From contig JAUNAB010000001.1 of the NCBI GenBank assembly GCA_030527795.1, forward strand, positions 1 through 64,000: a stretch of 64,000 nucleotides of DNA, given 5' to 3'. A program made the translations under genes and the position numbers. The notes under the pieces were generated by a model. The model made no database searches, was not told the DNA's origin, and saw only the letters and a program-made list of their open reading frames with translations. The stretch is from Pasteurellaceae bacterium. GTDB taxonomy: Bacteria > Pseudomonadota > Gammaproteobacteria > Enterobacterales > Pasteurellaceae. This document shows, one piece after another, positions 1 through 64,000 of this stretch; within the stretch, counting starts at the first letter, position 1; each line of letters begins with the position of its first letter.

Positions 1-126
1 CATCAACCTCTGCGTCTAGCGCAGCAAGCTCAGCGACAGCAGCGAACAGTTCAGCAACCGCAGCATCAACCTCTGCTTCTAGCGCAGCAAGCTCAGCGAC
101 AGCGGCAGACAGTTCAGCAACGGTAG
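1..126 (+). repeat. 63-bp tandem coding repeat (21 residues, Ser/Ala/Thr-rich)
   Basis: Two consecutive 63-bp units (1-63 and 64-126) differ at only a few bases, and the array probably continues left of the window. Each unit encodes 21 residues of almost only Ser, Ala and Thr ([14 protein letters not shown]...). Because 63 is a multiple of three, copy-number change would alter stalk length without breaking the frame. The Ser/Thr density makes it a plausible O-glycosylation substrate (inference). Confidence 0.85.
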
Positions 127-794
127 CTTCATCTGCAGTGAAACAAATTACTGACTCAGGCTTAATTGATAAAAGTGGTAATACTGCTTTTGCCGCTGAT
201 AATACAAGTAATGCAGGTAGCGCTAAGGCGAAGGGTAAAGACTCAACTGCAGCAGGATATGGTGCAAATGCAAGCGGTAGTAATTCAACAGCTATAGGTC
301 ATAGTTCTAAAGCTAGTGGAACTAATTCAACAGCATTAGGTCAAGGTGCAATAGCAACAGCTAATAATTCTGTTGCTTTAGGTCAGGGTTCTGTTGCGAG
401 TGAAATAAATACTGTTTCTGTTGGTTCAGTAGGTAATGAAAGACGTATTACTAATGTGGCTGCAGGTGTGAGAGATACTGATGCAACTAACCTTGGACAA
501 GTGAAAGAAATGGTTGGAGCATCAGAAAGCCGTATGTCTGATAAACTTCGTAAGAGTGAACGTAAACTACGTTCAGGTATTGCCGGAGCTATTGCTACAG
601 CAAGTATTCCTCAAGCTACTCGACCAGGAGCAAATTTATTGGGTGTAGGTGTTGGATCTAATAATGGTCAAAATGCCTTAGCTGTTGGTTACTCAAGAAT
701 GAGTGATAACGGTAAAGTAATATTGAAACTTAATGCGGGTACAAGTACGCAAGGTGGATATACTGTTGGTGCAGGTATGGGTTATCAATGGTAA
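1..794 (+). CDS. Trimeric autotransporter adhesin (YadA/Hia type), C-terminal part
   Basis: The gene is open at the left edge; the frame is read from base 3 and continues through the first GTG (138) without a stop. Order of parts: a Ser/Ala/Thr-rich low-complexity stretch (about residues 1-42 of the visible part), a YadA-type head with repeated SxAxG-like units (for example [25 protein letters not shown]), a neck motif ([20 protein letters not shown]), a short coiled-coil stalk, and a membrane anchor of about 75 residues ending in GAGMGYQW. In this family the anchor trimerises into a 12-strand outer-membrane barrel that exports the passenger, and the protein is a surface adhesin. A perfect hairpin terminator follows. 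The glycosyltransferase-like gene just downstream could modify it (inference). The N-terminus and signal peptide lie outside the window, so the total length and ligand are unknown. Confidence 0.92.
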
Positions 795-818
795 TTATTT
801 ATCGTTAATTTTATAATT

Positions 819-856
819 AATCTCGTCTAAGTGAAAACTTAGACGAGATTTTATAT
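819..856 (+). terminator. Intrinsic terminator after the adhesin
   Basis: There is a perfect 14-bp stem (819-832 pairs with 837-850) with a GAAA tetraloop, followed by an AT-rich T tract. It separates the adhesin from the next gene, which therefore probably has its own promoter or depends on read-through. Confidence 0.85.
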
Positions 857-873
857 TATGTTCAGGTAGAATT

Positions 874-2022
874 ATGTCTAGAAAATATAAAGTAGGGATT
901 ACTTTTAACTTAGAAGCAAAAGTAAAAGATATTTGGGCGAATGGTGCAAATCAGAATGTGATTTTTCTTTATCAATTATTAGAAAAATCAAATTTGGTTG
1001 ATGAAGTATATTTAGTTTCTTGGGGACCAGAGCAAGTTAAGGTTCCTGATAAAAGTTTTATGTTAGATAATGTGAATATTAAATTTGCTCTAATTAATGA
1101 TGTGATTAATGATCTAGATGTATTAATTGAAGGATCTTTGATTATTGAACCTGATTTAGCTGAAAAAATCCATAAAAATAATGGGAAAGTTGTTTGTTAT
1201 AAAATGGGGAATGATTTTATTATGGATATTGAATCATTCTTATTTGATAAGAAAGCAGGTAGAGTCTTAACTGCTACGAAGTTTGATGCAGTATGGACAA
1301 TTCCTCAGCATGAAAATACGTGCCACTCCTACTTTTCAATAATGTATCGTTGTCCTACATATATTGTTCCAGCCATTTGGGGGCCTGATTTCTGTAATAT
1401 TGTTATTCAACGTTTAAAAGAAAACAATGATATTGAATTTGGATATTTGGCAAATGTGGATAAAAGTGATCAATCAAGAAGAATTTCATCATTTGAATCA
1501 AATATTACTATAGTTAAAAATTGTTTTACTGACATATTAATTGCTGAACAAGCTTATAGGACAGAGCCTGAATTAATTAAGCATGTGTATATGTGTAATA
1601 CATATGATCGCAAAGATAATCCGACTTTTTTTAATTTTATTGGGAGAACGGATTTAGTAAAAAATAATATTATGACTGTTGAAGGTCGTTATCAAATGCC
1701 TGATTTTTTATCTCGTTATACGGATATTGTATTGAGTACACAATGGGAAAATGGCTTGAATTACGCTTATAATGATGCGCTTTACGGCGGATATCCATTT
1801 ATTCATAACTCTCGATTGTTACCTAAAGGTGTTGGATATTATTATGATCAATTTGATGCGTATGATGGGGCGAGAGTTTTACTTGATGTAATTAAGAATC
1901 ATGATAAAAATCATGATGCTTATATTAAGAGAGCTAATGAATATTTAGATAGTATTCAAGTTGATAATCCTGTGAATATTTATCGATATGAACGAGAATT
2001 GCGTCGTTTATTTGAGAATTAA
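874..2022 (+). CDS. DUF2827 family protein, probable glycosyltransferase
   Basis: The protein has 382 residues and starts MSRKYKVGITFNLEAK, followed by a WANGANQNVIFLYQLLEKS segment. This N-terminus and the later CPTYIVPAIWGP region are the pattern I associate with the DUF2827 family, which looks like a GT-B glycosyltransferase fold (two Rossmann-like halves); donor and acceptor are not known to me. There is no signal peptide or membrane segment, so it should be cytoplasmic. It lies 79 bp after the trimeric adhesin, on the same strand, and ends at a uptake-signal-type terminator. Base composition is clearly more AT-rich than the adk-galE genes, which suggests acquired DNA. Inference: it may glycosylate the Ser/Thr-rich adhesin before export. 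It could instead act on surface polysaccharide. Confidence 0.75.
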   Translation: MSRKYKVGITFNLEAKVKDIWANGANQNVIFLYQLLEKSNLVDEVYLVSWGPEQVKVPDKSFMLDNVNIKFALINDVINDLDVLIEGSLIIEPDLAEKIHKNNGKVVCYKMGNDFIMDIESFLFDKKAGRVLTATKFDAVWTIPQHENTCHSYFSIMYRCPTYIVPAIWGPDFCNIVIQRLKENNDIEFGYLANVDKSDQSRRISSFESNITIVKNCFTDILIAEQAYRTEPELIKHVYMCNTYDRKDNPTFFNFIGRTDLVKNNIMTVEGRYQMPDFLSRYTDIVLSTQWENGLNYAYNDALYGGYPFIHNSRLLPKGVGYYYDQFDAYDGARVLLDVIKNHDKNHDAYIKRANEYLDSIQVDNPVNIYRYERELRRLFEN

Positions 2023-2023
2023 T

Positions 2024-2070
2024 AAAAACCGCGGTCAAAAAAATGAATAAATTTTTGACCGCGGTTTTTT
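2024..2070. terminator. Bidirectional terminator made of an inverted AACCGCGGTCAAAA pair
   Basis: Two copies of the local uptake-signal motif face each other (ACCGCGGT at 2028-2035 and 2058-2065), giving a stem of about 18 bp flanked by A and T tracts on both sides. It lies between the convergent DUF2827 gene and adk and can serve both strands. Confidence 0.85.
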
Positions 2071-2077
2071 GGGGTTT

Positions 2078-2764
<687 letters not shown>

Positions 2765-2843
2765 TTACCTGTTTCAATCTATAAACTCAAGACGAATTTT
2801 ATTGAGTTGATGATTTTGAGTTTTTATGCTTATTTTGTGTGCT

Positions 2844-4133
2844 TTACCTCGGTCTTTTTTCGGCTTGTTTTTCATTCCACGGGGCGATTAGAAATAGGCA
2901 TAACATACCTGGAATGGCGAGCCAAAAGCAGAACCAGAAATAATCATAATAGCCGAAATAATTAATTAAGTTGCCTGCTTGCGTGTTAAATGTAGCACGT
3001 GGTAAAGCAGATAAACTAGTAAATAGAGCAAGTTGGGTTGCGGTATAGAGCGGATTAGTTTCACGAGCCATAAAGGCAACGAATGCCGCCGTTCCCAGCC
3101 CAATGCCAACATATTCTGCGCCAACTACAAGGCTTAGGGATAATAAGGCGTGAGTATCGATAGTCGTAAATGGTCCTTGTTTAGCTAACCAAGCAAAACC
3201 TAGAATTGTGATTAATTGTACAAAGCCAAATAGCCATAAGGCACGGTTAATACCCGTTTTGAGCATAATCACACCGCCTGCAATGCCAGCAAGGATCATC
3301 GGCCATAATGACGCATTTTTTACGACAATGCCGATATCTGTTCTGCTGAACCCCATATCTAAATAAAACGGCGAGATGAGAGCAGTTGCCATACTGTCGC
3401 CTAATTTATACAGAAAAATAAAGAGTAGAATAAAAATCGCAGAACCGATTCCTTTACGGGTAAAAAATTCTTTAAATGGTGCGATGATATTATCGCGTAA
3501 TGTGCGTTGCGAATTGAGTTTAATCTCAGGTTCAGTGCTGAGAAATAAGGTCATAAATATGCCAGGGAGCATAAATAATGAAGTAATGAAAAACACCATT
3601 TCCCAGCTGAAATGATCGGCTAAAATCAGCGATAAAGATCCTGGTACTAAACCTGCAATTCGGTACGCATTAACGTGAATAGAGTTGCCTAAGCCTAATT
3701 CATTATCAGGTAAAATTTCACGCCGATAAGCATCTAATACAATATCTTGGTTGGCAGAAAAAAAAGCACAGAATGTTGCTAACACAGCAATGATGATAAG
3801 CCCTGATGACGAAGTTGGATCAAATAAACCGAATAGGGAAAGAGAAATAATAAGCAAAATTTGTGAGATGAGAATCCAACCACGACGACGCCCTAGATAC
3901 GGCGGAATGTAGCGATCCAGTAACGGCGACCATAAAAATTTCCAAGTGAATGGCAAGGTGACTGCGGTAAAATAACCGAGCGTGCTGAGATCCACTTTTT
4001 CGGAACGCAACCAAACGGGCAACAGTGAAACGATGATATAAAAGGGAAGACCTGAACTAAATCCCGTGAAAATACAAATGAGCATATTTCGGCTAAAAAT
4101 TTGTTGTAAAAGAGAAGGTTTTGTTGTCGTCAT
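2844..4133 (-). CDS. ampG: Muropeptide permease AmpG (MFS)
   Basis: Inner-membrane major facilitator protein of 429 residues with at least 12 hydrophobic segments. The AmpG-type N-terminus is visible (FSRNMLICIFTGFSSGLPF, then a segment ending SPLLDRY and GRRRGW). The family imports GlcNAc-anhydroMurNAc peptides released from peptidoglycan, for recycling. It sits between galE and adk on the same strand. An ORF across the adk/ampG gap on the other strand (2738-2965) overlaps this coding region and has no support. Confidence 0.9.
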   Translation of the reverse strand: MTTTKPSLLQQIFSRNMLICIFTGFSSGLPFYIIVSLLPVWLRSEKVDLSTLGYFTAVTLPFTWKFLWSPLLDRYIPPYLGRRRGWILISQILLIISLSLFGLFDPTSSSGLIIIAVLATFCAFFSANQDIVLDAYRREILPDNELGLGNSIHVNAYRIAGLVPGSLSLILADHFSWEMVFFITSLFMLPGIFMTLFLSTEPEIKLNSQRTLRDNIIAPFKEFFTRKGIGSAIFILLFIFLYKLGDSMATALISPFYLDMGFSRTDIGIVVKNASLWPMILAGIAGGVIMLKTGINRALWLFGFVQLITILGFAWLAKQGPFTTIDTHALLSLSLVVGAEYVGIGLGTAAFVAFMARETNPLYTATQLALFTSLSALPRATFNTQAGNLINYFGYYDYFWFCFWLAIPGMLCLFLIAPWNEKQAEKRPR

Positions 4134-4221
4134 CGGATTTAATCAGTAAATGAAAAGGTTAAAATATTGATTTTTTTGACCGCGATTTAAGACTTTACCG
4201 CGGTCATTTTTTCTTAAATTT

Positions 4222-5241
4222 TTAGGCGTCTTGATAACCTTTAGGATTATTTTTTTGCCAGTGCCACGTATCTTGCATCATTTCTTCTAAACCCCGTTGT
4301 GCAGTCCAACCCAATTCTTTTGCCGCGTGGCTTGGATTGGAATAACAAGTGGCAATATCGCCAGCACGGCGAGCAACAAACTTATGTGGTACGGCAATAT
4401 TATTCGCTTTCTCAAAGGCTTTCACCATATCTAACACCGAATAACCAATGCCTGTACCAAGGTTATAAATGTGCAAGCCTTGGTCATTATGATGACGTTC
4501 AAGGGCTTTTAAATGTCCAATAGCTAAATCTACAACGTGGATATAATCACGCACACCCGTGCCGTCTGGCGTATTGTAGTCATTACCAAAAATGGATAAT
4601 TCTTTTAATTTGCCAATGGCAACTTGGCTAATATAAGGTAAAAGATTATTTGGAATGCCATTTGGATCTTCGCCGATTAAACCGCTTTTGTGTGCACCGA
4701 TAGGGTTGAAATAGCGTAAAATTGTAATACTAAATTGCGGATTGGCTTTAGCGATATCGCGAAGCATTTGTTCGACTATAAATTTAGATGTGCCGTAAGG
4801 ATTGGTTGTGCCACCAACTTTACAATCTTCGGTGATTGGCACAATATCGGGATCGCCATAAACGGTAGCCGATGAGCTAAAGACGAAATTCCACACCCCA
4901 GCTTTTTTCATCTCGCGGATTAAATTCAATGAACCTGTTACATTATTCCAATAATATTCATCGGGTTTTTGTACACTTTCGCCCACGGCTTTTAAGCCTG
5001 CAAAATGGATCACTGCGTCAATCGCATTATCGGCAAAGATTTGTTGCAATAATGCATTATCTAAAATATCCCCTTGATAAAATTTGACGGTTTTACCTGT
5101 GATTTGTTGTACGCGTTCAAGCGATTTTGGCGATGCATTGCTGAGATTATCTAATACAACAACTTGGTTGTTGTTTTGTAATAATTCTACTACGGTATGT
5201 GAACCGATATAACCTGCACCACCTGTAACTAAAATTGCCAT
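4222..5241 (-). CDS. galE: UDP-glucose 4-epimerase
   Basis: NAD-dependent epimerase interconverting UDP-glucose and UDP-galactose for galactose use and lipooligosaccharide sugar supply. It has 339 residues. The Rossmann motif GGAGYIGSH begins at residue 7, and the SDR catalytic set is Ser124 with Tyr149-x3-Lys153 (NPYGTSK). It is the first gene of the galE-ampG-adk run on the minus strand. Two uptake-signal copies (one degraded, 4178-4184; one intact, 4197-4204) lie between it and ampG, but they do not make a T-tailed terminator in this direction. Confidence 0.97.
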
Positions 5242-5394
5242 TATGTATCCTACGCTGTTTAACTGAAATAGGTGTAGTATAAAGCTTTTTTGCTGAAATC
5301 GCTAATGGCTTTAGTTTAAAAACTAGCGTAATTTTGATCCGCGGTTTGTACAAAAGGTGTATAATTTAGGCAACTTCTCATCAATTAAGGAGCA

Positions 5395-6495
5395 ATGATG
5401 AACTCACATTTGCAACAAGAATTCAATGAAACCATTGCGGAGAATATTCGCTTAACGCAATATAGCCACGGTGCAGGCTGTGGTTGTAAGATTTCGCCTA
5501 AGGTATTGGAGCAAATTTTGCATTCAGAAATGGAAAAATTTGTAGATCCGAATTTGCTGGTAGGCAACGAAACCAAAGATGATGCCGCAGTTTATGATAT
5601 CGGCAATGGCGTGGGGATTATTAGTACCACGGATTTTTTTATGCCGATTGTAGATAGTCCCTTTGATTTTGGGCGGATTGCTGCAACGAATGCGATTAGT
5701 GATATTTTTGCTATGGGTGGTAAGCCGATTATGGCAATCGCGATTTTAGGCTTTCCAATCAAATTGTTACCTGCTGAAGTGGCTCAACGCATTGTTGATG
5801 GCGGACGTTTTGCTTGTCAACAAGCTGGCATTGCGTTAGCGGGCGGGCATTCAATTGATGCCCCTGAGCCAATTTTTGGTTTAGCGGTAACGGGGATCAT
5901 TAATACAGAAAAAGTGAAAAAGAATGCATCAGCACAAGCGAATTGCGTCCTTTTTCTTACTAAGCCTTTAGGGATTGGCGTGCTAACGACTGCGGAGAAA
6001 AAAGGTAAATTGCGTAAAGAACATCAACATTTAGCCCGTGATACAATGTGCCAAATGAACACCATTGGCAGCCAATTTGCCGAATTAGACGGTATAACTG
6101 CAATGACCGATGTGACAGGGTTTGGTTTGCTCGGACATTTAACCGAAATTTGCGAAGGATCGGGTCTGAATGCCGAAGTGTATTTTGATCGTATTGAAAC
6201 CCTTGATGGAGTGCCTGATTATATTGCAAAAGGTTGCGTACCTGGCGGCACTGGGCGAAATTTTGACAGTTATGGACATAAAATTTCCCCATTAAATGAA
6301 CTGCAAAAAGCGATTTTATGCGATCCGCAAACCTCAGGCGGTTTGCTTATTGCGGTAAAACCTGAGAGTCAAATGCAAGTGTTAGAAATTGCAAAACAAG
6401 CGGGTATTCATCTGATTGAAGTCGGGCGTTTAGTTGAACGAGATCCAAATGAACAGAATGATGTGTTGGTTAAGGTATTAGATACTAAAAAATAA
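5395..6495 (+). CDS. selD: Selenide, water dikinase (selenophosphate synthase)
   Basis: It makes selenophosphate from selenide and ATP for selenocysteine and selenouridine synthesis. The protein has 366 residues. The catalytic loop reads SHGAGCGCK with Cys29 at the active position (plain TGT codon) and Lys32. [24 protein letters not shown] and the late DPQTSGG are family motifs. Two start codons are adjacent (5395 and 5398) behind AAGGAG at 5387-5392; spacing favours 5398. A TATAAT lies at 5360-5365. The N-terminus is about a dozen residues longer than in E. coli SelD. In H. influenzae this position is known to be selenocysteine, so the Cys here is a lineage difference. Confidence 0.96.
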
Positions 6496-6499
6496 ACCT

Positions 6500-6549
6500 A
6501 AAAAAGACCGCGGTTTTGGGCTTTTTGAGCGAAAACCGCGGTCTTTTTT
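6500..6549 (+). terminator. Terminator after selD (inverted uptake-signal pair)
   Basis: There is a perfect 18-bp inverted repeat (6500-6517 against 6532-6549) with GACCGCGGT at its core, ending in six T. Confidence 0.9.
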
Positions 6550-6555
6550 AACGAG

Positions 6556-6584
6556 AAAAGGCGAACTGGAGTGGTTCGCCTTTT
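6556..6584 (-). terminator. Second hairpin between selD and the tyrosine permeases
   Basis: A perfect 11-bp stem, AAAAGGCGAAC (6556-6566) with GTTCGCCTTTT (6574-6584), has T tails on both strands. It probably serves the minus-strand permease operon. Confidence 0.75.
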
Positions 6585-6640
6585 GTGTTTATTCTTTTAT
6601 GTTTAGCTTTCGCTTGTTTTTATTTACCCTACTACTGTTT

Positions 6641-7843
6641 TTATCCTACTACCGCGGGTAGATCCATAAATGGAATGGCGATAATAATAATGCCCGCGAT
6701 AAATGCGATCAGTAAGGCGATATTGCCGCCTGCAACGCGATAAGGCAAATTCGGGTGAGCTTTGCGTGCGCGCCACGCTAAACCGATTGGTAACAATAAG
6801 CCATAGAAGGCGAATATTAGCCCTGCATAGCTTAATGCAGAAAGAAAACTATTTGGATTGCCAAGGGATGCCAATAATGGCGGAACGAATGTTAACAAGG
6901 TTAAAATCCAACGATTGTTAGGCAGATTATAGCGTTTTAATAAGTCGCCAACGCATTCGTAAATGCCTAGGGCAACGCCTAAGAATGACGTGATTAGTGC
7001 AAGGGTTGAGAACAAACGCATTGCTTCGCCAAGAAATTCGCTGCCAGTGATCACTTTCGTTGCGGTGATTAAGCCATTTAAACTTGGATCTTTTTCTAAA
7101 ATTACGCCGAGTTCAGTTTGGCTTAATACGCCGTGGGTTGTCAGTTGCCATAATACATAAGCAGCGAGCGGAATGGCTGTACCGATTAACACGGCAATGC
7201 GAATTTTACGCATATTGGCATCAAGATAGGTGTTGATGCTTGCCATAATGACGTGGAAGCCAAAGGAGGTAAAGAAAATAGGAATGGCAGCGAGTACCAG
7301 TTTATTATCTTTAGGCAATGCTAATAGATTTGTCATTTGCGATTTAGGTAGCATCATTGCGAGTACAAAGGCGAAGGCGATTAATTTACCGATGAAAAGT
7401 ACACGGGTAATGCTATCTACACCTTTTACACCAACCGCTACAAATGAACCAAAGAATAGCGTGAAAATTAACACGCCAATTTGGGAACGGTGTTCGCCTA
7501 GGCTATCGGGTAACAAACCTGAGATAACCGAACTTCCGCCTGTCATATAAGCCACTAATAGTGCATAAAGTAGGATTAACAAGCTGACAGTTGCTAATAT
7601 GCGTCCGCCAATGCCAAAATATTGTTCGGCAAGGCTTGCCACTCCCACGTCTTTTTGTGGTGCGGTTTGATAGACTTCCATAAACAGCAAACCTGTGTAG
7701 GTAAGCAATAACCACAAGCCGATAAGCAAAGCCAATGTTGCACCGAAACCAATGCCTGCAGAGGTTAAGGGCATCGCTAACATTCCTGCGCCGATGGCAG
7801 TGCCAGCGATCATCAACGCACTGCCTAAGATTTTATTTTTCAT
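6641..7843 (-). CDS. tyrP: Aromatic amino acid permease, TyrP-like (second of a tandem pair)
   Basis: Inner-membrane permease of the hydroxy/aromatic amino acid family (HAAAP), 400 residues, about 11 membrane segments. The N-terminus (GSALMIAGTAIGAGMLAMPL) is the helix-1 motif of the family, and SALSYAGLIFAFYGLLLP lies near the end. It is expected to take up tyrosine with protons. The start is 16 bp after the stop of the related upstream copy, so the two are almost certainly one transcript. The copies are similar over their whole length (shared TTHGVLSQTE..., LITSFLGVALG), which points to an old duplication. H. influenzae also has two TyrP paralogues. Confidence 0.88.
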   Translation of the reverse strand: MKNKILGSALMIAGTAIGAGMLAMPLTSAGIGFGATLALLIGLWLLLTYTGLLFMEVYQTAPQKDVGVASLAEQYFGIGGRILATVSLLILLYALLVAYMTGGSSVISGLLPDSLGEHRSQIGVLIFTLFFGSFVAVGVKGVDSITRVLFIGKLIAFAFVLAMMLPKSQMTNLLALPKDNKLVLAAIPIFFTSFGFHVIMASINTYLDANMRKIRIAVLIGTAIPLAAYVLWQLTTHGVLSQTELGVILEKDPSLNGLITATKVITGSEFLGEAMRLFSTLALITSFLGVALGIYECVGDLLKRYNLPNNRWILTLLTFVPPLLASLGNPNSFLSALSYAGLIFAFYGLLLPIGLAWRARKAHPNLPYRVAGGNIALLIAFIAGIIIIAIPFMDLPAVVG

Positions 7844-7859
7844 TTAAACCTCAATAAAA

Positions 7860-9077
7860 TTAACCAACAACAGCAGGTAATTTGCCTGCTTGAATTAAGA
7901 ATGGCACACAAACAATAAGTACGCCGATAATTAATGCCACAATAAGTGATAATTTTCCACCTTTCACGCGATAGGCTAAATTAGGGTATTGCACGCGGCT
8001 TTTCCATACCATTGCAATAGGCAGCACTATAGCATAGAAGGCAAACATTTGACCAGCGTAGCCCAAGGCAGCAATAAAGCCTTTTGGATAGAATAATGAG
8101 AACGCAAGTGGGGGTAAAAAGGTCAATAAACCAAGGCTTATGCGATTAGTTCTTACATTTACACGGTTCAATAAGTCTTCTAAACATTCAAATAAACCCA
8201 GTGCAACGCCAAGGAAAGAGGTAATTAAAGCCAGTGCAGAGAAAATGCGAATCGCATTTGCGATAAACGCACTGCCTGTGATGGCTTCAGTTGCGGTAAT
8301 TAAGCCGTTTAAGCTCGGATCTTTTTGGAGAATTTGCAAAAATTCAGTTTGGCTTAATACGCCGTGAGTAGTTAATTGCCACAATACATACGCCACTAAT
8401 GGAATAAATGTACCGACTAAAATCGCAATTTTTAAGGCTTTTACATTGCCGTCTAGGTATTTATTTAAGCTAGGAATGGAGCCATGGAAACCAAAAGCGG
8501 TAAAGAAAATTGGGCTAGCTGAAATGATTAACGCGTTATCAATTGGCATCGCTAACAAATTTTCTACCGCCATTTTCGGCATAAGTAAAAATAATACGAT
8601 GGCAAAGAACACGATTTTCGTGAAAAACAATATACGGTTTACTCGGTCAACACTGGTGGTGCCCATAATAATAAACACGCCAAAAAAAATCGTGAAAATG
8701 AGCACGGATAAGCTATCAAGTTGATTGCTATCTTGATTTAGCACCGAGGCTAAAACGGGGCTAAGAAGCGAACCGCCGCCTGACACATAAGCTGCAACTA
8801 GGGCGTAAAGAAAAATTAACAGCACGGCAGTGGAAACAATCCGTCCAAATTTGCCGTAATATTTTTCGGCGAGAGTGCCAATTCCCGCGTCAGGTTCAAC
8901 GGTTTGATATAGCTCCACAAAGAGTAATGCACTAAAGGATAATAATAGCCATAGTCCGATTAAGAGAACCGCTGTCCAAGTAAAGCCAATGCCAGCCGAA
9001 GTCAATGGCATCGCTAACATTCCGCCGCCGATGGTTGTTCCTGCGACAATTAATGTACTACCTAATGTTTTGTTCAT
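7860..9077 (-). CDS. tyrP: Aromatic amino acid permease, TyrP-like (first of a tandem pair)
   Basis: A 405-residue paralogue of the next gene, with the same HAAAP family helix-1 motif (GTTIGGGMLAMPLTSAGIGF) and about 11 membrane segments. It is the promoter-proximal copy. A TyrR-type box lies 56 bp upstream of the start, which agrees with a tyrosine or phenylalanine transport role. Divergence between copies is greatest in the segment around residues 95-170, so substrate preference may differ (inference). Tryptophan rather than tyrosine specificity cannot be excluded from sequence. Confidence 0.88.
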   Translation of the reverse strand: MNKTLGSTLIVAGTTIGGGMLAMPLTSAGIGFTWTAVLLIGLWLLLSFSALLFVELYQTVEPDAGIGTLAEKYYGKFGRIVSTAVLLIFLYALVAAYVSGGGSLLSPVLASVLNQDSNQLDSLSVLIFTIFFGVFIIMGTTSVDRVNRILFFTKIVFFAIVLFLLMPKMAVENLLAMPIDNALIISASPIFFTAFGFHGSIPSLNKYLDGNVKALKIAILVGTFIPLVAYVLWQLTTHGVLSQTEFLQILQKDPSLNGLITATEAITGSAFIANAIRIFSALALITSFLGVALGLFECLEDLLNRVNVRTNRISLGLLTFLPPLAFSLFYPKGFIAALGYAGQMFAFYAIVLPIAMVWKSRVQYPNLAYRVKGGKLSLIVALIIGVLIVCVPFLIQAGKLPAVVG

Positions 9078-9132
9078 AGTTTACCTTCCAAGATGATTAA
9101 ACATAGTGCATTGTAACCATAAAAAAATTATT

Positions 9133-9150
9133 TGTAACGCTTTTTTTACG
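9133..9150. promoter_or_regulatory. TyrR box-like operator upstream of the tyrP pair
   Basis: TGTAAC, six bases, TTTACG: 10 of 12 positions match the TyrR consensus TGTAAA-N6-TTTACA, and the key G and C keep the correct 15-base offset (9134, 9149). It lies in the promoter region of the tandem permease genes. Confidence 0.6.
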
Positions 9151-9233
9151 CTGTTTAGAATAGTTTACGATTAGGATCTTTATTCTGGTGATATAATGGA
9201 AAGGCGAAGCGTATTTTAGTTGAAAATCTGCTC

Positions 9234-9277
9234 AAACCGCGGTTGAAAATCCAAGGGATTTTTTGACCGCGGTCTTT
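9234..9277. terminator. Inverted uptake-signal pair downstream of purR
   Basis: ACCGCGGT occurs at about 9236-9243 and 9266-9273 in opposed flank orientation. It forms a hairpin between the purR stop and the tyrP promoter. The T tail on the purR strand is short, so termination may be partial. Confidence 0.55.
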
Positions 9278-9319
9278 CTGATATGAGCAAGATAGGGTTG
9301 GAAATCGAGTTAACGGATT

Positions 9320-10324
9320 TTAGCCGATTTTTTTAACAGATTGACGAACGACTAATTCAGGCGTGAGATAGATACTTTCACGCATTTTTTGTTTTGAACT
9401 GATACGCTCAAACAGTATTTTTAATGCTTGTTCGCCCAATCGGTATTTGGATTGGTGAATGGTGGTCAGCGGTGGTGCATAAAATCTTGATGCGTGGATA
9501 TTATCATAACCAATAATGGAGATATCGTCAGGCACGCGTAATCCTTTTTCGCTAATCACGGCAATCGCCCCCAATGCCATTACGTCATTACAACAAAACA
9601 CAGCGGTGGGGTGTTCAGGCAAGGCGAGAATGCGATTCATACATTCATAGCCATCTTCTGGCTCAAAAAATCCTTCTTGTACCCAATCTGGATTTAAAGG
9701 TAAATTTGCTTCACGCAAGGCTTGCAGAAAGCCTTCATAGCGTGTTCGAGCGGTCGTTTTGGTTAGTTCGCCACAAATAATGCCGATTTTGCGATGTCCG
9801 TTTTCAATCAGATATTTTGTTGCTAAATAACCGCCCGTAAAACTATTGTCTTGAATAATATCCGTATTGCTGTTATTTGGGCCCCAATCCATCACCACCA
9901 TAGGTAATTCACCGAAGTTTTGTAACAGATCTAAACTGTCAGCGGTGTATTCTGAACACATCACTAAAATACCGTCAACCCGTTTTTTAGCGAGCATATC
10001 AAGATGATTTTTAATTTTTTCAGGATTATTTTGGGTATTGCATAAAAATAAAGAATAACCTTGGCGGTAGCAATGTTCTTCTACCGCGTGGATAATTTCC
10101 GCAAAATAGGGGGCTTCACTGGTGGTAACAATCATTCCAATGGATTTGGTGGTGTTGACTTTCAAACTGCGTGCAACAGCACTTGGGGAATAATTTAAGT
10201 GTTTAATTGCTTCAAGTACGGTTTGTTTTGTTTCTTCTGCAACATGGCGAGTTTTGTTGATGACGTGTGAAACGGTGGTTGTTGATACCCCTGCCATTTT
10301 TGCCACATCTTTAATTGTTGCCAT
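9320..10324 (-). CDS. purR: LacI-family purine repressor PurR
   Basis: DNA-binding repressor of 334 residues. The helix-turn-helix is at residues 3-22 ([20 protein letters not shown]) and the hinge helix is [10 protein letters not shown]. The ligand domain contains [20 protein letters not shown], matching PurR rather than sugar-binding LacI members. With hypoxanthine or guanine bound it represses purine genes. The window contains one clear target: a PurR box (61092-61107) before the purine permease at 61165. A YnhF-like microprotein gene lies just upstream on the other strand. Confidence 0.93.
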
Positions 10325-10492
10325 CGTTTTCTCCTACATAAATACGCGGCGCATTATAGCGGATTTTATGTAAATTTATCGTCATTAATGTAAAAAATTT
10401 GAATTTGTTCACATTTTTCTGAAACGAGAAAGTAGATTTTGGCAATCAGTCTTGCTAGAATAAAGGCACGTTAACTGCAAGGAGAAATAAAA

Positions 10493-10576
10493 ATGAGTGA
10501 TTTCGGTTACGCAATGATGATGGTTGTTCTATCATTAGGTATGGTTGTGGGTTTAGCTTCATTAATTTTTAGCTAA
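10493..10576 (+). CDS. ynhF: 27-residue single-helix membrane protein, YnhF-like
   Basis: A short ORF behind a strong ribosome site (AAGGAG, 10480-10485) encodes MSDFGYAMMMVVLSL... and ends LASLIFS. It is one hydrophobic helix of about 20 residues with small residues (Gly16, Gly20, Ala22) along it, and it ends at an intrinsic terminator 10 bp later, so it is a complete one-gene unit. E. coli has the 29-residue membrane protein YnhF beside purR; the MS start, length, VLSLG / IVLGL pattern and the position next to purR fit that family. Function is not known to me. Codon use and the RBS support real translation. Confidence 0.75.
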   Translation: MSDFGYAMMMVVLSLGMVVGLASLIFS

Positions 10577-10586
10577 AATACAGATT

Positions 10587-10619
10587 AAAAAAAGACCGTG
10601 GTTTTCTGCGGTCTTTTTA
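10587..10619. terminator. Bidirectional terminator between ynhF and the carbonic anhydrase gene
   Basis: Stem AAAAAGACCG (10589-10598) pairs with CGGTCTTTTT (10609-10618) and has A and T tails on both sides. The loop still shows a degenerate uptake-signal core. Confidence 0.8.
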
Positions 10620-10633
10620 TTTGTCATTTTTAT

Positions 10634-11326
10634 TTAAGCGTCTGAATCAGGATTATCTTTTCTTAAAATATCTTCTTCACTGAGCGAAAGTAAGCGTGAA
10701 ATTGCGTTACGATAGGAAATCTCTAAACTTTCTCGGCTCGTTGCTAGCACGCCTTGATCGATCAAAAATCCGTCATTAACGTCATATACCCAGCCGTGCA
10801 AGGATAATTTTTTACCCCGTTTCCATGCGGATTGAATGATTGATGAACGCCCTAGGTTATAGACTTGTTCGGCGACATTAATTTTAGTTAGCATATCAGC
10901 ACGGCGTTCAGGCGAGAGCTGACCGAGCAAATGGCTATGCTTAAACCAAATATCACGAATGTGGAGTAGCCAGTTGTTGATTAACCCAAGATCTTGGTTC
11001 TCCATTGCAGCTCGGATACCCCCGCAGTTTGTATGTCCACAAATGATAATGTGTTCAATATCAAGCACATCCACGCCATATTGCACAACCGATAAGCAGT
11101 TGAGATCGGTATGAATAACTTGATTGGCAACGTTACGGTGTACGAATAATTCCCCTGGGCCTAAATTTGTCAGTTTTTCTGCTGGCACACGGCTGTCGGA
11201 GCAACCAATCCATAAATAGCTTGGGGTTTGGTGTTCTGCAAGCTCTTGAAAGTAAGAGGAATTTTCTTCTTTCATTCGGATTGCCCAACTTTGATTGTTG
11301 GCAAATAATTGTTCAATTTTTTTCAT
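10634..11326 (-). CDS. can: Beta-carbonic anhydrase
   Basis: Cytoplasmic zinc enzyme interconverting CO2 and bicarbonate, 230 residues. Zinc ligands Cys42, His98 and Cys101, with Asp44-Arg46 of the catalytic dyad (GCSDSR), are all at the same numbers as in E. coli Can. The C-terminal segment [12 protein letters not shown] is typical of the allosteric type II beta enzymes, such as the H. influenzae one. Bicarbonate supply supports carboxylases during growth in low CO2. Confidence 0.95.
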
Positions 11327-11501
11327 AGTAGTACACCGCCTTAAAGTTCAAAAGGCACGTAGTATAACGGAAAGTGGCATAAATTGACAGTTCAATTCCC
11401 GATAGCCCAATTTATCCAAAAAATGCCTAAATTTTTGACCGCGGTTTTTGCTATTTATTTTGAATGTAAATTACTTCCATTTATTTCAGCTATTTTGTCG
11501 C

Positions 11502-12341
11502 TTATTGGCGAGCTAAGCGTAGATTGCGTGGCACAGGCTCAAAATTTGAGCGGAATGGGTTAATATCCAAGCCACCACGTCGGGTATAACGGGCATAAAT
11601 GGTTAATTTTTCAGGCTGAGCAAAATGCAAAATATCACAAAAAATGCGTTCAACGCATTGTTCGTGAAATTCGTTATGTTGACGGAAAGAAACGATATAA
11701 CGCAAAAGTTTTTCCCGATCAATTTGTTTGCCAATATAATGAATTTGCACCGTTCCCCAATCAGGTTGATTCGTGATTAAACAGTTTGATTTCAGCAAAT
11801 GGCTAACTAACGTTTCTTCAACTTGATTCGACGCGGTGCATTGTTGTAACACATTAGGATTAAATTGATAATCAGTAATACGAATATCTTGTTCATCAAT
11901 ACAAATGCCATTAAGTTGTTCAATCGCTTGGGATTGATAATAAGACAACGGATTTAATTGCACCTTGACGTCACCCTTCGCGCATTGAGCAAGATCCCGT
12001 TCAATATGCTGTGCCACATCGGCAAAACTAGCAAAGTTGCTTTGATTAAAGCTATTTAGATACAGTTTAAAACTTTTAGATTCAATTAAATTTTCACTGC
12101 GGTAATCAATTTGCACATCGGCAATTGCAACCTGTGGTAAGCCATTTAGGTTGAGCCAAGAAATTTCGTAAGCTGTCCAAATATCCGCCCCGTAATAAAA
12201 AGGTTGTTCGTGGGTAATGCCTAAATCATCACGGTTTAATTTACGTGGGACGGGTTGTAATAAATTGGAGTTATATTGTGATTGATACTGGGTTTGTTGA
12301 CCAAGTTTGAGATAGGTCAAACTCTTATCATTATATTTCAT
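11502..12341 (-). CDS. queF: NADPH-dependent 7-cyano-7-deazaguanine reductase, long (type II) form
   Basis: It reduces preQ0 to preQ1 in queuosine synthesis. The 279 residues match the tandem-domain QueF of gammaproteobacteria. The catalytic Cys187 lies in [15 protein letters not shown] with Asp194 seven residues on, and the substrate/NADPH segment [14 protein letters not shown] follows. The N-terminal half is the degenerate second T-fold domain. A solitary ACCGCGGT uptake-signal core is just downstream (11440-11447). I see no preQ1 riboswitch-like structure upstream. Confidence 0.94.
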
Positions 12342-12592
12342 TTATTTATATCCTATTGTTTTGCTTGAATTTATTCTACTTATGTATCATTTCCGAGTTT
12401 TAATTAAATAAACAATAAATAAAGTAAAATTTTATTGAAAAAAGAATAATTTATATTTTATTGAGCTTTTGCTTTTTGCTCAACAGATAATTTTTATTTA
12501 AGCAGAATTTTGTATAATAAGGGCGTTAAGCGGTTTAATTTTATCTTTAACTTATTAATTTGACATAATAAATTTTATTTAAGGAGAATGTT

Positions 12593-14011
12593 ATGACAAA
12601 AACAAGAAAAGAAGTTGATTTATTGGGCGAACGTGATGTGCCATCTGATGCCTATTGGGGAATTCATACTTTGCGTGCAATTGAGAATTTTAATATTTCC
12701 AAAGTAACCATTTCAGATGTGCCAGAATTTGTTAAAGGGATGGTGATGGTAAAAAAAGCCGCGGCATTGGCTAATGGCGAGCTGGGTGCAATTTCAAAGG
12801 ATATTTCTCAAGCAATTGTCAAAGCCTGCGATGAAATTTTGACCGCGGGAAAATGCTTGGATCAATTTCCATCTGATGTGTATCAAGGCGGTGCGGGTAC
12901 GTCGGTAAATATGAATACCAATGAAGTTGTGGCTAATTTAGCCCTTGAAATATTGGGACACAAAAAAGGCGAGTATCAATATTTAGATCCAATGGATCAC
13001 GTTAACGCGAGCCAATCAACTAATGACGCTTATCCTACAGGTTTTCGCATTGCGGTTTATCGCAGCATTGTTAAATTGATTGATAATATTGATTATTTGA
13101 AACAGGCTTTTGATCGCAAAGCGATTGAATTTACGAAGGTTTTAAAAATGGGGCGTACGCAATTACAAGATGCGGTGCCAATGACCTTAGGGCAAGAATT
13201 TAAAGCCTTTTCAGTGTTACTTGAAGAAGAAATCCGCAATTTAAAACGAACCGCGGAGTTATTGCTTGAAGTCAATTTAGGGGCGACGGCAATCGGAACG
13301 GGGTTAAATACACCGCAAGGTTATGTGCCACTGGTGGTCAATTATCTTTCTCAAGTCACAGGTTTATCTTGTGTGCCAGCGGAAAATCTCATTGAAGCCA
13401 CGTCAGATTGCGGAGCTTATGTGATGGTTCACAGTGCATTGAAACGAACTGCGGTCAAATTATCCAAAGTTTGTAATGATTTACGGTTGCTTTCTTCAGG
13501 TCCTCGTGCGGGTTTAAATGAAATTAATCTGCCTGAATTGCAAGCAGGATCATCAATTATGCCAGCGAAAGTGAATCCTGTCGTGCCAGAAGTGGTGAAT
13601 CAAGTCTGTTTTAAAGTTATTGGCAATGATACCACAGTTACGTTAGCTGCCGAAGCTGGTCAATTACAACTTAATGTCATGGAACCGGTGATCGGTCAAG
13701 CGATGTTTGAGAGTATTGAGCTTTTAAGTAATGCTTGTGTGAATTTACGCGATAAGTGTATTGATGGCATTACCGCAAATGAAGACGTGTGCAGAAACTT
13801 TGTGCTTAATTCAATCGGGATTATTACGTATCTTAACCCATTTATTGGGCATCACAATGGCGATGTGATTGGAAAAATCTGTGCACAAACAGGGCGAAGT
13901 GTGCGTGATGTCGTGCTAGAGAAAGGTTTATTAACTGCAGAACAACTGGATGATATTTTATCAGTAGAAAATCTGATGAATCCAACCTATAAAGCGGCAT
14001 TACAAAAATAG
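12593..14011 (+). CDS. aspA: Aspartate ammonia-lyase (aspartase)
   Basis: Converts L-aspartate to fumarate and ammonia, feeding anaerobic fumarate respiration. It has 472 residues with the fumarase/aspartase signature [11 protein letters not shown] at residues 319-329, and early motifs [11 protein letters not shown] and [16 protein letters not shown] precedes the ATG by six bases. A TATAAT sits at 12513-12518, but no -35 lies at correct spacing, so activator control is possible; I see no good FNR or CRP palindrome there. A paired uptake-signal terminator follows. Confidence 0.96.
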
Positions 14012-14040
14012 TATTAGCCTTTTATTGTACTCATTGAACT

Positions 14041-14083
14041 AAACCGCGGTCAAAAAAACGTTTGAATTTTTGACCGCGGTTTT
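14041..14083. terminator. Terminator after aspA (inverted uptake-signal pair)
   Basis: AAACCGCGGTCAAAAA (from 14041) faces TTTTTGACCGCGGTTTT (ending 14083), a long stem with a T tail. Confidence 0.85.
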
Positions 14084-14184
14084 GATCGTTGTGGCGGATG
14101 AGATAGCCCCGATTGCTCGGTTTATTAATGTACCTAATTATGCTAGAATAGGGCGATTTTTATAGTTTGTTACTTAGGGTGAAT

Positions 14185-15267
14185 ATGAAAGCCAGTATTA
14201 TTAGTAAATTGGATAGTTTAAATGAGCGACACGAAGAGTTAGAAGCGTTGCTCGGCGATGCGTCGGTGATAAGTGATCAAGAGAAATTTCGGGCGTATTC
14301 TAAAGAATATGCGCAACTTGAAGATGTTGTAAAATGCTTTGCACGTTGGAAGCAACTCAATTCAAATATGCAAGAAGCAGAAATTTTGCTTGATGATCCG
14401 AGTATGCGTGAAATGGCAGAAGAAGAAATTGCACAATGTAAAAGCGATTTAGAAGAGATTGAAAATCAGTTGCAAATTCTGTTGTTGCCGAAAGATCCTA
14501 ATGATGAATATAACTGTTATTTAGAAATTCGTGCTGGAACAGGTGGCGATGAAGCGGGCATTTTTGCGGGGGATTTATTCCGTATGTATAGCCGTTATGC
14601 CGAAGGCAAACGCTGGCGTATTGAAACCCTGAGTGCTAATGAAAGTGAGCAGGGCGGATTTAAAGAAATTATTGTTAAAGTCAGTGGCGAAGGTGTGTAT
14701 GGTCAGCTTAAATTTGAATCGGGTGGTCATCGTGTGCAACGTGTCCCAAAAACCGAATCACAAGGGCGAATTCATACTTCAGCTTGTACCGTTGCGGTGA
14801 TGCCTGAATTGCCAGAAAGTGAAATGCCAGAAATTAATCCGACTGATTTACGCATTGATACTTATCGTTCATCAGGGGCGGGCGGTCAGCACGTTAATAC
14901 AACGGACTCTGCGGTGCGAATTACCCATATCCCAACGGGGATTGTGGTCGAGTGCCAAGATGAACGTTCACAACATAAGAACAAAGCCAAAGCCTTATCT
15001 GTGTTAGCGTCACGTATTGTACAAGCGGAACAAGAACGTCAAATGCAAGAACAAGCGGATACACGCCGTAATCTGTTGGGGTCAGGTGATCGGTCTGATA
15101 AAATCCGCACCTATAACTATCCGCAAGGGCGAGTAACCGATCATCGTATTAATTTAACCCTTTATCGTTTAGATGAAGTGATGAACGGGAAAATTGATGA
15201 ACTTATTCAGCCGATCATTACGGAATATCAAGCGGATCAGCTTGCAATGTTGTCTGAACAAAATTAA
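14185..15267 (+). CDS. prfA: Peptide chain release factor 1
   Basis: RF1 reads UAA and UAG. The chosen start is the ATG at 14185, behind AGGGTG, giving 360 residues, the standard RF1 length; an in-frame TTG at 14167 would add a six-residue tail without a ribosome site. The peptidyl-hydrolysis motif GAGGQHVN and the codon-recognition tripeptide region ([14 protein letters not shown], PxT with x=Lys) are present. It heads the prfA-prmC-sirB1-kdsA cluster, and its GGQ glutamine is the substrate of the next gene product. Confidence 0.96.
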
Positions 15268-15273
15268 AGGATT

Positions 15274-15303
15274 AAATCCCTAAACGTGATTAAGGGATTT
15301 TTT
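15274..15303 (+). terminator. Hairpin between prfA and prmC
   Basis: AAATCCCT (15274-15281) pairs with AGGGATTT (15293-15300), followed by T residues. It lies 14 bp before prmC, so it may attenuate rather than end the transcript. Confidence 0.6.
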
Positions 15304-15316
15304 ATGAAAGGACGCT

Positions 15317-16213
15317 ATGTCGCTTACTTATCAACAATGGTTGCAATTTGCACAACAACGCTTAGCACAGAATCAGCATAAGGATCCTTATTTAGAGAGC
15401 AAAACTGATGCAAGATTATTGCTCTGTCAGGCTACGGGGCGAGATCGAGCAAGTCTTATTGCCAATGAAGCGCAATGCTTATCCGAGAAGGAATTATGCC
15501 AACTGGATTTATGGCTTGAACGACGTTGTCAAGGCGAACCGATGGCGTATATTTTGGGAAAAGTGGGCTTTTGGAATTTGACCTTAAAGGTTTCGGCAGA
15601 TACGCTCATTCCCCGTCCTGATACTGAAATTCTTGTGGAACAAGCCGTTCAGTTATTAGCAGAAAAATTAGAGAAATCGGAACAGTCGGTGATTAGTGTA
15701 CTAGATTTAGGTACAGGAACAGGCGCTATTGCCTTGAGTATCTATGCGGAATGTCAACCACTGGCACAAAAATCTAACAAAACCTTGCAAGTGATTGGTG
15801 TTGATCGGGTATTGGGAGCGGTAAAATTAGCCGAAAAAAATGTCGAAGCTAATCAGTTGAATAATGTCCGTTTTTATCAAAGTGATTGGTTTAGTGCATT
15901 AGCTAATCAACAATTTGATTTAATTGTTAGCAATCCCCCTTATATTGATAAAAATGATCCCCATCTACAGCAAGGCGATGTACGATTTGAACCATTAAGT
16001 GCATTAGTGGCAGAAGACCAAGGCTATGCAGATTTACGTTTTATTGTAGAGCAAGCACCTAATTACTTGAAAGATGAGGGCTATTTATTGTTGGAACACG
16101 GTTGGCAGCAAGGCGAAAAGCTAAGAGCATTATTCTTAAAGCACGGCTATAAACAAGTTAGAACAGTACAAGATTATGGCGCAAATGAGCGTGTAACAAT
16201 GGGAAATTATTAG
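15317..16213 (+). CDS. prmC: Release factor glutamine methyltransferase PrmC (HemK)
   Basis: SAM-dependent N5-methylation of the GGQ glutamine in RF1 and RF2. It has 298 residues: an N-terminal helical domain, then the Rossmann core with DLGTGTGAIALS (SAM site) and the amide-binding NPPY motif (IVSNPPYID). RFEPLSALVAEDQGYADLRF is the usual segment after NPPY. It sits directly after prfA, as in many gammaproteobacteria, and six bases before the next gene. Confidence 0.95.
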   Translation: MSLTYQQWLQFAQQRLAQNQHKDPYLESKTDARLLLCQATGRDRASLIANEAQCLSEKELCQLDLWLERRCQGEPMAYILGKVGFWNLTLKVSADTLIPRPDTEILVEQAVQLLAEKLEKSEQSVISVLDLGTGTGAIALSIYAECQPLAQKSNKTLQVIGVDRVLGAVKLAEKNVEANQLNNVRFYQSDWFSALANQQFDLIVSNPPYIDKNDPHLQQGDVRFEPLSALVAEDQGYADLRFIVEQAPNYLKDEGYLLLEHGWQQGEKLRALFLKHGYKQVRTVQDYGANERVTMGNY

Positions 16214-16219
16214 GATAAA

Positions 16220-17047
16220 ATGAAGAAAACAAGTTATTTGCAAAAATGTTTATATTTAAGTTGCGAACAACTGTATTTGTTGACTTGCGATGAGCATAGC
16301 CACGGCTTGCCGTCTATACGTACAAGCTTTGGGGCATTGACACGTAAGGCGCGTAAGATTATCCAACCCGACGGGGAAATCAAATCTAATATCCATCAAC
16401 TTTTACAGCTAGTTTATGGTGATTGGGATTTTGAAAGTGACCCCGAACTGGCGATGCATCCAAATGGTTTCGCATTAGATTTTATGTTACACAATAAAAT
16501 GGGGTCGCCCTACACATTGGCAGCTTTAGTATTGTATCTAGCAGATAAACTGGCATTGCCATTGTATCCCGTTTTATTTGTGGATGAGCTTATTTTACGT
16601 GCGCAAGTGGGAGCCGAAGTAGCTTTTATCGATCCTTGGAATGGGCAATATTTATCTGATAAAGATTTACAGGTTCGTTTAGAAGGTATGCTCGGTTTTG
16701 GTTTTGAACTCAATCAAGACTATTTAGCAATTTGTAGTGCGGATAAATTATGCGATCATTTTTATGCACGGGCACGTCAAGCCCTGATGTTTAATGGACT
16801 TATTTTGGAAGCCTATAAATTAGTTGAATATCAATTAGCACTTCAACCTGCGGATTTTAATCTATTGCGTGATCGTGCCTTTGTGTTATTACAAATGGGG
16901 GTATTGCATAGTGCCGAAAAAGATTTTTTACGCTTGCTTGAGATGTCTGGCGAGAGTACCGATCAAAAAAATACCGAAATTCTTGCAGGGCTAGCGGCAT
17001 TGCGTTTTGAACTTGCAGGACAAACTCATCATTATCAACTTCATTAA
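16220..17047 (+). CDS. SirB1 family protein (transglutaminase-like domain plus TPR)
   Basis: The protein has 275 residues. The first 150 or so form the SirB1/YchA transglutaminase-like region (NPNGFALDFMLHNKMGSPYTLAALVLYLADKL-like core), and the C-terminal part resembles tetratricopeptide repeats (YQLALQPADFNLLRDRAFVL). The catalytic Cys typical of true transglutaminases is not obvious. The position between prmC and kdsA matches E. coli ychA, but the sirB2 (ychQ) gene that precedes ychA there is absent here. The biochemical role is not established. Confidence 0.85.
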   Translation: MKKTSYLQKCLYLSCEQLYLLTCDEHSHGLPSIRTSFGALTRKARKIIQPDGEIKSNIHQLLQLVYGDWDFESDPELAMHPNGFALDFMLHNKMGSPYTLAALVLYLADKLALPLYPVLFVDELILRAQVGAEVAFIDPWNGQYLSDKDLQVRLEGMLGFGFELNQDYLAICSADKLCDHFYARARQALMFNGLILEAYKLVEYQLALQPADFNLLRDRAFVLLQMGVLHSAEKDFLRLLEMSGESTDQKNTEILAGLAALRFELAGQTHHYQLH

Positions 17048-17911
<864 letters not shown>

Positions 17912-17915
17912 CCTC

Positions 17916-17957
17916 AAACCGCGGTCAAAAATTCAAGCGTTTTTTTGACCGCGGTTT
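17916..17957. terminator. Terminator after kdsA (inverted uptake-signal pair)
   Basis: AAACCGCGGTCAAAAA (17916-17931) faces TTTTTTGACCGCGGTTT (17941-17957). Confidence 0.85.
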
Positions 17958-18081
17958 AAACCATTCTATAAAATATCAGTCTGCCAATTAGGCATTTAAA
18001 TCATCCTTTTCTTTCATTTTTAGGTATATTATTTGACGAAATATGTAGTTAGGCGTATGTTATTTAAGGACATTTAGTCAT

Positions 18082-18104
18082 TATCATTCTCGTTGTATGA
18101 GAAT
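18082..18104. promoter_or_regulatory. Possible operator upstream of the nucleoside hydrolase gene
   Basis: ATTCTC-N7-GAGAAT (18086-18104) is an exact 6-bp inverted repeat. Read with its left flank (ATTATCATTCTC) it resembles one arm of a Fur box, but the other arm matches poorly (about 14 of 19 by eye). It lies about 58 bp before the start codon. The identity of the regulator is uncertain. Confidence 0.3.
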
Positions 18105-18161
18105 ATAAAATGTGTGAAATCATCCACTTAATTTATTTATGCTTAAAAGGAGGCAAAACCG

Positions 18162-19106
18162 ATGGCTGAAAAAATTATTTTAGATTGCGATCCTGGACAT
18201 GATGATGCAATCGCAATGCTATTAGCCCACGCTAGCCCTGAAATTGAGCTATTAGGGGTGACAACGGTTGTGGGAAACCAAACCTTAGAGAAAGTTACCC
18301 GTAATGCTCAAGCGGTCGCCACAATGATTGGTATGTATGATGTGCCGATTATACCAGGTTGCTCTCGCCCACTTGTGCGGAATATTGAAGTGGCAGAAAG
18401 TATCCACGGAGAATCGGGTTTAGAAGGAGTGGAATTACCCGAACCAAAAGTAGAGAGTGAGCAAATGCACGCGGTGGATTTTATCATTCAAACTATTATG
18501 GCAAGCCCACCGAAAACCATTACCTTAGTGCCGACGGGTGCATTAACCAATATTGCCCTAGCTGTTCGCAAAGAGCCTAGAATTGTGGAACGCGTTAAAA
18601 AAGTTGTTTTGATGGGCGGCGGATATCACGAAGGAAACTGGAGTGCAGTAGCTGAATTTAATATTAAAATTGATCCTGAAGCGGCATATATTGTTTTTAA
18701 TGAAGCTTGGGATGTATTGATGGTCGGGTTAGATTTAACCCATCAAGCCTTAGCAACCGATGAAGTCGTTGAAAATATTAGAAAAATCAATACTAAACCT
18801 GCACAATTTTTTGTGGATTTGTTGGCTTTCTTTAAACAGGCTTATAAAGAAAGCCAAGGGTTTGATTATCCACCTGTGCACGATCCTTGTACCGTCGCAT
18901 ATTTAATTGATCCTACCGTGTTTACGACAAAGCGAGTGCCTGTCAATATTGAATTGCAGGGGGCGTTAACCTTGGGGATGACGGTGGCTGATTTCCGTTG
19001 GCCAATCCCTGAAGATTGCCATACTAGCGTTGCGGTTAAATTGGATCATCCTAAATTTTGGGGATTAATTTATCGTGCATTAAGATTAATTGGCGATCCG
19101 AAATAA
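18162..19106 (+). CDS. Ribonucleoside hydrolase (RihA/RihB-like, probably pyrimidine-preferring)
   Basis: It hydrolyses the N-glycosidic bond of ribonucleosides to base and ribose. It has 314 residues. The calcium-binding motif DCDPGHDDA is at residues 8-16, then VPTGALTNIALAVR, VLMGGGYHEGN, AEFNIKIDPEAA and the late PVHDPC (His and Asp of the active site). Similarity to E. coli RihB (GLEG..., HAVDFII) suggests uridine/cytidine preference, but specificity cannot be read from sequence. A strong RBS (AAAGGAGG) precedes the ATG. It is monocistronic, converging on the DUF5718 gene. Confidence 0.9.
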   Translation: MAEKIILDCDPGHDDAIAMLLAHASPEIELLGVTTVVGNQTLEKVTRNAQAVATMIGMYDVPIIPGCSRPLVRNIEVAESIHGESGLEGVELPEPKVESEQMHAVDFIIQTIMASPPKTITLVPTGALTNIALAVRKEPRIVERVKKVVLMGGGYHEGNWSAVAEFNIKIDPEAAYIVFNEAWDVLMVGLDLTHQALATDEVVENIRKINTKPAQFFVDLLAFFKQAYKESQGFDYPPVHDPCTVAYLIDPTVFTTKRVPVNIELQGALTLGMTVADFRWPIPEDCHTSVAVKLDHPKFWGLIYRALRLIGDPK

Positions 19107-19198
19107 AATAATGAGAGGAAACCGCTGTCAAAATTTTGAACATTTTTTGATCGAGGCTTTATAATTTGATAGCGAGTTTAATCTAACGGAAACGCCAA

Positions 19199-19250
19199 AA
19201 AATCAATCAACTGCGGTCAAAATTTCATTTGTTTTCTGACCGCGGTTTTG
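19199..19250. terminator. Convergent terminator built from unequal uptake-signal copies
   Basis: An ACTGCGGTCAAAA variant (from about 19210) faces an intact TGACCGCGGTTTTG (ending 19250). A more decayed pair lies just upstream (about 19121-19160), with ACCGCTGTCAAAA and TTGATCGAGG. Together they separate two convergent genes. Confidence 0.65.
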
Positions 19251-19263
19251 TCCTTTTTAAATG

Positions 19264-20094
19264 TTATGGCGTTATGGTTTGGATTAATGCCGATAAATCC
19301 CCTTGAAAATGTTCTTGTTGTGCCATTAGGGTGATGTCTTGCAAATTATGTTGACGTGCGTTATAGACGACTACAATGCTAGTATCGCCCGCTTGCAAAA
19401 AATGCTGTTCGCCAAATTCAGTATAACGGGTTGCACCAATGCTGATAATCGCTTGGGTCGGGTAATTGGCTTGCGCTAGAAGTTCAGAAATATTATTCAT
19501 TGGCCCTTCATCTTTTTGATTGTTCATTCGATCAATAATCCAATCCAGTAATTTTTGATGAAAATAATTATAGCCTAAGGCAGGGCTGTCAATACCATAT
19601 TGGTTAAGTTGTTGATTTCTTTTGTGAAAGCAAACAATGTGGTATTGATCGAGTGTACCATTCAAATTGAAATGATCTAATGGAATGTGTGTCGCTGAAA
19701 TGCCCTTTGAATTTGCTCCCCAATTCTTTTTCTCGCTAATTTTCTTGGCATTTGGACGGCGAATTGAGCAATCATTGTAGGCAGCAAAATGGGTTGGCGT
19801 GAGTTTAACCACGCGGTTTTGTTGATACTTAATTTGGCAAATCAGGGCGATTTCAGGCTCAATTTGAAGATTGTCGGCATCTTTGGGGCATTGAATGCGA
19901 TCCGAAGATAAGGGGTGGCAGTTTAAAAAGGTGGTTTCATTACTTAGATGAGAACTCGGCACATAAAAGGGGAAAATGGCTTTGGGCTGAATATCATCTG
20001 CGGTTTTTACGTTGGCAAAATCAGCCGCTTCGCCTGCTTGTTCAAGATGACCAGCAAAGTTGCCTGCCACGCCAAGCCCAATAAAATGTTGCAT
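19264..20094 (-). CDS. DUF5718 family protein
   Basis: A 276-residue cytoplasmic protein without signal peptide or membrane segment. The N-terminus GLGVAGNFAGHLEQAGEAADF is what I associate with DUF5718, and the middle (LQIEPEIALICQIKYQ..., GISATHIPLDHFNL) is reminiscent of a fumarylacetoacetate-hydrolase-like fold. It starts 13 bp after the hitC stop on the same strand, so it is probably the last gene of the iron-transport operon, though a link with iron is only positional. The function is not known. Confidence 0.65.
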   Translation of the reverse strand: MQHFIGLGVAGNFAGHLEQAGEAADFANVKTADDIQPKAIFPFYVPSSHLSNETTFLNCHPLSSDRIQCPKDADNLQIEPEIALICQIKYQQNRVVKLTPTHFAAYNDCSIRRPNAKKISEKKNWGANSKGISATHIPLDHFNLNGTLDQYHIVCFHKRNQQLNQYGIDSPALGYNYFHQKLLDWIIDRMNNQKDEGPMNNISELLAQANYPTQAIISIGATRYTEFGEQHFLQAGDTSIVVVYNARQHNLQDITLMAQQEHFQGDLSALIQTITP

Positions 20095-20106
20095 AATCGC
20101 TCCTTG

Positions 20107-21183
20107 TTAAGAAGAATGAATTTCATCGGGATAAAACATTGCTTTGCCGTTGATTTGTAACGGCAATTTATCGCCAACGTGAAATTCGTGTAAATAAGGT
20201 TGTTCTAGTTGAATAGTAATTTGGTTTACGTTGAGTGTAAACAGACTTGTTTTCCCTTTAGGCTGAATCGCGATAATTTCGGCATAGATTGCATTGGGCG
20301 TTGCTTGTGTGCATAGCTGAAACTGTTCTGGACGCAGTAATAACTGACCTTGCGTTGTATGGCGTTTGGCGACAGGATGAACTGGCACCATACCTAAGGC
20401 ACATTGTGCTTGTGGTGTTTGCGATGAGTTAAGCAATTTCGCGGTTAAAATTATGCTATCACCTAAAAATTGTGCGGCGGTTAAGTTTTGTGGTTGCCAA
20501 TAACTTTCTTGCACATTGGCAAGTTGCACAATTTCGCCATTTATTATGACCGCGATCTTGTCGGCATAGCACAGTGCTTCGTCACAATCGTGGGTAACAA
20601 AAATAGCGGATTTTTGGCTCGCCCGTAAGGCGTTGAGCATATCGGTGCGGATTTGTTGACGTAAATGTTCATCTAAGGCACTAAAGGGTTCATCCAGTAA
20701 AATTAAATCGGGATCAGGTGTAAGTGCACGAGCGAGTGCTACTCGTTGTTGTTGACCGCCTGAGAGCTGATGTGGCATTCGATCTGCGAGATCTGTAATA
20801 CCCGTGAGTTGCATCATTTGTTTGATCCGTTCTTGTTCCGCGGGTTTGTTTCCTTTGCCATCGCCTAGCCCATAAGCAATGTTGCGATAGACATTAAAAT
20901 GCGGAAATAATACGCCTTCTTGTACGACATAACCTAATTTGCGTTGTTCGGTAGGGATATGCAAATTTTGCCCAACAATTTGGCGTTGTTGTAACCAAAT
21001 TTCGCCACGATCGGCTTTCTCAAATCCTGCGATTGTGCGTAATAAGGTGGTTTTGCCACAACCTGAAGCGCCCAGTAGAAATAAAATTTCCCCTTTTTGT
21101 AGGGTAAGATTAATTGCCTTTAAGATCGGCGTTTGATTAAAGGTTTTATCCAGTTGTTGAATGTGTAAAATGGGTTTGTTCAT
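20107..21183 (-). CDS. hitC: Ferric iron ABC transporter ATP-binding protein (HitC/FbpC)
   Basis: ATPase of the periplasmic Fe3+ importer. The ATG at 21183 gives 358 residues starting MNKPILHIQQLDKTF and overlaps the hitB stop by four bases (ATGA); a longer reading frame upstream lies inside hitB and is not used. Walker A GASGCGKT is at 38-45, LSGGQ at 140-144, Walker B LILLDEP at 160-166. The C-terminal extension is a TOBE-like domain. It couples to HitB on the cytoplasmic face. Confidence 0.93.
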   Translation of the reverse strand: MNKPILHIQQLDKTFNQTPILKAINLTLQKGEILFLLGASGCGKTTLLRTIAGFEKADRGEIWLQQRQIVGQNLHIPTEQRKLGYVVQEGVLFPHFNVYRNIAYGLGDGKGNKPAEQERIKQMMQLTGITDLADRMPHQLSGGQQQRVALARALTPDPDLILLDEPFSALDEHLRQQIRTDMLNALRASQKSAIFVTHDCDEALCYADKIAVIINGEIVQLANVQESYWQPQNLTAAQFLGDSIILTAKLLNSSQTPQAQCALGMVPVHPVAKRHTTQGQLLLRPEQFQLCTQATPNAIYAEIIAIQPKGKTSLFTLNVNQITIQLEQPYLHEFHVGDKLPLQINGKAMFYPDEIHSS

Positions 21184-22700
21184 TTGAAAGCATATTTTTT
21201 CAATAAAAAGACAGGAATACCTGAAAATAGAATGAGCATAATAGCATAGGGCGTAGCAGCGGCATATTTCGCATCGCTTGTGTATTCCCAAACGGCTGTG
21301 GATAGGGTTTTGATGTCATTGGGTGTGAGTAATAATGTCGCGGTCAATTCTTTCATTAAATTTAAGAAAACGAGTGAAAATGCCGCCGCGATCCCTGGCA
21401 ACATCGCAGGCACAATGATTGTTCTAAAAATATAAAATGAGTTACGCCCTAAGGTTTTACCGACATTCTCCATTGCTATGGGGAGTTGTTCTAAATTGGC
21501 ACGGAGTGTTGTTTGTGCCATTGGTAGATATAACATTAAGTAAGCCAAAAGCACTAGAATAAAGGTTTGGTAAATCGGGCGAGCATAATTAATGCCAAAA
21601 TAGATCAAAGCTAGTGCGATAACCAGACCTGGTACAGCGTGCAAGATATAGGGCAAACGCTCAATTATTCGGGTGAGTCGGCTTGGGTAACGAATGGCAG
21701 CCCAAACCAAGGGAAAGGCACATAGCACAGCTAATATTGCACCTAGGGCAGAGAACAAGATTGAATGGCTTAATGCATCTGCAAAGGATAGCCAATCCCA
21801 TCCTTCTTGTGCAGACGATCCGACACTCAGCCAATATAAAAGCATAATTACGGGGATGCCAATGCTGAGTAAAAACAGCGTGCTGAAAAAAAGTACCGCA
21901 CCGATTTGCCCGTAAATGGTTAAGGGTTTAACGGGATAAGGACGGTTTACCCCTTTCCCTTGAAATGAAAGGGCGGTTTTTCCGCGGAATTGGCTTTCAG
22001 CTATCAGCAAGAGTAAACAAATACTTAATAACACCGCAGAGAGTAAGGCGGCGGTATTATTGTCAAAGGACATTTCATATTCTTGGAAAATTGCGGTCGT
22101 AAAAGTTTGATAATTTAAAATGGCAACGGCACCAAATTCAATGAGCATATGTAATGCAATTAACAAAATACTGCTACCGATTGCAGGTTTTAATTGCGGG
22201 AAAATGGCGTGCCAAAAGGTATAAATTCGGTTTTTTCCAAGGGATAAACTGACTTCTTCTAAAGAACGATCTAATCGTTTTAAGGTGGCGGTAACAGGTA
22301 AATAAGCTAAGGGAAGGCTACTTAACGTCATAATCAGGATTGCACCAAACATGCCTTCCATCCGAAAGGTCAAGCTGATCCACGTAAAACAGCTAACAAA
22401 CGCAGGAATGCAAAGGGGAAGGCTCATACTGATTTGAAAAAAGCGTTTGCCACAAAATTGATAGCGTTCAAGCAAAAAAGCACATCCGATACCAATGACT
22501 ACCGAAAAAAAAGTAACACCAACCATTAAAATCAAGGTATGGGAAAGCAATTCCCACATTCTTGGTCGTAACAGCAGTTCAAGGGAACGTATCCAACCCA
22601 CGTTGGCTGTGCGTAAAATCACATATAAAAATGGTAAAATTAAAGGCAAGCTAATCAGAATAATCAGTGTAGTAAGCCAAAAAGGCGAGCGTTTAGCCAT
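21180..22700 (-). CDS. hitB: Ferric iron ABC transporter permease (HitB/FbpB)
   Basis: A 506-residue inner-membrane permease formed of two homologous halves, each with about six membrane segments and an EAA-type loop contacting the ATPase (LEEVSLSLGKNRIYTFWHAI in the first half, MENVGKTLGRNSFYIFRTII in the second). This two-in-one arrangement is typical of FbpB-type iron permeases. It lies between hitA and hitC on the minus strand, translationally coupled to hitC. Confidence 0.94.
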   Translation of the reverse strand: MAKRSPFWLTTLIILISLPLILPFLYVILRTANVGWIRSLELLLRPRMWELLSHTLILMVGVTFFSVVIGIGCAFLLERYQFCGKRFFQISMSLPLCIPAFVSCFTWISLTFRMEGMFGAILIMTLSSLPLAYLPVTATLKRLDRSLEEVSLSLGKNRIYTFWHAIFPQLKPAIGSSILLIALHMLIEFGAVAILNYQTFTTAIFQEYEMSFDNNTAALLSAVLLSICLLLLIAESQFRGKTALSFQGKGVNRPYPVKPLTIYGQIGAVLFFSTLFLLSIGIPVIMLLYWLSVGSSAQEGWDWLSFADALSHSILFSALGAILAVLCAFPLVWAAIRYPSRLTRIIERLPYILHAVPGLVIALALIYFGINYARPIYQTFILVLLAYLMLYLPMAQTTLRANLEQLPIAMENVGKTLGRNSFYIFRTIIVPAMLPGIAAAFSLVFLNLMKELTATLLLTPNDIKTLSTAVWEYTSDAKYAAATPYAIMLILFSGIPVFLLKKYAFK

Positions 22701-22733
22701 AAAAATATCGTGATTTTGATCCGCAGTTTTGAG

Positions 22734-22755
22734 AAAAAAGGGGCAAATGCCCCTT
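22734..22755 (-). terminator. Attenuating hairpin between hitA and hitB
   Basis: AAGGGGCA (22738-22745) pairs with TGCCCCTT (22748-22755); on the minus strand it is followed by six T. It lies just after the hitA stop and before hitB, the usual device for making more binding protein than permease. Confidence 0.8.
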
Positions 22756-22767
22756 AGCGTTGTGAAA

Positions 22768-24158
<1,391 letters not shown>

Positions 24159-25538
24159 TTATTTATTATGAGGATTGCGGGTGTTTGAACCAGAGAGATT
24201 ACGCATTAACAATGCATAATTCAAATCAATATCTTGTGGCACATCTAAAAAGACAAAATGTCCATCGCCTAAACCTGCTTCAACCTCTTGATCCTTACGA
24301 TTGAGCATCCGATTGATCTTGAACACAATGTTACCTTTCGGTGTCATCATTTCCACTTCATCACCGAGTAAAAATTTATTTTTTACTGCTACTTCCGCCA
24401 TCCCTTGTGTATTGCGATGACCCGTAAATTCGCCAACAAATTGCTGTTGATCGGAAATAGAATAACCGTAGTCATAATTTTGATATTCATCGTGAGTATG
24501 ACGGCGTAAAAAGCCTTCGGTGTAACCACGGTGGGCAAGGCTTTCTAAGGTGCTGAGCAAGCTTTCATCAAAAGGTTTGCCTGCTGCCGCATCATCAATC
24601 GCTTTGCGATACACTTGGGCGGTGCGAGCACAATAGTAAAAGGATTTGGTTCGCCCTTCAATTTTTAAGGAATGCACGCCCAGTTGCGTTAAGCGTTCAA
24701 CGTGTTGAACCGCACGCAAGTCTTTGGAATTCATAATGTAAGTGCCGTGTTCATCTTCAAACGCGGTCATTTGTTCATCGGGTTTTTGGCTTTCCGCTAA
24801 GAGAAAAACTTTATCGGTCGTCGTGCCTTCGCCTAAGGTTGGAGCAACATTTTTGATTGCAATTTGTTGTTCAGGATCGATTGTTGGAAGGATATTGCCC
24901 ACCTCATCAATCTTGCCTTCTTGAACTTGGTATTCCCAACGGCAAGCGTTGGTACAAGTACCTTGGTTAGGATCACGTTTATTAATATAGCCTGATAATA
25001 AACAGCGTCCTGAATATGCCATACACAATGCACCGTGTACAAAAATTTCAAGCTCCATTTCTGGCACTTGCTGACGGATCTCAGCAATTTCATCAATGGA
25101 TAATTCACGCGATAGGATCACACGGGTTAAGCCCATTTGTTGCCAAAATTTCACGGTTGCCCAATTCACCGCATTGGCTTGAACAGAAAGATGAATATCC
25201 ATTTGCGGAAAATGTTCACGAACGAGCATAATTAAACCGGGATCCGACATAATCAGAGCATCGGGCTGCATATCGACAACGGCTTGCAGATCTTTTACAA
25301 AAGTTTTTAATTTGGAATTGTGGGGGGCGATATTTACAACCACATAGAATTTTTTGCCTAAGGCGTGGGCTTCATCAATCCCAATTTTTAAATTCGCGTG
25401 ATTAAATTCATTATTGCGTACGCGTAAACTATAACGTGGCTGTCCTGCGTAAACGGCATCTGCACCATAGGCAAAAGCGTAACGCATATTTTTTAACGAA
25501 CCTGCTGGTGAAAGCAGTTCGGGTTTAAATGTTGTCAT
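24159..25538 (-). CDS. trhP: U32-family tRNA hydroxylation protein TrhP (YegQ)
   Basis: A 459-residue member of the U32 'peptidase' family. TrhP is known to make 5-hydroxyuridine at tRNA position 34 using prephenate, so the peptidase label is historical. The start PELLSPAGSLKNMRYAFAYG and the U32 signature EIFVHGALCMAYSGRCLLSG are present, followed by the Cys-containing GTCTNACRWEY, consistent with Fe-S cluster ligands. It is divergent from the alanine symporter gene; the gap contains an ACCGCGGT within a 16-bp perfect palindrome (25566-25581). Confidence 0.93.
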   Translation of the reverse strand: MTTFKPELLSPAGSLKNMRYAFAYGADAVYAGQPRYSLRVRNNEFNHANLKIGIDEAHALGKKFYVVVNIAPHNSKLKTFVKDLQAVVDMQPDALIMSDPGLIMLVREHFPQMDIHLSVQANAVNWATVKFWQQMGLTRVILSRELSIDEIAEIRQQVPEMELEIFVHGALCMAYSGRCLLSGYINKRDPNQGTCTNACRWEYQVQEGKIDEVGNILPTIDPEQQIAIKNVAPTLGEGTTTDKVFLLAESQKPDEQMTAFEDEHGTYIMNSKDLRAVQHVERLTQLGVHSLKIEGRTKSFYYCARTAQVYRKAIDDAAAGKPFDESLLSTLESLAHRGYTEGFLRRHTHDEYQNYDYGYSISDQQQFVGEFTGHRNTQGMAEVAVKNKFLLGDEVEMMTPKGNIVFKINRMLNRKDQEVEAGLGDGHFVFLDVPQDIDLNYALLMRNLSGSNTRNPHNK

Positions 25539-25823
25539 AAATTTCTCTCTGATGTCAGGTCAGTAACTTACCGCGGTAAGTCGTTAGGAATGCGTATTGT
25601 AGGCAGATTTTGTGATTTGTAAAGGAATGCATATCAAAACCGCGGTCAAAAAAACGATTATTTTTACGTTTTAATTAGATATTCTCAAAATAAATAGTAT
25701 TTTTTTTAAATGATGTCTAGTTTTTGTAGGAAAATTTTATCTTATTCATTAAAATGATAGTAATTTGTTAAGATATCGTTAGAATGCAAACTTGGATTAA
25801 TCATTATTTTATAAAGGTGAACA

Positions 25824-27272
25824 ATGTTAAGCGATTTTGTGAGCAAGTTTGAACAAGGGTTACAATGGATTGTGGATAATTGCAATGGTCCATTATGGGA
25901 TGTCACGGTAATTGTTTTATTAGGAGTTGGCTTATTTTTTACGATTTCAACGGGGTTGGTGCAATTACGTTTATTTCCACAAAGTTTACGAGAAATGTGG
26001 TTTGGACGAACAAGCTCAGGCAATAGCGATAGCTTAACTCCATTTCAGGCGTTTGCAACGGGCTTAGCTAGCCGTGTTGGCGTGGGCAATATTGGCGGGG
26101 TTGCAACGGCGATTGCGTTAGGCGGCCCTGGTGCAGTGTTTTGGATGTGGATTACTGCATTAATCGGGATGTCAAGTGCTTTGGCGGAATCTAGTTTGGC
26201 ACAATTATTTAAAGTGAAAGATAAAGACGGTAGCTACCGTGGTGGGCCTGCCTATTATATTACACAAGGTTTACGTGCACCTTGGTTAGCCGTTGCCTTT
26301 GCGATTGCGTTAATCTTTACTTTTGGTTTTGCCTTTAATGCAGTGCAAGCGAACTCGATTGTTGAAGCAACACATAATGCATGGCAATGGGATCCTCAAT
26401 ATGTTGGTATCGGTTTAGTTGTCCTTACCGCATTGATTATTTTCGGCGGCGTAAAACGTATCGGGCAAGTATCTTCTTATTTAGTTCCTGTGATGGCACT
26501 GTTTTATTTGATTATGGCAGTGATCATTTTCTTTATGCATTTAAATAAAGTTCCTGCAGTAATTAGTTTAATCGTAAGCAGTGCTTTTGATTTTTCTGCG
26601 ATGGCAGGCGGTATCTTTGGTGCAATGTTCTCGCAAGCGATGATTATGGGGATCAAACGTGGTTTGTTCTCTAATGAAGCGGGGATGGGATCGGCGCCAA
26701 ATGCTGCTGCCAGTGCTGAAGTTAAGCACCCATTAAATCAGGGTTTAATTCAAATGCTTGGCGTGTTTGTGGATACCATTGTAGTATGTACTTGTACCGC
26801 GGTCATTATTTTATTATCCGATAATTATGGTGGCGAAACCTTAAAAGGTATTTCCTTAACTCAAAATGCATTGCAATTTCACGTTGGCGAATTTGGAGTG
26901 CATTTCCTTGCCTTTATTTTGTTTTTATTTGCTTTCTCATCAATTGTCGGCAACTACGCCTATGCAGAAAGTAATATTCGTTTCCTACGCAACCGCCCTT
27001 GGTTAGTATTCGGTTTCCGCCTTATTGTGCTATTTTTCGTGTACTTCGGTTCGGTCAACTCTGGCACAGTGGTATGGGATTTTGCCGATACGGTAATGGC
27101 AACAATGGCATTAATCAACTTGATTGCGATTGTGTTACTTGCACCAATCGTGTGGTTATTGATTAAAGATTTCCAAAAACAATTAAAAGCAGGGGTGAAA
27201 GAGCCTGAGTTTAAAGTAGAAAACTATCCGCAATTAAAACATCGTGGCTTAGACCATCGTCTGTGGAAATAA
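25824..27272 (+). CDS. Sodium:alanine (AGCS) symporter
   Basis: Inner-membrane Na+-coupled alanine/glycine carrier, 482 residues, about 10-11 membrane segments. The family signature GVGNIGGVATAIALGGPGAVF lies near residue 90; KRGLFSNEAGMGSAP is another AGCS hallmark. It is monocistronic with its own terminator. Specificity (alanine, glycine or glutamine) cannot be fixed from sequence; alsT/dagA names have been used for relatives. Confidence 0.92.
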   Translation: MLSDFVSKFEQGLQWIVDNCNGPLWDVTVIVLLGVGLFFTISTGLVQLRLFPQSLREMWFGRTSSGNSDSLTPFQAFATGLASRVGVGNIGGVATAIALGGPGAVFWMWITALIGMSSALAESSLAQLFKVKDKDGSYRGGPAYYITQGLRAPWLAVAFAIALIFTFGFAFNAVQANSIVEATHNAWQWDPQYVGIGLVVLTALIIFGGVKRIGQVSSYLVPVMALFYLIMAVIIFFMHLNKVPAVISLIVSSAFDFSAMAGGIFGAMFSQAMIMGIKRGLFSNEAGMGSAPNAAASAEVKHPLNQGLIQMLGVFVDTIVVCTCTAVIILLSDNYGGETLKGISLTQNALQFHVGEFGVHFLAFILFLFAFSSIVGNYAYAESNIRFLRNRPWLVFGFRLIVLFFVYFGSVNSGTVVWDFADTVMATMALINLIAIVLLAPIVWLLIKDFQKQLKAGVKEPEFKVENYPQLKHRGLDHRLWK

Positions 27273-27290
27273 AATTAACCTAACTTTTAT

Positions 27291-27336
27291 AAAAACCGCG
27301 GTCAAAAAACGATTGAAATTTTGACCGCGGTTTTTT
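27291..27336. terminator. Terminator after the alanine symporter (inverted uptake-signal pair)
   Basis: AAAAACCGCGGTCAAAA (from 27291) faces TTTTGACCGCGGTTTTTT (ending 27336). Confidence 0.85.
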
Positions 27337-27360
27337 ATTTTGGTATACAACGTTATAAAT

Positions 27361-27394
27361 AAAAAGGCGATGAAGAGCAGTTCATCGCCTTTTT
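27361..27394 (-). terminator. Terminator after psuT
   Basis: A perfect 14-bp stem: 27361-27374 (AAAAAGGCGATGAA) with 27381-27394, six-base loop, T tails on both strands. It ends the minus-strand pseudouridine operon 15 bp after its last stop. Confidence 0.9.
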
Positions 27395-27408
27395 AATTAA
27401 TTAGGGCT

Positions 27409-28659
27409 TTAACTTAAACCAATAAATAAGCCTGCAATGGTTGCACTAGTTAGGTTAGATAAAGTTGCTGCCAGTAAGGCACGGAAGCCTAAGCGAGATA
27501 TTTCACTGGTGCGTTCAGGGGCAACGGCACTGAATGCTCCGACAATCACGCCAATCGAGCCGAAATTGGCAAAGCCACATAATGCAAAGCAGATGATGGC
27601 AACGGTTTTGGGATCAAGTGCATCTAATCCTTCTTTTAAATAAGGAGAAAAATTGAGATATGCCACAAATTCGTTGATTGCCAATTTTTGTCCGATAAAA
27701 CTGCCTGCAAGTGAGGCGTGTTCACTACTCACGCCCATTAGATAGGCTAATGGCGAAAATAGATAGCCGAGCAAACTCTCTAAACTGGATTCTTGACCGA
27801 ATAAATGGGCTACGCCAGAGATAATGCCGTTAATCAATGCAATTAATCCGACAAAAACCATCACCACTGTGCCGACCCCTACCGCAATGCGTAAGCCAAT
27901 CATTGCACCAGATGCGGTGGCTTCAATGATGCTCACAGGTTTTTTCTCGCCAAAGATCATTTCTTTAAATTCAACTTGGCTTGGTTCGGTCGCAGGGCGG
28001 ATTAAACGTGCGAATAAAATCCCGCCAGGGATTGCCATTAAAGAAGCGGCAAGCAAGTATTCAATCGGTACGCCTAGTCCTGCATAACCTACTAACATTG
28101 AACCCGCGATAGATGCCATTCCGCTACACATTACCGTAAATAATTCATTGCGGTTCATTTTGTGAATAAATGGACGAGTTACCGCTGGGATTTCATTTTG
28201 CCCCAAGAAAATGGTTGTCACTGCAACAAAGGATTCCACTTTACTGATATTTAATGCTTTTTGGAAAATGCTGCCCAAAATATTGATGAGCCATTTCATC
28301 ACACCAATATAGTATAAAATGGAAATTAATGCAGTCACGAACACAATGATTGGTAAGACACGAAAGGCAAAAACAAAGCCTGAACCGTCAAAAACTTTGT
28401 CCATTTTGGGCCCAACTAAAACGCCAAATAGGAAATTAACCCCTGAATCACCGTAAGCAATGACTTGGTTGATGCCGTCAGCAATGGTATGAATGAGGTT
28501 TTTTCCGAATGGCACATAAAGCATAAATGCCCCAAGGACGATTTGTAATAATAATGCCGAGCCAACGGTACGAATGCTGATTTGGCGACGGTTGACTGAA
28601 AAGATAAAGCCGATCAGTATCAGCACTGCGATACCGAACAAACTGCGTAATGTTTCCAT
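27409..28659 (-). CDS. psuT: Concentrative nucleoside transporter, probable pseudouridine transporter PsuT
   Basis: A 416-residue CNT-family inner-membrane protein, the length of E. coli PsuT (YeiM) and NupX. Family motifs: QNEIPAVTRPFI, GSMLVGYAGLGVPIEYLLAASLMAIPGG, NEFVAYLNF, CGFANFGSIGVIVGAF. It is the third gene of a minus-strand run after psuK and psuG. In E. coli psuT is adjacent to psuG and psuK, so context points to pseudouridine uptake; by sequence alone it could carry other nucleosides. Confidence 0.8.
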   Translation of the reverse strand: METLRSLFGIAVLILIGFIFSVNRRQISIRTVGSALLLQIVLGAFMLYVPFGKNLIHTIADGINQVIAYGDSGVNFLFGVLVGPKMDKVFDGSGFVFAFRVLPIIVFVTALISILYYIGVMKWLINILGSIFQKALNISKVESFVAVTTIFLGQNEIPAVTRPFIHKMNRNELFTVMCSGMASIAGSMLVGYAGLGVPIEYLLAASLMAIPGGILFARLIRPATEPSQVEFKEMIFGEKKPVSIIEATASGAMIGLRIAVGVGTVVMVFVGLIALINGIISGVAHLFGQESSLESLLGYLFSPLAYLMGVSSEHASLAGSFIGQKLAINEFVAYLNFSPYLKEGLDALDPKTVAIICFALCGFANFGSIGVIVGAFSAVAPERTSEISRLGFRALLAATLSNLTSATIAGLFIGLS

Positions 28660-28726
28660 ACAGATTCCTTATAATTAACAAAAAATAAGCGTAAAAAAAC
28701 CGCGGTCAAAAACCACGGTGAATTTA

Positions 28727-29647
28727 TTATTGATTTAATTGGCAGTAGTGTGCGGCAATTGCCGATGCCAATTTGGCGTTATTAAATACCAAATTGATAT
28801 TGGATTGTAAACTTTCACCGCCCGTTAATTCAACCACACGTGCTAATAAGAATGGGGTGCTTTCTTTACCAATAACGCCTTGTTCTACGGATTCTTTCAA
28901 TGCTTGCTCAATGGCTTGATGAATTTTTTCTTCAGGCATTGCATATTCAACAGGGATTGGGTTTGCCACGACCACGCCACCATTTAGCCCTAATTTCCAT
29001 TTGACATCTAAAGATTGAGCAATGTCTTCCGCACTATTTAAACTCACGCTAACATCAAATTGGCTTGAACGAGTATAGAAAGCTGGCAATTTTTGCGTTT
29101 GGTAGCCAATTAATGGCACGCCGTAGGTTTCTAAATATTCGGTGGTTAAACCTAAATCTAAAATTGATTTAGCCCCTGCACAAACAACCGCTACATTGGT
29201 ATGAGCAAGCTCTTGCAAGTCAGCTGAAATGTCAAAGGTATGTTCTGCACCGCGGTGTACGCCGCCGATACCACCAGTAGCAAAGACTTTAATCCCCGCA
29301 AGTTCTGCGATAATCATTGTTGCGGCAACGGTAGTTGCCCCGTTTTGTTTGGCAGCGACCACAAAAGGTAAATCACGACGGCTGACTTTGGTCACAGAAT
29401 GTCCTGCTTTGCCTAGTAATTCAATTTCATCACGTGACAAGCCTGCTTTTAAGCGTCCGTTGATGATTGCAATGGTGGCAGGAATCGCACCGTTATCACG
29501 CACGGTTTTTTCAACAGCTAATGCGGTTTCCACGTTTTGTGGATAAGGCATTCCGTGCGAAATGATTGTGGATTCTAAGGCAACCACTGGCACATTATTA
29601 GCCAGTGCTTGTTGCACTTCAGGGGAAATATCTAAGTATTTATTCAT
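28727..29647 (-). CDS. psuG: Pseudouridine-5'-phosphate glycosidase
   Basis: Cleaves the C-glycosidic bond of pseudouridine 5'-phosphate to uracil and ribose 5-phosphate. It has 306 residues. Family motifs: VVALESTIISHGMPYPQN near the start, GATTVAATMIIAELAGIKVFATGGIGGVHRG in the middle, and NPIPVEY near the end. Its start overlaps the end of psuK by four bases, so they are translationally coupled. The pair makes salvage of pseudouridine from RNA breakdown possible. Confidence 0.96.
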   Translation of the reverse strand: MNKYLDISPEVQQALANNVPVVALESTIISHGMPYPQNVETALAVEKTVRDNGAIPATIAIINGRLKAGLSRDEIELLGKAGHSVTKVSRRDLPFVVAAKQNGATTVAATMIIAELAGIKVFATGGIGGVHRGAEHTFDISADLQELAHTNVAVVCAGAKSILDLGLTTEYLETYGVPLIGYQTQKLPAFYTRSSQFDVSVSLNSAEDIAQSLDVKWKLGLNGGVVVANPIPVEYAMPEEKIHQAIEQALKESVEQGVIGKESTPFLLARVVELTGGESLQSNINLVFNNAKLASAIAAHYCQLNQ

Positions 29648-30591
29648 TGTTGAACCTCCATTAAGTTGAGAACTTGATCGTTTGATAAATTAGGATTGTT
29701 GGTAAATTCGGATGAGAGTGCGAGAGCAGAACAGGCTTGAGCATAGCGAATGGAAGAAGGTAAATGGCGTTTATCGAGCCAACTGACAGCTAGCCCTGCC
29801 ATCATTGCATCGCCTGCCCCTGTAACATTAATCACCTCAATATTGAAGGGCGTTGACCAACCTGTTACACCGTCTTTTTCACTGTAAAAGACACCTTCTT
29901 TGCCTAGACTTAATGCGATATGCTCAATGCCTTGTTGATGAAACCAATCAGCAACGCGTTCAATATCCGCATTATTGTGAATTTTTATTCCACTAAGGGT
30001 TTCGGCTTCAATTCGGTTAGGTTTTAATGTGTGAATTTGGCTAAGCCAAGGTTGTATTTTCAATGCTTTGACCGTGGATACGGTATCCACAAAAATAGCA
30101 TTATCGGGGCAATGTTCAATAATCCAGCCAAGGGTTTGTTCTGAAAGATTGCAATCTAAGATCAACACATCTGCCTGTTGGATAAAATCTAAATGCGGAG
30201 CCAATAAATCAGGGGTAAAACAATCAATAATTTGCATATCATTGATTGCGGCAACCATTTCGCCTTGATGATCTAACAAAGATAAATAAGTAGAGGTTGT
30301 CTTGTGCGATAACGTATAGCATTTATCTACATTAACGCCTGATTGAGCGGTGCGTTCGAGCAAGGTTTTTCCGTATAAATCATCGCCGACAACTGAAATA
30401 AGATGGGTTTCTTTGCCGAGCATCGCGACATTTTGTGCGATATTGCGTCCAACGCCACCTGGTGTGCATTTGATCTTGCCGAGGTTTGAATCGCCATAGA
30501 TCAAAGGGGCATTGACATAACCATTAATATCCATATTGGTGCCGCCAATCACGACCACTTTTTGTTCCGCCATATTCATAATCTGTTCCAA
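29644..30591 (-). CDS. psuK: Pseudouridine kinase
   Basis: PfkB-family kinase phosphorylating pseudouridine at the 5' position. It has 315 residues from the first ATG; the ATG four codons in, or the next at residue 7 (MAEQKVVVIGG), are also possible starts. PTPGGVGRNIAQN-like anion-hole sequence (KCTPGGVGRNIAQNVAMLG) and the PfkB C-terminal signature with the catalytic Asp (INVTGAGDAMMAGL) are present. Close similarity to E. coli PsuK along the chain (SYLSLLD.GEM, HTLKPNR.EAETLSGI). First gene of psuK-psuG-psuT. Confidence 0.94.
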   Translation of the reverse strand: MEQIMNMAEQKVVVIGGTNMDINGYVNAPLIYGDSNLGKIKCTPGGVGRNIAQNVAMLGKETHLISVVGDDLYGKTLLERTAQSGVNVDKCYTLSHKTTSTYLSLLDHQGEMVAAINDMQIIDCFTPDLLAPHLDFIQQADVLILDCNLSEQTLGWIIEHCPDNAIFVDTVSTVKALKIQPWLSQIHTLKPNRIEAETLSGIKIHNNADIERVADWFHQQGIEHIALSLGKEGVFYSEKDGVTGWSTPFNIEVINVTGAGDAMMAGLAVSWLDKRHLPSSIRYAQACSALALSSEFTNNPNLSNDQVLNLMEVQQ

Positions 30592-30966
30592 TCCTGTCCC
30601 ATTTGCCTGGGTAAACTATACGACAAATTGCGTTATGATAACGAAAAATCCTGACATTGTGAACTAGAAAAATAAAATATATTGCGTGTGAAGTGAGAGA
30701 AACTGCGGTCAAAAAACGCGTAAAATTTTGACCAGACCATTGCGCATTGAGTGAATTTTGGCAGGAAATATTTCATAAAAGAAAGTGAAAGAAATAACCT
30801 ATCAGTTTTTTATTAGACTATGGTAATGAGAAAAATGCGATTTTTTTTGCAAAATATACGTTTGTGCAGGAAATTTGGCATATAACACTTTACAAGCCTT
30901 GTTTTTTCGGGTAGAAATGATAACAGAATTTTAATTAAAATATTCATTCACTTAGGAGGAATAAAT
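30592..30966. other. Divergent promoter region of the psu and opp operons
   Basis: Contains no ORF. On the psuK side, TATCAT (30635-30640, minus strand) lies downstream of a CRP half-site-like TGTGA-N6 element centred near 30665, about -38; the second half is poor. A degraded uptake-signal pair (ACTGCGGTCAAAA and TTTTGACC) lies at about 30702-30735. On the oppA side a GCATATAAC stretch near 30880 may be a -10, and AGGAGG (30955-30960) is a strong ribosome site. Confidence 0.4.
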
Positions 30967-32604
30967 ATGCAAACAACATTTATCCGTAGTCTTCTCGCGT
31001 CAGCTATTGCGTTGAGTATTTCTGCATCCGCATTCGCTGTTACCCTTCCAGAAGGGACAAAACTAGCAGATAAACAATACATTGTGATCAATAATGGTGC
31101 CGAGCCACAAAGTCTTGATCCGCAAAAAGTGGAAGGTGTGCCAGAATCGCAAATTGCATTACAATTATTTGAAGGATTAATCACTAAAGATGCAGATGGC
31201 AATCAAATTCCTGGGGTAGCTGAATCTTGGGAAAGTACACCAGATTATAAAACTTGGACATTCCATTTGCGCAAAAATGCGAAGTGGTCAAATGGCGATA
31301 CTGTTACGGCGAAAGATTTTGTTTTTGCGTGGCAACGTTTAGCGACACCTGCTACAGCTTCGCCATACGCCAGTTTCTTAACTTATCTGCAAGTAGAAAA
31401 TGCACAAGAGATTATTGACGGCAAAAAACAACCGATTGAATTAGGCGTAAAAGCGCCTGATGATTATACTTTAGTTGTTACGTTAAGTAATCCTGTGCCT
31501 TATGCCGCTGATTTAACCACACATCATAGCCTTGTGCCATTGAATAAAGCCGTGGTTGAAAAATTTGGTGATGATTGGGTGAAAAAAGAAAATTTTGTGG
31601 GTAATGGAGCATATACCCTTAAAAATCACGTGATTAATGAAAAAATTGAATTTGCACGTAATCCAAACTATTGGGATGACGAGCATACAGTTATTGAAGG
31701 TGCGACATTCCTTGAAATTGAAAGCCCAAATACCGATATTCAACGTTATCGTGCGGGTGAAATTGATGTGACTAATTACGGACTTCCGCCAGAGCAATTT
31801 AAAAAATTAAAACAAGAAGTGCCAGATGAATTGTTTGTGGTAAGAACGCTTTCTACTTATATGTATGAGCTTAATCAAACTAAACCACCATTTAATGATG
31901 TTCGTGTTCGTAAAGCATTAAATTTAGCTTTAGATCGCAATATTATTACGGACAAAGTTATGGCTCAAGGTCAAACACCAACTTACGTCTTTACACCACC
32001 TTACATTAAAGAAGGGAATAAAATCGAACAACCTGCCTATGCGTCTGAGAGTATGGAACAACGTAATGCGGAAGCGATCAAATTATTGGAAGAAGCAGGT
32101 TATAGCAAAGACAAACCATTAAAATTTAAACTGCTTTATAATACAAATGAGAACCATAAAAAAGTCGCAGTAGCAGCACAAGCTATTTTGAAGAAAAATA
32201 CTAATGGTTTAATTGATGTGGCTTTAGAAAATCAAGAATGGAAAACCTATATTGATAGTCGTCGTAACAAAAATTACGATATGGCACGTGCAGGCTGGAG
32301 TGCCGATTATAACCAAGCAACCACATTCGTGAATTATTTCTTATCAAATAGTTCAAATAATACGGCGTTCTATAGTGATCCTGCTTACGATCAAGTTGTG
32401 GCAGATTCTTATAAAGCCACTGATGCAGAAGGACGTGAACTTGCGTATGCAAAAGCAGAAAAAATTCTTGCTGATGATGCTGGCGTAGTCCCTGTATTTA
32501 ACTATGTGAATACACGTTTGGTTAAACCTTATGTGAAAGGTTATAACGGTAAAGATCCACAAGATAATATTCTTTTAAGAAACCTTTATATTATTCAGCA
32601 TTAA
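30967..32604 (+). CDS. oppA: Periplasmic oligopeptide-binding protein (OppA/MppA type)
   Basis: Family 5 solute-binding protein of 545 residues. A Sec signal peptide ends in SASAFA, followed by VTLPEGTKLADKQYIVINNG. The segment EPQSLDPQKVEGVPESQIALQLFEGL and the later ARNPNYWDD are the usual peptide-binding-protein motifs. It captures oligopeptides for OppBC. A hairpin terminator sits between it and oppB. The OppA versus MppA (murein tripeptide) distinction cannot be settled here; no second binding protein is present in this operon. Confidence 0.92.
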   Translation: MQTTFIRSLLASAIALSISASAFAVTLPEGTKLADKQYIVINNGAEPQSLDPQKVEGVPESQIALQLFEGLITKDADGNQIPGVAESWESTPDYKTWTFHLRKNAKWSNGDTVTAKDFVFAWQRLATPATASPYASFLTYLQVENAQEIIDGKKQPIELGVKAPDDYTLVVTLSNPVPYAADLTTHHSLVPLNKAVVEKFGDDWVKKENFVGNGAYTLKNHVINEKIEFARNPNYWDDEHTVIEGATFLEIESPNTDIQRYRAGEIDVTNYGLPPEQFKKLKQEVPDELFVVRTLSTYMYELNQTKPPFNDVRVRKALNLALDRNIITDKVMAQGQTPTYVFTPPYIKEGNKIEQPAYASESMEQRNAEAIKLLEEAGYSKDKPLKFKLLYNTNENHKKVAVAAQAILKKNTNGLIDVALENQEWKTYIDSRRNKNYDMARAGWSADYNQATTFVNYFLSNSSNNTAFYSDPAYDQVVADSYKATDAEGRELAYAKAEKILADDAGVVPVFNYVNTRLVKPYVKGYNGKDPQDNILLRNLYIIQH

Positions 32605-32614
32605 TTAATATTGG

Positions 32615-32660
32615 CAAGCGGTCAAATTTTATAAAATGAAATTTGATCGCTTGTTTTCTT
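32615..32660 (+). terminator. Attenuating hairpin between oppA and oppB, with AAGCGGTCAAA arms
   Basis: CAAGCGGTCAAATTT (32615-32629) pairs with 32639-32653 over 15 bp with one G-U pair, followed by a T-rich run. The arms resemble the other Pasteurellaceae uptake-signal type (ACAAGCGGT) and not the ACCGCGGT form used elsewhere in this window. It probably lowers permease expression relative to OppA. Confidence 0.8.
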
Positions 32661-32683
32661 TTTTTCTGACTTGTGGAGTCATT

Positions 32684-33604
32684 ATGTTGAAGTTTATTTT
32701 TAAACGGATTTTAGAAGCGTTGCCTACGCTATTTATTTTGATTACCCTTTCCTTTTTTTTAATGCGTCTTGCGCCGGGTAATCCTTTTACTAGTGAACGT
32801 GCCTACACGCCTGAAGTGATGGCAAATATTGAAGCAAAATATCATTTGAATGAACCGCTTCATACTCAATATCTTCGCTATTTAGGCGATCTTGCACACG
32901 GTGATTTTGGACCTTCTTTTAAATATAAAGATCAAAGTGTCAATGATCTGATTGCTTCGGCTTTCCCTGTTTCTTTTAAATTAGGAGTAACTGCGTTTAT
33001 TCTCGCGGTCATTTTAGGCATCAGCGCAGGGACAATCGCTGCCCTTAAACAAAACAGTAAATGGGACTATATCGTGATGGGCTTTGCGATGACGGGCGTG
33101 ATTATGCCAAGTTTTGTTTTTGCTCCGTTACTTGTTCTTTTCTTTGCGATTTATCTTAAATGGCTGCCTGCGGGCGGTTGGAATGGGGGACAGCTCTATT
33201 ATATGGTGTTGCCAGTACTTTCACTGACGATTAGTTATGTGGCGAGTATTGCTCGGATTACAAGGGGCTCAATGATAGAAGTTTTGCATTCTAATTTTAT
33301 CCGTACCGCAAAAGCCAAAGGGCTGCCAATGTCTAAAATTATTTTCAAACACGCATTACGCCCAGCATTGTTGCCTGTTGTTTCCGTATTAGGATCGTCA
33401 TTTGTAGGGATTATTACAGGATCGCTTGTGATTGAAAGTGTTTTTGGTTTACCTGGGATAGGGCAACTGTTTGTCAATGGGGCATTAAATCGTGATTATT
33501 CATTGGTGTTAAGCCTTACGATTTTAGTTGGCGTGCTGACAATAACCTTTAATGCAGTTGTTGATATTTTATATGCTGTCATTGATCCAAAAATTCGCTA
33601 CTAA
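32684..33604 (+). CDS. oppB: Oligopeptide ABC transporter permease OppB
   Basis: The ATG at 32684 behind TGGAG gives 306 residues (MLKFIFKRILEALPTLF), the length of E. coli OppB; the longer frame from 32636 runs through the hairpin and is not used. Six membrane segments and the permease loop with EAA-like sequence (FIRTAKAKGLPMSKIIFKHA) are visible. LIGLP-type end (GLPGIGQLFVNGALNRDY) is typical. It pairs with OppC. Confidence 0.95.
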   Translation: MLKFIFKRILEALPTLFILITLSFFLMRLAPGNPFTSERAYTPEVMANIEAKYHLNEPLHTQYLRYLGDLAHGDFGPSFKYKDQSVNDLIASAFPVSFKLGVTAFILAVILGISAGTIAALKQNSKWDYIVMGFAMTGVIMPSFVFAPLLVLFFAIYLKWLPAGGWNGGQLYYMVLPVLSLTISYVASIARITRGSMIEVLHSNFIRTAKAKGLPMSKIIFKHALRPALLPVVSVLGSSFVGIITGSLVIESVFGLPGIGQLFVNGALNRDYSLVLSLTILVGVLTITFNAVVDILYAVIDPKIRY

Positions 33605-33615
33605 GGGAAAGAATA

Positions 33616-34539
33616 ATGGTAACTAAAAGTAAACAAAATTCAGAGCTTGTAGAAAAATTGGCTCAGCAGGCTGATGATATGGCAACTTCGCCAAGCCGTA
33701 GTTTATGGCAAGATGCAAGCCGCCGTTTCTTGCGTAATAAAGCCGCAATTGGCAGTTTAATCATCTTATTATTAATTGTGTTATTTATCACTTTTGCCCC
33801 AATGCTATTGCAATTTAGCTATGACGATGCGGATTTTAGTATGATGACCATCGCCCCTGATTTTGAGTCAGGACATTACTTAGGCACCGATTCATCAGGG
33901 CGTGATTTATTGGCACGTGTTGCGATTGGTGGGCGTATTTCATTAATGGTTGGCGTTGCAGGGGCATTAATTGCGGTGTTAATCGGCACGATTTATGGTG
34001 CGATATCGGGTTATGTCGGTGGCGTTGTTGATATAGTGATGATGCGTATTTTGGAAATTTTAAGTTCATTTCCATTTATGTTTTTCGTGATTATGCTTAT
34101 TACTTTATTTGGTAAAAATATTTTCTTAATTTTTATCGCGATTGGTTTAATTTCTTGGCTCGGCTTAGCTCGAGTTGTCCGCGGTCAAACATTGAGTTTG
34201 AAAAATAAAGAATTTATTGAAGCCGCGATCGTTTGTGGTGTTTCTCGCCGTCAAATTATTTGGAAACACATTATTCCAAATGTTATCGGAATTGTGGTGG
34301 TGTACGCCTCATTAGAAGTACCTTCTTTTATCTTGTTTGAATCATTTTTAAGTTTTTTAGGCTTAGGGACGCAAGAGCCAATGAGTAGTTGGGGATCGTT
34401 ATTAAGTGATGGAGCAGCGCAAATGGAAGTTGCACCTTGGTTATTGATTTTTCCAGCATTTTTCCTTTGTTTAACCTTATTTTGTTTCAACTTCATTGGT
34501 GATGGTTTACGCGATGCGTTAGACCCAAAAGATAAATAG
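33616..34539 (+). CDS. oppC: Oligopeptide ABC transporter permease OppC
   Basis: A 307-residue inner-membrane permease with a long cytoplasmic N-terminus (about 45 residues) and six membrane segments. GTDSSGRDLLARVAIGGR and the EAA loop (FIEAAIVCGVSRRQIIWKHIIPN) are family motifs; it ends [13 protein letters not shown]. It starts 11 bases after oppB. Confidence 0.95.
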   Translation: MVTKSKQNSELVEKLAQQADDMATSPSRSLWQDASRRFLRNKAAIGSLIILLLIVLFITFAPMLLQFSYDDADFSMMTIAPDFESGHYLGTDSSGRDLLARVAIGGRISLMVGVAGALIAVLIGTIYGAISGYVGGVVDIVMMRILEILSSFPFMFFVIMLITLFGKNIFLIFIAIGLISWLGLARVVRGQTLSLKNKEFIEAAIVCGVSRRQIIWKHIIPNVIGIVVVYASLEVPSFILFESFLSFLGLGTQEPMSSWGSLLSDGAAQMEVAPWLLIFPAFFLCLTLFCFNFIGDGLRDALDPKDK

Positions 34540-34548
34540 GCGGCGAAA

Positions 34549-36144
34549 ATGAAAATGTTAGAAGTTAAAAATTTAGATGTTTATCTGAAAACCGATGATG
34601 CGTTAGTTCACGCGGTAAGAAATGTGTCCTTTGATGTTGAAAAAGGACAAACGTTGGCGATTGTGGGCGAATCGGGATCGGGCAAATCCGTGACCTCAAT
34701 GTCCATTATGCAACTTTTGCCGAAAAATATTGTGACCTTTGGGGAAAATTCGTCAATTCTATTTGAAAATAAACAAATTCTTTCTCTTTCTGAGCAGGAA
34801 ATGCGTCAATTAAGAGGCGATCGAATTGGGATGATTTTCCAAGAACCGATGACTTCGCTTAATCCTTATATGAAAATTGGCGAGCAAATCGTTGAAGCGG
34901 TTAGAACACACAATCCCAAAATGAGCCAAAAAGATGGCGAGAAACGGGCATTGGAAATGCTCTTAAAGGTCAAAATTCCTGATGCGGAAAAGAAAATGGC
35001 GTGCTATCCACACGAGTTTTCTGGTGGGCAATTACAGCGGATTATGATCGCAATGGCAATTATTAATCAACCCGATTTGTTGATTGCCGATGAACCTACC
35101 ACAGCACTTGATGTCACGACTCAAGCAGAAATTTTGGATTTAATGCACGAGATCCAAGCGGATATGGGAATGGCTATTATATTGATTTCCCATGACTTGC
35201 GTTTGGTGCAAAAATACAGTGATGATGTTTGCGTTATGCAAAATGGACAAATTGTTGAGCGTGGCAATACGCAACAGGTGTTTAATCATCCGCAACACCC
35301 TTATACCATTGAGCTATTAACGCCAATTCCTGCTGATTTATGCCAACCAATTGATGAAAATGCCAAGAATTTAATTTCCGCAGAGTCATTAGAAATTGAT
35401 TACGTCTTGAAGCGAACACTGTTTGGTAAGCCTAAAAAAGTATTTAATGCAGTAAAAAATATTTCTTTACAGTTAAAAGCAGGTGAAACCTTAGGCATTG
35501 TTGGCGAATCAGGATCGGGCAAATCCACTCTTGGACGGGCAATTATGCAAATTATTGATTATCGCGGACAAGTGCATTTTGACGGGCATAATATCACCGT
35601 GTTATCCGATCAGGATCGCCAAGCCTTGAAAAAAGATATCCAAATGGTTTTCCAAGATCCCTTTAATTCGCTTTCGCCACGCTTAACCGTTGGTGAAATT
35701 ATCGGCGAAGGGCTAGCTGTGCATTATCCCAAAATGAGCAAGCAAGAACGCCGTGAAAAAGTGCTGAAAATACTGGAAGAAGTGAGCCTTTCGCCAAGTA
35801 TGATCAATCGTTATCCGCACGAGTTTTCAGGTGGTCAACGCCAGCGTATTGCGATTGCTCGTGCCATTATTCTAGAGCCTAAATTTGTGTTATTAGATGA
35901 ACCGACATCGGCACTCGATCGGTCAACGCAATTAACGGTGATTGAATTATTAAATAATTTACAGCGTAAATACGCGTTGAGTTATCTGTTTATTAGCCAC
36001 GATTTAGCGGTTATCCGAGCTTTAAGTAATCGTGTTATCGTGATGAACAAAGGCGAGGTGGTGGAAGCAGGCGAATCAAAACAAATTTTTGAACAGCCAC
36101 AAACCGACTACACCAAACGCTTGATCCAAGCATCTAATTTGTAA
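34549..36144 (+). CDS. Peptide ABC transporter, fused double ATPase (OppD-OppF type)
   Basis: A 531-residue protein with two complete ABC domains. The first has Walker A GESGSGKS at 40-47 and signature FSGGQLQRIMIAMA; the second has GESGSGKS near 319-326 and [14 protein letters not shown]. Fused peptide-transporter ATPases of this kind (YejF/GsiA/DdpDF-like) occur elsewhere, but H. influenzae opp carries separate oppD and oppF. There is no Cys-rich C-terminal tail such as standalone OppD/OppF often have. Ten bases after oppC; a terminator follows. Energises uptake through OppBC. Confidence 0.92.
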   Translation: MKMLEVKNLDVYLKTDDALVHAVRNVSFDVEKGQTLAIVGESGSGKSVTSMSIMQLLPKNIVTFGENSSILFENKQILSLSEQEMRQLRGDRIGMIFQEPMTSLNPYMKIGEQIVEAVRTHNPKMSQKDGEKRALEMLLKVKIPDAEKKMACYPHEFSGGQLQRIMIAMAIINQPDLLIADEPTTALDVTTQAEILDLMHEIQADMGMAIILISHDLRLVQKYSDDVCVMQNGQIVERGNTQQVFNHPQHPYTIELLTPIPADLCQPIDENAKNLISAESLEIDYVLKRTLFGKPKKVFNAVKNISLQLKAGETLGIVGESGSGKSTLGRAIMQIIDYRGQVHFDGHNITVLSDQDRQALKKDIQMVFQDPFNSLSPRLTVGEIIGEGLAVHYPKMSKQERREKVLKILEEVSLSPSMINRYPHEFSGGQRQRIAIARAIILEPKFVLLDEPTSALDRSTQLTVIELLNNLQRKYALSYLFISHDLAVIRALSNRVIVMNKGEVVEAGESKQIFEQPQTDYTKRLIQASNL

Positions 36145-36151
36145 CTTTATC

Positions 36152-36177
36152 AAAGGGAGCAATTCGCTCCCTTTTAA
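36152..36177 (+). terminator. Terminator of the opp operon
   Basis: AAAGGGAGC (36152-36160) pairs with GCTCCCTTT (36166-36174), five-base loop, then T residues. Confidence 0.9.
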
Positions 36178-36572
36178 TTTACCTATGATTTTCAGTCGGT
36201 GCGATATAAAAATAAGGTTTGAAAGTTAAAGGCTAGTTTTCCGATAACGACTCAAATTAAAAAAGGATTTTACCGCGGTTAAAAACAATTAAATTTTTGA
36301 CCGCGGTTTTTGTTAATTGAATAAGGAAAAGCCACGGATAAAATTCACAGAAAGGCTTTCATTGCTAGCAACTGAATGTGTATTTTACGCCTTAATCAGT
36401 ACAAAATAATTGCGATGGAAACTAGTGATCTCGGTCAGTTATTGCTTTAGCACATTTGCCGCGGCACAAAAAATGTGCGAAATTTTGACCGCGGTTTTTA
36501 AGTATTGGCATAATGGGGGAGGACAAGCTAAGTAGATTGAGAGGGTTCAACACAAAAAATAATAAAAAACAC
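36178..36572. other. Gene-free region between opp and dpp with two uptake-signal pairs
   Basis: No ORF is convincing. It contains an inverted pair at 36272-36311 (ACCGCGGTTAAAAA facing TTTTTGACCGCGGT) and a second at about 36458-36500, whose left arm is altered (GCCGCGGC) within a further CACATTT/AAATGTG repeat. These are terminator-like hairpins with no gene directly before the second, possibly relics of lost genes. Confidence 0.5.
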
Positions 36573-36601
36573 TTGCTTTCGTTCTATTTTTCTATTATGT
36601 T
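36573..36601 (+). promoter_or_regulatory. Probable promoter of the histidine leader / dpp operon
   Basis: TTGCTT (36573-36578), 17 bases, TATGTT (36596-36601). Transcription would begin near 36608, about 25 bases before the leader-peptide start, as expected for an attenuator. Confidence 0.45.
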
Positions 36602-36632
36602 GTAGAAAAATTATTTTGAAGCAAATTTAATT

Positions 36633-36677
36633 ATGACTTTTACACGCACTGTTCATCATCACCATTTACCTGAATAA
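36633..36677 (+). CDS. Histidine leader peptide (14 residues)
   Basis: An ATG ORF reads MTFTRTVHHHHLPE and stops. Four consecutive His codons (CAT CAT CAC CAT, 36654-36665) are the hallmark of his-operon leader peptides, where a ribosome stalling for lack of charged His-tRNA changes the downstream RNA fold. Here the ORF precedes a peptide-transporter gene cluster, not hisG. The pairing segments described in the attenuator entry support function. Confidence 0.85.
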   Translation: MTFTRTVHHHHLPE

Positions 36678-36776
36678 TCTTTCGGGCATTTGGTCGTGTT
36701 CGGAAGACTCTTCCGAAGCAGTGCGACAACACCTATTTAAACCTTTCGGAAGGCAACTTTTGAAAGGTTTTTTCAT
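36645..36776 (+). promoter_or_regulatory. Histidine-type transcription attenuator controlling the dpp operon
   Basis: Four segments give the classical switch. Segment A (36645-36651, CGCACTG, just before the His codons) pairs with 36719-36725; TTCGGAAG (36699-36706) pairs with B, CTTCCGAA (36710-36717). B also pairs perfectly with C, TTCGGAAG (36745-36752). C overlaps the left arm of the terminator, AAACCTTTC (36739-36747), which pairs with GAAAGGTTT (36762-36770) before six T (36768-36773). Ribosome stalling on the His codons would cover A, free B to pair with C, and prevent termination. The first structural gene starts 72 bp further on. Confidence 0.85.
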
Positions 36777-36847
36777 TTTCCCAGTCAATCTCGCTAACGA
36801 AGAGTTACGTGCAACCCATTTTTTCACTCTCAACATAGGATAAAAAT

Positions 36848-38440
36848 ATGAAAAAACGTACTTTAGTTGGCTTATTCGGCTTATTTACCGCGGTCAATTC
36901 TGTTGCTGAATCTAAGACTTTGGTTTATTGTAGCGAAGCTGCTCCGACAACCTTTAGTCCCACGTTAGCGATGGATAATGCCACAATGGATGCAACGGCG
37001 GAAACAATGTTTGATCGCCTTCTTTCATTCAAAGCAGGCACAACTGAGTTAATGCCGAGTTTAGCGGAAAGTTGGACAATTTCGCCAGATGGGAAATCTT
37101 ATACGTTTAAACTTCGTCAAAATGTAAAATTTCATTCTAATCAACAATTTAAGCCTAGTCGCAATTTTAATGCTGATGATGTGTTATTCACTTTTAATCG
37201 CCAATGGGATAAACAAAACCCGTATTATAAATTGGCAAATTATGAAATGTTTAATGCCATGGGAATGGCGGATTTGATTAAATCGGTTGAAAAAATTGAT
37301 GATTATACGGTGCGGATCTCTTTGAACCAGCCTAGTGCGCCTTTTTTAGCTAATCTTGCTACCAGTTTTATGTCTGTTCAATCAGCGGAATACGCGGATC
37401 AATTAGTGCGACAAAATCGTTTGCAAGATTTGGAACGCCAGCCTATTGGCACGGGACCTTTCCAATTTTATGGGTATCAACCTAATGCTGAGATTCGTTA
37501 CATTGCATTTCAGCAATATTGGCAGGGGCGTGCAAAATTGGATCGTTTAGTATTTTCAATTACGCCTGATGCATCGGTGCGTTTAGCTCGTTTAAAAAAT
37601 GGCGAATGCGATGTAATGCCTTATCCAAACCCGACGGATATCGATGACATTAAACAGGATAAAGCGTTGCAACTGTTAGCTAAGCCTGCGATGAATGTAG
37701 GTTATATCGCATTGAATATGGCGAAAGCGCCTTTTGATAATGTTAAAGTACGCCAAGCACTAAATTATGCTGTGAACAAAAAAGCGATTATTGATTCGGT
37801 GTATCAAGGATTGGCGAGCCAAGCTAAATCGCCGTTACCGCCTGTGGTTTGGGGGTACAATGAAAAATTGCAAGACTATGAATTTAATCCTGAAAAAGCG
37901 AAAGCTTTATTAAAAGAAGTTGGCTTAGAGAATGGTTTTGAAACAGAAATCTGGGCGATGCCTGTTTCACGGGCTTATAACCCTAATGCACGTAGAATGG
38001 CAGAGATGGTGCAGCAAGATTGGGCAAAAATCGGTGTAAAAGCCAAAATAGTGAGTTTTGAGTGGGGGGAATATCTTAATCGTATGTCTAAGGGCGAACA
38101 TTTTGCGGGTATGGCAGGTTGGAATGGGGATAATGGAGATCCTGATAATTTTTTAGCGCCTGCTTTAACCTGTGATACGATCGCAAGTGGAGAAAATTAT
38201 GCACATTTTTGTAATGCGGAGTATGACAAATTAATCAACCAAGCGGCTCAAGAGTTTGATCAAACTAAACGTGCGGCTTTGTATAAACAAGCTCAACAGA
38301 TTTTTGTTGAGCAAGCACCCTGGATTACTATTGCAAATTCAATTAGTTATATTCCATTAAGCAAAAAAGTGAGTGGCTATGTGCCGAGTGCGGTTGGATT
38401 ACATAATTTTTATTCGACCGACATTCAAACTGATAAATAG
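36848..38440 (+). CDS. dppA: Periplasmic peptide-binding protein, DppA-like (first copy)
   Basis: Family 5 solute-binding protein of 530 residues with a signal peptide of about 20 residues (MKKRTLVGLFGLFTAVNSVA) before ESKTLVYCSEAAPTTFSP. YCSEA is typical of DppA/HbpA (dipeptide or heme-binding) proteins; GDNGDPDNFL and the C-terminal FYSTDIQ are also of that type. It is the first gene after the histidine attenuator and precedes a second closely related binding protein and dppBCDF. An uptake-signal core lies inside the signal-peptide region (36886-36893). Dipeptide, histidine-containing peptide or heme are all possible ligands. Confidence 0.9.
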   Translation: MKKRTLVGLFGLFTAVNSVAESKTLVYCSEAAPTTFSPTLAMDNATMDATAETMFDRLLSFKAGTTELMPSLAESWTISPDGKSYTFKLRQNVKFHSNQQFKPSRNFNADDVLFTFNRQWDKQNPYYKLANYEMFNAMGMADLIKSVEKIDDYTVRISLNQPSAPFLANLATSFMSVQSAEYADQLVRQNRLQDLERQPIGTGPFQFYGYQPNAEIRYIAFQQYWQGRAKLDRLVFSITPDASVRLARLKNGECDVMPYPNPTDIDDIKQDKALQLLAKPAMNVGYIALNMAKAPFDNVKVRQALNYAVNKKAIIDSVYQGLASQAKSPLPPVVWGYNEKLQDYEFNPEKAKALLKEVGLENGFETEIWAMPVSRAYNPNARRMAEMVQQDWAKIGVKAKIVSFEWGEYLNRMSKGEHFAGMAGWNGDNGDPDNFLAPALTCDTIASGENYAHFCNAEYDKLINQAAQEFDQTKRAALYKQAQQIFVEQAPWITIANSISYIPLSKKVSGYVPSAVGLHNFYSTDIQTDK

Positions 38441-38598
38441 TTCATTAAATCACTAAATTTTTATCATTATTATCGAATATCGAAAAAATGTTGCATTAGT
38501 TAGATAAAACCGAGTATATTCGGAAATGTAGGCTATTAAGATATTAGTCTAAAATGAGAATTAATTAGAATAATATTTAACACAACATTGGAGTATAT

Positions 38599-40199
38599 AT
38601 GAAAAACCTAACCAAACTCTCACTGATTGCGGCTGCATTAGCCGCTTCAACAACGGCAATAGCAGCGCCAAAAACATTTGTTTATTGTTTAGAAGTTCCC
38701 CTGCCACACTTAGCCCGCCTATTGGCACGGATGGAGCAAGTTTTGATTCTTCATCACGCACAGTCTATAACAAATTGATTGATTTTGCCGATGGCACAAC
38801 AGAATTAGCCCCTTCATTAGCAGAAAAATGGGATGTTTCAGAAGATGGGTTAACTTATACCTTCCATTTACGTAAAGGCGTGAAATTCCATTCCAATAAA
38901 GATTTCAAACCAACGCGTGAATTTAATGCGGATGATGTTTTGTTCACAATTAATCGTCAATTTGATAAAAATCATCCTTACTACAAAGTCTCAAATGCAG
39001 GCTATGAATACTTTACGTCAATGGATTTGCCAAATATTCTTGATAAAGTAGAGAAAGTTGATGATTATACAGTAAAAATCACATTGAAAAAGCAAAATTC
39101 GCCTTTCCTTGCAGATTTAGCGATGGACTTTATGTCAATTTTCTCCGCGGAATATGCTGATCAAATGTTAAAAGCGGGTACGCCTGAAAAAATTGATACT
39201 ATGCCGATCGGAACAGGTCCATTCCAATTTGTTGATTATCAAAAAGATTCAACGGTACGTTTCAAAGCCTTTGATGATTATTGGAAAGGTCGTGCAAAAT
39301 TGGATCGCTTGGTGTTCTCTATTACACCTGATGCGTCTGTGCGTTTAGCCAAATTACAAAAAGGCGAATGTCACGCAATTCCGTATCCAAATCCTGCGGA
39401 TATTGAAACCATTAAAAAGGATTCCGCAATTAATTTGTTGACTAAACCAGGCTTGAATGTCGGTTATATCGCGTTTAATGAACAGAAAAAACCTTTTGAC
39501 AATTTAAAAGTTCGCCAAGCGTTAAATTATGCAGTCAATAAAAAAGCCATTATTGATTCAGTGTATCAAGGTTCTGGTACGGTTGCGAAAAACCCAATTC
39601 CACCAACAATGTGGGGCTATAACGATAGCGTTCAAGATTATGAATACAATCCTGAAAAAGCCAAAGCGTTGTTAAAAGAAGCTGGTTTTGAAAAAGGATT
39701 CGATACGGATATTTGGGCAATGCCAGTTTCTCGCCCTTATAACCCGAATGCACGCCGTATGGCTGAATTAGTACAAGCGGATTTGAAAGCGGTTGGTGTT
39801 AATGTCAAAATCGTGAGTTATGAATGGGGTGAATATCTAAAACGTTTAGGTAAAGGTGAACATACCATTGCGATGGCAGGATGGAATGGCGATAACGGAG
39901 ATCCTGATAACTTCTTAAACTATTTGTTAAGTTGTGCAGGTGCGACTGATGGCGGTTCAAACTATGCGCGTTTCTGTAACAAAGAGTTTGATCAATTAGT
40001 AACGGATGCAGCGAAAGAAGTAGATCATCAAAAACGTGTTGAGCAGTATAAAAAAGCACAAGAGGTGTTCCATGCTCAAGCGCCTTGGATTACCGTTGCT
40101 CACTCAACGACCTATTTCCCAGTTCGTAAGGAAGTAAAAGGTTATGTAGTGAGTCCGTTTAGTATTCACGATTTCTACCCAGTAGATTTAGAAAATTAA
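38599..40199 (+). pseudogene. dppA: Second DppA-like binding-protein gene, frameshifted
   Basis: The ATG at 38599 begins a good signal peptide (MKNLTKLSLIAAALAAS...IAA) and APKTFVYC, but the frame then runs into 38 unrelated residues and a stop near 38776. From about 38694 the adjacent frame resumes the family sequence (SPATLSPPIGTDGASF...) to the stop at 40199, about 500 residues. Alignment with the first copy (YCSEAAPTTFSP) places the loss of one base at about 38692-38697 (GAAGTTCCCC). The rest looks intact and well conserved, so this is a very recent mutation or a sequencing error. It is about as similar to the upstream copy as a tandem duplicate would be. Confidence 0.85.
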
Positions 40200-40244
40200 T
40201 AGTAAAAATTTAATCTTTTAAATAAATAGCTATTAAATATTTGC

Positions 40245-40267
40245 GGAGGGCATTAGCCCTCCATTTT
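40245..40267 (+). terminator. Attenuating hairpin between the binding proteins and dppB
   Basis: GGAGGGC (40245-40251) pairs with GCCCTCC (40256-40262), four-base loop, then ATTTTA. The weak T tail suits partial read-through into dppBCDF. Confidence 0.7.
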
Positions 40268-40328
40268 ACCTAACTATATTAAAGAATAATGTTGTGCTGA
40301 ACTTATCGGCTAAATTTAGAGAATTATC

Positions 40329-41333
40329 ATGTTTCGATTTATTCTAAAACGTATTTTAATGGTGTTACCCACGTTCATTGCGATTACGTTATTGACCTTT
40401 GCCTTAGTGCATTTATTACCAGGGGATCCCATTGAAATTAGAATGGGTGAAAGGGGATTATCGCCTGAAGTGCATCAACAAATGATGCACCAATTAGGTT
40501 TGGATCGCCCATTGTATGAACAATATTTTAGTTATGTTAATGGGATTTTACACGGTGATCTTGGCAAATCATTCCGAAATAATGAGCCTGTATTAAAAGA
40601 GTTTTCAACACTATTTCCAGCAACGATTGAATTATCTTTTTTTGCCTTACTTTGGTCATTAATTTGTGGCACCATTTTGGGCGTGATTGCCGCGGTCAAA
40701 AAAGACAGTTGGATTTCTCATATTGTAACGAGCGTTTCATTGACGGGTTATTCAATGCCAATTTTTTGGTGGGGGCTTATTTTAATTATTTATGTCGCGC
40801 CAGTGCTTGGATTGCCTAATTCTGGGCGATTGCCGCCAGAAGTTTGGATTGATACTGATACAGGGTTTATGCTCATTGATACTTGGCGATCGGGAGAACC
40901 AGGGGCATTTTTGGCCGCGGTAAAATCGCTCATTTTACCTGCGATTGTATTGGGTACGATTCCCCTTGCGATTGTCACCCGAATGACGCGTTCATCAATG
41001 CTTGAAGTGCTAGGGGAAGACTATATTCGTACTGCGAAAGCGAAAGGGTTGAATACGACGCGAATTGTGATTGTTCACGCATTGCGTAATGCGTTGATCC
41101 CAGTGGTTACTGTGGTGGGGTTAATTGTCGGGCAATTATTGTCTGGGGCGGTACTAACGGAAACAATTTTCTCATGGCCAGGTATTGGTAAATGGGTTAT
41201 TGATGCGATTAATGCACGGGATTATCCTGTTCTACAAGGCTCGGTATTAATTATTGCGACGATTATTATTTTAGTTAATTTAGCCGTTGATTTATTTTAC
41301 GGGATTGTCAATCCGCGTATCCGCCATTCTTAA
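40329..41333 (+). CDS. dppB: Dipeptide ABC transporter permease DppB
   Basis: A 334-residue inner-membrane permease with six membrane segments and the long periplasmic insert typical of DppB (WIDTDTGFMLIDTWRSGEPG). The EAA loop is YIRTAKAKGLNTTRIVIVHALRN. The end FSWPGIGKWVIDAINARDYP is characteristic. Works with DppC and the DppD/DppF ATPases. Confidence 0.95.
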   Translation: MFRFILKRILMVLPTFIAITLLTFALVHLLPGDPIEIRMGERGLSPEVHQQMMHQLGLDRPLYEQYFSYVNGILHGDLGKSFRNNEPVLKEFSTLFPATIELSFFALLWSLICGTILGVIAAVKKDSWISHIVTSVSLTGYSMPIFWWGLILIIYVAPVLGLPNSGRLPPEVWIDTDTGFMLIDTWRSGEPGAFLAAVKSLILPAIVLGTIPLAIVTRMTRSSMLEVLGEDYIRTAKAKGLNTTRIVIVHALRNALIPVVTVVGLIVGQLLSGAVLTETIFSWPGIGKWVIDAINARDYPVLQGSVLIIATIIILVNLAVDLFYGIVNPRIRHS

Positions 41334-41401
41334 TTGGCTTGCTGTTTGAATATTAGCTTGATGTATCGCTAATAGGATTTTTTAATTTGGAGTGAAACTG
41401 A

Positions 41402-42292
41402 ATGTCTACAACTAACACCGCAGCCCCTGTACCGCTGTCGCCATTGCAAGAATTTTGGCATTATTTTCGCCAAAATCGTGGTGCAGTGATAGGTCTTGCG
41501 TTTATTGTAATTGTTATTATTGCAAGTTTATGTGCACACTGGGTTGCACCTTTTGATCCGATCGAACAAAATCGGGACGCATTATTATTGCCTCCAGCTT
41601 GGTTTGATGGGGGAAAAATGCCACATTTATTAGGTACTGATGATATTGGGCGTGATATTTTCTCGCGGATCATTTATGGCGCACGTTTATCTGTTTTTAT
41701 TGGTTTATTTATTGTCGTAATGTCTTGCATACTCGGTGTGATATTGGGTTTGATCGCAGGTTATCACGGCGGTTGGATCGATACAATGGTTATGCGTTTG
41801 GTTGATATTATGTTGGCGATCCCAAGTCTATTATTAACGATTGGGGTTGTAACAATTTTAGGGCCATCATTACTCAATGCCGCTATCGCGATCGCAGTCG
41901 TGTCTATTCCTAGTTATGTGCGTTTGACGCGTGCATCGGTATTAAGTGAACGTCATCGTGATTATGTTACGGCTTCGCGTGTCGCAGGAGCTGGTGTTTG
42001 GCGCTTAATGTTTATCGTGATTTTACCTAATTGTTTGGCACCCTTGATTGTACAAATGACAATGGGGATTTCTAATGCAATTTTAGAATTAGCAGCTCTT
42101 GGATTTTTAGGCATTGGTGCACAGCCACCTACGCCAGAGCTTGGCACGATGTTAGCGGAATCGCGTGGATTTATGCAATCATCAAACTGGCTAGTTACCA
42201 TTCCAGGTATGGCAATTTTATTTTTGGTTCTCGCGTTTAATCTGATGGGCGATGGTTTACGCGATGCACTTGATCCAAAACTCAAACAATAG
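41402..42292 (+). CDS. dppC: Dipeptide ABC transporter permease DppC
   Basis: A 296-residue permease. The N-terminus ([22 protein letters not shown]) and [20 protein letters not shown] match DppC; the EAA loop is [22 protein letters not shown], and it ends [14 protein letters not shown]. It lies 68 bp after dppB and eight bases before dppD. Confidence 0.95.
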
Positions 42293-42300
42293 GCGGAATT

Positions 42301-43305
42301 ATGGCATTATTAACAGTAGATCAACTTTCCGTCCATTTTGGTGATGAAAAATCACCATTTAAAGCAGTGGATCGGATAAGTTACCAAGTCAATGAAGGCG
42401 AAGTGCTTGGTATTGTAGGGGAGTCAGGATCAGGAAAATCCGTAAGTTCCCTTGCAATTATGGGATTAATTGATTACCCAGGACGTGTTATGGCACAAAC
42501 ATTGCAATTTAATGGCAATGATTTACTCGCACTTAAACTGAAAGAGAAGCAAAAAATTGTTGGTGCTGATGTATCAATGATTTTCCAAGATGCAATGACC
42601 AGTTTAAACCCAAGTTATACCGTTGGTTTTCAAATTATGGAAGCCTTGAAGGTGCATCAAGGGGGCAATCGAAAATGGCGTAAAGCTCGGGCAATTGAAT
42701 TATTAACGATGGTTGGTATCCCCGATCCAAGCTCTCGTTTAGAGGTTTACCCACATCAGCTTTCAGGCGGTATGAGCCAGCGCGTGATGATTGCTATGGC
42801 GATCGCTTGTAATCCAAAATTATTAATTGCCGATGAACCAACCACTGCGTTAGATGTGACTATTCAGGCACAAATCATTGATTTATTATTAGAATTACAA
42901 CGCAAAGAAAATATGGCGTTGATTTTAATTACTCACGATTTAGCGTTAGTGGCTGAATCTGCACACCGAATTATCGTTATGTATGCTGGGCAAGTTGTTG
43001 AAGAAGGGTGTTCGGATCAAATTTTCCATGCGCCATTGCATCCTTATACTCAAGCGTTACTCAAGGCATTACCTGAATTTACCGAAGGGAAATCACGTCT
43101 GCAATCTTTATCTGGCGTTGTACCTGGTAAATACGATCGACCGCAAGGTTGTTTACTCAATCCACGTTGTCCGTATGCCACGGATAAATGCCGTCAGATT
43201 GAACCTGAAATGAAAATCATAAATGGGCGACAAGTGAAATGTCATACCCCGCTTAATGAACAAGGTATCCCAACGCCATTAAGTCAACATTTGAGAGGTG
43301 AATAA
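42301..43305 (+). CDS. dppD: Dipeptide ABC transporter ATP-binding protein DppD
   Basis: A 334-residue ATPase with Walker A GESGSGKS near residue 40, signature [14 protein letters not shown] and Walker [13 protein letters not shown]. The C-terminal oligopeptide/dipeptide extension has spaced cysteines ([15 protein letters not shown]...KCHTP), a known Fe-S-binding pattern in DppD-type ATPases. Its stop overlaps the dppF start by one base. Confidence 0.95.
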
Positions 43306-44285
43306 TGCAAGAATTAGATCAAAACGCACCGCTTCTCAATGCGGTTAACTTAAAAAAATACTACCCAGTTAAAAAAGGAATGTTTGCCGCACAGAAAATG
43401 GTGAAAGCGGTGGATGGTGTTTCGTTCCAATTAGAGCGAGGTAAAACTCTAGCGATTGTAGGCGAATCAGGCTGTGGTAAATCAACCCTTGGGCGAATGC
43501 TAACGATGATTGAACGCCCGACGGAAGGGGAGCTGTTTTATAATGGGCAGAATTTTTTAGTTAATGATAGTGCAACACAGGCACTACGCCGTAAAAAAAT
43601 TCAAATTGTCTTTCAAAACCCTTATGCTTCGCTTAACCCGCGGAAAAAAATTGGCTCAATTTTAGAAGAACCGCTACTGATTAATACGGATCTCAAAGCA
43701 TCAGAACGCAAACAAAAAGTGCTAGATATGATGGCAAAAGTGGGATTAAAACCCGAATTTTACAATCGTTATCCTCATATGTTCTCAGGTGGACAACGCC
43801 AGCGGATTGCTATTGCACGTGGATTAATGCTACAGCCTGATATTGTGGTTGCGGATGAACCTGTATCGGCATTAGATGTTTCCGTGCGTGCACAAGTACT
43901 CAATTTAATGATGGATTTGCAAGATGAAATGGGCTTATCTTATGTTTTCATTTCTCACGATTTATCGGTGGTGGAACATATTGCAGATGAAGTGATCGTT
44001 ATGTATTTGGGACGTTGCGTGGAACAAAGTGATTGTAAAACCTTGTTTAATAATCCGCGTCATCCTTATACACAGGCTTTACTTTCTGCGACGCCTCGCT
44101 TAAATCCCGATCAACGCCGTGAACGGATCAAACTCACAGGTGAATTGCCGAGCCCATTAAATCCACCGAAAGGTTGTGCATTTCACGCCCGTTGCCATTT
44201 AGCCATAGAAAAATGCCGTGATAATCAACCGCAATTAAAAACCTATCCTGACGGTAGTAAAATTGCTTGTTTTATGGTGGAATAA
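43305..44285 (+). CDS. dppF: Dipeptide ABC transporter ATP-binding protein DppF
   Basis: A 326-residue ATPase: Walker A GESGCGKS, signature [14 protein letters not shown], Walker [13 protein letters not shown]. The C-terminal Cys-containing extension is present ([15 protein letters not shown]...IACF). Last gene of the dpp operon, followed by a strong terminator. Confidence 0.95.
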
Positions 44286-44302
44286 GTCGCAAAAGAAAAT
44301 AC

Positions 44303-44334
44303 AATATCCTAGAGTTATCTCTAGGATATTTTTT
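44303..44334 (+). terminator. Terminator of the dpp operon
   Basis: A perfect 12-bp stem: AATATCCTAGAG (44303-44314) with 44319-44330, TTAT loop, then T residues. Confidence 0.9.
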
Positions 44335-44411
44335 GCTAAAGTTTAGCCTATCTGAACTGGTGGATATAGTGTATCATTAGCACTTTAAATTCAATAGCAT
44401 AGGAAAGGATT

Positions 44412-45329
44412 ATGTCTAAACCCCGTAAACGTGGGCGTGATATTCACGGCGTCTTTTTACTTGATAAGCCACAGGGTATGTCGTCTAATGATATCTTGCA
44501 AAAAGTGAAGCGTATATTTCAAGCGAATAAAGCAGGACATACGGGCGCACTCGATCCTTTAGCAACAGGAATGTTACCCATTTGCTTAGGCGAAGCAACA
44601 AAATTTTCTCAGTATCTACTTGATTCAGATAAACGATATATTGTCACCGCAAAATTGGGGGAACGCACGGATACCTCGGATGCCGAAGGTCAGCTAGTTG
44701 AAACTCGCCCCGTGAACGTAGAAATGACGCAAATTTTGACTGCGGTAAAAGGCTTTCTTGGCGATATTTTGCAGGTACCGACGATGTTTTCAGCCTTAAA
44801 ATACCAAGGTAAACCGCTTTATGAATATGCACGAGCGGGCATAACCATTGAACGCGAAGCACGCCCAATCACGATTTATGATATTAAGCTAATTAGCTAT
44901 GATTGCCCCGATTTAACCTTAGAAGTGCATTGCTCAAAAGGGACTTACATACGCACGTTAGTTGATGATTTAGGCGAGGTTTTGGGCTGTGGTGCGCATG
45001 TGACAATGCTACGTCGTATTGCGGTAGCCAATTATCCTACTGATGCGATGCTGACTTGGGAACATCTACAACAATTAGCTGAACAACAAGATCTTTCCCT
45101 ATTGGATCAATATTTACTGCCATTAGATAGTGCTGTGGCGAGTTTACCAGTATTAACTCTTAACACCGAGCAAGCCCAAGCCGTAGGTTTTGGACAACGA
45201 GTCAAATTTGCTAACGAACAGCAGCTCTATGGACAAGTAAGATTATTTTCAGCTGAAAATTTCTTAGGCGTGGCGGAAGTTACGCCAGATAATGTGATTA
45301 GACCGAGTAGAATGGTGAATTTGAATTAA
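44412..45329 (+). CDS. truB: tRNA pseudouridine(55) synthase
   Basis: Makes pseudouridine 55 in the T loop of tRNAs. It has 305 residues. The catalytic Asp48 lies in [27 protein letters not shown] is the second family motif, and a short C-terminal PUA-like domain is present. In many relatives truB follows rbfA-infB; here it stands between dpp and a torD-family gene. Confidence 0.96.
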
Positions 45330-45337
45330 GGAATATT

Positions 45338-45892
45338 ATGTCGCAACTAATCAACAATTTTTCATTAGTTAGCCGTTTATTTGGTAACTTATTTTTGCGT
45401 GAGCCTGTGGATCCTATTTTGGCGGGGACATTTGCTTGGCTTCAATCGCAAGGGCTTAGTCAAATTTGGGTGCTTGATGTTGATGACACAAGCCGAAATG
45501 CACTTGATAATATTCAAATGAAATTGGATTTAGATGCATTAACGGTGGAATATCAGAGTTTATTTGTCGGCGAGTTTGCGAAAGTGGATTGCAGATTATC
45601 TGCTTATGGGCTAAATGTTGAGGAATTTATGGCTTTTCGCCAACAGCGTGATTTACCTACACTTGATAATGCGGATCATTTTGCTTTACTTTTGTTAACA
45701 GCTTCTTGGTTAGAGGATCACGTTGAATCTGTTGAAGCACAACGTGAGCTCTTTGAAACCTTTCTTCTGCCTTGTGCGAGTCGGTTTTTAACTCAAGTAG
45801 AAAGTCATTCAAATTTGCCTTTTTATCGTTCCTTAGCCAATTTAACCCGCGAGATCTTAGCTGCTATGGCAGATGAGTTAGACGAAAACTAA
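45338..45892 (+). CDS. TorD/DmsD family redox-enzyme maturation chaperone
   Basis: A 184-residue all-helical cytoplasmic protein. The pattern LTVEYQSLFVG...KVDCRLSAY (variant of the YxxLF...P..S.Y motif) and the helical C-terminus FLLPCASRFLTQVE fit the TorD/DmsD family, which binds Tat signal peptides of molybdoenzymes during cofactor insertion. It is eight bases after truB. No molybdoenzyme gene lies nearby, so its partner is unknown. A modF-like gene at 55445 is the only other molybdenum-related locus in the window. Confidence 0.75.
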   Translation: MSQLINNFSLVSRLFGNLFLREPVDPILAGTFAWLQSQGLSQIWVLDVDDTSRNALDNIQMKLDLDALTVEYQSLFVGEFAKVDCRLSAYGLNVEEFMAFRQQRDLPTLDNADHFALLLLTASWLEDHVESVEAQRELFETFLLPCASRFLTQVESHSNLPFYRSLANLTREILAAMADELDEN

Positions 45893-45905
45893 ATCAACCC
45901 ATTGA

Positions 45906-45939
45906 ACACTGAGAAAGTGATTTCTCAGTGTCAATTTTC
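45906..45939 (+). terminator. Terminator after the torD-family gene
   Basis: ACACTGAGAAA (45906-45916) pairs with TTTCTCAGTGT (45921-45931), GTGA loop, then CAATTTTC. Confidence 0.8.
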
Positions 45940-46039
45940 TAGCAATCCATTTCTATTTGATTCAAATCCACGCACTTTTTATCGTCAAATCATTCAATTT
46001 TTGTTAAAATAGAAAAATTTTTAACTCATTGGAAAATTT

Positions 46040-46492
46040 ATGCGTTGCCCATTTTGTTCCGCGGAAGAAACAAAGGTTATTGATAGCCGATTAATCTCTG
46101 AAGGTTACCAAGTTCGTCGTCGCCGTGAATGTATTTTTTGTCACGAACGTTTTACCACCTTTGAAACGGCTGAGTTGTTATTGCCTAAAGTGATTAAAAA
46201 TAATGGACAACGTGAACCATTTAATGAAGATAAATTGCGTTTGGGGATTCAGCGTGCGTTAGAAAAACGCCCCGTGAGTCTTGATGAGATTGAGAAATCA
46301 ACTGCACATATTATTCATCAATTGCGTGCCACGGGCGAGCGAGAAGTGCAAAGTAAATTTGTCGGTAATTTAGTGATGAATGAGTTAAAAAAATTAGACA
46401 AAGTGGCATATATTCGTTTTACATCGGTGTATTTGAGTTTTGAAGATATTAACGAATTTAGTAATGAAATTGAAAAATTAAAGGATTCGTAA
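46040..46492 (+). CDS. nrdR: Transcriptional regulator NrdR
   Basis: Zinc-ribbon/ATP-cone repressor of ribonucleotide reductase genes, 150 residues (standard). Zinc ligands are Cys3, Cys6, Cys31 and Cys34; the ATP-cone begins at [15 protein letters not shown]. It overlaps ribD by one base (TAATG), the order known from E. coli and H. influenzae. Confidence 0.97.
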
Positions 46493-47604
46493 TGGTATTT
46501 AGTCACCAAGATCAAGCATTTATGCAAGTTGCCCTTGAATTAGCTAAAAAAGGACAATTTACTACGACGCCCAATCCTGCGGTGGGCTGCGTTGTAGTGA
46601 AAAACGGCGAAATTATTGGCCGCGGTTTTCATCAAAAAGCAGGGGAAGCCCACGCAGAAGTGATGGCATTGCGTGAAGCTGGTGAGAATGCACAAGGGGC
46701 GACGGCTTATGTTACCCTTGAGCCTTGTTCGCATTACGGGCGAACTCCGCCTTGTGCATTGGGGCTAATCAATGCGGGCGTCAGCAAAGTGGTGGCGGCT
46801 ATGCAAGATCCTAATCCACAGGTTGCAGGTAATGGCTTAAAAATGTTATCGGAAGCAGGAATTGAAACCGCTTTTGGATTGTTACAAGACCAAGCGGAGC
46901 AATTAAATCAAGGATTTTTTACCCGAATGCGAACAGGAAGACCTTTTGTTCGTTTAAAGCTTGGAGCAAGTTTAGACGGGCGTACTGCGTTAGCGAATGG
47001 CGAAAGCCAGTGGATTACAAGCGTTCAATCACGCCAAGATGTGCAAGTTGAACGGGCAAAAGCATCGGCAATTTTATCAACCAGTGCAACCGTGCTTGCC
47101 GATAATCCAAGTTTAAATGTGCGTTGGAATGAATTGCCTGAGTCCACGAAATTGGTTTATCCAGCGTCAAATTTACGTCAACCTATCCGGATTATTTTAG
47201 ACCGACAACATCAAGTTCAACCCTCACACCGATTATTTCAAACTCACTCGCACGTTTGGCTTATCAGCGAAAAAGCGAGAAATATGGCAGATTTCCCCGA
47301 TTTTTGTCAGCATATTCAAATAGAAAAAACAGCGTCATTTTTGACCGCGGTTTTGGATGAATTAGGAAAACGCCAAATTAATTCGCTATGGGTGGAATCG
47401 GGGGCAACTCTTGCAGGGGCATTTGTTGAACAACACTTAGTTGATGAATTAGTGGTTTATCTTGCACCTAAATTATTAGGCGAACAGGCACGTGGCTTGT
47501 GTAAATTCTCGCCATTGCAACGATTAGCCGATGCACCCGAATTTTTATTGAATGGCGTTCAACAAATAGAGAATGACGTCAAATTGGTTTATACAAGGAA
47601 ATAA
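46492..47604 (+). CDS. ribD: Bifunctional riboflavin deaminase/reductase RibD
   Basis: Two early steps of riboflavin synthesis. It has 370 residues: a zinc deaminase domain (HAEVMAL and EPCSHYGRTPPC) in the first 145 residues and a DHFR-like reductase domain after (FVRLKLGASLDGRTAL). An uptake-signal core occurs in frame at 47344-47351. Coupled to nrdR and followed closely by degS. Confidence 0.96.
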   Translation: MVFSHQDQAFMQVALELAKKGQFTTTPNPAVGCVVVKNGEIIGRGFHQKAGEAHAEVMALREAGENAQGATAYVTLEPCSHYGRTPPCALGLINAGVSKVVAAMQDPNPQVAGNGLKMLSEAGIETAFGLLQDQAEQLNQGFFTRMRTGRPFVRLKLGASLDGRTALANGESQWITSVQSRQDVQVERAKASAILSTSATVLADNPSLNVRWNELPESTKLVYPASNLRQPIRIILDRQHQVQPSHRLFQTHSHVWLISEKARNMADFPDFCQHIQIEKTASFLTAVLDELGKRQINSLWVESGATLAGAFVEQHLVDELVVYLAPKLLGEQARGLCKFSPLQRLADAPEFLLNGVQQIENDVKLVYTRK

Positions 47605-47605
47605 A

Positions 47606-48643
47606 ATGGTAAAAAAAATTATCCATTCAGCCTTGATTGGTTTAGTTTGTGCAGGGTTAATTTTATTTGTTTTACCGCGATTTACCCAACAAGGACAGCT
47701 TAACTTTTTTGATAAAATCGTTTCTTTTAGCGATGCGGTTCGTGTTGCTTCGCCTGCGGTTGTTAATGTATATAATCGCTCATTTTCCAGCACCAATAAT
47801 TCTACAGATAGTCTTGATGTCAATAGTTTAGGTTCTGGCGTGATTATGTCAAAAGATGGTTATATTTTGACGAATAAACACGTGGTACAAGGGGCAGATC
47901 AAATTGTGGTCGCATTGCAAAATGGGCGAATTTATGAAGCGAATTTAGTCGGTTCGGATAAATTAACAGATTTAGCTGTGCTAAAAATAAATGCCGATCA
48001 TCTCTCAACTATTCCACAAAATCCTGATCGGCAAGTGCATGTAGGCGATATCGCCTTGGCGATTGGCAATCCTTACAATTTAGGGCAAAGTGTTTCGCAA
48101 GGGATCATCAGCGCTACGGGGCGTAATGCGGTGGGCGATTCGGTAGGAAGACAAGATTTTATTCAAACTGATGCATCTATTAACCGCGGTAATTCTGGCG
48201 GTGCATTGATTAATTCAGCGGGCGAATTAGTCGGAATTAGCACGTTGAGTATTGGTAAAGATTCCAATGAGATTGCCGAAGGATTAAATTTTGCTATTCC
48301 TATTAGTATAGCCAACGATGTGATGCAAAAAATCATTCGTGATGGACGCGTGATTCGCGGTTATTTTGGCGTGCAAAGTAATATTTTATTTAATAATGGC
48401 GAGCAGTCTGAAAATAATCAAGGGGTGTTGATTAGTAGCGTTTCCGATAATGGACCAGCAGCGAAAGCAGGCGTCCAAGCGGGAGATATTGTTTTAAAAT
48501 TCAATGGCGTTGTTGCAGAATCGCCAGCACAGATGATTCAAGTGATTAGCAATATAAAACCCAATACGCAAGTGAATGTCTTAATTTCTCGCTTGGGGAA
48601 ACAGATTAACATTCCTGTTACCATTGAAGAATATCCGAATTAA
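47606..48643 (+). CDS. degS: Envelope-stress serine protease DegS
   Basis: Inner-membrane-anchored periplasmic protease that starts sigma-E activation by cutting RseA. The ATG at 47606 (one base after the ribD stop) gives 345 residues. One N-terminal membrane anchor (residues 8-24), catalytic triad His92, Asp122, Ser197 (NRGNSGGA), then a single PDZ domain (GVLISSVSDNGPAAKAGVQAGD), which separates it from two-PDZ DegP/DegQ. An uptake-signal core (48186) falls at Arg194-Gly195 beside the active site. Confidence 0.93.
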   Translation: MVKKIIHSALIGLVCAGLILFVLPRFTQQGQLNFFDKIVSFSDAVRVASPAVVNVYNRSFSSTNNSTDSLDVNSLGSGVIMSKDGYILTNKHVVQGADQIVVALQNGRIYEANLVGSDKLTDLAVLKINADHLSTIPQNPDRQVHVGDIALAIGNPYNLGQSVSQGIISATGRNAVGDSVGRQDFIQTDASINRGNSGGALINSAGELVGISTLSIGKDSNEIAEGLNFAIPISIANDVMQKIIRDGRVIRGYFGVQSNILFNNGEQSENNQGVLISSVSDNGPAAKAGVQAGDIVLKFNGVVAESPAQMIQVISNIKPNTQVNVLISRLGKQINIPVTIEEYPN

Positions 48644-48698
48644 ATGCCATTAAAACCGCGGTCAAAATTTTGCTCAAAAATCGGTAAAAGGAGATAAA

Positions 48699-49223
48699 AT
48701 GGAACGCTATCAAATTAATCCGCAACTTGCATTATTAACGCCAGATAGTCATTTCGCTCAGGAACTCTTTGATTTGATTGACAGGAATCGTGCTTATTTA
48801 ACCGAGCATTTGCCTTGGGTGGGAAAAGTGCAAACGGTGTCTGATTCTCAAGCCTTTTTGCAAACAGCGATTAATGATTTCGGCATAAAATCAAAGATTT
48901 ACTTAATCCAGTATAAAACCCAACTGATTGGTGTGATTTCGTTTAATCGGATTGATCCAGCCAATCAAGAAGTGGATATCGGTTATTGGCTTGCACAGGA
49001 TTGGCAAGGAAAAGGTATTGGTAGCCAATGTTTAACGGGGTTGTCGGATATGCATAAAGGCATTTATCAACACTTCGTACTGAAATGTGCAGTGAAAAAT
49101 GTCAAAAGTAATGCGGTCGCACGGCGTAATGGTTTTACATTTTGTGAGCGGCTTCCGCAGGCTGAATGTTTGAATGGGGTTTATTACGATCAGAATAAGT
49201 ATGTTAAGCATATTATGGCGTGA
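48699..49223 (+). CDS. GNAT acetyltransferase, RimJ/RimL type
   Basis: A 174-residue GNAT-fold protein. N-terminal NRAYLTEHLPWVGKVQTVSDSQAFL and the acetyl-CoA segment YWLAQDWQGKGIGSQCL are typical of the RimL/RimJ group that acetylates protein N-termini or resistance substrates; the DIGYWL core is clear. The actual substrate is unknown. It follows degS after a single uptake-signal copy (48655) and converges on sfsA. Confidence 0.85.
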   Translation: MERYQINPQLALLTPDSHFAQELFDLIDRNRAYLTEHLPWVGKVQTVSDSQAFLQTAINDFGIKSKIYLIQYKTQLIGVISFNRIDPANQEVDIGYWLAQDWQGKGIGSQCLTGLSDMHKGIYQHFVLKCAVKNVKSNAVARRNGFTFCERLPQAECLNGVYYDQNKYVKHIMA

Positions 49224-49264
49224 TGAAAAATCACGGTTATTTTTGACCGCGGTTTATAGAGAAT

Positions 49265-49335
49265 AAAAAAAACGCCATTTTCTGTGGGGAGAAATGGCGC
49301 AAAATGTTGGAGTGATTACCTATTATTGTTTGAAT
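49265..49335 (-). ncRNA. Candidate Fur-repressed small RNA (about 71 nt)
   Basis: A predicted transcript from the minus-strand promoter at 49342-49370, starting near 49335 and ending at a T-tailed hairpin: stem CGCCATTT (49273-49280) with AAATGGCG (49292-49299), then eight T (49272 to 49265). The RNA has about 35 unpaired 5' bases and a C-rich terminator loop (CUCCCCACAG) that could pair with ribosome-binding sites (inference). It lies wholly in the gap between two convergent genes and has no ORF. The architecture is that of RyhB-like iron-sparing RNAs; H. influenzae has a Fur-regulated sRNA called HrrF, and homology to it is untested. The hairpin might otherwise just be the sfsA terminator. 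Confidence 0.6.
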
Positions 49336-49341
49336 AAGTAA

Positions 49342-49370
49342 ATGATAATGATTATCAAATTTATTGTCAA
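49342..49370 (-). promoter_or_regulatory. Promoter with a perfect Fur box, reading leftward
   Basis: On the minus strand: TTGACA (49370-49365), exactly 17 bases, TATCAT (49347-49342). The Fur site TGATAAT-G-ATTATCA (49343-49357) is a perfect 7-1-7 inverted repeat covering about -8 to -22 of the predicted start, a classical repressor position. No annotated gene begins downstream on either strand. Confidence 0.75.
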
Positions 49371-49394
49371 ATAAAAATTATTCTTATTTGAAAA

Positions 49395-50111
49395 TTATTT
49401 TATCCAATCTACCGAATGGGTTAAATTTAATGCGATCGGGATCTCATTTTGTCGTTCAAATTGCCCTGCGTAAGCATAACTTTCAACCCCCTGTTGCATT
49501 GCTTGTTTGAGCAATCTGGCATATTCAGGATCAATATGCTCAGCGGGTTTAAAGCAATCAAAACCATCGTGTAATCCCGCAAAAAGTACCACAGCACGAT
49601 GCCCTTGTTTTTTCATTGTGAGCAATTCGCGAACGTGTTTTTGACCGCGGGTTGTAACAGCATCAGGAAACATCCCGATATTGCCGTCCACGAGCGTAAT
49701 GGATTTCACTTCTACATAGCAATCAGGCAAATTTTTCCCTTTTAATAGAAAATCAATGCGGCTATTTTCTATGCCATATTTTACTTCGGGGTAAATTTCA
49801 TCATATTCGGCGAGTTCTTTGATTTGCTTATGCTGTAAGGCATCAAACACTAGTTGATTGGAACGATGCGTATTGATGCAGACTAATTTTCCGTTGGGTA
49901 ATTGAGTGAGTTCCCAAGAATGTGGGTATTTACGCGTGGTGCTGTCGCTAGTGGAATACCAAATTTGATCGCCTTGCGTGCCACAACCTGTCATTGCCCC
50001 CGTATTGGCACAATGAATGGTCATTATTTCGCCATTGGCGAGCTCAATGTCCGCTAGAAAGCGTTTATAACGGCGGATTAATTTAGCGGATTGTAAGTCA
50101 GGTAGTTTCAT
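49395..50111 (-). CDS. sfsA: DNA/RNA nuclease SfsA family protein
   Basis: The ATG at 50111 gives 238 residues ([21 protein letters not shown]), the usual SfsA length; an upstream in-frame ATG would add 23 residues unlike the family. [22 protein letters not shown] and [17 protein letters not shown] are the conserved blocks, the last two with nuclease-like Asp/Glu/Lys residues. First described as a sugar-fermentation stimulation protein; the physiological role is still unclear. Confidence 0.92.
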
Positions 50112-50238
50112 ATTTTCTATTGATACTTGATAAGTTGATAGATAATAGCAATTATACGCAGTATTGGCGACAATTTCCAAATAATCCGAAATCTATGATA
50201 CAATGCACGAAATCAAATGAATTAGGTTTAATCAGACA

Positions 50239-51042
50239 ATGAAATTTATTTCTTTTAATATCAATGGATTAAGAGCAAGACCCCATCAGTTAGAACAACT
50301 TATTGCGAACTATGAGCCCGATGTGTTGGGGTTGCAAGAAATCAAGGTGGCGGATGAGCAATTTCCTTATGAACTTGTTGAACATTTAGGCTACCACGTT
50401 TTTCATCACGGGCAAAAAGGGCATTATGGTGTGGCATTGTTGACAAAACAAGCCCCTAAAGCTGTACGCAAAGGCTTTCCAACCGATGATGAGCAAGCTC
50501 AAAAACGGATTATTATGGCTGATTTAGAAACCGAATTTGGATTATTGACGGTTATTAATGGTTATTTCCCACAGGGTGAAAGCCGTTCTCACGAAACAAA
50601 ATTTCCCGCCAAACAAAAATTTTATGCAGATTTACAACGATATTTAGAACAAGAGCATAATGCGGACAATCCTATTGTGATTATGGGCGATATGAATATT
50701 AGCCCGACGGATCTTGATATTGGCATTGGTGAAGACAGTCGCAAACGTTGGTTACGCACAGGAAAATGTTCATTTTTACCCGAAGAGCGTGAGTGGTATC
50801 AGCGTTTGTATGATTATGGTTTAAGAGACACATTCCGCCGTTTAAATCCAACGGTTAATGATAAATTCTCGTGGTTTGACTATCGTTCAAAAGGGTTTGA
50901 TGATAATCGAGGCTTAAGAATTGATCATATTTTAGCAAATGAGAAATTAGCTCAGCATTGCGTTGATACGGGAATTGCGTTGGATATTCGAGCAATGGAT
51001 AAACCCTCAGATCACGCACCAATTTGGGCAACCTTTAAATAG
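50239..51042 (+). CDS. xthA: Exodeoxyribonuclease III
   Basis: AP endonuclease and 3'-5' exonuclease of base excision repair, 267 residues. Active-site blocks: [39 protein letters not shown] and SDHAPIWA. No strong Shine-Dalgarno is visible before the ATG. Fourteen bases upstream of the TIGR01619-type gene, the same neighbour as in H. influenzae. Confidence 0.96.
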
Positions 51043-51056
51043 GTTGGAGAAGCAAA

Positions 51057-51866
51057 ATGGAAAATCTTGACGGATTACTGGATTTCAGCTCAGATTTTGT
51101 TGAGTGGAAAAATTATCGCACTATCATTAATGATAAAGTCGCGATTATTTCTGCTAACGTTAAAATAACCGAGCAATTTGAACAGCGTGTACAAAATAAA
51201 GTCGCACAATGTACGTTTTATTTTGATGCCGATGAAAATGGCTTGCCGTTAGAACAAAACCAAGCCTTGATCTTTAGCCATATTTTAAAACTGTTGGTGC
51301 AATGTTCTGCGTTGCCTGATGTATTGTATGCTGGACATATTTTATCCAATGGTAAAGTTGAGCAATATTTTTATCTGCAAAATGAAAACGAATTTTTAGA
51401 AACCGCATTGCAATTATTGGATAAAAAAGACATTCAAATTCAAGATGATCCGAATTGGGATTTATTTACCGAATTTTTAATGCCGTCGCAATTGGAAATG
51501 CGGTTTAGCTTAACGGAAGAATTGTTAGATAGTATTGCGATGAATGGCATGGATTTGAGCCAAATTTATAATATTGAACACCGTTTCCATTTTGATGATC
51601 GTGAAGAACTTGAGCAATTCATTGAGAAATTTAGTTTAAGTAAAACAAATTTTATTACAATTCGTTATTCCGATCGCAAAATTCAGTTAGATGATATGGA
51701 CTATGCACAATATTTGGTTAAGATTGAACAAGAAATGACCTTAGATAGCCAAGAGATTTTCTCAATGGTGGAGTTGTTTGATAAGCTTCTTAACGATTAT
51801 CCATCAGGGGAATATTTAGGCTGGGAATCTGCTAATTTTGCTGATGATAAAATTTATCTTAATTAG
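51057..51866 (+). CDS. TIGR01619 family protein (DUF695 plus RraB-like domain)
   Basis: A 269-residue acidic cytoplasmic protein. The first 140 residues resemble DUF695 (WKNYRTIINDKVAIISANV..., ILSNGKVEQYFYLQ), and the second half resembles the RraB ribonuclease E inhibitor fold (HRFHFDDREELEQFIEKF). This two-domain family is known from Pasteurellaceae beside xthA. RNase E regulation is only a suggestion from the domain. Confidence 0.8.
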   Translation: MENLDGLLDFSSDFVEWKNYRTIINDKVAIISANVKITEQFEQRVQNKVAQCTFYFDADENGLPLEQNQALIFSHILKLLVQCSALPDVLYAGHILSNGKVEQYFYLQNENEFLETALQLLDKKDIQIQDDPNWDLFTEFLMPSQLEMRFSLTEELLDSIAMNGMDLSQIYNIEHRFHFDDREELEQFIEKFSLSKTNFITIRYSDRKIQLDDMDYAQYLVKIEQEMTLDSQEIFSMVELFDKLLNDYPSGEYLGWESANFADDKIYLN

Positions 51867-51896
51867 CAAAAAATCGGTTAATAGAGCAAGTCAAGC

Positions 51897-51942
51897 AAAA
51901 CCGCGGTCAAAAATTTAAGCATTTTTTTGACCGCGGTAAAAT
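51897..51942. terminator. Terminator between the TIGR01619 gene and sixA (inverted uptake-signal pair)
   Basis: AAAACCGCGGTCAAAAATTTAA (part) from 51897 faces TTTTTTTGACCGCGGTAAAA ending near 51941; cores at 51900-51907 and 51930-51937. It separates convergent genes. Confidence 0.8.
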
Positions 51943-52007
51943 CGGCGAAGTTTAGGCTAGATCCGTTGCCTTTGTTTAATCTCGTTTAATGGGATAAAAA
52001 CGTAAGT

Positions 52008-52466
52008 TTAAACTGTATGACTAGCAATAAATTGCGTTTTCTCATCTTGCCAATCAAGTTCAGCTACGCAAGCTGGATAAAAAGCCACATAGTTTTGACC
52101 GCAAAATTGTGCAACAATCTCTCCGACTAGGGGCAAATGCGAAATAATTAAGATATTTTTTGCCCCTTCTTGTTTTAATACGCTCAAATAATCAAAAACT
52201 TGTTTGGCATTGCCATTTGGCGTGAGTGCATCCCAGGTTTCTTGCTGTTCGTTTAATTTGTGCTGAAAAGCCTCGTTGACTTGATTAAACGTTTGTTGTG
52301 CCCGCAGATAAGGGCTGACTAAAACGTGGCAAAAATTTTCCGCGGTTTTGTGTAACCATTGACCTTGTTGTAAGGCTTGATTCATCCCCTGTTGAGTTAA
52401 AGGGCGTAATTTATCGCTAGGAGCGAAAACTTCCGCTTCTGCGTGGCGCATTATAAAAATTTTCAT
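52008..52466 (-). CDS. sixA: Phosphohistidine phosphatase SixA
   Basis: A 152-residue histidine phosphatase (RHG-type) that removes phosphate from phosphohistidine, for example on the nitrogen phosphotransferase protein in E. coli. The catalytic motif is MRHAEA with His8; the second active-site His is in ILIISHLPLVGE. It is divergent from pykA. Confidence 0.92.
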   Translation of the reverse strand: MKIFIMRHAEAEVFAPSDKLRPLTQQGMNQALQQGQWLHKTAENFCHVLVSPYLRAQQTFNQVNEAFQHKLNEQQETWDALTPNGNAKQVFDYLSVLKQEGAKNILIISHLPLVGEIVAQFCGQNYVAFYPACVAELDWQDEKTQFIASHTV

Positions 52467-52537
52467 TCGTTTTTAGTTTAAATTGGCATAACAATGAGCC
52501 TATATAAAAGGATTTAATGCAATTTGTCAAAAGAAAT

Positions 52538-52554
52538 TGTGAGCTAGATCTCGA
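52538..52554. promoter_or_regulatory. Possible CRP site before pykA
   Basis: TGTGAGCTAGATCTCGA resembles TGTGA-N6-TCACA with a poor right half (three of five). It is about 40 bp before the start predicted from TATAAT at 52574-52579, near the class II position. Weak evidence. Confidence 0.25.
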
Positions 52555-52669
52555 TTTTGGCTCTATTTGTGCGTATAATAGCACCAGTTTTTATTTTGGC
52601 TTACCTATTGCTAGAATATTAGTTATATCAACATTTTGAAATTTCAACGAAATTAGGACGGAGTATTTA

Positions 52670-54106
52670 ATGTCTCGTAAACTTAGAAGAACGAAAATCG
52701 TATGTACAATGGGCCCTTCAACGGATAAAGGTAATAATTTAGAGAAAATTATCGCCGCAGGAGCAAATGTAGTTCGTATGAATTTCTCCCACGGTTCACC
52801 TGAAGATCATATTGCACGTGCGGAACGTGTACGCGAAATTGCGAAAAAATTAGGTAAACACGTTGCGATTTTAGGCGATTTACAAGGACCTAAAATTCGT
52901 GTATCAACCTTTAAAGAAGGCAAAATTTTCTTAAATGTCGGTGATAAATTTGTGCTTGATGCTGATTTGCCAAAAGGTGAAGGCGATCAACAAGCTGTGG
53001 GTTTAGATTATAAAGATTTACCGAAAGATCTTGTGCCAGGCGATATTTTATTATTAGACGATGGACGTGTTCAGCTTAAAGTGTTATCAACTGAAGGGGC
53101 GAAAGTCTTTACTGAAGTGACCGTAGGCGGCCCATTATCAAATAATAAAGGGATCAATAAATTAGGCGGTGGTTTATCTGCTGATGCTTTAACTGAAAAA
53201 GATAAAGCAGACATCATTACCGCGGCTAGAATTGGCGTGGATTATCTTGCAGTGTCATTCCCTCGTTCAAGTGCGGACTTAAATTACGCTCGTAAATTAG
53301 CACAAGACGCAGGTTTAAATGCACAAATCGTTGCAAAAGTAGAACGTGCTGAAACCGTGATTAGCGATGAAGCAATGGATGATATTATCTTAGCTTCTGA
53401 TGTGATTATGGTGGCACGTGGTGACTTAGGGGTAGAAATTGGTGATGCTGAATTAGTTGGCGTTCAGAAAAAACTTATTCGCCGTTCACGCAAATTAAAT
53501 CGTGTTGTGATTACAGCAACCCAAATGATGGAATCAATGATTAGCAACCCAATGCCTACTCGTGCGGAAGTGATGGACGTTGCGAATGCGGTATTAGATG
53601 GAACGGATGCGGTAATGCTTTCAGCTGAAACCGCGGCAGGTCAATATCCAGCGGAAACCGTTGCTGCGATGGCTAAAGTATGTCTTGGTGCAGAAAAAAT
53701 GCCAAGCGTCAATGTTTCTCGTCATCGTTTAGATGTTGAATTTGACAATATTGAAGAAACCGTCGCTTTTGCCGCAATGTATGCAGCAAACCATTTGAAA
53801 GGCGTGAGTGCGATTATTTCATTAACCAATACTGGACGTACCGCGAAATTTATGTCGCGTATTAGCTCAGGATTGCCAATTTTTGCCTTATCACGCAATG
53901 AAACTACTTTAAATCTTTGTGCATTATACCGCGGTGTAACTTCAGTATTCTGTGAATTAGAATCTCGTACGCCAAATGCAGCGAGAGAAGCAGTTAATAT
54001 GTTAAAAGAGAAAGGTTATTTAGTATCTGGCGATATCGTGTTAGTTACGCGTGGTAGCACTGAAGGTGGTTTAAGTAATGTTTGCGAAACATTAATCGTT
54101 GAATAA
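52670..54106 (+). CDS. pykA: Pyruvate kinase (PykA type)
   Basis: Last step of glycolysis: phosphoenolpyruvate + ADP to pyruvate + ATP. It has 478 residues. [14 protein letters not shown] at the start, metal/PEP site IVAKVERAE and the signature [12 protein letters not shown] are present. Length and the [11 protein letters not shown] start fit PykA (type II) and not PykF. Two uptake-signal-like cores occur in frame (53220, 53928). Confidence 0.95.
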
Positions 54107-54129
54107 TAATTAAGTAAATATTACTTATT

Positions 54130-54158
54130 AAAACGGAGAACAATGTTCTCCGTTTTCT
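54130..54158 (+). terminator. Terminator after pykA
   Basis: AAAACGGAGAAC (54130-54141) pairs with GTTCTCCGTTTT (54145-54156), three-base loop. Confidence 0.9.
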
Positions 54159-54276
54159 ATTGAGAAATGCTCAATAGTTGTTCTCAATGTAGCAATCTAT
54201 CTAGGGTTTATGGTAAAATAGACTTTTATTTTTTAGACCTATTTTGGGTCAGATTTTCTAGGTCGCGGAGGACTTA

Positions 54277-54918
54277 ATGACAAGCGCTGCAAATAAACGT
54301 TCCATAATGACACTTTTTTCAAATAAATCCGATATTTACTGCCATCAAACAAGAATAGTACTTGCGGAAAAAGGTGTCGGTTATGAAGTAGAAAATGTAG
54401 AGCCGAATACCATTTCTGAAGATTTAGTTGAGCTTAACCCTTATGGTACGGTGCCAACGTTAGTGGATCGCGATCTTGTGTTGTTTAATTCACGCATTAT
54501 TATGGAATATTTAGATGAACGTTTTCCTCATCCACCATTAATGCCTGTATTTCCAGTAGAACGCGGAAAAAGCCGTTTATTAATGTTAAGAATTGAGCAA
54601 GATTGGTATTCGTTGTTACTTAAAGCAGAAGAAAGCAATGACGAGAATGAACAAGCGGAAGCCTTAAAACAATTAAAAGAAGAATTGTTAGCCATTGCAC
54701 CTATTTTTAATCAAACTGCTTATTTTATGAGTGAAGAATTTAGTTTGGTTGATTGTTATGTCGCACCATTATTATGGAAAATGACTCAACTTGGTGTTGA
54801 TTTTACTGGTGCTGGAAGCAAGGCAATTAAAGGTTATATGCAACGTGTATTTGAACGTGATTCTTTCCAACAATCCATTGGTTGCATTGCACCAAAGAAT
54901 TTAATGGATGATAAATAA
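54277..54918 (+). CDS. sspA: Stringent starvation protein A
   Basis: A GST-fold RNA-polymerase-associated protein, 213 residues, full length. MTLFSNKSDIYCHQTRIVLAEKGV and NPYGTVPTLVDRD form the thioredoxin-like half; IIMEYLDERFPHPPLMPV is almost invariant in the family and includes the PHP surface that contacts RNA polymerase. The stop overlaps the sspB start by one base. It has a role in stationary phase and virulence regulation in relatives. Confidence 0.96.
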   Translation: MTSAANKRSIMTLFSNKSDIYCHQTRIVLAEKGVGYEVENVEPNTISEDLVELNPYGTVPTLVDRDLVLFNSRIIMEYLDERFPHPPLMPVFPVERGKSRLLMLRIEQDWYSLLLKAEESNDENEQAEALKQLKEELLAIAPIFNQTAYFMSEEFSLVDCYVAPLLWKMTQLGVDFTGAGSKAIKGYMQRVFERDSFQQSIGCIAPKNLMDDK

Positions 54919-55385
54919 TGGAACAAAAAACAACGTCAAAACGCCCTTATTTATTAAGAGCCTATTATGATTGGTTAGTGGATAATTCGCTTACGCCTTA
55001 TCTCGTTGTGAATGCGAATTATTATGGCGTAGATGTCCCCGTTGAATATGTGAAAGATGGGCAAATTGTTCTCAACTTATCGCCTAATGCAGTGGGTAAT
55101 CTTGCTTTAGGCAATGAAGCGGTTCAGTTTAATGCCCGTTTCCGCGGTGTGCCGAGAGAAATTTATATTCCACTTGGTGCGGCGTTAGCAATTTATGCAC
55201 GTGAAAATGGTGATGGCGTAATGTTTGAACCTGAATCCTATTATGATGAAATGGATCAGCCGCCTATTTCTGATCAACCAAATGGCTTTCACGAAGCTGT
55301 GGATAATCAAGCTAAAAATGCGAGTAAACCGCAAGAAAAGCAACGTTCAAATAAGTCTTCGTCACATTTATGCATTATTAAATAA
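54918..55385 (+). CDS. sspB: ClpXP protease specificity-enhancing factor SspB
   Basis: Adaptor that delivers ssrA-tagged proteins to ClpXP, 155 residues. The dimerised substrate-binding domain covers about residues 8-110 (RPYLLRAYYDWLVDNSLTPY, FRGVPREIYIPLGAALAIYARENG). A variable linker follows, and the last residues, HLCIIK, correspond to the XB tail (LxVVK in E. coli) that docks on ClpX. Coupled to sspA. Confidence 0.95.
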   Translation: MEQKTTSKRPYLLRAYYDWLVDNSLTPYLVVNANYYGVDVPVEYVKDGQIVLNLSPNAVGNLALGNEAVQFNARFRGVPREIYIPLGAALAIYARENGDGVMFEPESYYDEMDQPPISDQPNGFHEAVDNQAKNASKPQEKQRSNKSSSHLCIIK

Positions 55386-55393
55386 TTTATCTC

Positions 55394-55426
55394 AAACCGC
55401 GGTCAAATTTGCCCGCGGTTTTTTAT
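55394..55426 (+). terminator. Compact uptake-signal terminator after sspB
   Basis: AAACCGCGG (55394-55402) pairs with CCGCGGTTT (55413-55421), ten-base loop, six T. Confidence 0.85.
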
Positions 55427-55444
55427 ATAGGCAAGAGTTGAGAG

Positions 55445-56929
55445 ATGTATCCGTTAATTGTATCGAATGCTACTTTCCCGTTAAAGAATAAGCACAATCT
55501 AAAAATACCAAATTTTCAATTAAAACAAGCGGAGCTTTGTGTGGTGGTGGGCAAAAATGGCAGTGGTAAAACCGCGTTTAGCGATGTTTTATCGCAACGG
55601 CTTACTTTATCAACAGGGCATTATGAGAATAAATTTAAACAAATCTCCCTGTTTTCCTTTGAAAAACAGCAACAGATTATTGAACAAATCGTTAAGGTAC
55701 GTAACAATGATATGCTCGATCCTGATGATTTTGGTCAGACTGCGTCTGAGATTATTTTAAATGGCTCAAACAAAGATGAAGTTTTTGATCAATGCACTGA
55801 ACTGCTAGGTATTACGCATTTGCTCAATAGACCTTTTATTCAGCTTTCCACGGGCGAAAGCCGTAAAGTATTATTTGCACAAACATTGGTAACAAAGCCT
55901 GATTTACTTATTTTAGATGAACCATTTGAAGGATTAGATCAGCAATCACTTGCAATGTATCAGCAATTATTGCTAAAGCTACGCGAAACAATGGCGATTG
56001 TTTTAATCGTCAATCGTTTTTCGGATATACCTCCTTCAATAGATAAAATAGCAATATTGGATAATTTTGAGTTAAGCCTACTTGATGAAAACCAATCCAT
56101 TGATAAACAAGCACTTTTTCAGCAAATGCAGTTTTTAGAAACGGCTGATAACGTTCCTTTGCCGACGCCGATTGAGTTGCCTATTCAGCTTGATTCTGAG
56201 CAAAATCCCTTTGAATTAGAAAACGTAACGATCCAATATGCCGATAAAGTGATTTTATCTAATCTCAGTTGGATCGTAAAACCTAACCAACATTGGTGGA
56301 TAAAAGGTCCAAATGGGGCAGGAAAATCCACTTTATTATCGGTCATTAATGGCGATCATCCCCAATCTTTTGCGAATAAGGTTCGTATTTTTGGCAAGCA
56401 ACGTGGCTCTGGGGAAACTATTTGGCAGATAAAACAGCATATCGGCTATGTTAGCCATCAGCTGCATTTAGATTATCGGGTAAATTGTCGCACGTTAGAG
56501 ATAATTGTATCGGGTTTTTTGGATAGTATTGGTGTTTATCAGCATATCCCTGATCGTTTGCGTTTAAAAGCGATTCAATGGTTAGAACGTTTAAATATGG
56601 TTCAGTTTGCAAATAAACCCTTCCGCAGTTTATCTTGGGGGCAACAACGTTTGTTATTAATTGCACGCGCAATGGTTAAACATCCGCCTATTCTTATTTT
56701 AGATGAACCTTTGTTGGGATTAGATGGCTTTCATCGCAGATTAATTAAAAGTTTTATTGATCAAATGGTGAATAATAGCCATACTCAATTACTCTTTGTT
56801 TCTCACCAAGAACAAGATGCACCAGATTGCATTACACATTCCTTATCGTTCGTTAAACAAAAGGATATACAAAATGGTACTGAATTTGATATAGTTTTCA
56901 GTGAATTACCCACAATAAAAGGAGCATAA
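55445..56929 (+). CDS. Double-ABC ATPase, ModF-like
   Basis: A 494-residue cytoplasmic protein with two ABC domains: Walker A GKNGSGKT (residues 36-43) and GPNGAGKS in the second half; signatures LSTGESRK and LSWGQQR; Walker [13 protein letters not shown] and [12 protein letters not shown]. The order and the [17 protein letters not shown] segment fit ModF, whose gene is linked to molybdate transport in E. coli, though its function is unclear. No modABC lies in the window. It overlaps qmcA by one base. Confidence 0.85.
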
Positions 56930-57855
56930 TGATGGATTTCTTAGATAATCTGCCGATCGCCACGATCATTTTTATCTTATTGATCGTTTTCATATTATAT
57001 TCAACATTAAAAACAGTTCCACAAGGTTATCATTGGACAATCGAACGTTTTGGTCGTTATACCCGAACGCTTACGCCAGGGTTAAATTTTGTGGTGCCAT
57101 TTGTTGATCGCGTTGGGCGTAAAATCAATATGATGGAACAAGTGCTGGATATTCCTTCACAAGAAGTGATTTCTAAAGATAACGCCAATGTATCTATTGA
57201 TGCGGTATGTTTTGTGCAAGTGATTGATGCGCGTAGTGCCGCCTATGAAGTCAATCATTTGGAACAAGCGATTATTAATTTAACGATGACAAATATTCGC
57301 ACAGTTCTTGGTTCTATGGAATTGGACGAAATGTTATCGCAACGAGATAATATCAACGGACGCTTGCTTTCTATTGTTGATGAAGCTACAAATCCGTGGG
57401 GAATTAAAGTTACGCGTATTGAGATCCGTGATGTTCGCCCACCACACGAATTGATCGCATCAATGAATGCACAAATGAAAGCAGAGCGAAATAAACGGGC
57501 AGATATTTTAGAAGCCGAAGGGGTACGCCAAGCCGAGATTTTGCGAGCAGAAGGGGAAAAGCAAGCACGGATTTTAAAAGCAGAAGGGGAACGTCAAGAA
57601 GCCTTTTTGCAAGCCGAAGCACGTGAGCGAGCTGCACAAGCGGAAGCCAAAGCCACGCAAATGGTATCCGATGCGATAGCCAACGGGAATACAAAAGCGA
57701 TTAATTATTTTATTGCACAAAAATATACCGAAGCCTTGAAAGACATTGGCGGTTCAACAAATAGCAAAGTAGTGTTGATGCCATTGGAAGCAGGTAATTT
57801 AATTGGTTCGGTGGCTGGGATTGCAGAACTATTAAAAGGCGATAAACAGGCTTAA
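56929..57855 (+). CDS. qmcA: SPFH/stomatin-family membrane protein QmcA
   Basis: A 308-residue protein: N-terminal membrane anchor ([18 protein letters not shown]), SPFH/PHB domain ([22 protein letters not shown], corresponding region), then a long charged coiled coil rich in AEGE/AEGV repeats (about 190-250). Known partners of NfeD proteins in membrane microdomains and protease (FtsH) regulation. It is 10 bases before the nfeD gene. Confidence 0.93.
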
Positions 57856-57865
57856 GGGACAAAAT

Positions 57866-58321
57866 ATGGACTGGTTTAGCAGTTGGACAGCTTGGCTTAT
57901 TCTTGGTTTTGTATTATTAATTGGCGAAATTCTACTACCAGGGATATTTTTATTATGGTGGGGATTGGGGGCAATTATCAGTGGACTTGTGCTATGGATA
58001 ATTCCAACCTTATCGTTTACTGCGATTGGCATATTTTACGCCGTGTTATCCTTGCTTTTGAGCCTGTTATGGTGGCGATATCAGCACCGAAAAGACCAAC
58101 AAGATGATGCCCATTCGGTACTCAATCAACGCGATCACTCTCTGATCGGCAATATCGGTTTGGTACAAGAGTTTCATTCCAACGGCATTGGTCGTGGTAA
58201 ATTTGGTGACACAACCTGGCGAATTATGTCGCAAAATGCCGAGCCACTTCACGTAAATGATAAAATTGAGGTGGTTCAGGTGCAAGGCATCACCTTATAT
58301 GTGCGAAAATGTACAGAGTAG
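57866..58321 (+). CDS. NfeD family protein
   Basis: A 151-residue membrane protein: two or three hydrophobic segments (AWLILGFVLLIGEILLPGIF, GLVLWIIPTLSFTAIGIF, corresponding region) and a C-terminal OB-fold domain (residues 95-150, IGNIGLVQEFHSNGIGRG...). It corresponds to E. coli YbbK's partner YbbJ. Paired with qmcA as in most proteobacteria. Confidence 0.9.
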   Translation: MDWFSSWTAWLILGFVLLIGEILLPGIFLLWWGLGAIISGLVLWIIPTLSFTAIGIFYAVLSLLLSLLWWRYQHRKDQQDDAHSVLNQRDHSLIGNIGLVQEFHSNGIGRGKFGDTTWRIMSQNAEPLHVNDKIEVVQVQGITLYVRKCTE

Positions 58322-58338
58322 CTTTTAACCTAACTAAT

Positions 58339-58383
58339 AAAACCGCGGTCAAAAAAACGTTTAAATTTTTGACCGTGGTTTTT
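58339..58383 (+). terminator. Terminator after nfeD (uptake-signal pair, one arm mutated)
   Basis: AAAACCGCGGTCAAAAA (from 58339) faces TTTTTGACCGTGGTTTTT; the right arm has one C to T change in the core. Confidence 0.8.
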
Positions 58384-58635
58384 ATAGTCGAGCCTTACTG
58401 CTTCGTTATCTTTAAAAATTTTAGAAAACGCTTGAAAATTATTATTCAGCTAGGAATTTAGTTTAAAGTTTACTAGAATCTGTCACGTTTTTTGCTGTGG
58501 GTGATATGGATTAATTAAGAAATGAAAATTGTTCATTTATTGTTCAAATTGATGATTCACTTCTTAAGTGTGAAAAATTTTTGGAATGCGGTTTTTTCAA
58601 GCCTGATTCCTCAAGGCTTCAACACCACCCCACAG
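58384..58635. other. Unassigned AT-rich stretch before the first CRISPR-like repeat
   Basis: No gene or clear signal. A small inverted repeat, AAGCCT (58600-58605) with AGGCTT (58615-58620), lies just before the repeat. If an array once existed, the 30-odd bases before 58636 would be spacer-sized, but no further repeat copy is seen to the left. Confidence 0.4.
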
Positions 58636-58672
58636 TCGGAAGACATGCCCTGTTATTAAAGGGATTGAGACA
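58636..58672. repeat. CRISPR-repeat-like sequence, copy A (37 bp)
   Basis: GTCGGAAGACATGCCCTG (left part) ... GGGATTGAGAC (right end). Internal palindrome CCCT-N8-AGGG and the ATTGAGAC end are typical of some CRISPR repeats. Only one intact copy is present, so this is not an array. A second, slightly degraded copy lies 721 bp downstream in the same orientation. Confidence 0.5.
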
Positions 58673-59041
58673 AAAAGAATTTTTGAGAGTTATCATTTAG
58701 GTAGTCTTTGTAATTCGTCAAGTTTTACAGAAAGTCAACAAAAAAGATGTCAAGGCGAAGTTGTTATTGATGTTCTAAAACAAGAACAAAATAGACGGGA
58801 TTTAGAAAGAGTTAATAAACGTATTAGTACAATCCAATCTATTCCAAAACGTATGCAAAGGACACAAAAGAAGCACAGGACTTATCTAATGCAATGCAAA
58901 CTCAAATAGCATTGCTAAATACAGATAAAATAGCAATGGATATTGCAAGAAGCAATGAAGATTTAGCGGAGAGAAAAGTACAAAAACAACATAAAAAACG
59001 AAATAAGAAGAATTTTACAAGAAGAAAGAGAAAGACTGTAA
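58673..59041 (+). pseudogene. VirB5/TrbJ-like conjugation gene, 3' remnant
   Basis: Joining three frames gives a continuous coiled-coil tail: ...QQKRCQGEVVIDVLKQEQNR..., then DTKEAQDLSNAMQTQIALLN and IAMDIARSNEDLAER, ending EIRRILQEERERL and a stop at 59041. Breaks lie near 58855 and 58990. The N-terminal half and signal peptide are missing. This pattern, and the eexN-like gene next door, fit the minor pilin VirB5 of type IV secretion. Identification rests on pattern and context. Confidence 0.5.
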
Positions 59042-59118
59042 TTTGTTATCTACTTATCTATTATAGTAGGTTATTTGTAACCTACTATATTCAAAATCAA
59101 ACTATAAGGAATTGAAAA

Positions 59119-59331
59119 ATGAAGAAACTGATTATTATTTTATTTGCTTTTATTATTGTAGGTTGTGATAAAACTATAACAATAGATTAATTTAAAAAAG
59201 ATGGAGTATTATTAAAGTCCTATCGTCAGAAATGTGAAAACGGGGAATTGCACCCTGAAGAATTAAACTGTATTAATTCTAGGAAGGCAGAAATGCAGTT
59301 GATATTAGAAGCAGAAAGAAAACGACTTTGA
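59119..59331 (+). pseudogene. EexN-like entry-exclusion lipoprotein gene with in-frame stop
   Basis: The ATG at 59119 begins a lipoprotein signal (MKKLIIILFAFIIVGC, lipobox VGC) and CDKTITID, then a TAA at 59188-59190 where the family usually has Glu (D-E-F), and the frame continues FKKDGVLLKSY...KCENGE...LNCINSRKAE to a stop at 59331. With one base change it would be a 70-residue EexN-type protein, which blocks redundant conjugation in plasmids and ICEs. Located between virB5 and virB6 remnants, its usual place. Confidence 0.6.
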
Positions 59332-59343
59332 TAAGGAACATTT

Positions 59344-59418
59344 ATGAGTGATGTAACAATATTTACTGATATTGGTAATCAAGTTTTAAATAGGTCGGAA
59401 GATATGCCCTGTTATTAA
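59344..59418 (+). pseudogene. VirB6-like gene, first codons only
   Basis: The ATG at 59344 reads MSDVTIFTDIGNQVLN, like the N-terminus of VirB6/TrbL channel proteins, and is then replaced from 59394 by the second CRISPR-like repeat, with a stop at 59416-59418. Truncated remnant. Confidence 0.45.
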
Positions 59419-59428
59419 ATGGGTTGAA
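59394..59428. repeat. CRISPR-repeat-like sequence, copy B (degraded)
   Basis: The first 26 bases match copy A except one C to T (GTCGGAAGATATGCCCTG...); then one T is inserted and the end reads GGGTTGAA in place of GGGATTGAGAC. It joins directly to the truncated virB6 start. Confidence 0.5.
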
Positions 59429-59441
59429 TTTTGAGTTGAAT

Positions 59442-59486
59442 AAAACCGCGGTCAAAAAACGTTTGAATTTTTGAGCGCGTTTTTTT
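59442..59486 (-). terminator. Decaying uptake-signal terminator downstream of the LysR gene
   Basis: TAAAACCGCGGTCAAAAAAC (from 59442) faces TTTTTGAGCGCGTTTTTTT; the right core has changed from ACCGCGGT to AGCGCGTT. The stem is weakened but still T-tailed. Confidence 0.6.
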
Positions 59487-59504
59487 ATGGAAAGCCATTG
59501 CCTG

Positions 59505-60392
59505 TTATATTGCGGTGCGGCAAAGTTTTAGACTTTTTAAAAATTCTACAAAGGCTTTCACTTTGGCGGCTAGATGACGGCGGTGTGGATAAATGGCGTG
59601 GAGTTCTAATTGTTTTTGTTTGTAGTTGCCCAAAATTTCAACCAGTTCTCCGCTTGCTAATTCGGCTTCAATAAGAAAACGTGGTGAATTGATGATGCCT
59701 AATCCTGCTTTTGCCATTGCTGTTAGGGTTGAACCGTTGTTGCACACCAATTTTGAACGCATTTTGAGTTTTTGGTTTTCGCCAAATTGCCAATAAATTT
59801 GATTGCCTATGGATTTATAGAGTAGGCAGTCGTGATCTTGTAATTGATCGGGCGTGAGTGGCACGCCGTGTTTAGCGAGATAGTCGGGCGATGCAACGAA
59901 ATGCAATGTGCTTGTTGCGATTTTTTGAGCGACTAATGTGCTGTCTTGTAACGCACCGATACGCAGAGCAAGATCATAGCCTTCTGACATTAGATCAACA
60001 CGGCGATCATTAAACTCGACTTCAAGATGTAAATTGGGATTGGCTTTGACAAATTCAGGCAAATGGGGTGCGACAAATTGTAAGCCAAAATCCATTGGTA
60101 GCGAAACTAATAAATTGCCTTGTAATGAGGTGGAAAGGTTGCTGATACTGGCATCGGCTTGCTCAAGCTCGGCTAAAATAGGTTGGCAGTGCTGATAATA
60201 GACTAACCCCGCTTCTGTGGCAGAGATCTTGCGAGTCGTGCGTTGTAATAAACGTGTTTTGAGTTGTTCTTCTAATTGTGAAACCAATTTACTTGCCATT
60301 GCCACAGAAATATTGGCATTTGCGGCAGCTTGGGTAAAACTTTGGGTTTCAATCACTTTACAAAAAACAGAAATTGCATTGAGCTTATCCAT
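59505..60392 (-). CDS. LysR family transcriptional regulator
   Basis: The ATG at 60392 behind AAGGAA gives 295 residues (MDKLNAISVFCKVIETQSF); six extra upstream residues are possible but lack a ribosome site. N-terminal winged helix-turn-helix (SFTQAAANANISVAMASKLV, about residues 19-38), followed by the co-inducer domain. It is of the CrgA/AaeR-like subgroup by its N-terminus (TTRKISATEAG). Target genes are unknown; the divergent neighbour is the small lipoprotein. Confidence 0.9.
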   Translation of the reverse strand: MDKLNAISVFCKVIETQSFTQAAANANISVAMASKLVSQLEEQLKTRLLQRTTRKISATEAGLVYYQHCQPILAELEQADASISNLSTSLQGNLLVSLPMDFGLQFVAPHLPEFVKANPNLHLEVEFNDRRVDLMSEGYDLALRIGALQDSTLVAQKIATSTLHFVASPDYLAKHGVPLTPDQLQDHDCLLYKSIGNQIYWQFGENQKLKMRSKLVCNNGSTLTAMAKAGLGIINSPRFLIEAELASGELVEILGNYKQKQLELHAIYPHRRHLAAKVKAFVEFLKSLKLCRTAI

Positions 60393-60569
60393 AGAATTCC
60401 TTAAAACCAAATAATTAGGCTAATTTTACACAAAAACACAAATTTAAGCGAATTGCTTACATTGCAGAAAAATCATTAAATTGAACTTTTTTATCAATAT
60501 TCAATCTAATTAGCAGTTTATTGGTAACCTCATTCGTTAGGTTTTTTAAATCGTTATAGGAGATTTATT

Positions 60570-60770
60570 ATGAAATCGGTATTAAAAGTTATTCCTGTTT
60601 TATTCCTTGCTGGAGCATTAAGTGCGTGCAACTCAATGACCAAAACCCAAAAAAATACGGCGATTGGTGCAGCGATTGGTGGTGTGGCAGGTAACGTCAT
60701 TGGTAATTCAACGGGCGCAACTTTAGGCGGTGCCGCATTAGGTGGCTTAATTGGTAGCCAAGTGAAATAA
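60570..60770 (+). CDS. OsmB-like glycine-zipper lipoprotein
   Basis: A 66-residue lipoprotein: signal peptide with lipobox LSAC (Cys20), then a glycine-zipper segment (AIGAAIGGVAGNVIGNSTGA) to the end. Resembles E. coli OsmB and related small outer-membrane lipoproteins induced by stress. RBS AGGAG lies eight bases before the ATG. A terminator follows directly. Confidence 0.85.
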   Translation: MKSVLKVIPVLFLAGALSACNSMTKTQKNTAIGAAIGGVAGNVIGNSTGATLGGAALGGLIGSQVK

Positions 60771-60780
60771 GATAATGAAT

Positions 60781-60810
60781 AAAAAGATCCGCTTAATCGC
60801 GGATTTTTTA
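60781..60810 (+). terminator. Terminator after the OsmB-like gene
   Basis: ATCCGC (60787-60792) pairs with GCGGAT (60799-60804), followed by six T. Confidence 0.8.
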
Positions 60811-60837
60811 TGATATTGAGACCTATATCACCCACAA

Positions 60838-61002
60838 GTGATAAAAATTGGTTCGGTGAAACGTTTGTTAGGTGGAATGTTCGTGTCAGATTTTTATCCT
60901 GATGAACACGATGGGGATATTAAAACGGCGACCTTTACCAGTATCGCAAACTTTATGACTAAATATAATTTAGCGAGTGAAATTTACGAAATCAGTAAAT
61001 AA
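60838..61002 (+). pseudogene. Unidentified short reading frame, probably a gene fragment
   Basis: A frame open from 60820 ends at 61002 with SIANFMTKYNLASEIYEISK. It has no ATG with a ribosome site near its left end (a GTG at 60838 or an internal ATG at 60877 are the options), but its residue composition looks coding (VSDFYPDEHDGDIKTATFTS). I read it as the 3' end of a lost gene; the family is not recognised. The remaining bases up to 61164 hold one uptake-signal-like core (61056) and the permease promoter. Confidence 0.35.
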
Positions 61003-61091
61003 TCGAGAATGAATAGAATTGGCGTAGGCGTGAGCTTACGCCTTTTTATTTTGACCGCGGATCAAAATAGATTTATTTTTATTATATTTAG

Positions 61092-61128
61092 ACGCAAACG
61101 TTTACTACCAATGAAATTCAGGTAGAAT
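61092..61128 (+). promoter_or_regulatory. PurR operator and promoter of the purine permease
   Basis: ACGCAAACGTTTACTA (61092-61107) matches the PurR consensus ACGCAAACGTTTTCNT at the first 12 bases. It overlaps a TTTACT -35 (61101-61106), 16 bases from a TAGAAT -10 (61123-61128). purR is encoded at 9320. Confidence 0.8.
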
Positions 61129-61164
61129 GTAGCCGATTTATCATTCATCTAACCAAGAGGTATT

Positions 61165-62478
61165 ATGTCTTTAGAAAAAACATTCAATTTATCAGCACGT
61201 GGCTCAACCGCCCGTCAAGAAATTATCGCAGGGTTAACCACCTTTTTGGCGATGGTGTATTCGGTGATTGTGGTACCAAATATGCTGAAAAATGCAGGTT
61301 TTCCGCCTGAAAGTGTCTTTATTGCAACCTGTTTGGTAACGGGATTTGGCTCAATTTTGATCGGTTTGTGGGCGAATGCCCCAATGGCAATTGGTTGTGC
61401 GATTTCCTTAACTGCATTCACCGCATTTAGCTTGGTGTTAGGGCAACAAGTAAGCATTCCAGTAGCATTGGGCGCTGTCTTTTTAATGGGCGTGGTGTTT
61501 ACCTTAATCTCAGCAACGGGGATCCGTGCGTGGATTTTGCGGAATTTGCCCGCGAGCATTGCCCACGGTGCAGGGATTGGAATTGGTTTATTCTTGTTAT
61601 TAATCGCAACTAACGGTGTCGGCTTGGTGTTAAGCAATCAAGCAGGATTGCCCGTCAAATTCGGTGATTTCACCTCTTTTCCAGTTATGATGTCGCTAAT
61701 CGGTTTAGCCTTTATCATTGGCTTAGAAAAATTACGTGTGAAAGGGGCAATTTTGTGGGTGATTATTGCCATCACTATTATCGGTTTGGTTTTTGATCCA
61801 AATGTAAAATTCAGCGGTGAAATTTTCAAAAAGCCAACTTTTGGCGAACAATCATTGTTCTTAAGCCTTGATCTGCAAGGGGCATTACAACCTGCTATTT
61901 TACCTGTGGTTTTTGCGTTAGTGATGACCGCGGTATTTGATGCAACAGGGACAATCCGTGCCGTAGCGGGACAGGCGAATTTAGTTGATCAAGACGGGCA
62001 AATTGTTAATGGTGGCAAAGCCTTAACTGCAGATTCGGTCAGTAGTATCGTTTCAGCATTAGTCGGCACTGCACCTGCTGCGGTGTATATTGAGTCAGCC
62101 GCAGGCACGGCGGCAGGCGGACGCACAGGCTTAACCGCAGTAGTTGTTGGTTTATTGTTTTTGCTAATGCTGTTCTTCCAACCTGTTGCAAGTTTAGTGC
62201 CAGGTTATGCAACTGCTCCTGCCTTAATGTACGTGGGATTGTTAATGTTGAGCAACGTCAACAAATTAGATTTTAATGATTTCGTTGGGGCAATGTCGGG
62301 TCTAATCTGTGCGGTATTTATTGTGTTGACCGCAAACATCGTTACAGGAATTATGCTTGGTTTTGCAAGTTTAGTGATTGGACGTATTGTGTCTGGTGAT
62401 GTGAAAAAATTGAACCTTGGCACCATTATTATCGCGATCATCTTGGTGGTGTTTTACGCTGGGGGGTGGGCGATTTAA
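61165..62478 (+). CDS. AzgA-type purine permease (adenine/guanine/hypoxanthine)
   Basis: A 437-residue inner-membrane protein of the nucleobase:cation symporter-2, AzgA-like branch (E. coli GhxP/GhxQ/AdeP/AdeQ). [25 protein letters not shown] at the start, [31 protein letters not shown] and [23 protein letters not shown] are family motifs. The PurR box supports a purine substrate; which base is not decidable here. Confidence 0.9.
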
Positions 62479-62497
62479 TCCAATTCATCATTAATAG

Positions 62498-62543
62498 AAA
62501 AACCGCGGCCAAAAAAACGAAAGAAATTTTGACCGCGGTTTTT
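62498..62543. terminator. Terminator between the purine permease and satP (uptake-signal pair)
   Basis: AAAAACCGCGGCCAAAAAAA (left core one base changed) faces TTTTGACCGCGGTTTTT, between convergent genes. Confidence 0.8.
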
Positions 62544-62575
62544 AATTTTTTAATGCTAATTTTTACATTAAATCG

Positions 62576-63142
62576 TTATTTTTTCGGTTCGCCGATAGGT
62601 AAAATCGTGCGGTTAAAACTTTCATTGATAATGTCAGCAGCTGCAAGATAGAAAGCAGCAAGAGCGGTGATTAAACCAAAATTACCGCCAAGTTGGCTTA
62701 GGCTGTGGTTGCCCGTGAAATCGCCTGCAGCTAATAAATAGAAGGTAATGGTTAAAAACAAGAAAATGGCTTGTAACGCACGGGCTTTAGCAAGTGTGCC
62801 GAGAAACATCATTAGGGTAAATGTTCCCCAAATGGTTAAGTACCAACCGACAAATTCTGGGGTAACGTTGGCGGCAAAAAAGACTTTAAACAATGCAAAG
62901 CTCCACCAAAATGCACCGTAGCTGATAAATGCGGTAAATCCAAAGGTGTTGCCTTTTTTGTATTCAAACATTCCTGCGATCATTTGTGCGCTACCGCCAA
63001 AGGCAAATGCCATTGCCAGTACCATCCCTAGATTTTCACCGCCAAAAGTGCCGTTATTGATTAGGCTAAGTAGCCAAGTCGTTAATGCGAAGCCACATAG
63101 CCCGAGTGGCGCGGGGTTAGCATAATTGTTTTTAATTGACAT
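62576..63142 (-). CDS. satP: Acetate/succinate transporter SatP (YaaH/GPR1/FUN34 family)
   Basis: A 188-residue protein with six membrane segments. The family motif NPAPLGLCGFALTTW is at residues 9-23, with MIAGMFEYKKGNTFG following. Exchanges acetate or succinate with protons. It is divergent from adhE, an interesting placement since both deal with fermentation products. Confidence 0.9.
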   Translation of the reverse strand: MSIKNNYANPAPLGLCGFALTTWLLSLINNGTFGGENLGMVLAMAFAFGGSAQMIAGMFEYKKGNTFGFTAFISYGAFWWSFALFKVFFAANVTPEFVGWYLTIWGTFTLMMFLGTLAKARALQAIFLFLTITFYLLAAGDFTGNHSLSQLGGNFGLITALAAFYLAAADIINESFNRTILPIGEPKK

Positions 63143-63378
63143 CGTCTTTCCTTATAAGTAAAGCAAATAATAAAGTGGTTGAATCGATCAAGCACTAATG
63201 AAAAAAGGGCGTTAGTATGGCGGATTTTCAGCCCGAATGAAAGTGAAATTAATCAATTTTTGAAAATTAATATGAAAAAATACAGGGATTTAGCTGTAAC
63301 GTTTCAATTTGAGTAGAAATCCCTATAAAAGTTAAGTTTTTCAAGTGGTTATCGCTATAAATTGAAGTTAAATTAAAA

Positions 63379-63441
63379 TGTGATCTAGATCAAAATTTTT
63401 GTGTAAAATTGTTAGAGCTTAATTAAAAAGGGGTATATAAT
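63379..63441 (+). promoter_or_regulatory. CRP/FNR-like site and promoter of adhE
   Basis: TGTGATCTAGATCA (63379-63392) contains the perfect palindrome TGATCTAGATCA and is flanked by AAAA/AAAATTT as in CRP sites; it also matches FNR (TTGAT-N4-ATCAA) at all but one base. Its centre (63386.5) is 61.5 bases before the start predicted from TATAAT (63436-63441), the class I activator position. Which protein binds is undecided. The rest of the 63143-63489 gap shows no ORF. Confidence 0.6.
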
Positions 63442-63489
63442 TAGCGCCAGTTAATTTTTAAATTTTTACAATCTTTAGGAGAAATCATT

Positions 63490-64000
63490 ATGAGTAAAGC
63501 TGTTGAAAATGCAGTAAGCCCTGCTCAAGCGGAAGTTAATGCGCTGGTGGAAAAAGGTTTGGTGGCGTTAGAAGAATTTCGCTTACTTGACCAAAAACAA
63601 GTGGATTACATTGTCGCAAAAGCATCGGTAGCTGCGCTAGATCAGCACGGTGTATTAGCGATGCACGCTTATGAAGAAACAGGTCGCGGTGTGTTTGAAG
63701 ATAAAGCCACTAAAAACTTGTTCGCTTGTGAGTATGTGGTTAACAATATGCGTAATTTGAAAACTGTTGGCGTGATTAGCGAAGATGATGTCACGGGCAT
63801 TACTGAAATCGCTGATCCAGTTGGGGTTGTGTGTGGTATTACACCAACCACTAATCCAACTTCAACTGCGATTTTTAAATCACTTATCGCACTTAAAACC
63901 CGTAATCCAATCGTCTTTGCTTTCCACCCTTCTGCACAACAGTCTTCAGCTCACGCAGCACGTGTTGTTTATGAAGCGGCTGTTGCTGCGGGTGCACCGA
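63490..64000 (+). CDS. adhE: Bifunctional acetaldehyde/alcohol dehydrogenase AdhE, N-terminal part
   Basis: The ATG at 63490 behind AGGAG (63477-63481 region) begins MSKAVENAVSPAQAEVNALV and the frame is open to the window end (170 codons). DPVGVVCGITPTTNPTST and ALKTRNPIVFAFHPSAQ are AdhE/aldehyde dehydrogenase blocks. The full protein (about 870-890 residues) converts acetyl-CoA to ethanol in anaerobic fermentation and forms spirosome filaments. The Fe-dependent alcohol dehydrogenase half lies beyond the window. Confidence 0.95.
   Translation, partial: MSKAVENAVSPAQAEVNALVEKGLVALEEFRLLDQKQVDYIVAKASVAALDQHGVLAMHAYEETGRGVFEDKATKNLFACEYVVNNMRNLKTVGVISEDDVTGITEIADPVGVVCGITPTTNPTSTAIFKSLIALKTRNPIVFAFHPSAQQSSAHAARVVYEAAVAAGAP

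Follow-up and report, generated by a model that had tools for sequence, protein, structure and literature searches.

A predicted his-type attenuator in front of Dpp peptide importer genes in Pasteurellaceae

Introduction

Ribosome-mediated attenuation of the his type is a textbook mechanism. The leader RNA responsible for it, Rfam family RF00514, precedes hisG in enterobacteria and their relatives. In a 64,000-nt stretch of a Pasteurellaceae genome (hereafter, the window) a leader of this appearance stands instead before genes for a peptide ABC transporter. Is this RNA a genuine his-type attenuator, and what would such a switch do in front of a peptide importer? A sequence-only reading of the window had proposed a His-type attenuator at this site and had offered two explanations, either the recruitment of an attenuator or the existence of a histidine-responsive peptide uptake system. 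Here we report a computational analysis of the leader, of the genes behind it and of corresponding loci in related genomes.

Results and Discussion

The leader belongs to the His_leader family

An Rfam scan of the entire window returned a single match, His_leader RF00514. The covariance-model match is full length (model positions 1–126), and its score exceeds the gathering cut-off (Table 1), as the sequence-only reading would lead one to expect. A chance match was rejected. The leader stretch folded far better than its dinucleotide shuffles (z −6.8, 0 of 200 shuffles). The match ends 72 nt before the start of dppA, the spacing given earlier.

The RNA has the parts that are expected of the family. 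Ahead of the A:B hairpin lies a short, putatively translated open reading frame with an ATG start, 14 codons and a TAA stop at 36675–36677; it encodes MTFTRTVHHHHLPE and contains the run of four His codons that had been read from the sequence. A U-tract intrinsic terminator precedes the first gene. Compared with leaders of the his operon, the window leader shares the His-codon peptide, the A:B, C:D and E:F hairpins with B:C and D:E as alternatives, and the U-tailed terminator. It differs in what follows: it heads a dppA-dppA-dppBCDF peptide importer cluster, the genome lacks both hisG and hisD, and no histidine biosynthesis operon lies downstream. That operon is the classical target and not part of the RF00514 RNA model, so the difference concerns the target and not the RNA family. 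The RNA is thus an ordinary RF00514 member with a known mechanism, and its dpp target appears to be new; in the open literature we came across no paper that places a His attenuator ahead of dpp genes.

Table 1. Features of the leader and of the genes behind it (positions in the window)
Feature	Position	Strand	Basis
Leader-transcript promoter (probable, predicted), TTGCTT-17 nt-TATGTT	36573..36601	+	same place as TTGC..-17-TATATT of relatives
Leader peptide ORF	36633..36677	+	sequence; same architecture in leaders of relatives
His_leader attenuator, Rfam RF00514	36653..36775	+	70.9 bits, cut-off 49, E 3.3e-9
Run of four His codons (CAT CAT CAC CAT), putative sensing site	36654..36665	+	sequence; 3–5 in other dpp-linked leaders
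A:B hairpin, holds leader stop codon	36669..36686	+	folding; pairs kept in relatives
B:C antiterminator helix, 36678–36686 with 36699–36707	36678..36707	+	folding; no variation among 14 dpp-linked leaders; a single compensatory pair among 43 leaders
C:D hairpin	36693..36727	+	−15.0 kcal/mol; core pairs retained at 99% across 14 dpp-linked leaders
D:E antiterminator helix, 36710–36718 with 36744–36752	36710..36752	+	folding; pairing in 96% of cells, with a single compensatory pair
E:F intrinsic terminator (stem 36739–36770) and U-rich tail	36739..36775	+	−16.7 kcal/mol; terminator scan; five pairs changed on both sides in dpp-linked leaders
dppA1, DppA-type family 5 solute-binding protein	36848..38440	+	closest PDB matches: dipeptide-binding DppA proteins; both clamp residues (Arg, Asp) retained
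dppA2, second DppA-type binding protein, frameshifted	38600..40199	+	signal peptide and body in different frames; body matches E. coli DppA
dppB permease	40329..41333	+	NCBIfam best match
dppC permease	41402..42292	+	NCBIfam best match
dppD ATPase	42301..43305	+	NF008246, 658 bits, cut-off 541
dppF ATPase	43305..44285	+	NF008453, 606 bits, cut-off 408

The ribosome-binding site of the window leader is weak (TGAAG, 11 nt from the ATG), while leaders of relatives have GGAG near the ATG; judged by sequence, leader translation could be lower here. The promoter listed in Table 1 was chosen by its correspondence to relatives, and a generic promoter scan selected another site, TTGACC-18-CATAAT at 36485–36514. 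The opp cluster upstream stops at 36144, with a terminator-like site of its own behind it at 36272–36307, so that the leader probably heads a separate transcription unit. An inverted repeat, TTGCTTT...AAAGCAA with TTTTTCTA/TAGAAAAA inside (36573–36624), spans the promoter and the leader ribosome-binding region; no such repeat was seen in relatives on inspection by eye.

Folding is tied to ribosome position

Folding yielded the two mutually exclusive sets of helices that the sequence-only reading had described: the A:B, C:D and E:F hairpins, the last one being the T-tailed terminator, versus the B:C and D:E helices. The switch was simulated with transcripts truncated before the F arm, whose 5′ side was hidden as by a ribosome before the remainder was folded. 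When the RNA was free from 36670–36679, corresponding to a ribosome on His codons 2–4, about nine D:E pairs and 11 B:C pairs were obtained and C:D pairing was near zero. When it was free from 36685–36688, corresponding to a ribosome at the stop codon, 8.5 C:D pairs and zero D:E pairs were obtained. This contrast was reached in none of 500 shuffles of the segment 36678–36738. Free-energy folding of the full leader, with the F arm included, favoured the terminator form whether or not the ribosome was stalled. Because that form always wins once F is present, the switch should be kinetic, as in known attenuators. Folding and conserved pairs (see below) thus agree on a terminator and an antiterminator that exclude one another and depend on where the ribosome stands.

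Leaders before dpp genes in related genomes

RF00514 leaders were detected by covariance-model search in 133 of 140 Pasteurellaceae genomes. Loci whose leader does not adjoin hisG were retrieved, and the genes downstream were classified. A His_leader was found to head a dppA gene or a dpp operon in 16 of the 140 genomes, from 10 of 43 genera, so that the placement before dppA, whose conservation the sequence-only reading had left to be checked, is indeed kept in relatives. Three arrangements occur. The order leader-dppA-dppA-dppBCD is found in the window genome (G000) and in G032, G055 and G086. In seven genomes (G047, G048, G103, G104, G135, G136 and G137) yuiF stands between the leader and dppA, with dppBCD behind where the contig reaches that far. 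In the remaining five (G049, G050, G090, G093 and G095) the leader is followed by a lone dppA; the one in G093 seems broken, its first ORF covering 220 aa and its pieces falling into different frames. As YuiF is described as a histidine permease (PMC9413887), the leader, the predicted permease and dpp are joined in one operon in four genera. Most Pasteurellaceae dpp genes carry no His leader, and no His-rich leader ORF was found near dppA at dpp loci without an Rfam match. A search for related loci in genome contigs returned just one distant Bacillus locus.

The dpp-linked leader peptides, which include MKFILNHHHHHLPE and MNRYVIKHHHHLPE, retain three to five consecutive His codons in all 16 cases, and the stop position and both structures are likewise kept in 16 of 16. 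On folding, all 16 leaders show the stalled-versus-stop contrast in pairing of the E arm, which is weakest in G095 and G137. Covariation was counted in the 14 distinct sequences among the 16, and in a wider set of 43 leaders of all targets. In the 14 sequences, five pairs of the terminator structure are changed on both sides, with 93% of cells paired; the antiterminator is 98% paired and has one compensatory pair, in D:E. The B:C helix is invariant in this set and is therefore uninformative on covariation. In the 43 leaders, eight pairs of the terminator structure and three of the antiterminator are changed on both sides. The structure outperformed all shuffles and slid versions both in cells paired and in covariation score. 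From these alignments we judge E:F to be strongly supported by covariation and the antiterminator modestly so; the best support for the latter is its conservation.

The distribution of leaders bears on the idea that the window leader is a neutral remnant, left by a lost his operon or a lost leader-yuiF unit and brought before dppA by deletion. The host genome no longer has hisG and hisD, and loss of yuiF from the arrangement seen in the seven relatives would produce that of the window. However, in prototrophs such as G032, G047, G048, G049, G050 and G095 a dpp-linked leader exists alongside a distinct leader of hisG, and a plain hisG-leader remnant was rejected. More widely, hisG was found in ten of the 16 genomes with a dpp-linked leader and not found in six (G000, G055, G104 and G135–G137). 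That the leader serves dpp with and without a his operon counts against a mere remnant, as does the conservation of its His codons, stop position and structures. The leader may descend from a yuiF-dpp unit, but such an origin would not make it non-functional. We regard decay of this kind as very unlikely.

An assembly join of a his leader to dpp, an objection raised with the sequence-only reading, is contradicted by the same comparison and can be considered extremely improbable. The site lies inside a contig of 314,713 bases, and independently assembled relatives have the same type of junction. The window leader is the only His_leader above cut-off in its genome; since this genome has neither hisG nor hisD, there was no his-operon leader available for misjoining. 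The RF00514 match and the occurrence of the leader before dpp in relatives together support the original reading of a His-type attenuator before a peptide transporter.

Histidine metabolism of the host

The host genome (1.95 Mb in 24 contigs, completeness 99.99%) was searched for enzymes of histidine biosynthesis. HisG (PF01634) and HisD (PF00815) were not found in it, and the organism is therefore predicted to be a histidine auxotroph, for which uptake is probably the sole source of histidine. HisG is missing from 36 of the 140 Pasteurellaceae genomes, a family thus containing many predicted histidine auxotrophs. The host yuiF gene is located on another contig, close behind another gene and without a leader. 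The genome encodes PepD, an aminoacyl-histidine dipeptidase (606.6 bits), which, to judge from its sequence, could release histidine from imported peptides. A regulator of the hut pathway is absent from Pasteurellales (PMC5343134), and this would fit uptake for protein synthesis rather than for breakdown.

The transporter genes and the reach of the switch

Behind the leader the genes follow in the order dppA-dppA-dppBCDF, so that the Dpp-type subunits are all represented (binding protein, two permeases, two ATPases), as claimed from the sequence; in this assembly, however, the second dppA is frameshifted. The signal peptide (MKNLTKLSLIAAALAASTTAIA...) and the body of DppA2 are encoded in different frames, with a break near 38685–38700 that reflects either a mutation (pseudogene) or a sequencing error. 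In gene order, subunit families and DppA clamp residues the cluster resembles E. coli DppABCDF, from which it differs by the two tandem dppA genes, by the His attenuator in front and by the divergence of DppA1. DppD scores above its NCBIfam equivalog cut-off and DppF above its subfamily cut-off. The best NCBIfam matches of DppA1, DppA2, DppB and DppC are in Dpp families but fall below the equivalog cut-offs; with 704 (DppA1) and 803 bits (DppA2) versus 1005 for the DppA equivalog, the ligand of the E. coli protein cannot be transferred to the window proteins. DppA1 and DppA2 keep both clamp residues for the peptide termini, an Arg and an Asp that are mutated in PDB 8z1z.

The attenuator might also work with a cargo that is not a histidine source, the importer taking up another ligand (glutathione, heme or a metal complex) and being merely co-regulated with histidine status. 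Family 5 binding proteins have many ligands, a Pasteurellaceae paralogue of DppA became the glutathione binder GbpA (PMC3295651), and DppA1 misses the DppA equivalog cut-off. The window proteins share the fold and the family of GbpA and HbpA2 (PMC3295651), which are DppA paralogues, and the score of DppA1 is 636 against E. coli DppA, compared with 618 against GbpA (3M8U). Yet a separate GbpA is encoded on another contig (C5; 998.6 bits to 3M8U) and a tree puts both window proteins on the DppA side; DppA1 as the glutathione binder was rejected. The residue Asp408, named in dipeptide binding, is replaced by Arg in HbpA2 (PMC3295651), unlike in DppA1 and DppA2, where both clamp residues remain. 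Also, the same leader serves dpp and the predicted histidine permease gene yuiF, within one operon in four genera. A non-histidine cargo appears to us unlikely on these grounds.

How far the control extends is a further question. The leader may control dppA1 alone, with dppBCDF expressed mainly from another promoter; the switch would then alter the supply of binding protein and the peptide preference, not the importer itself. We see this as a possible arrangement, if a doubtful one. It would agree with the five genomes in which the leader precedes a lone dppA, with the gap of about 160 nt between dppA1 and dppA2, and with the tree, where the DppA proteins encoded first in a tandem, sampled in 11 genomes, group in a supported clade of their own, seven of the 11 members being leader-linked. 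Against it, the leader of most among the remaining eleven genomes is followed by an operon-like run to dppBCD. The window DppA1 is a long branch, for which membership in the first-of-tandem clade is statistically acceptable but not established by the tree (p-AU 0.25).

A histidine-responsive peptide importer

Very probably, then, a ribosome-mediated his-type transcription attenuator has been redeployed onto a DppABCDF dipeptide importer, where it would raise peptide uptake as a histidine source. When charged tRNA-His is scarce, the ribosome would stall on the His codons of the 14-codon leader; B:C and D:E would pair, the terminator would be blocked and RNA polymerase would read into dppA, presumably continuing through all six genes in one transcript. 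With histidine plentiful, the ribosome would reach the stop codon and cover A and part of B, allowing C:D and E:F to pair, and transcription would end before dppA. Dpp transporters accept many dipeptides, so the switch does not imply specificity for histidine. Given relatives with the same wiring and a genome apparently unable to make histidine, these bacteria probably import peptides when histidine is short. The recruitment of an attenuator and a histidine-responsive uptake system need not be alternatives; the data fit both being true.

Two general points follow. Where an attenuator specific for one amino acid is linked to a peptide importer of broad range, a physiological role can be predicted for the importer, and attenuators can outlive the biosynthetic operon they are named for. 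More tentatively, the tandem-first DppA duplicate of Pasteurellaceae may be a dedicated binder of His-containing peptides that is made only when histidine is short. It would then belong, with yuiF, to a histidine-scavenging peptide uptake regulon governed by one type of attenuator and persisting after loss of the his operon, a scheme that we regard as rather speculative.

Other targets of His leaders

Vitreschak et al. 2004 reportedly predicted control of yuiF by His attenuators in Pasteurellaceae. In our survey of the family yuiF is the commonest target other than hisG (about 50 loci). Its attenuators belong to the same RNA family as the window leader and follow the same logic, uptake being switched on at shortage; the window target differs in being an ABC peptide importer, and yuiF is absent from the window locus. 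Firmicutes also place histidine transporters under histidine-responsive control, with T-boxes specific for His and HisR sites ahead of hisXYZ and yuiF, but the sensing mechanism and the transporter families are different, and the study concerned did not find RF00514 in that phylum (PMC9413887).

In a sample of 296 genomes, most other families of the order have one leader per genome; in one family outside Pasteurellaceae, two His_leaders were found in each of six genomes. Four are present in G095, before hisG, before dppA, before yuiF and at one site without a clear target. Weak matches before ilvG in four genomes (34–36 bits) were discounted as cross-hits, since no His run is present in these leaders.

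Further targets are hisD and hisC. A His_leader lies directly ahead of a split-off hisC at five loci in two genera. In four genomes of one of these genera an ORF, which from its sequence we take to be RhuM-like, begins 21–23 nt past the leader and ahead of hisC; by its position between the two, it would be under histidine attenuation as well.

Follow-up and report, generated by a model that had tools for sequence, protein, structure and literature searches.

Anatomy of a relic CRISPR locus

Two 37-bp near copies lie in the same direction in the window (the whole 64,000-nucleotide stretch analyzed), separated by 722 bp: repeat A (58635..58671, + strand; GTCGGAAGACATGCCCTGTTATTAAAGGGATTGAGAC), which is leader-proximal and intact, and repeat B (59394..59430, +; GTCGGAAGATATGCCCTGTTATTAAATGGGTTGAATT), whose degenerate 3′ end is like that of a terminal repeat. 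The initial annotation had recognized the pair and its orientation, while its start of 58636 and distance of 721 bp are each corrected here by one nucleotide. The palindrome and repeat end that it described hold for copy A, whereas copy B keeps the palindrome only in part and ends in TTGAATT, not ATTGAGAC. The interval between them (58672..59393, +) is one continuous T4SS segment that replaces spacers. It comprises the 3′ part of virB5, encoding the C-terminal part and containing two frameshifts (58672..59041, +); a predicted eexN-like entry-exclusion lipoprotein gene with a TAA nonsense codon at 59188-59190 (59119..59331, +); and the start of virB6, 16 codons plus 2 nt truncated by repeat B (59344..59393, +). 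This gene content, first read from the letters alone, was confirmed by comparison with Pasteurellaceae elements, plasmid S25 of Aggregatibacter and T4SS contigs of genomes G015 and G050 being collinear with it. VirB5 homology is present from the very first codon beyond repeat A, leaving the left junction flush within about 1 nt. The virB6 start aligned with the beginning of VirB6 in G117, G015, G050 and S25, but this similarity is short and ends about 14 nt before repeat B, making the right junction less certain.

The cargo gene probably belongs to the same family as the IncN-type entry exclusion lipoproteins (NF033894, Eex_IncN). Its part downstream of the stop codon scored 19.6 bits (E 6.5e-4) against a curated cut-off of 33, while the intact relatives in G117 (53.1 bits) and G015 are above the cut-off. 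Unlike them, the cargo eexN is parted from its T4SS and lies in a CRISPR array and, in the window, carries a stop. The plasmid pVT745 is an Aggregatibacter plasmid as well. Entry exclusion has been reported for it and for IncN pKM101, where one protein bearing a lipid attachment motif is involved, according to titles cited in PMC7690428. With two frameshifts and one stop codon, the cargo in the window is decayed. eexN is oriented in the direction of array transcription, and a promoter scan around the insert gave matches no commoner than chance.

The repeat is confined to this locus. Its 21-bp core, allowing ≤3 mismatches, occurs at two sites in the whole genome, both here, with no dispersed copies elsewhere, compared to 0 expected in shuffled window sequence. 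A 30-mer of the repeat (≤3 mismatches) is absent from 139 other Pasteurellaceae genomes, neither a 28-mer nor a 24-mer had an exact match in IMG/VR or GTDB contigs, and the 37-mer matched plasmids and phages at chance level only. A degenerate core pattern recovered true arrays with a ~69-nt unit from GTDB contigs of Bacterioplanes, Leptothrix and others. Within the Pasteurellaceae, the family in which its relatives place the window genome, G039 contains seven copies of GTCGAAAGACCAGCCCTGTCATCAAAGGGATTGAGAY spaced 67-72 nt apart (contig C48) and adjoining Csm4, Csm5, Cas6, Csx16, Csx1 and Cas1, which identifies the array as type III-A. Arrays of the window-repeat class are also present in G010, G020, G114 and G028, and the terminal repeats of intact arrays show 3′ decay as in repeat B. 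Both 37-mers are CRISPR repeats, and their type III class is shared with other Pasteurellaceae, in keeping with the CRISPR-like character first attributed to them.

The 244 bp upstream of repeat A were identified as the leader (58391..58634, +). Leader and repeat have a 70% identical copy in the same genome (C22:63251-63570), and over its last 34 nt the leader shares about 80% identity with those of intact type III arrays in G020. The C22 copy (L068:9752-10071, - strand) is a second relic leader with a single decayed repeat; no array comes after it, and a large ORF of 1450 aa that resembles an autotransporter gene lies directly downstream. We rejected positions 58600-58634 as a 35-nt upstream spacer, as they lack a viral match and belong to the leader. 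Cas1, the cas gene sought genome-wide, is absent. Since a single 722-bp interval takes the place of ~35-nt spacers, none of which are present, the locus is an array relic and not a working array, of type III and probably of subtype III-A. Its repeat class, leader and degenerate terminal repeat are common to Pasteurellaceae type III-A arrays (e.g. G039:C48); it differs from them in its one long interval and in a genome without cas1. Near-identical terminator-like repeats lie in the same direction on either side of the locus (58336-58390 and 59439-59485), with similar copies in contigs C9, C18, C19 and C22 of the genome; these resemble uptake-sequence terminators. The genes flanking the locus are far apart in relatives where both were placed (e.g. 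G027), and no empty site was seen there.

Recurrence across genera and CRISPR types

Beyond what the initial annotation had considered, gene-sized inserts recur in other genera and in arrays of other types, and in two instances the cargo includes the same exclusion gene. In G117, from another Pasteurellaceae genus, a type I-C locus holds 689 bp of virB5'-eexN-virB6' between two perfect repeats, in the order cas5c-cas1c fusion remnant, cas2c, leader region, R1, insert, R2, 35-nt spacer and R3. R1 and R2 are identical and R3, the last repeat, has one change, the pattern that a duplication of the leader-proximal repeat during integration would leave. The segment starts about 190 bp deeper into virB5 and reaches further into virB6 than that of the window, and the different ends therefore indicate separate captures. 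The G117 eexN is intact. The cas remnant (L070, reverse strand, 8505-9293) is an in-frame fusion of the N-terminal part of cas5c with the C-terminal part of cas1c, apparently formed by a deletion that took out the intervening I-C genes. As a control, 30 eexN loci from other Gammaproteobacteria were examined for bracketing direct repeats; none had them (0/30), and the method recovered both Pasteurellaceae cases.

Cas1 was found in 101 of 140 family genomes, from which 120 regions were taken and 106 arrays with 2,421 intervals parsed, though some regions may overlap. Ordinary spacers in these arrays measure about 29-51 nt. Four further giant inserts were present among the 106 arrays, all phage-derived and 548-1343 bp long. 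The type III insert of G028 (548 bp) has two ORFs in array direction, the second of which encodes a full 92-aa protein that has a single hydrophobic segment, its stop codon abutting the repeat. The I-C insert of G005 (738 bp) covers a phage S-T interval: gene S is present from residue 46, at the first base of the insert, together with a complete antiparallel hydrophobic ORF of 64 aa and the beginning of the tape-measure gene T. The II-C insert of G039 (753 bp) likewise holds the end of S, a frameshifted antiparallel hydrophobic ORF and the beginning of T, with weaker similarity than in G005 and about 50 nt without assignment at one end. The II-C insert of G099 (1343 bp) consists of phage genes about 70% identical to those of IMG/VR phages, none of which has an obvious role in exclusion. 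The S-T tail interval with its small antiparallel membrane-protein ORF is thus held independently by two inserts, and in the same interval Mannheimia phage phiMhaA1 encodes ORF14, an antiparallel hydrophobic protein. The phage membrane ORFs had no family match, and searches for donors of those in G005 and G028 returned none. HK97 gp15-like superinfection exclusion proteins are also small membrane proteins, whose exclusion depends on tail tube/tape measure genes (PMC10883804). The G005 and G039 ORFs adjoin the tape measure gene, but they differ from the gp15-like proteins in lacking a sequence family match and in lying antiparallel within a P2-like S-T interval, and their exclusion function is putative. 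Cargo ORFs are intact in G117, G005 and G028, and broken in the window and G039.

Other long intervals were seen in the survey. In G043, the terminal interval of a II-C array (L207:6745-8171) contains a phage tail-completion gene fragment that shares a PHROG with gene S of the G005 insert; it is split by an IS element and was left out of the count for this disruption. The I-C array of G005 also contains duplicated spacer blocks (L116:11330-11965), a repeat-mediated rearrangement in an array with a giant insert. Several gaps were rejected as giant inserts: those in Leptothrix (L018, L029) separate complete arrays, each with a terminal repeat and leader; those in G114 and G020 hold cas1-cas2 between two arrays; and that in G100 (L146) contains masked sequence together with a gene resembling a phosphodiesterase.

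Origin of the giant inserts

Taken as a whole, the window locus is best read as a relic type III locus that captured a gene-sized, exclusion-gene-bearing piece of a conjugative element, kept it for a time on account of that gene and has now decayed, a reading to which we assign a probability of about 55%. The capture of conjugative-element DNA and the anatomy of the locus are well supported; the integration mechanism and selection for exclusion are what we infer beyond them. Type III repeats, leader homology, a flush collinear insert, the G117 case and the four phage inserts all support capture. Among the origins offered by the initial annotation, capture of plasmid or ICE DNA in a former array is the one that agrees with the repeat class, the leader, the terminal type of repeat B and the flush mobile-element segment. 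The others made the 37-mer part of a mobile element, as its own mini-array or an integration or excision (att) site, and not of a host CRISPR locus; a transposon end would be a further reading of this kind. Two copies do flank mobile-element DNA, but the insert holds only virB5', eexN and virB6' with no transposase, integrase or other recombinase, the leader has a chromosomal paralogue, and G117 bears unrelated I-C repeats around the same cargo. Moreover, the repeat is missing from the T4SS relatives among the 139 genomes, and the virB regions of intact T4SS relatives are uninterrupted. A mobile-element origin of the repeat is already contradicted by these observations and is very improbable.

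Because the insert lies at the spacer position, flush with the repeats, whatever process brought it in kept to the repeat boundaries. The most likely such process would be aberrant Cas1-Cas2 integration of a long prespacer, with duplication of the repeat. The leader would then have driven transcription of the cargo, and before it decayed eexN probably shielded the cell against related conjugative elements, with the protein and not a crRNA bringing about the exclusion. Spacer length is normally set by Cas1-Cas2, which counts against direct integration of long DNA. In Mannheimia, the PAM of type I-C is GAA/TTC (PMC4771134). Direct integration guided by this PAM would call for TTC immediately beyond the left ends of the two I-C inserts (G117 and G005); as judged from homologous proteins, different codons are expected at these places, so PAM selection lacks support.

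Homologous recombination would produce the same flush ends: if two former spacers matched virB5 and the virB6 start, a double crossover with the element could have replaced everything between them. Pasteurellaceae are naturally DNA-uptaking, which favors such an exchange. Furthermore, in erm(N)-bearing arrays the spacers on either side of the gene are duplicated, which points to recombination (PMC11823653). Recombination nevertheless predicts a TTC PAM before the last 34-36 nt of the I-C inserts, which is missing in G117 and G005. Five of the six giant inserts measure 548-753 bp, whereas two protospacers drawn at random from a 30-kb element would usually be many kb from each other; a limit set by fragment size or by a minimal gene is a better fit to these sizes than the chance spacing of two spacers. 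We consider this route unlikely.

The inserts could also be neutral debris, mobile-element DNA caught by chance in dying arrays, with the exclusion genes coincidental. The broken cargo of the window and G039, the lost cas1 of the window genome, the cas5-cas1 deletion fusion of G117 and the cargo of G099 without an obvious exclusion gene would all agree with this. However, cargo ORFs remain intact in three inserts, a T4SS locus with the whole eexN was captured twice, and so was the S-T phage interval. By after-the-fact figures, a random piece would contain the complete exclusion-type ORF in about 1.3-1.7% of cases per insert (about 1.6% for eexN with a ~700-bp piece of a 31-kb plasmid, about 1.3% for the S-T ORF with a ~740-bp piece of a 34.6-kb phage), and two random pieces would overlap at all, whatever the function, in about 4-5%. 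The inserts also persist at the oldest array end, lying at or beside the degenerate end (simulated p about 0.007), which for II-C arrays is the old end by assumption. Pure coincidence thus appears improbable to us, and the distribution of cargo, noticed after the fact, suggests that exclusion-type genes are over-represented in giant inserts.

Precedent and implications

In the usual view, CRISPR memory is made up of short guides, their length fixed by Cas1-Cas2. The nearest described precedent for a foreign protein-coding gene between CRISPR repeats, as with eexN in the window and G117, is erm(N), which lies within the repeats of a Campylobacter coli CRISPR-Cas9 locus, is expressed and is useful to the cell (PMC11823653); gene-bearing arrays are therefore not unheard of. 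erm(N) is a resistance gene at one locus type in one species, whereas the cargo described here is putative mobile-element exclusion loci, spread over several genera and arrays of three CRISPR types. It is flanked by duplicated spacers on both sides, while the window has no spacers and G117 a single one on one side only. In the open-access papers searched, erm(N) was the only long or gene-bearing spacer found, and they yielded no report of exclusion genes in arrays or of gene-sized inserts recurring across CRISPR types. The spacer extraction of one study drops fragments >45 bp (PMC12714723), so giant intervals can be discarded and may be under-reported.

From sequence comparison, the survey suggests that Pasteurellaceae arrays repeatedly capture gene-sized pieces of mobile elements. 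If so, their recurrence across three CRISPR types would imply a length rule that leaks in nature, with arrays able to serve as landing sites for entire protective genes. More tentatively, and with some doubt, we propose that, next to ~35-nt guides, CRISPR adaptation has a second product, gene-sized "giant spacers", and that those carrying exclusion genes (eexN from plasmids, membrane proteins from phage tail regions) are kept as protein-coding immunity that does not depend on the cas effectors and outlives them. The exclusion-gene bias yields a clear experimental prediction. By itself the window locus is a decayed relic; its value is as a lead to a repeated, directly testable pattern, in which CRISPR arrays may on occasion acquire entire protective genes as well as short guides.
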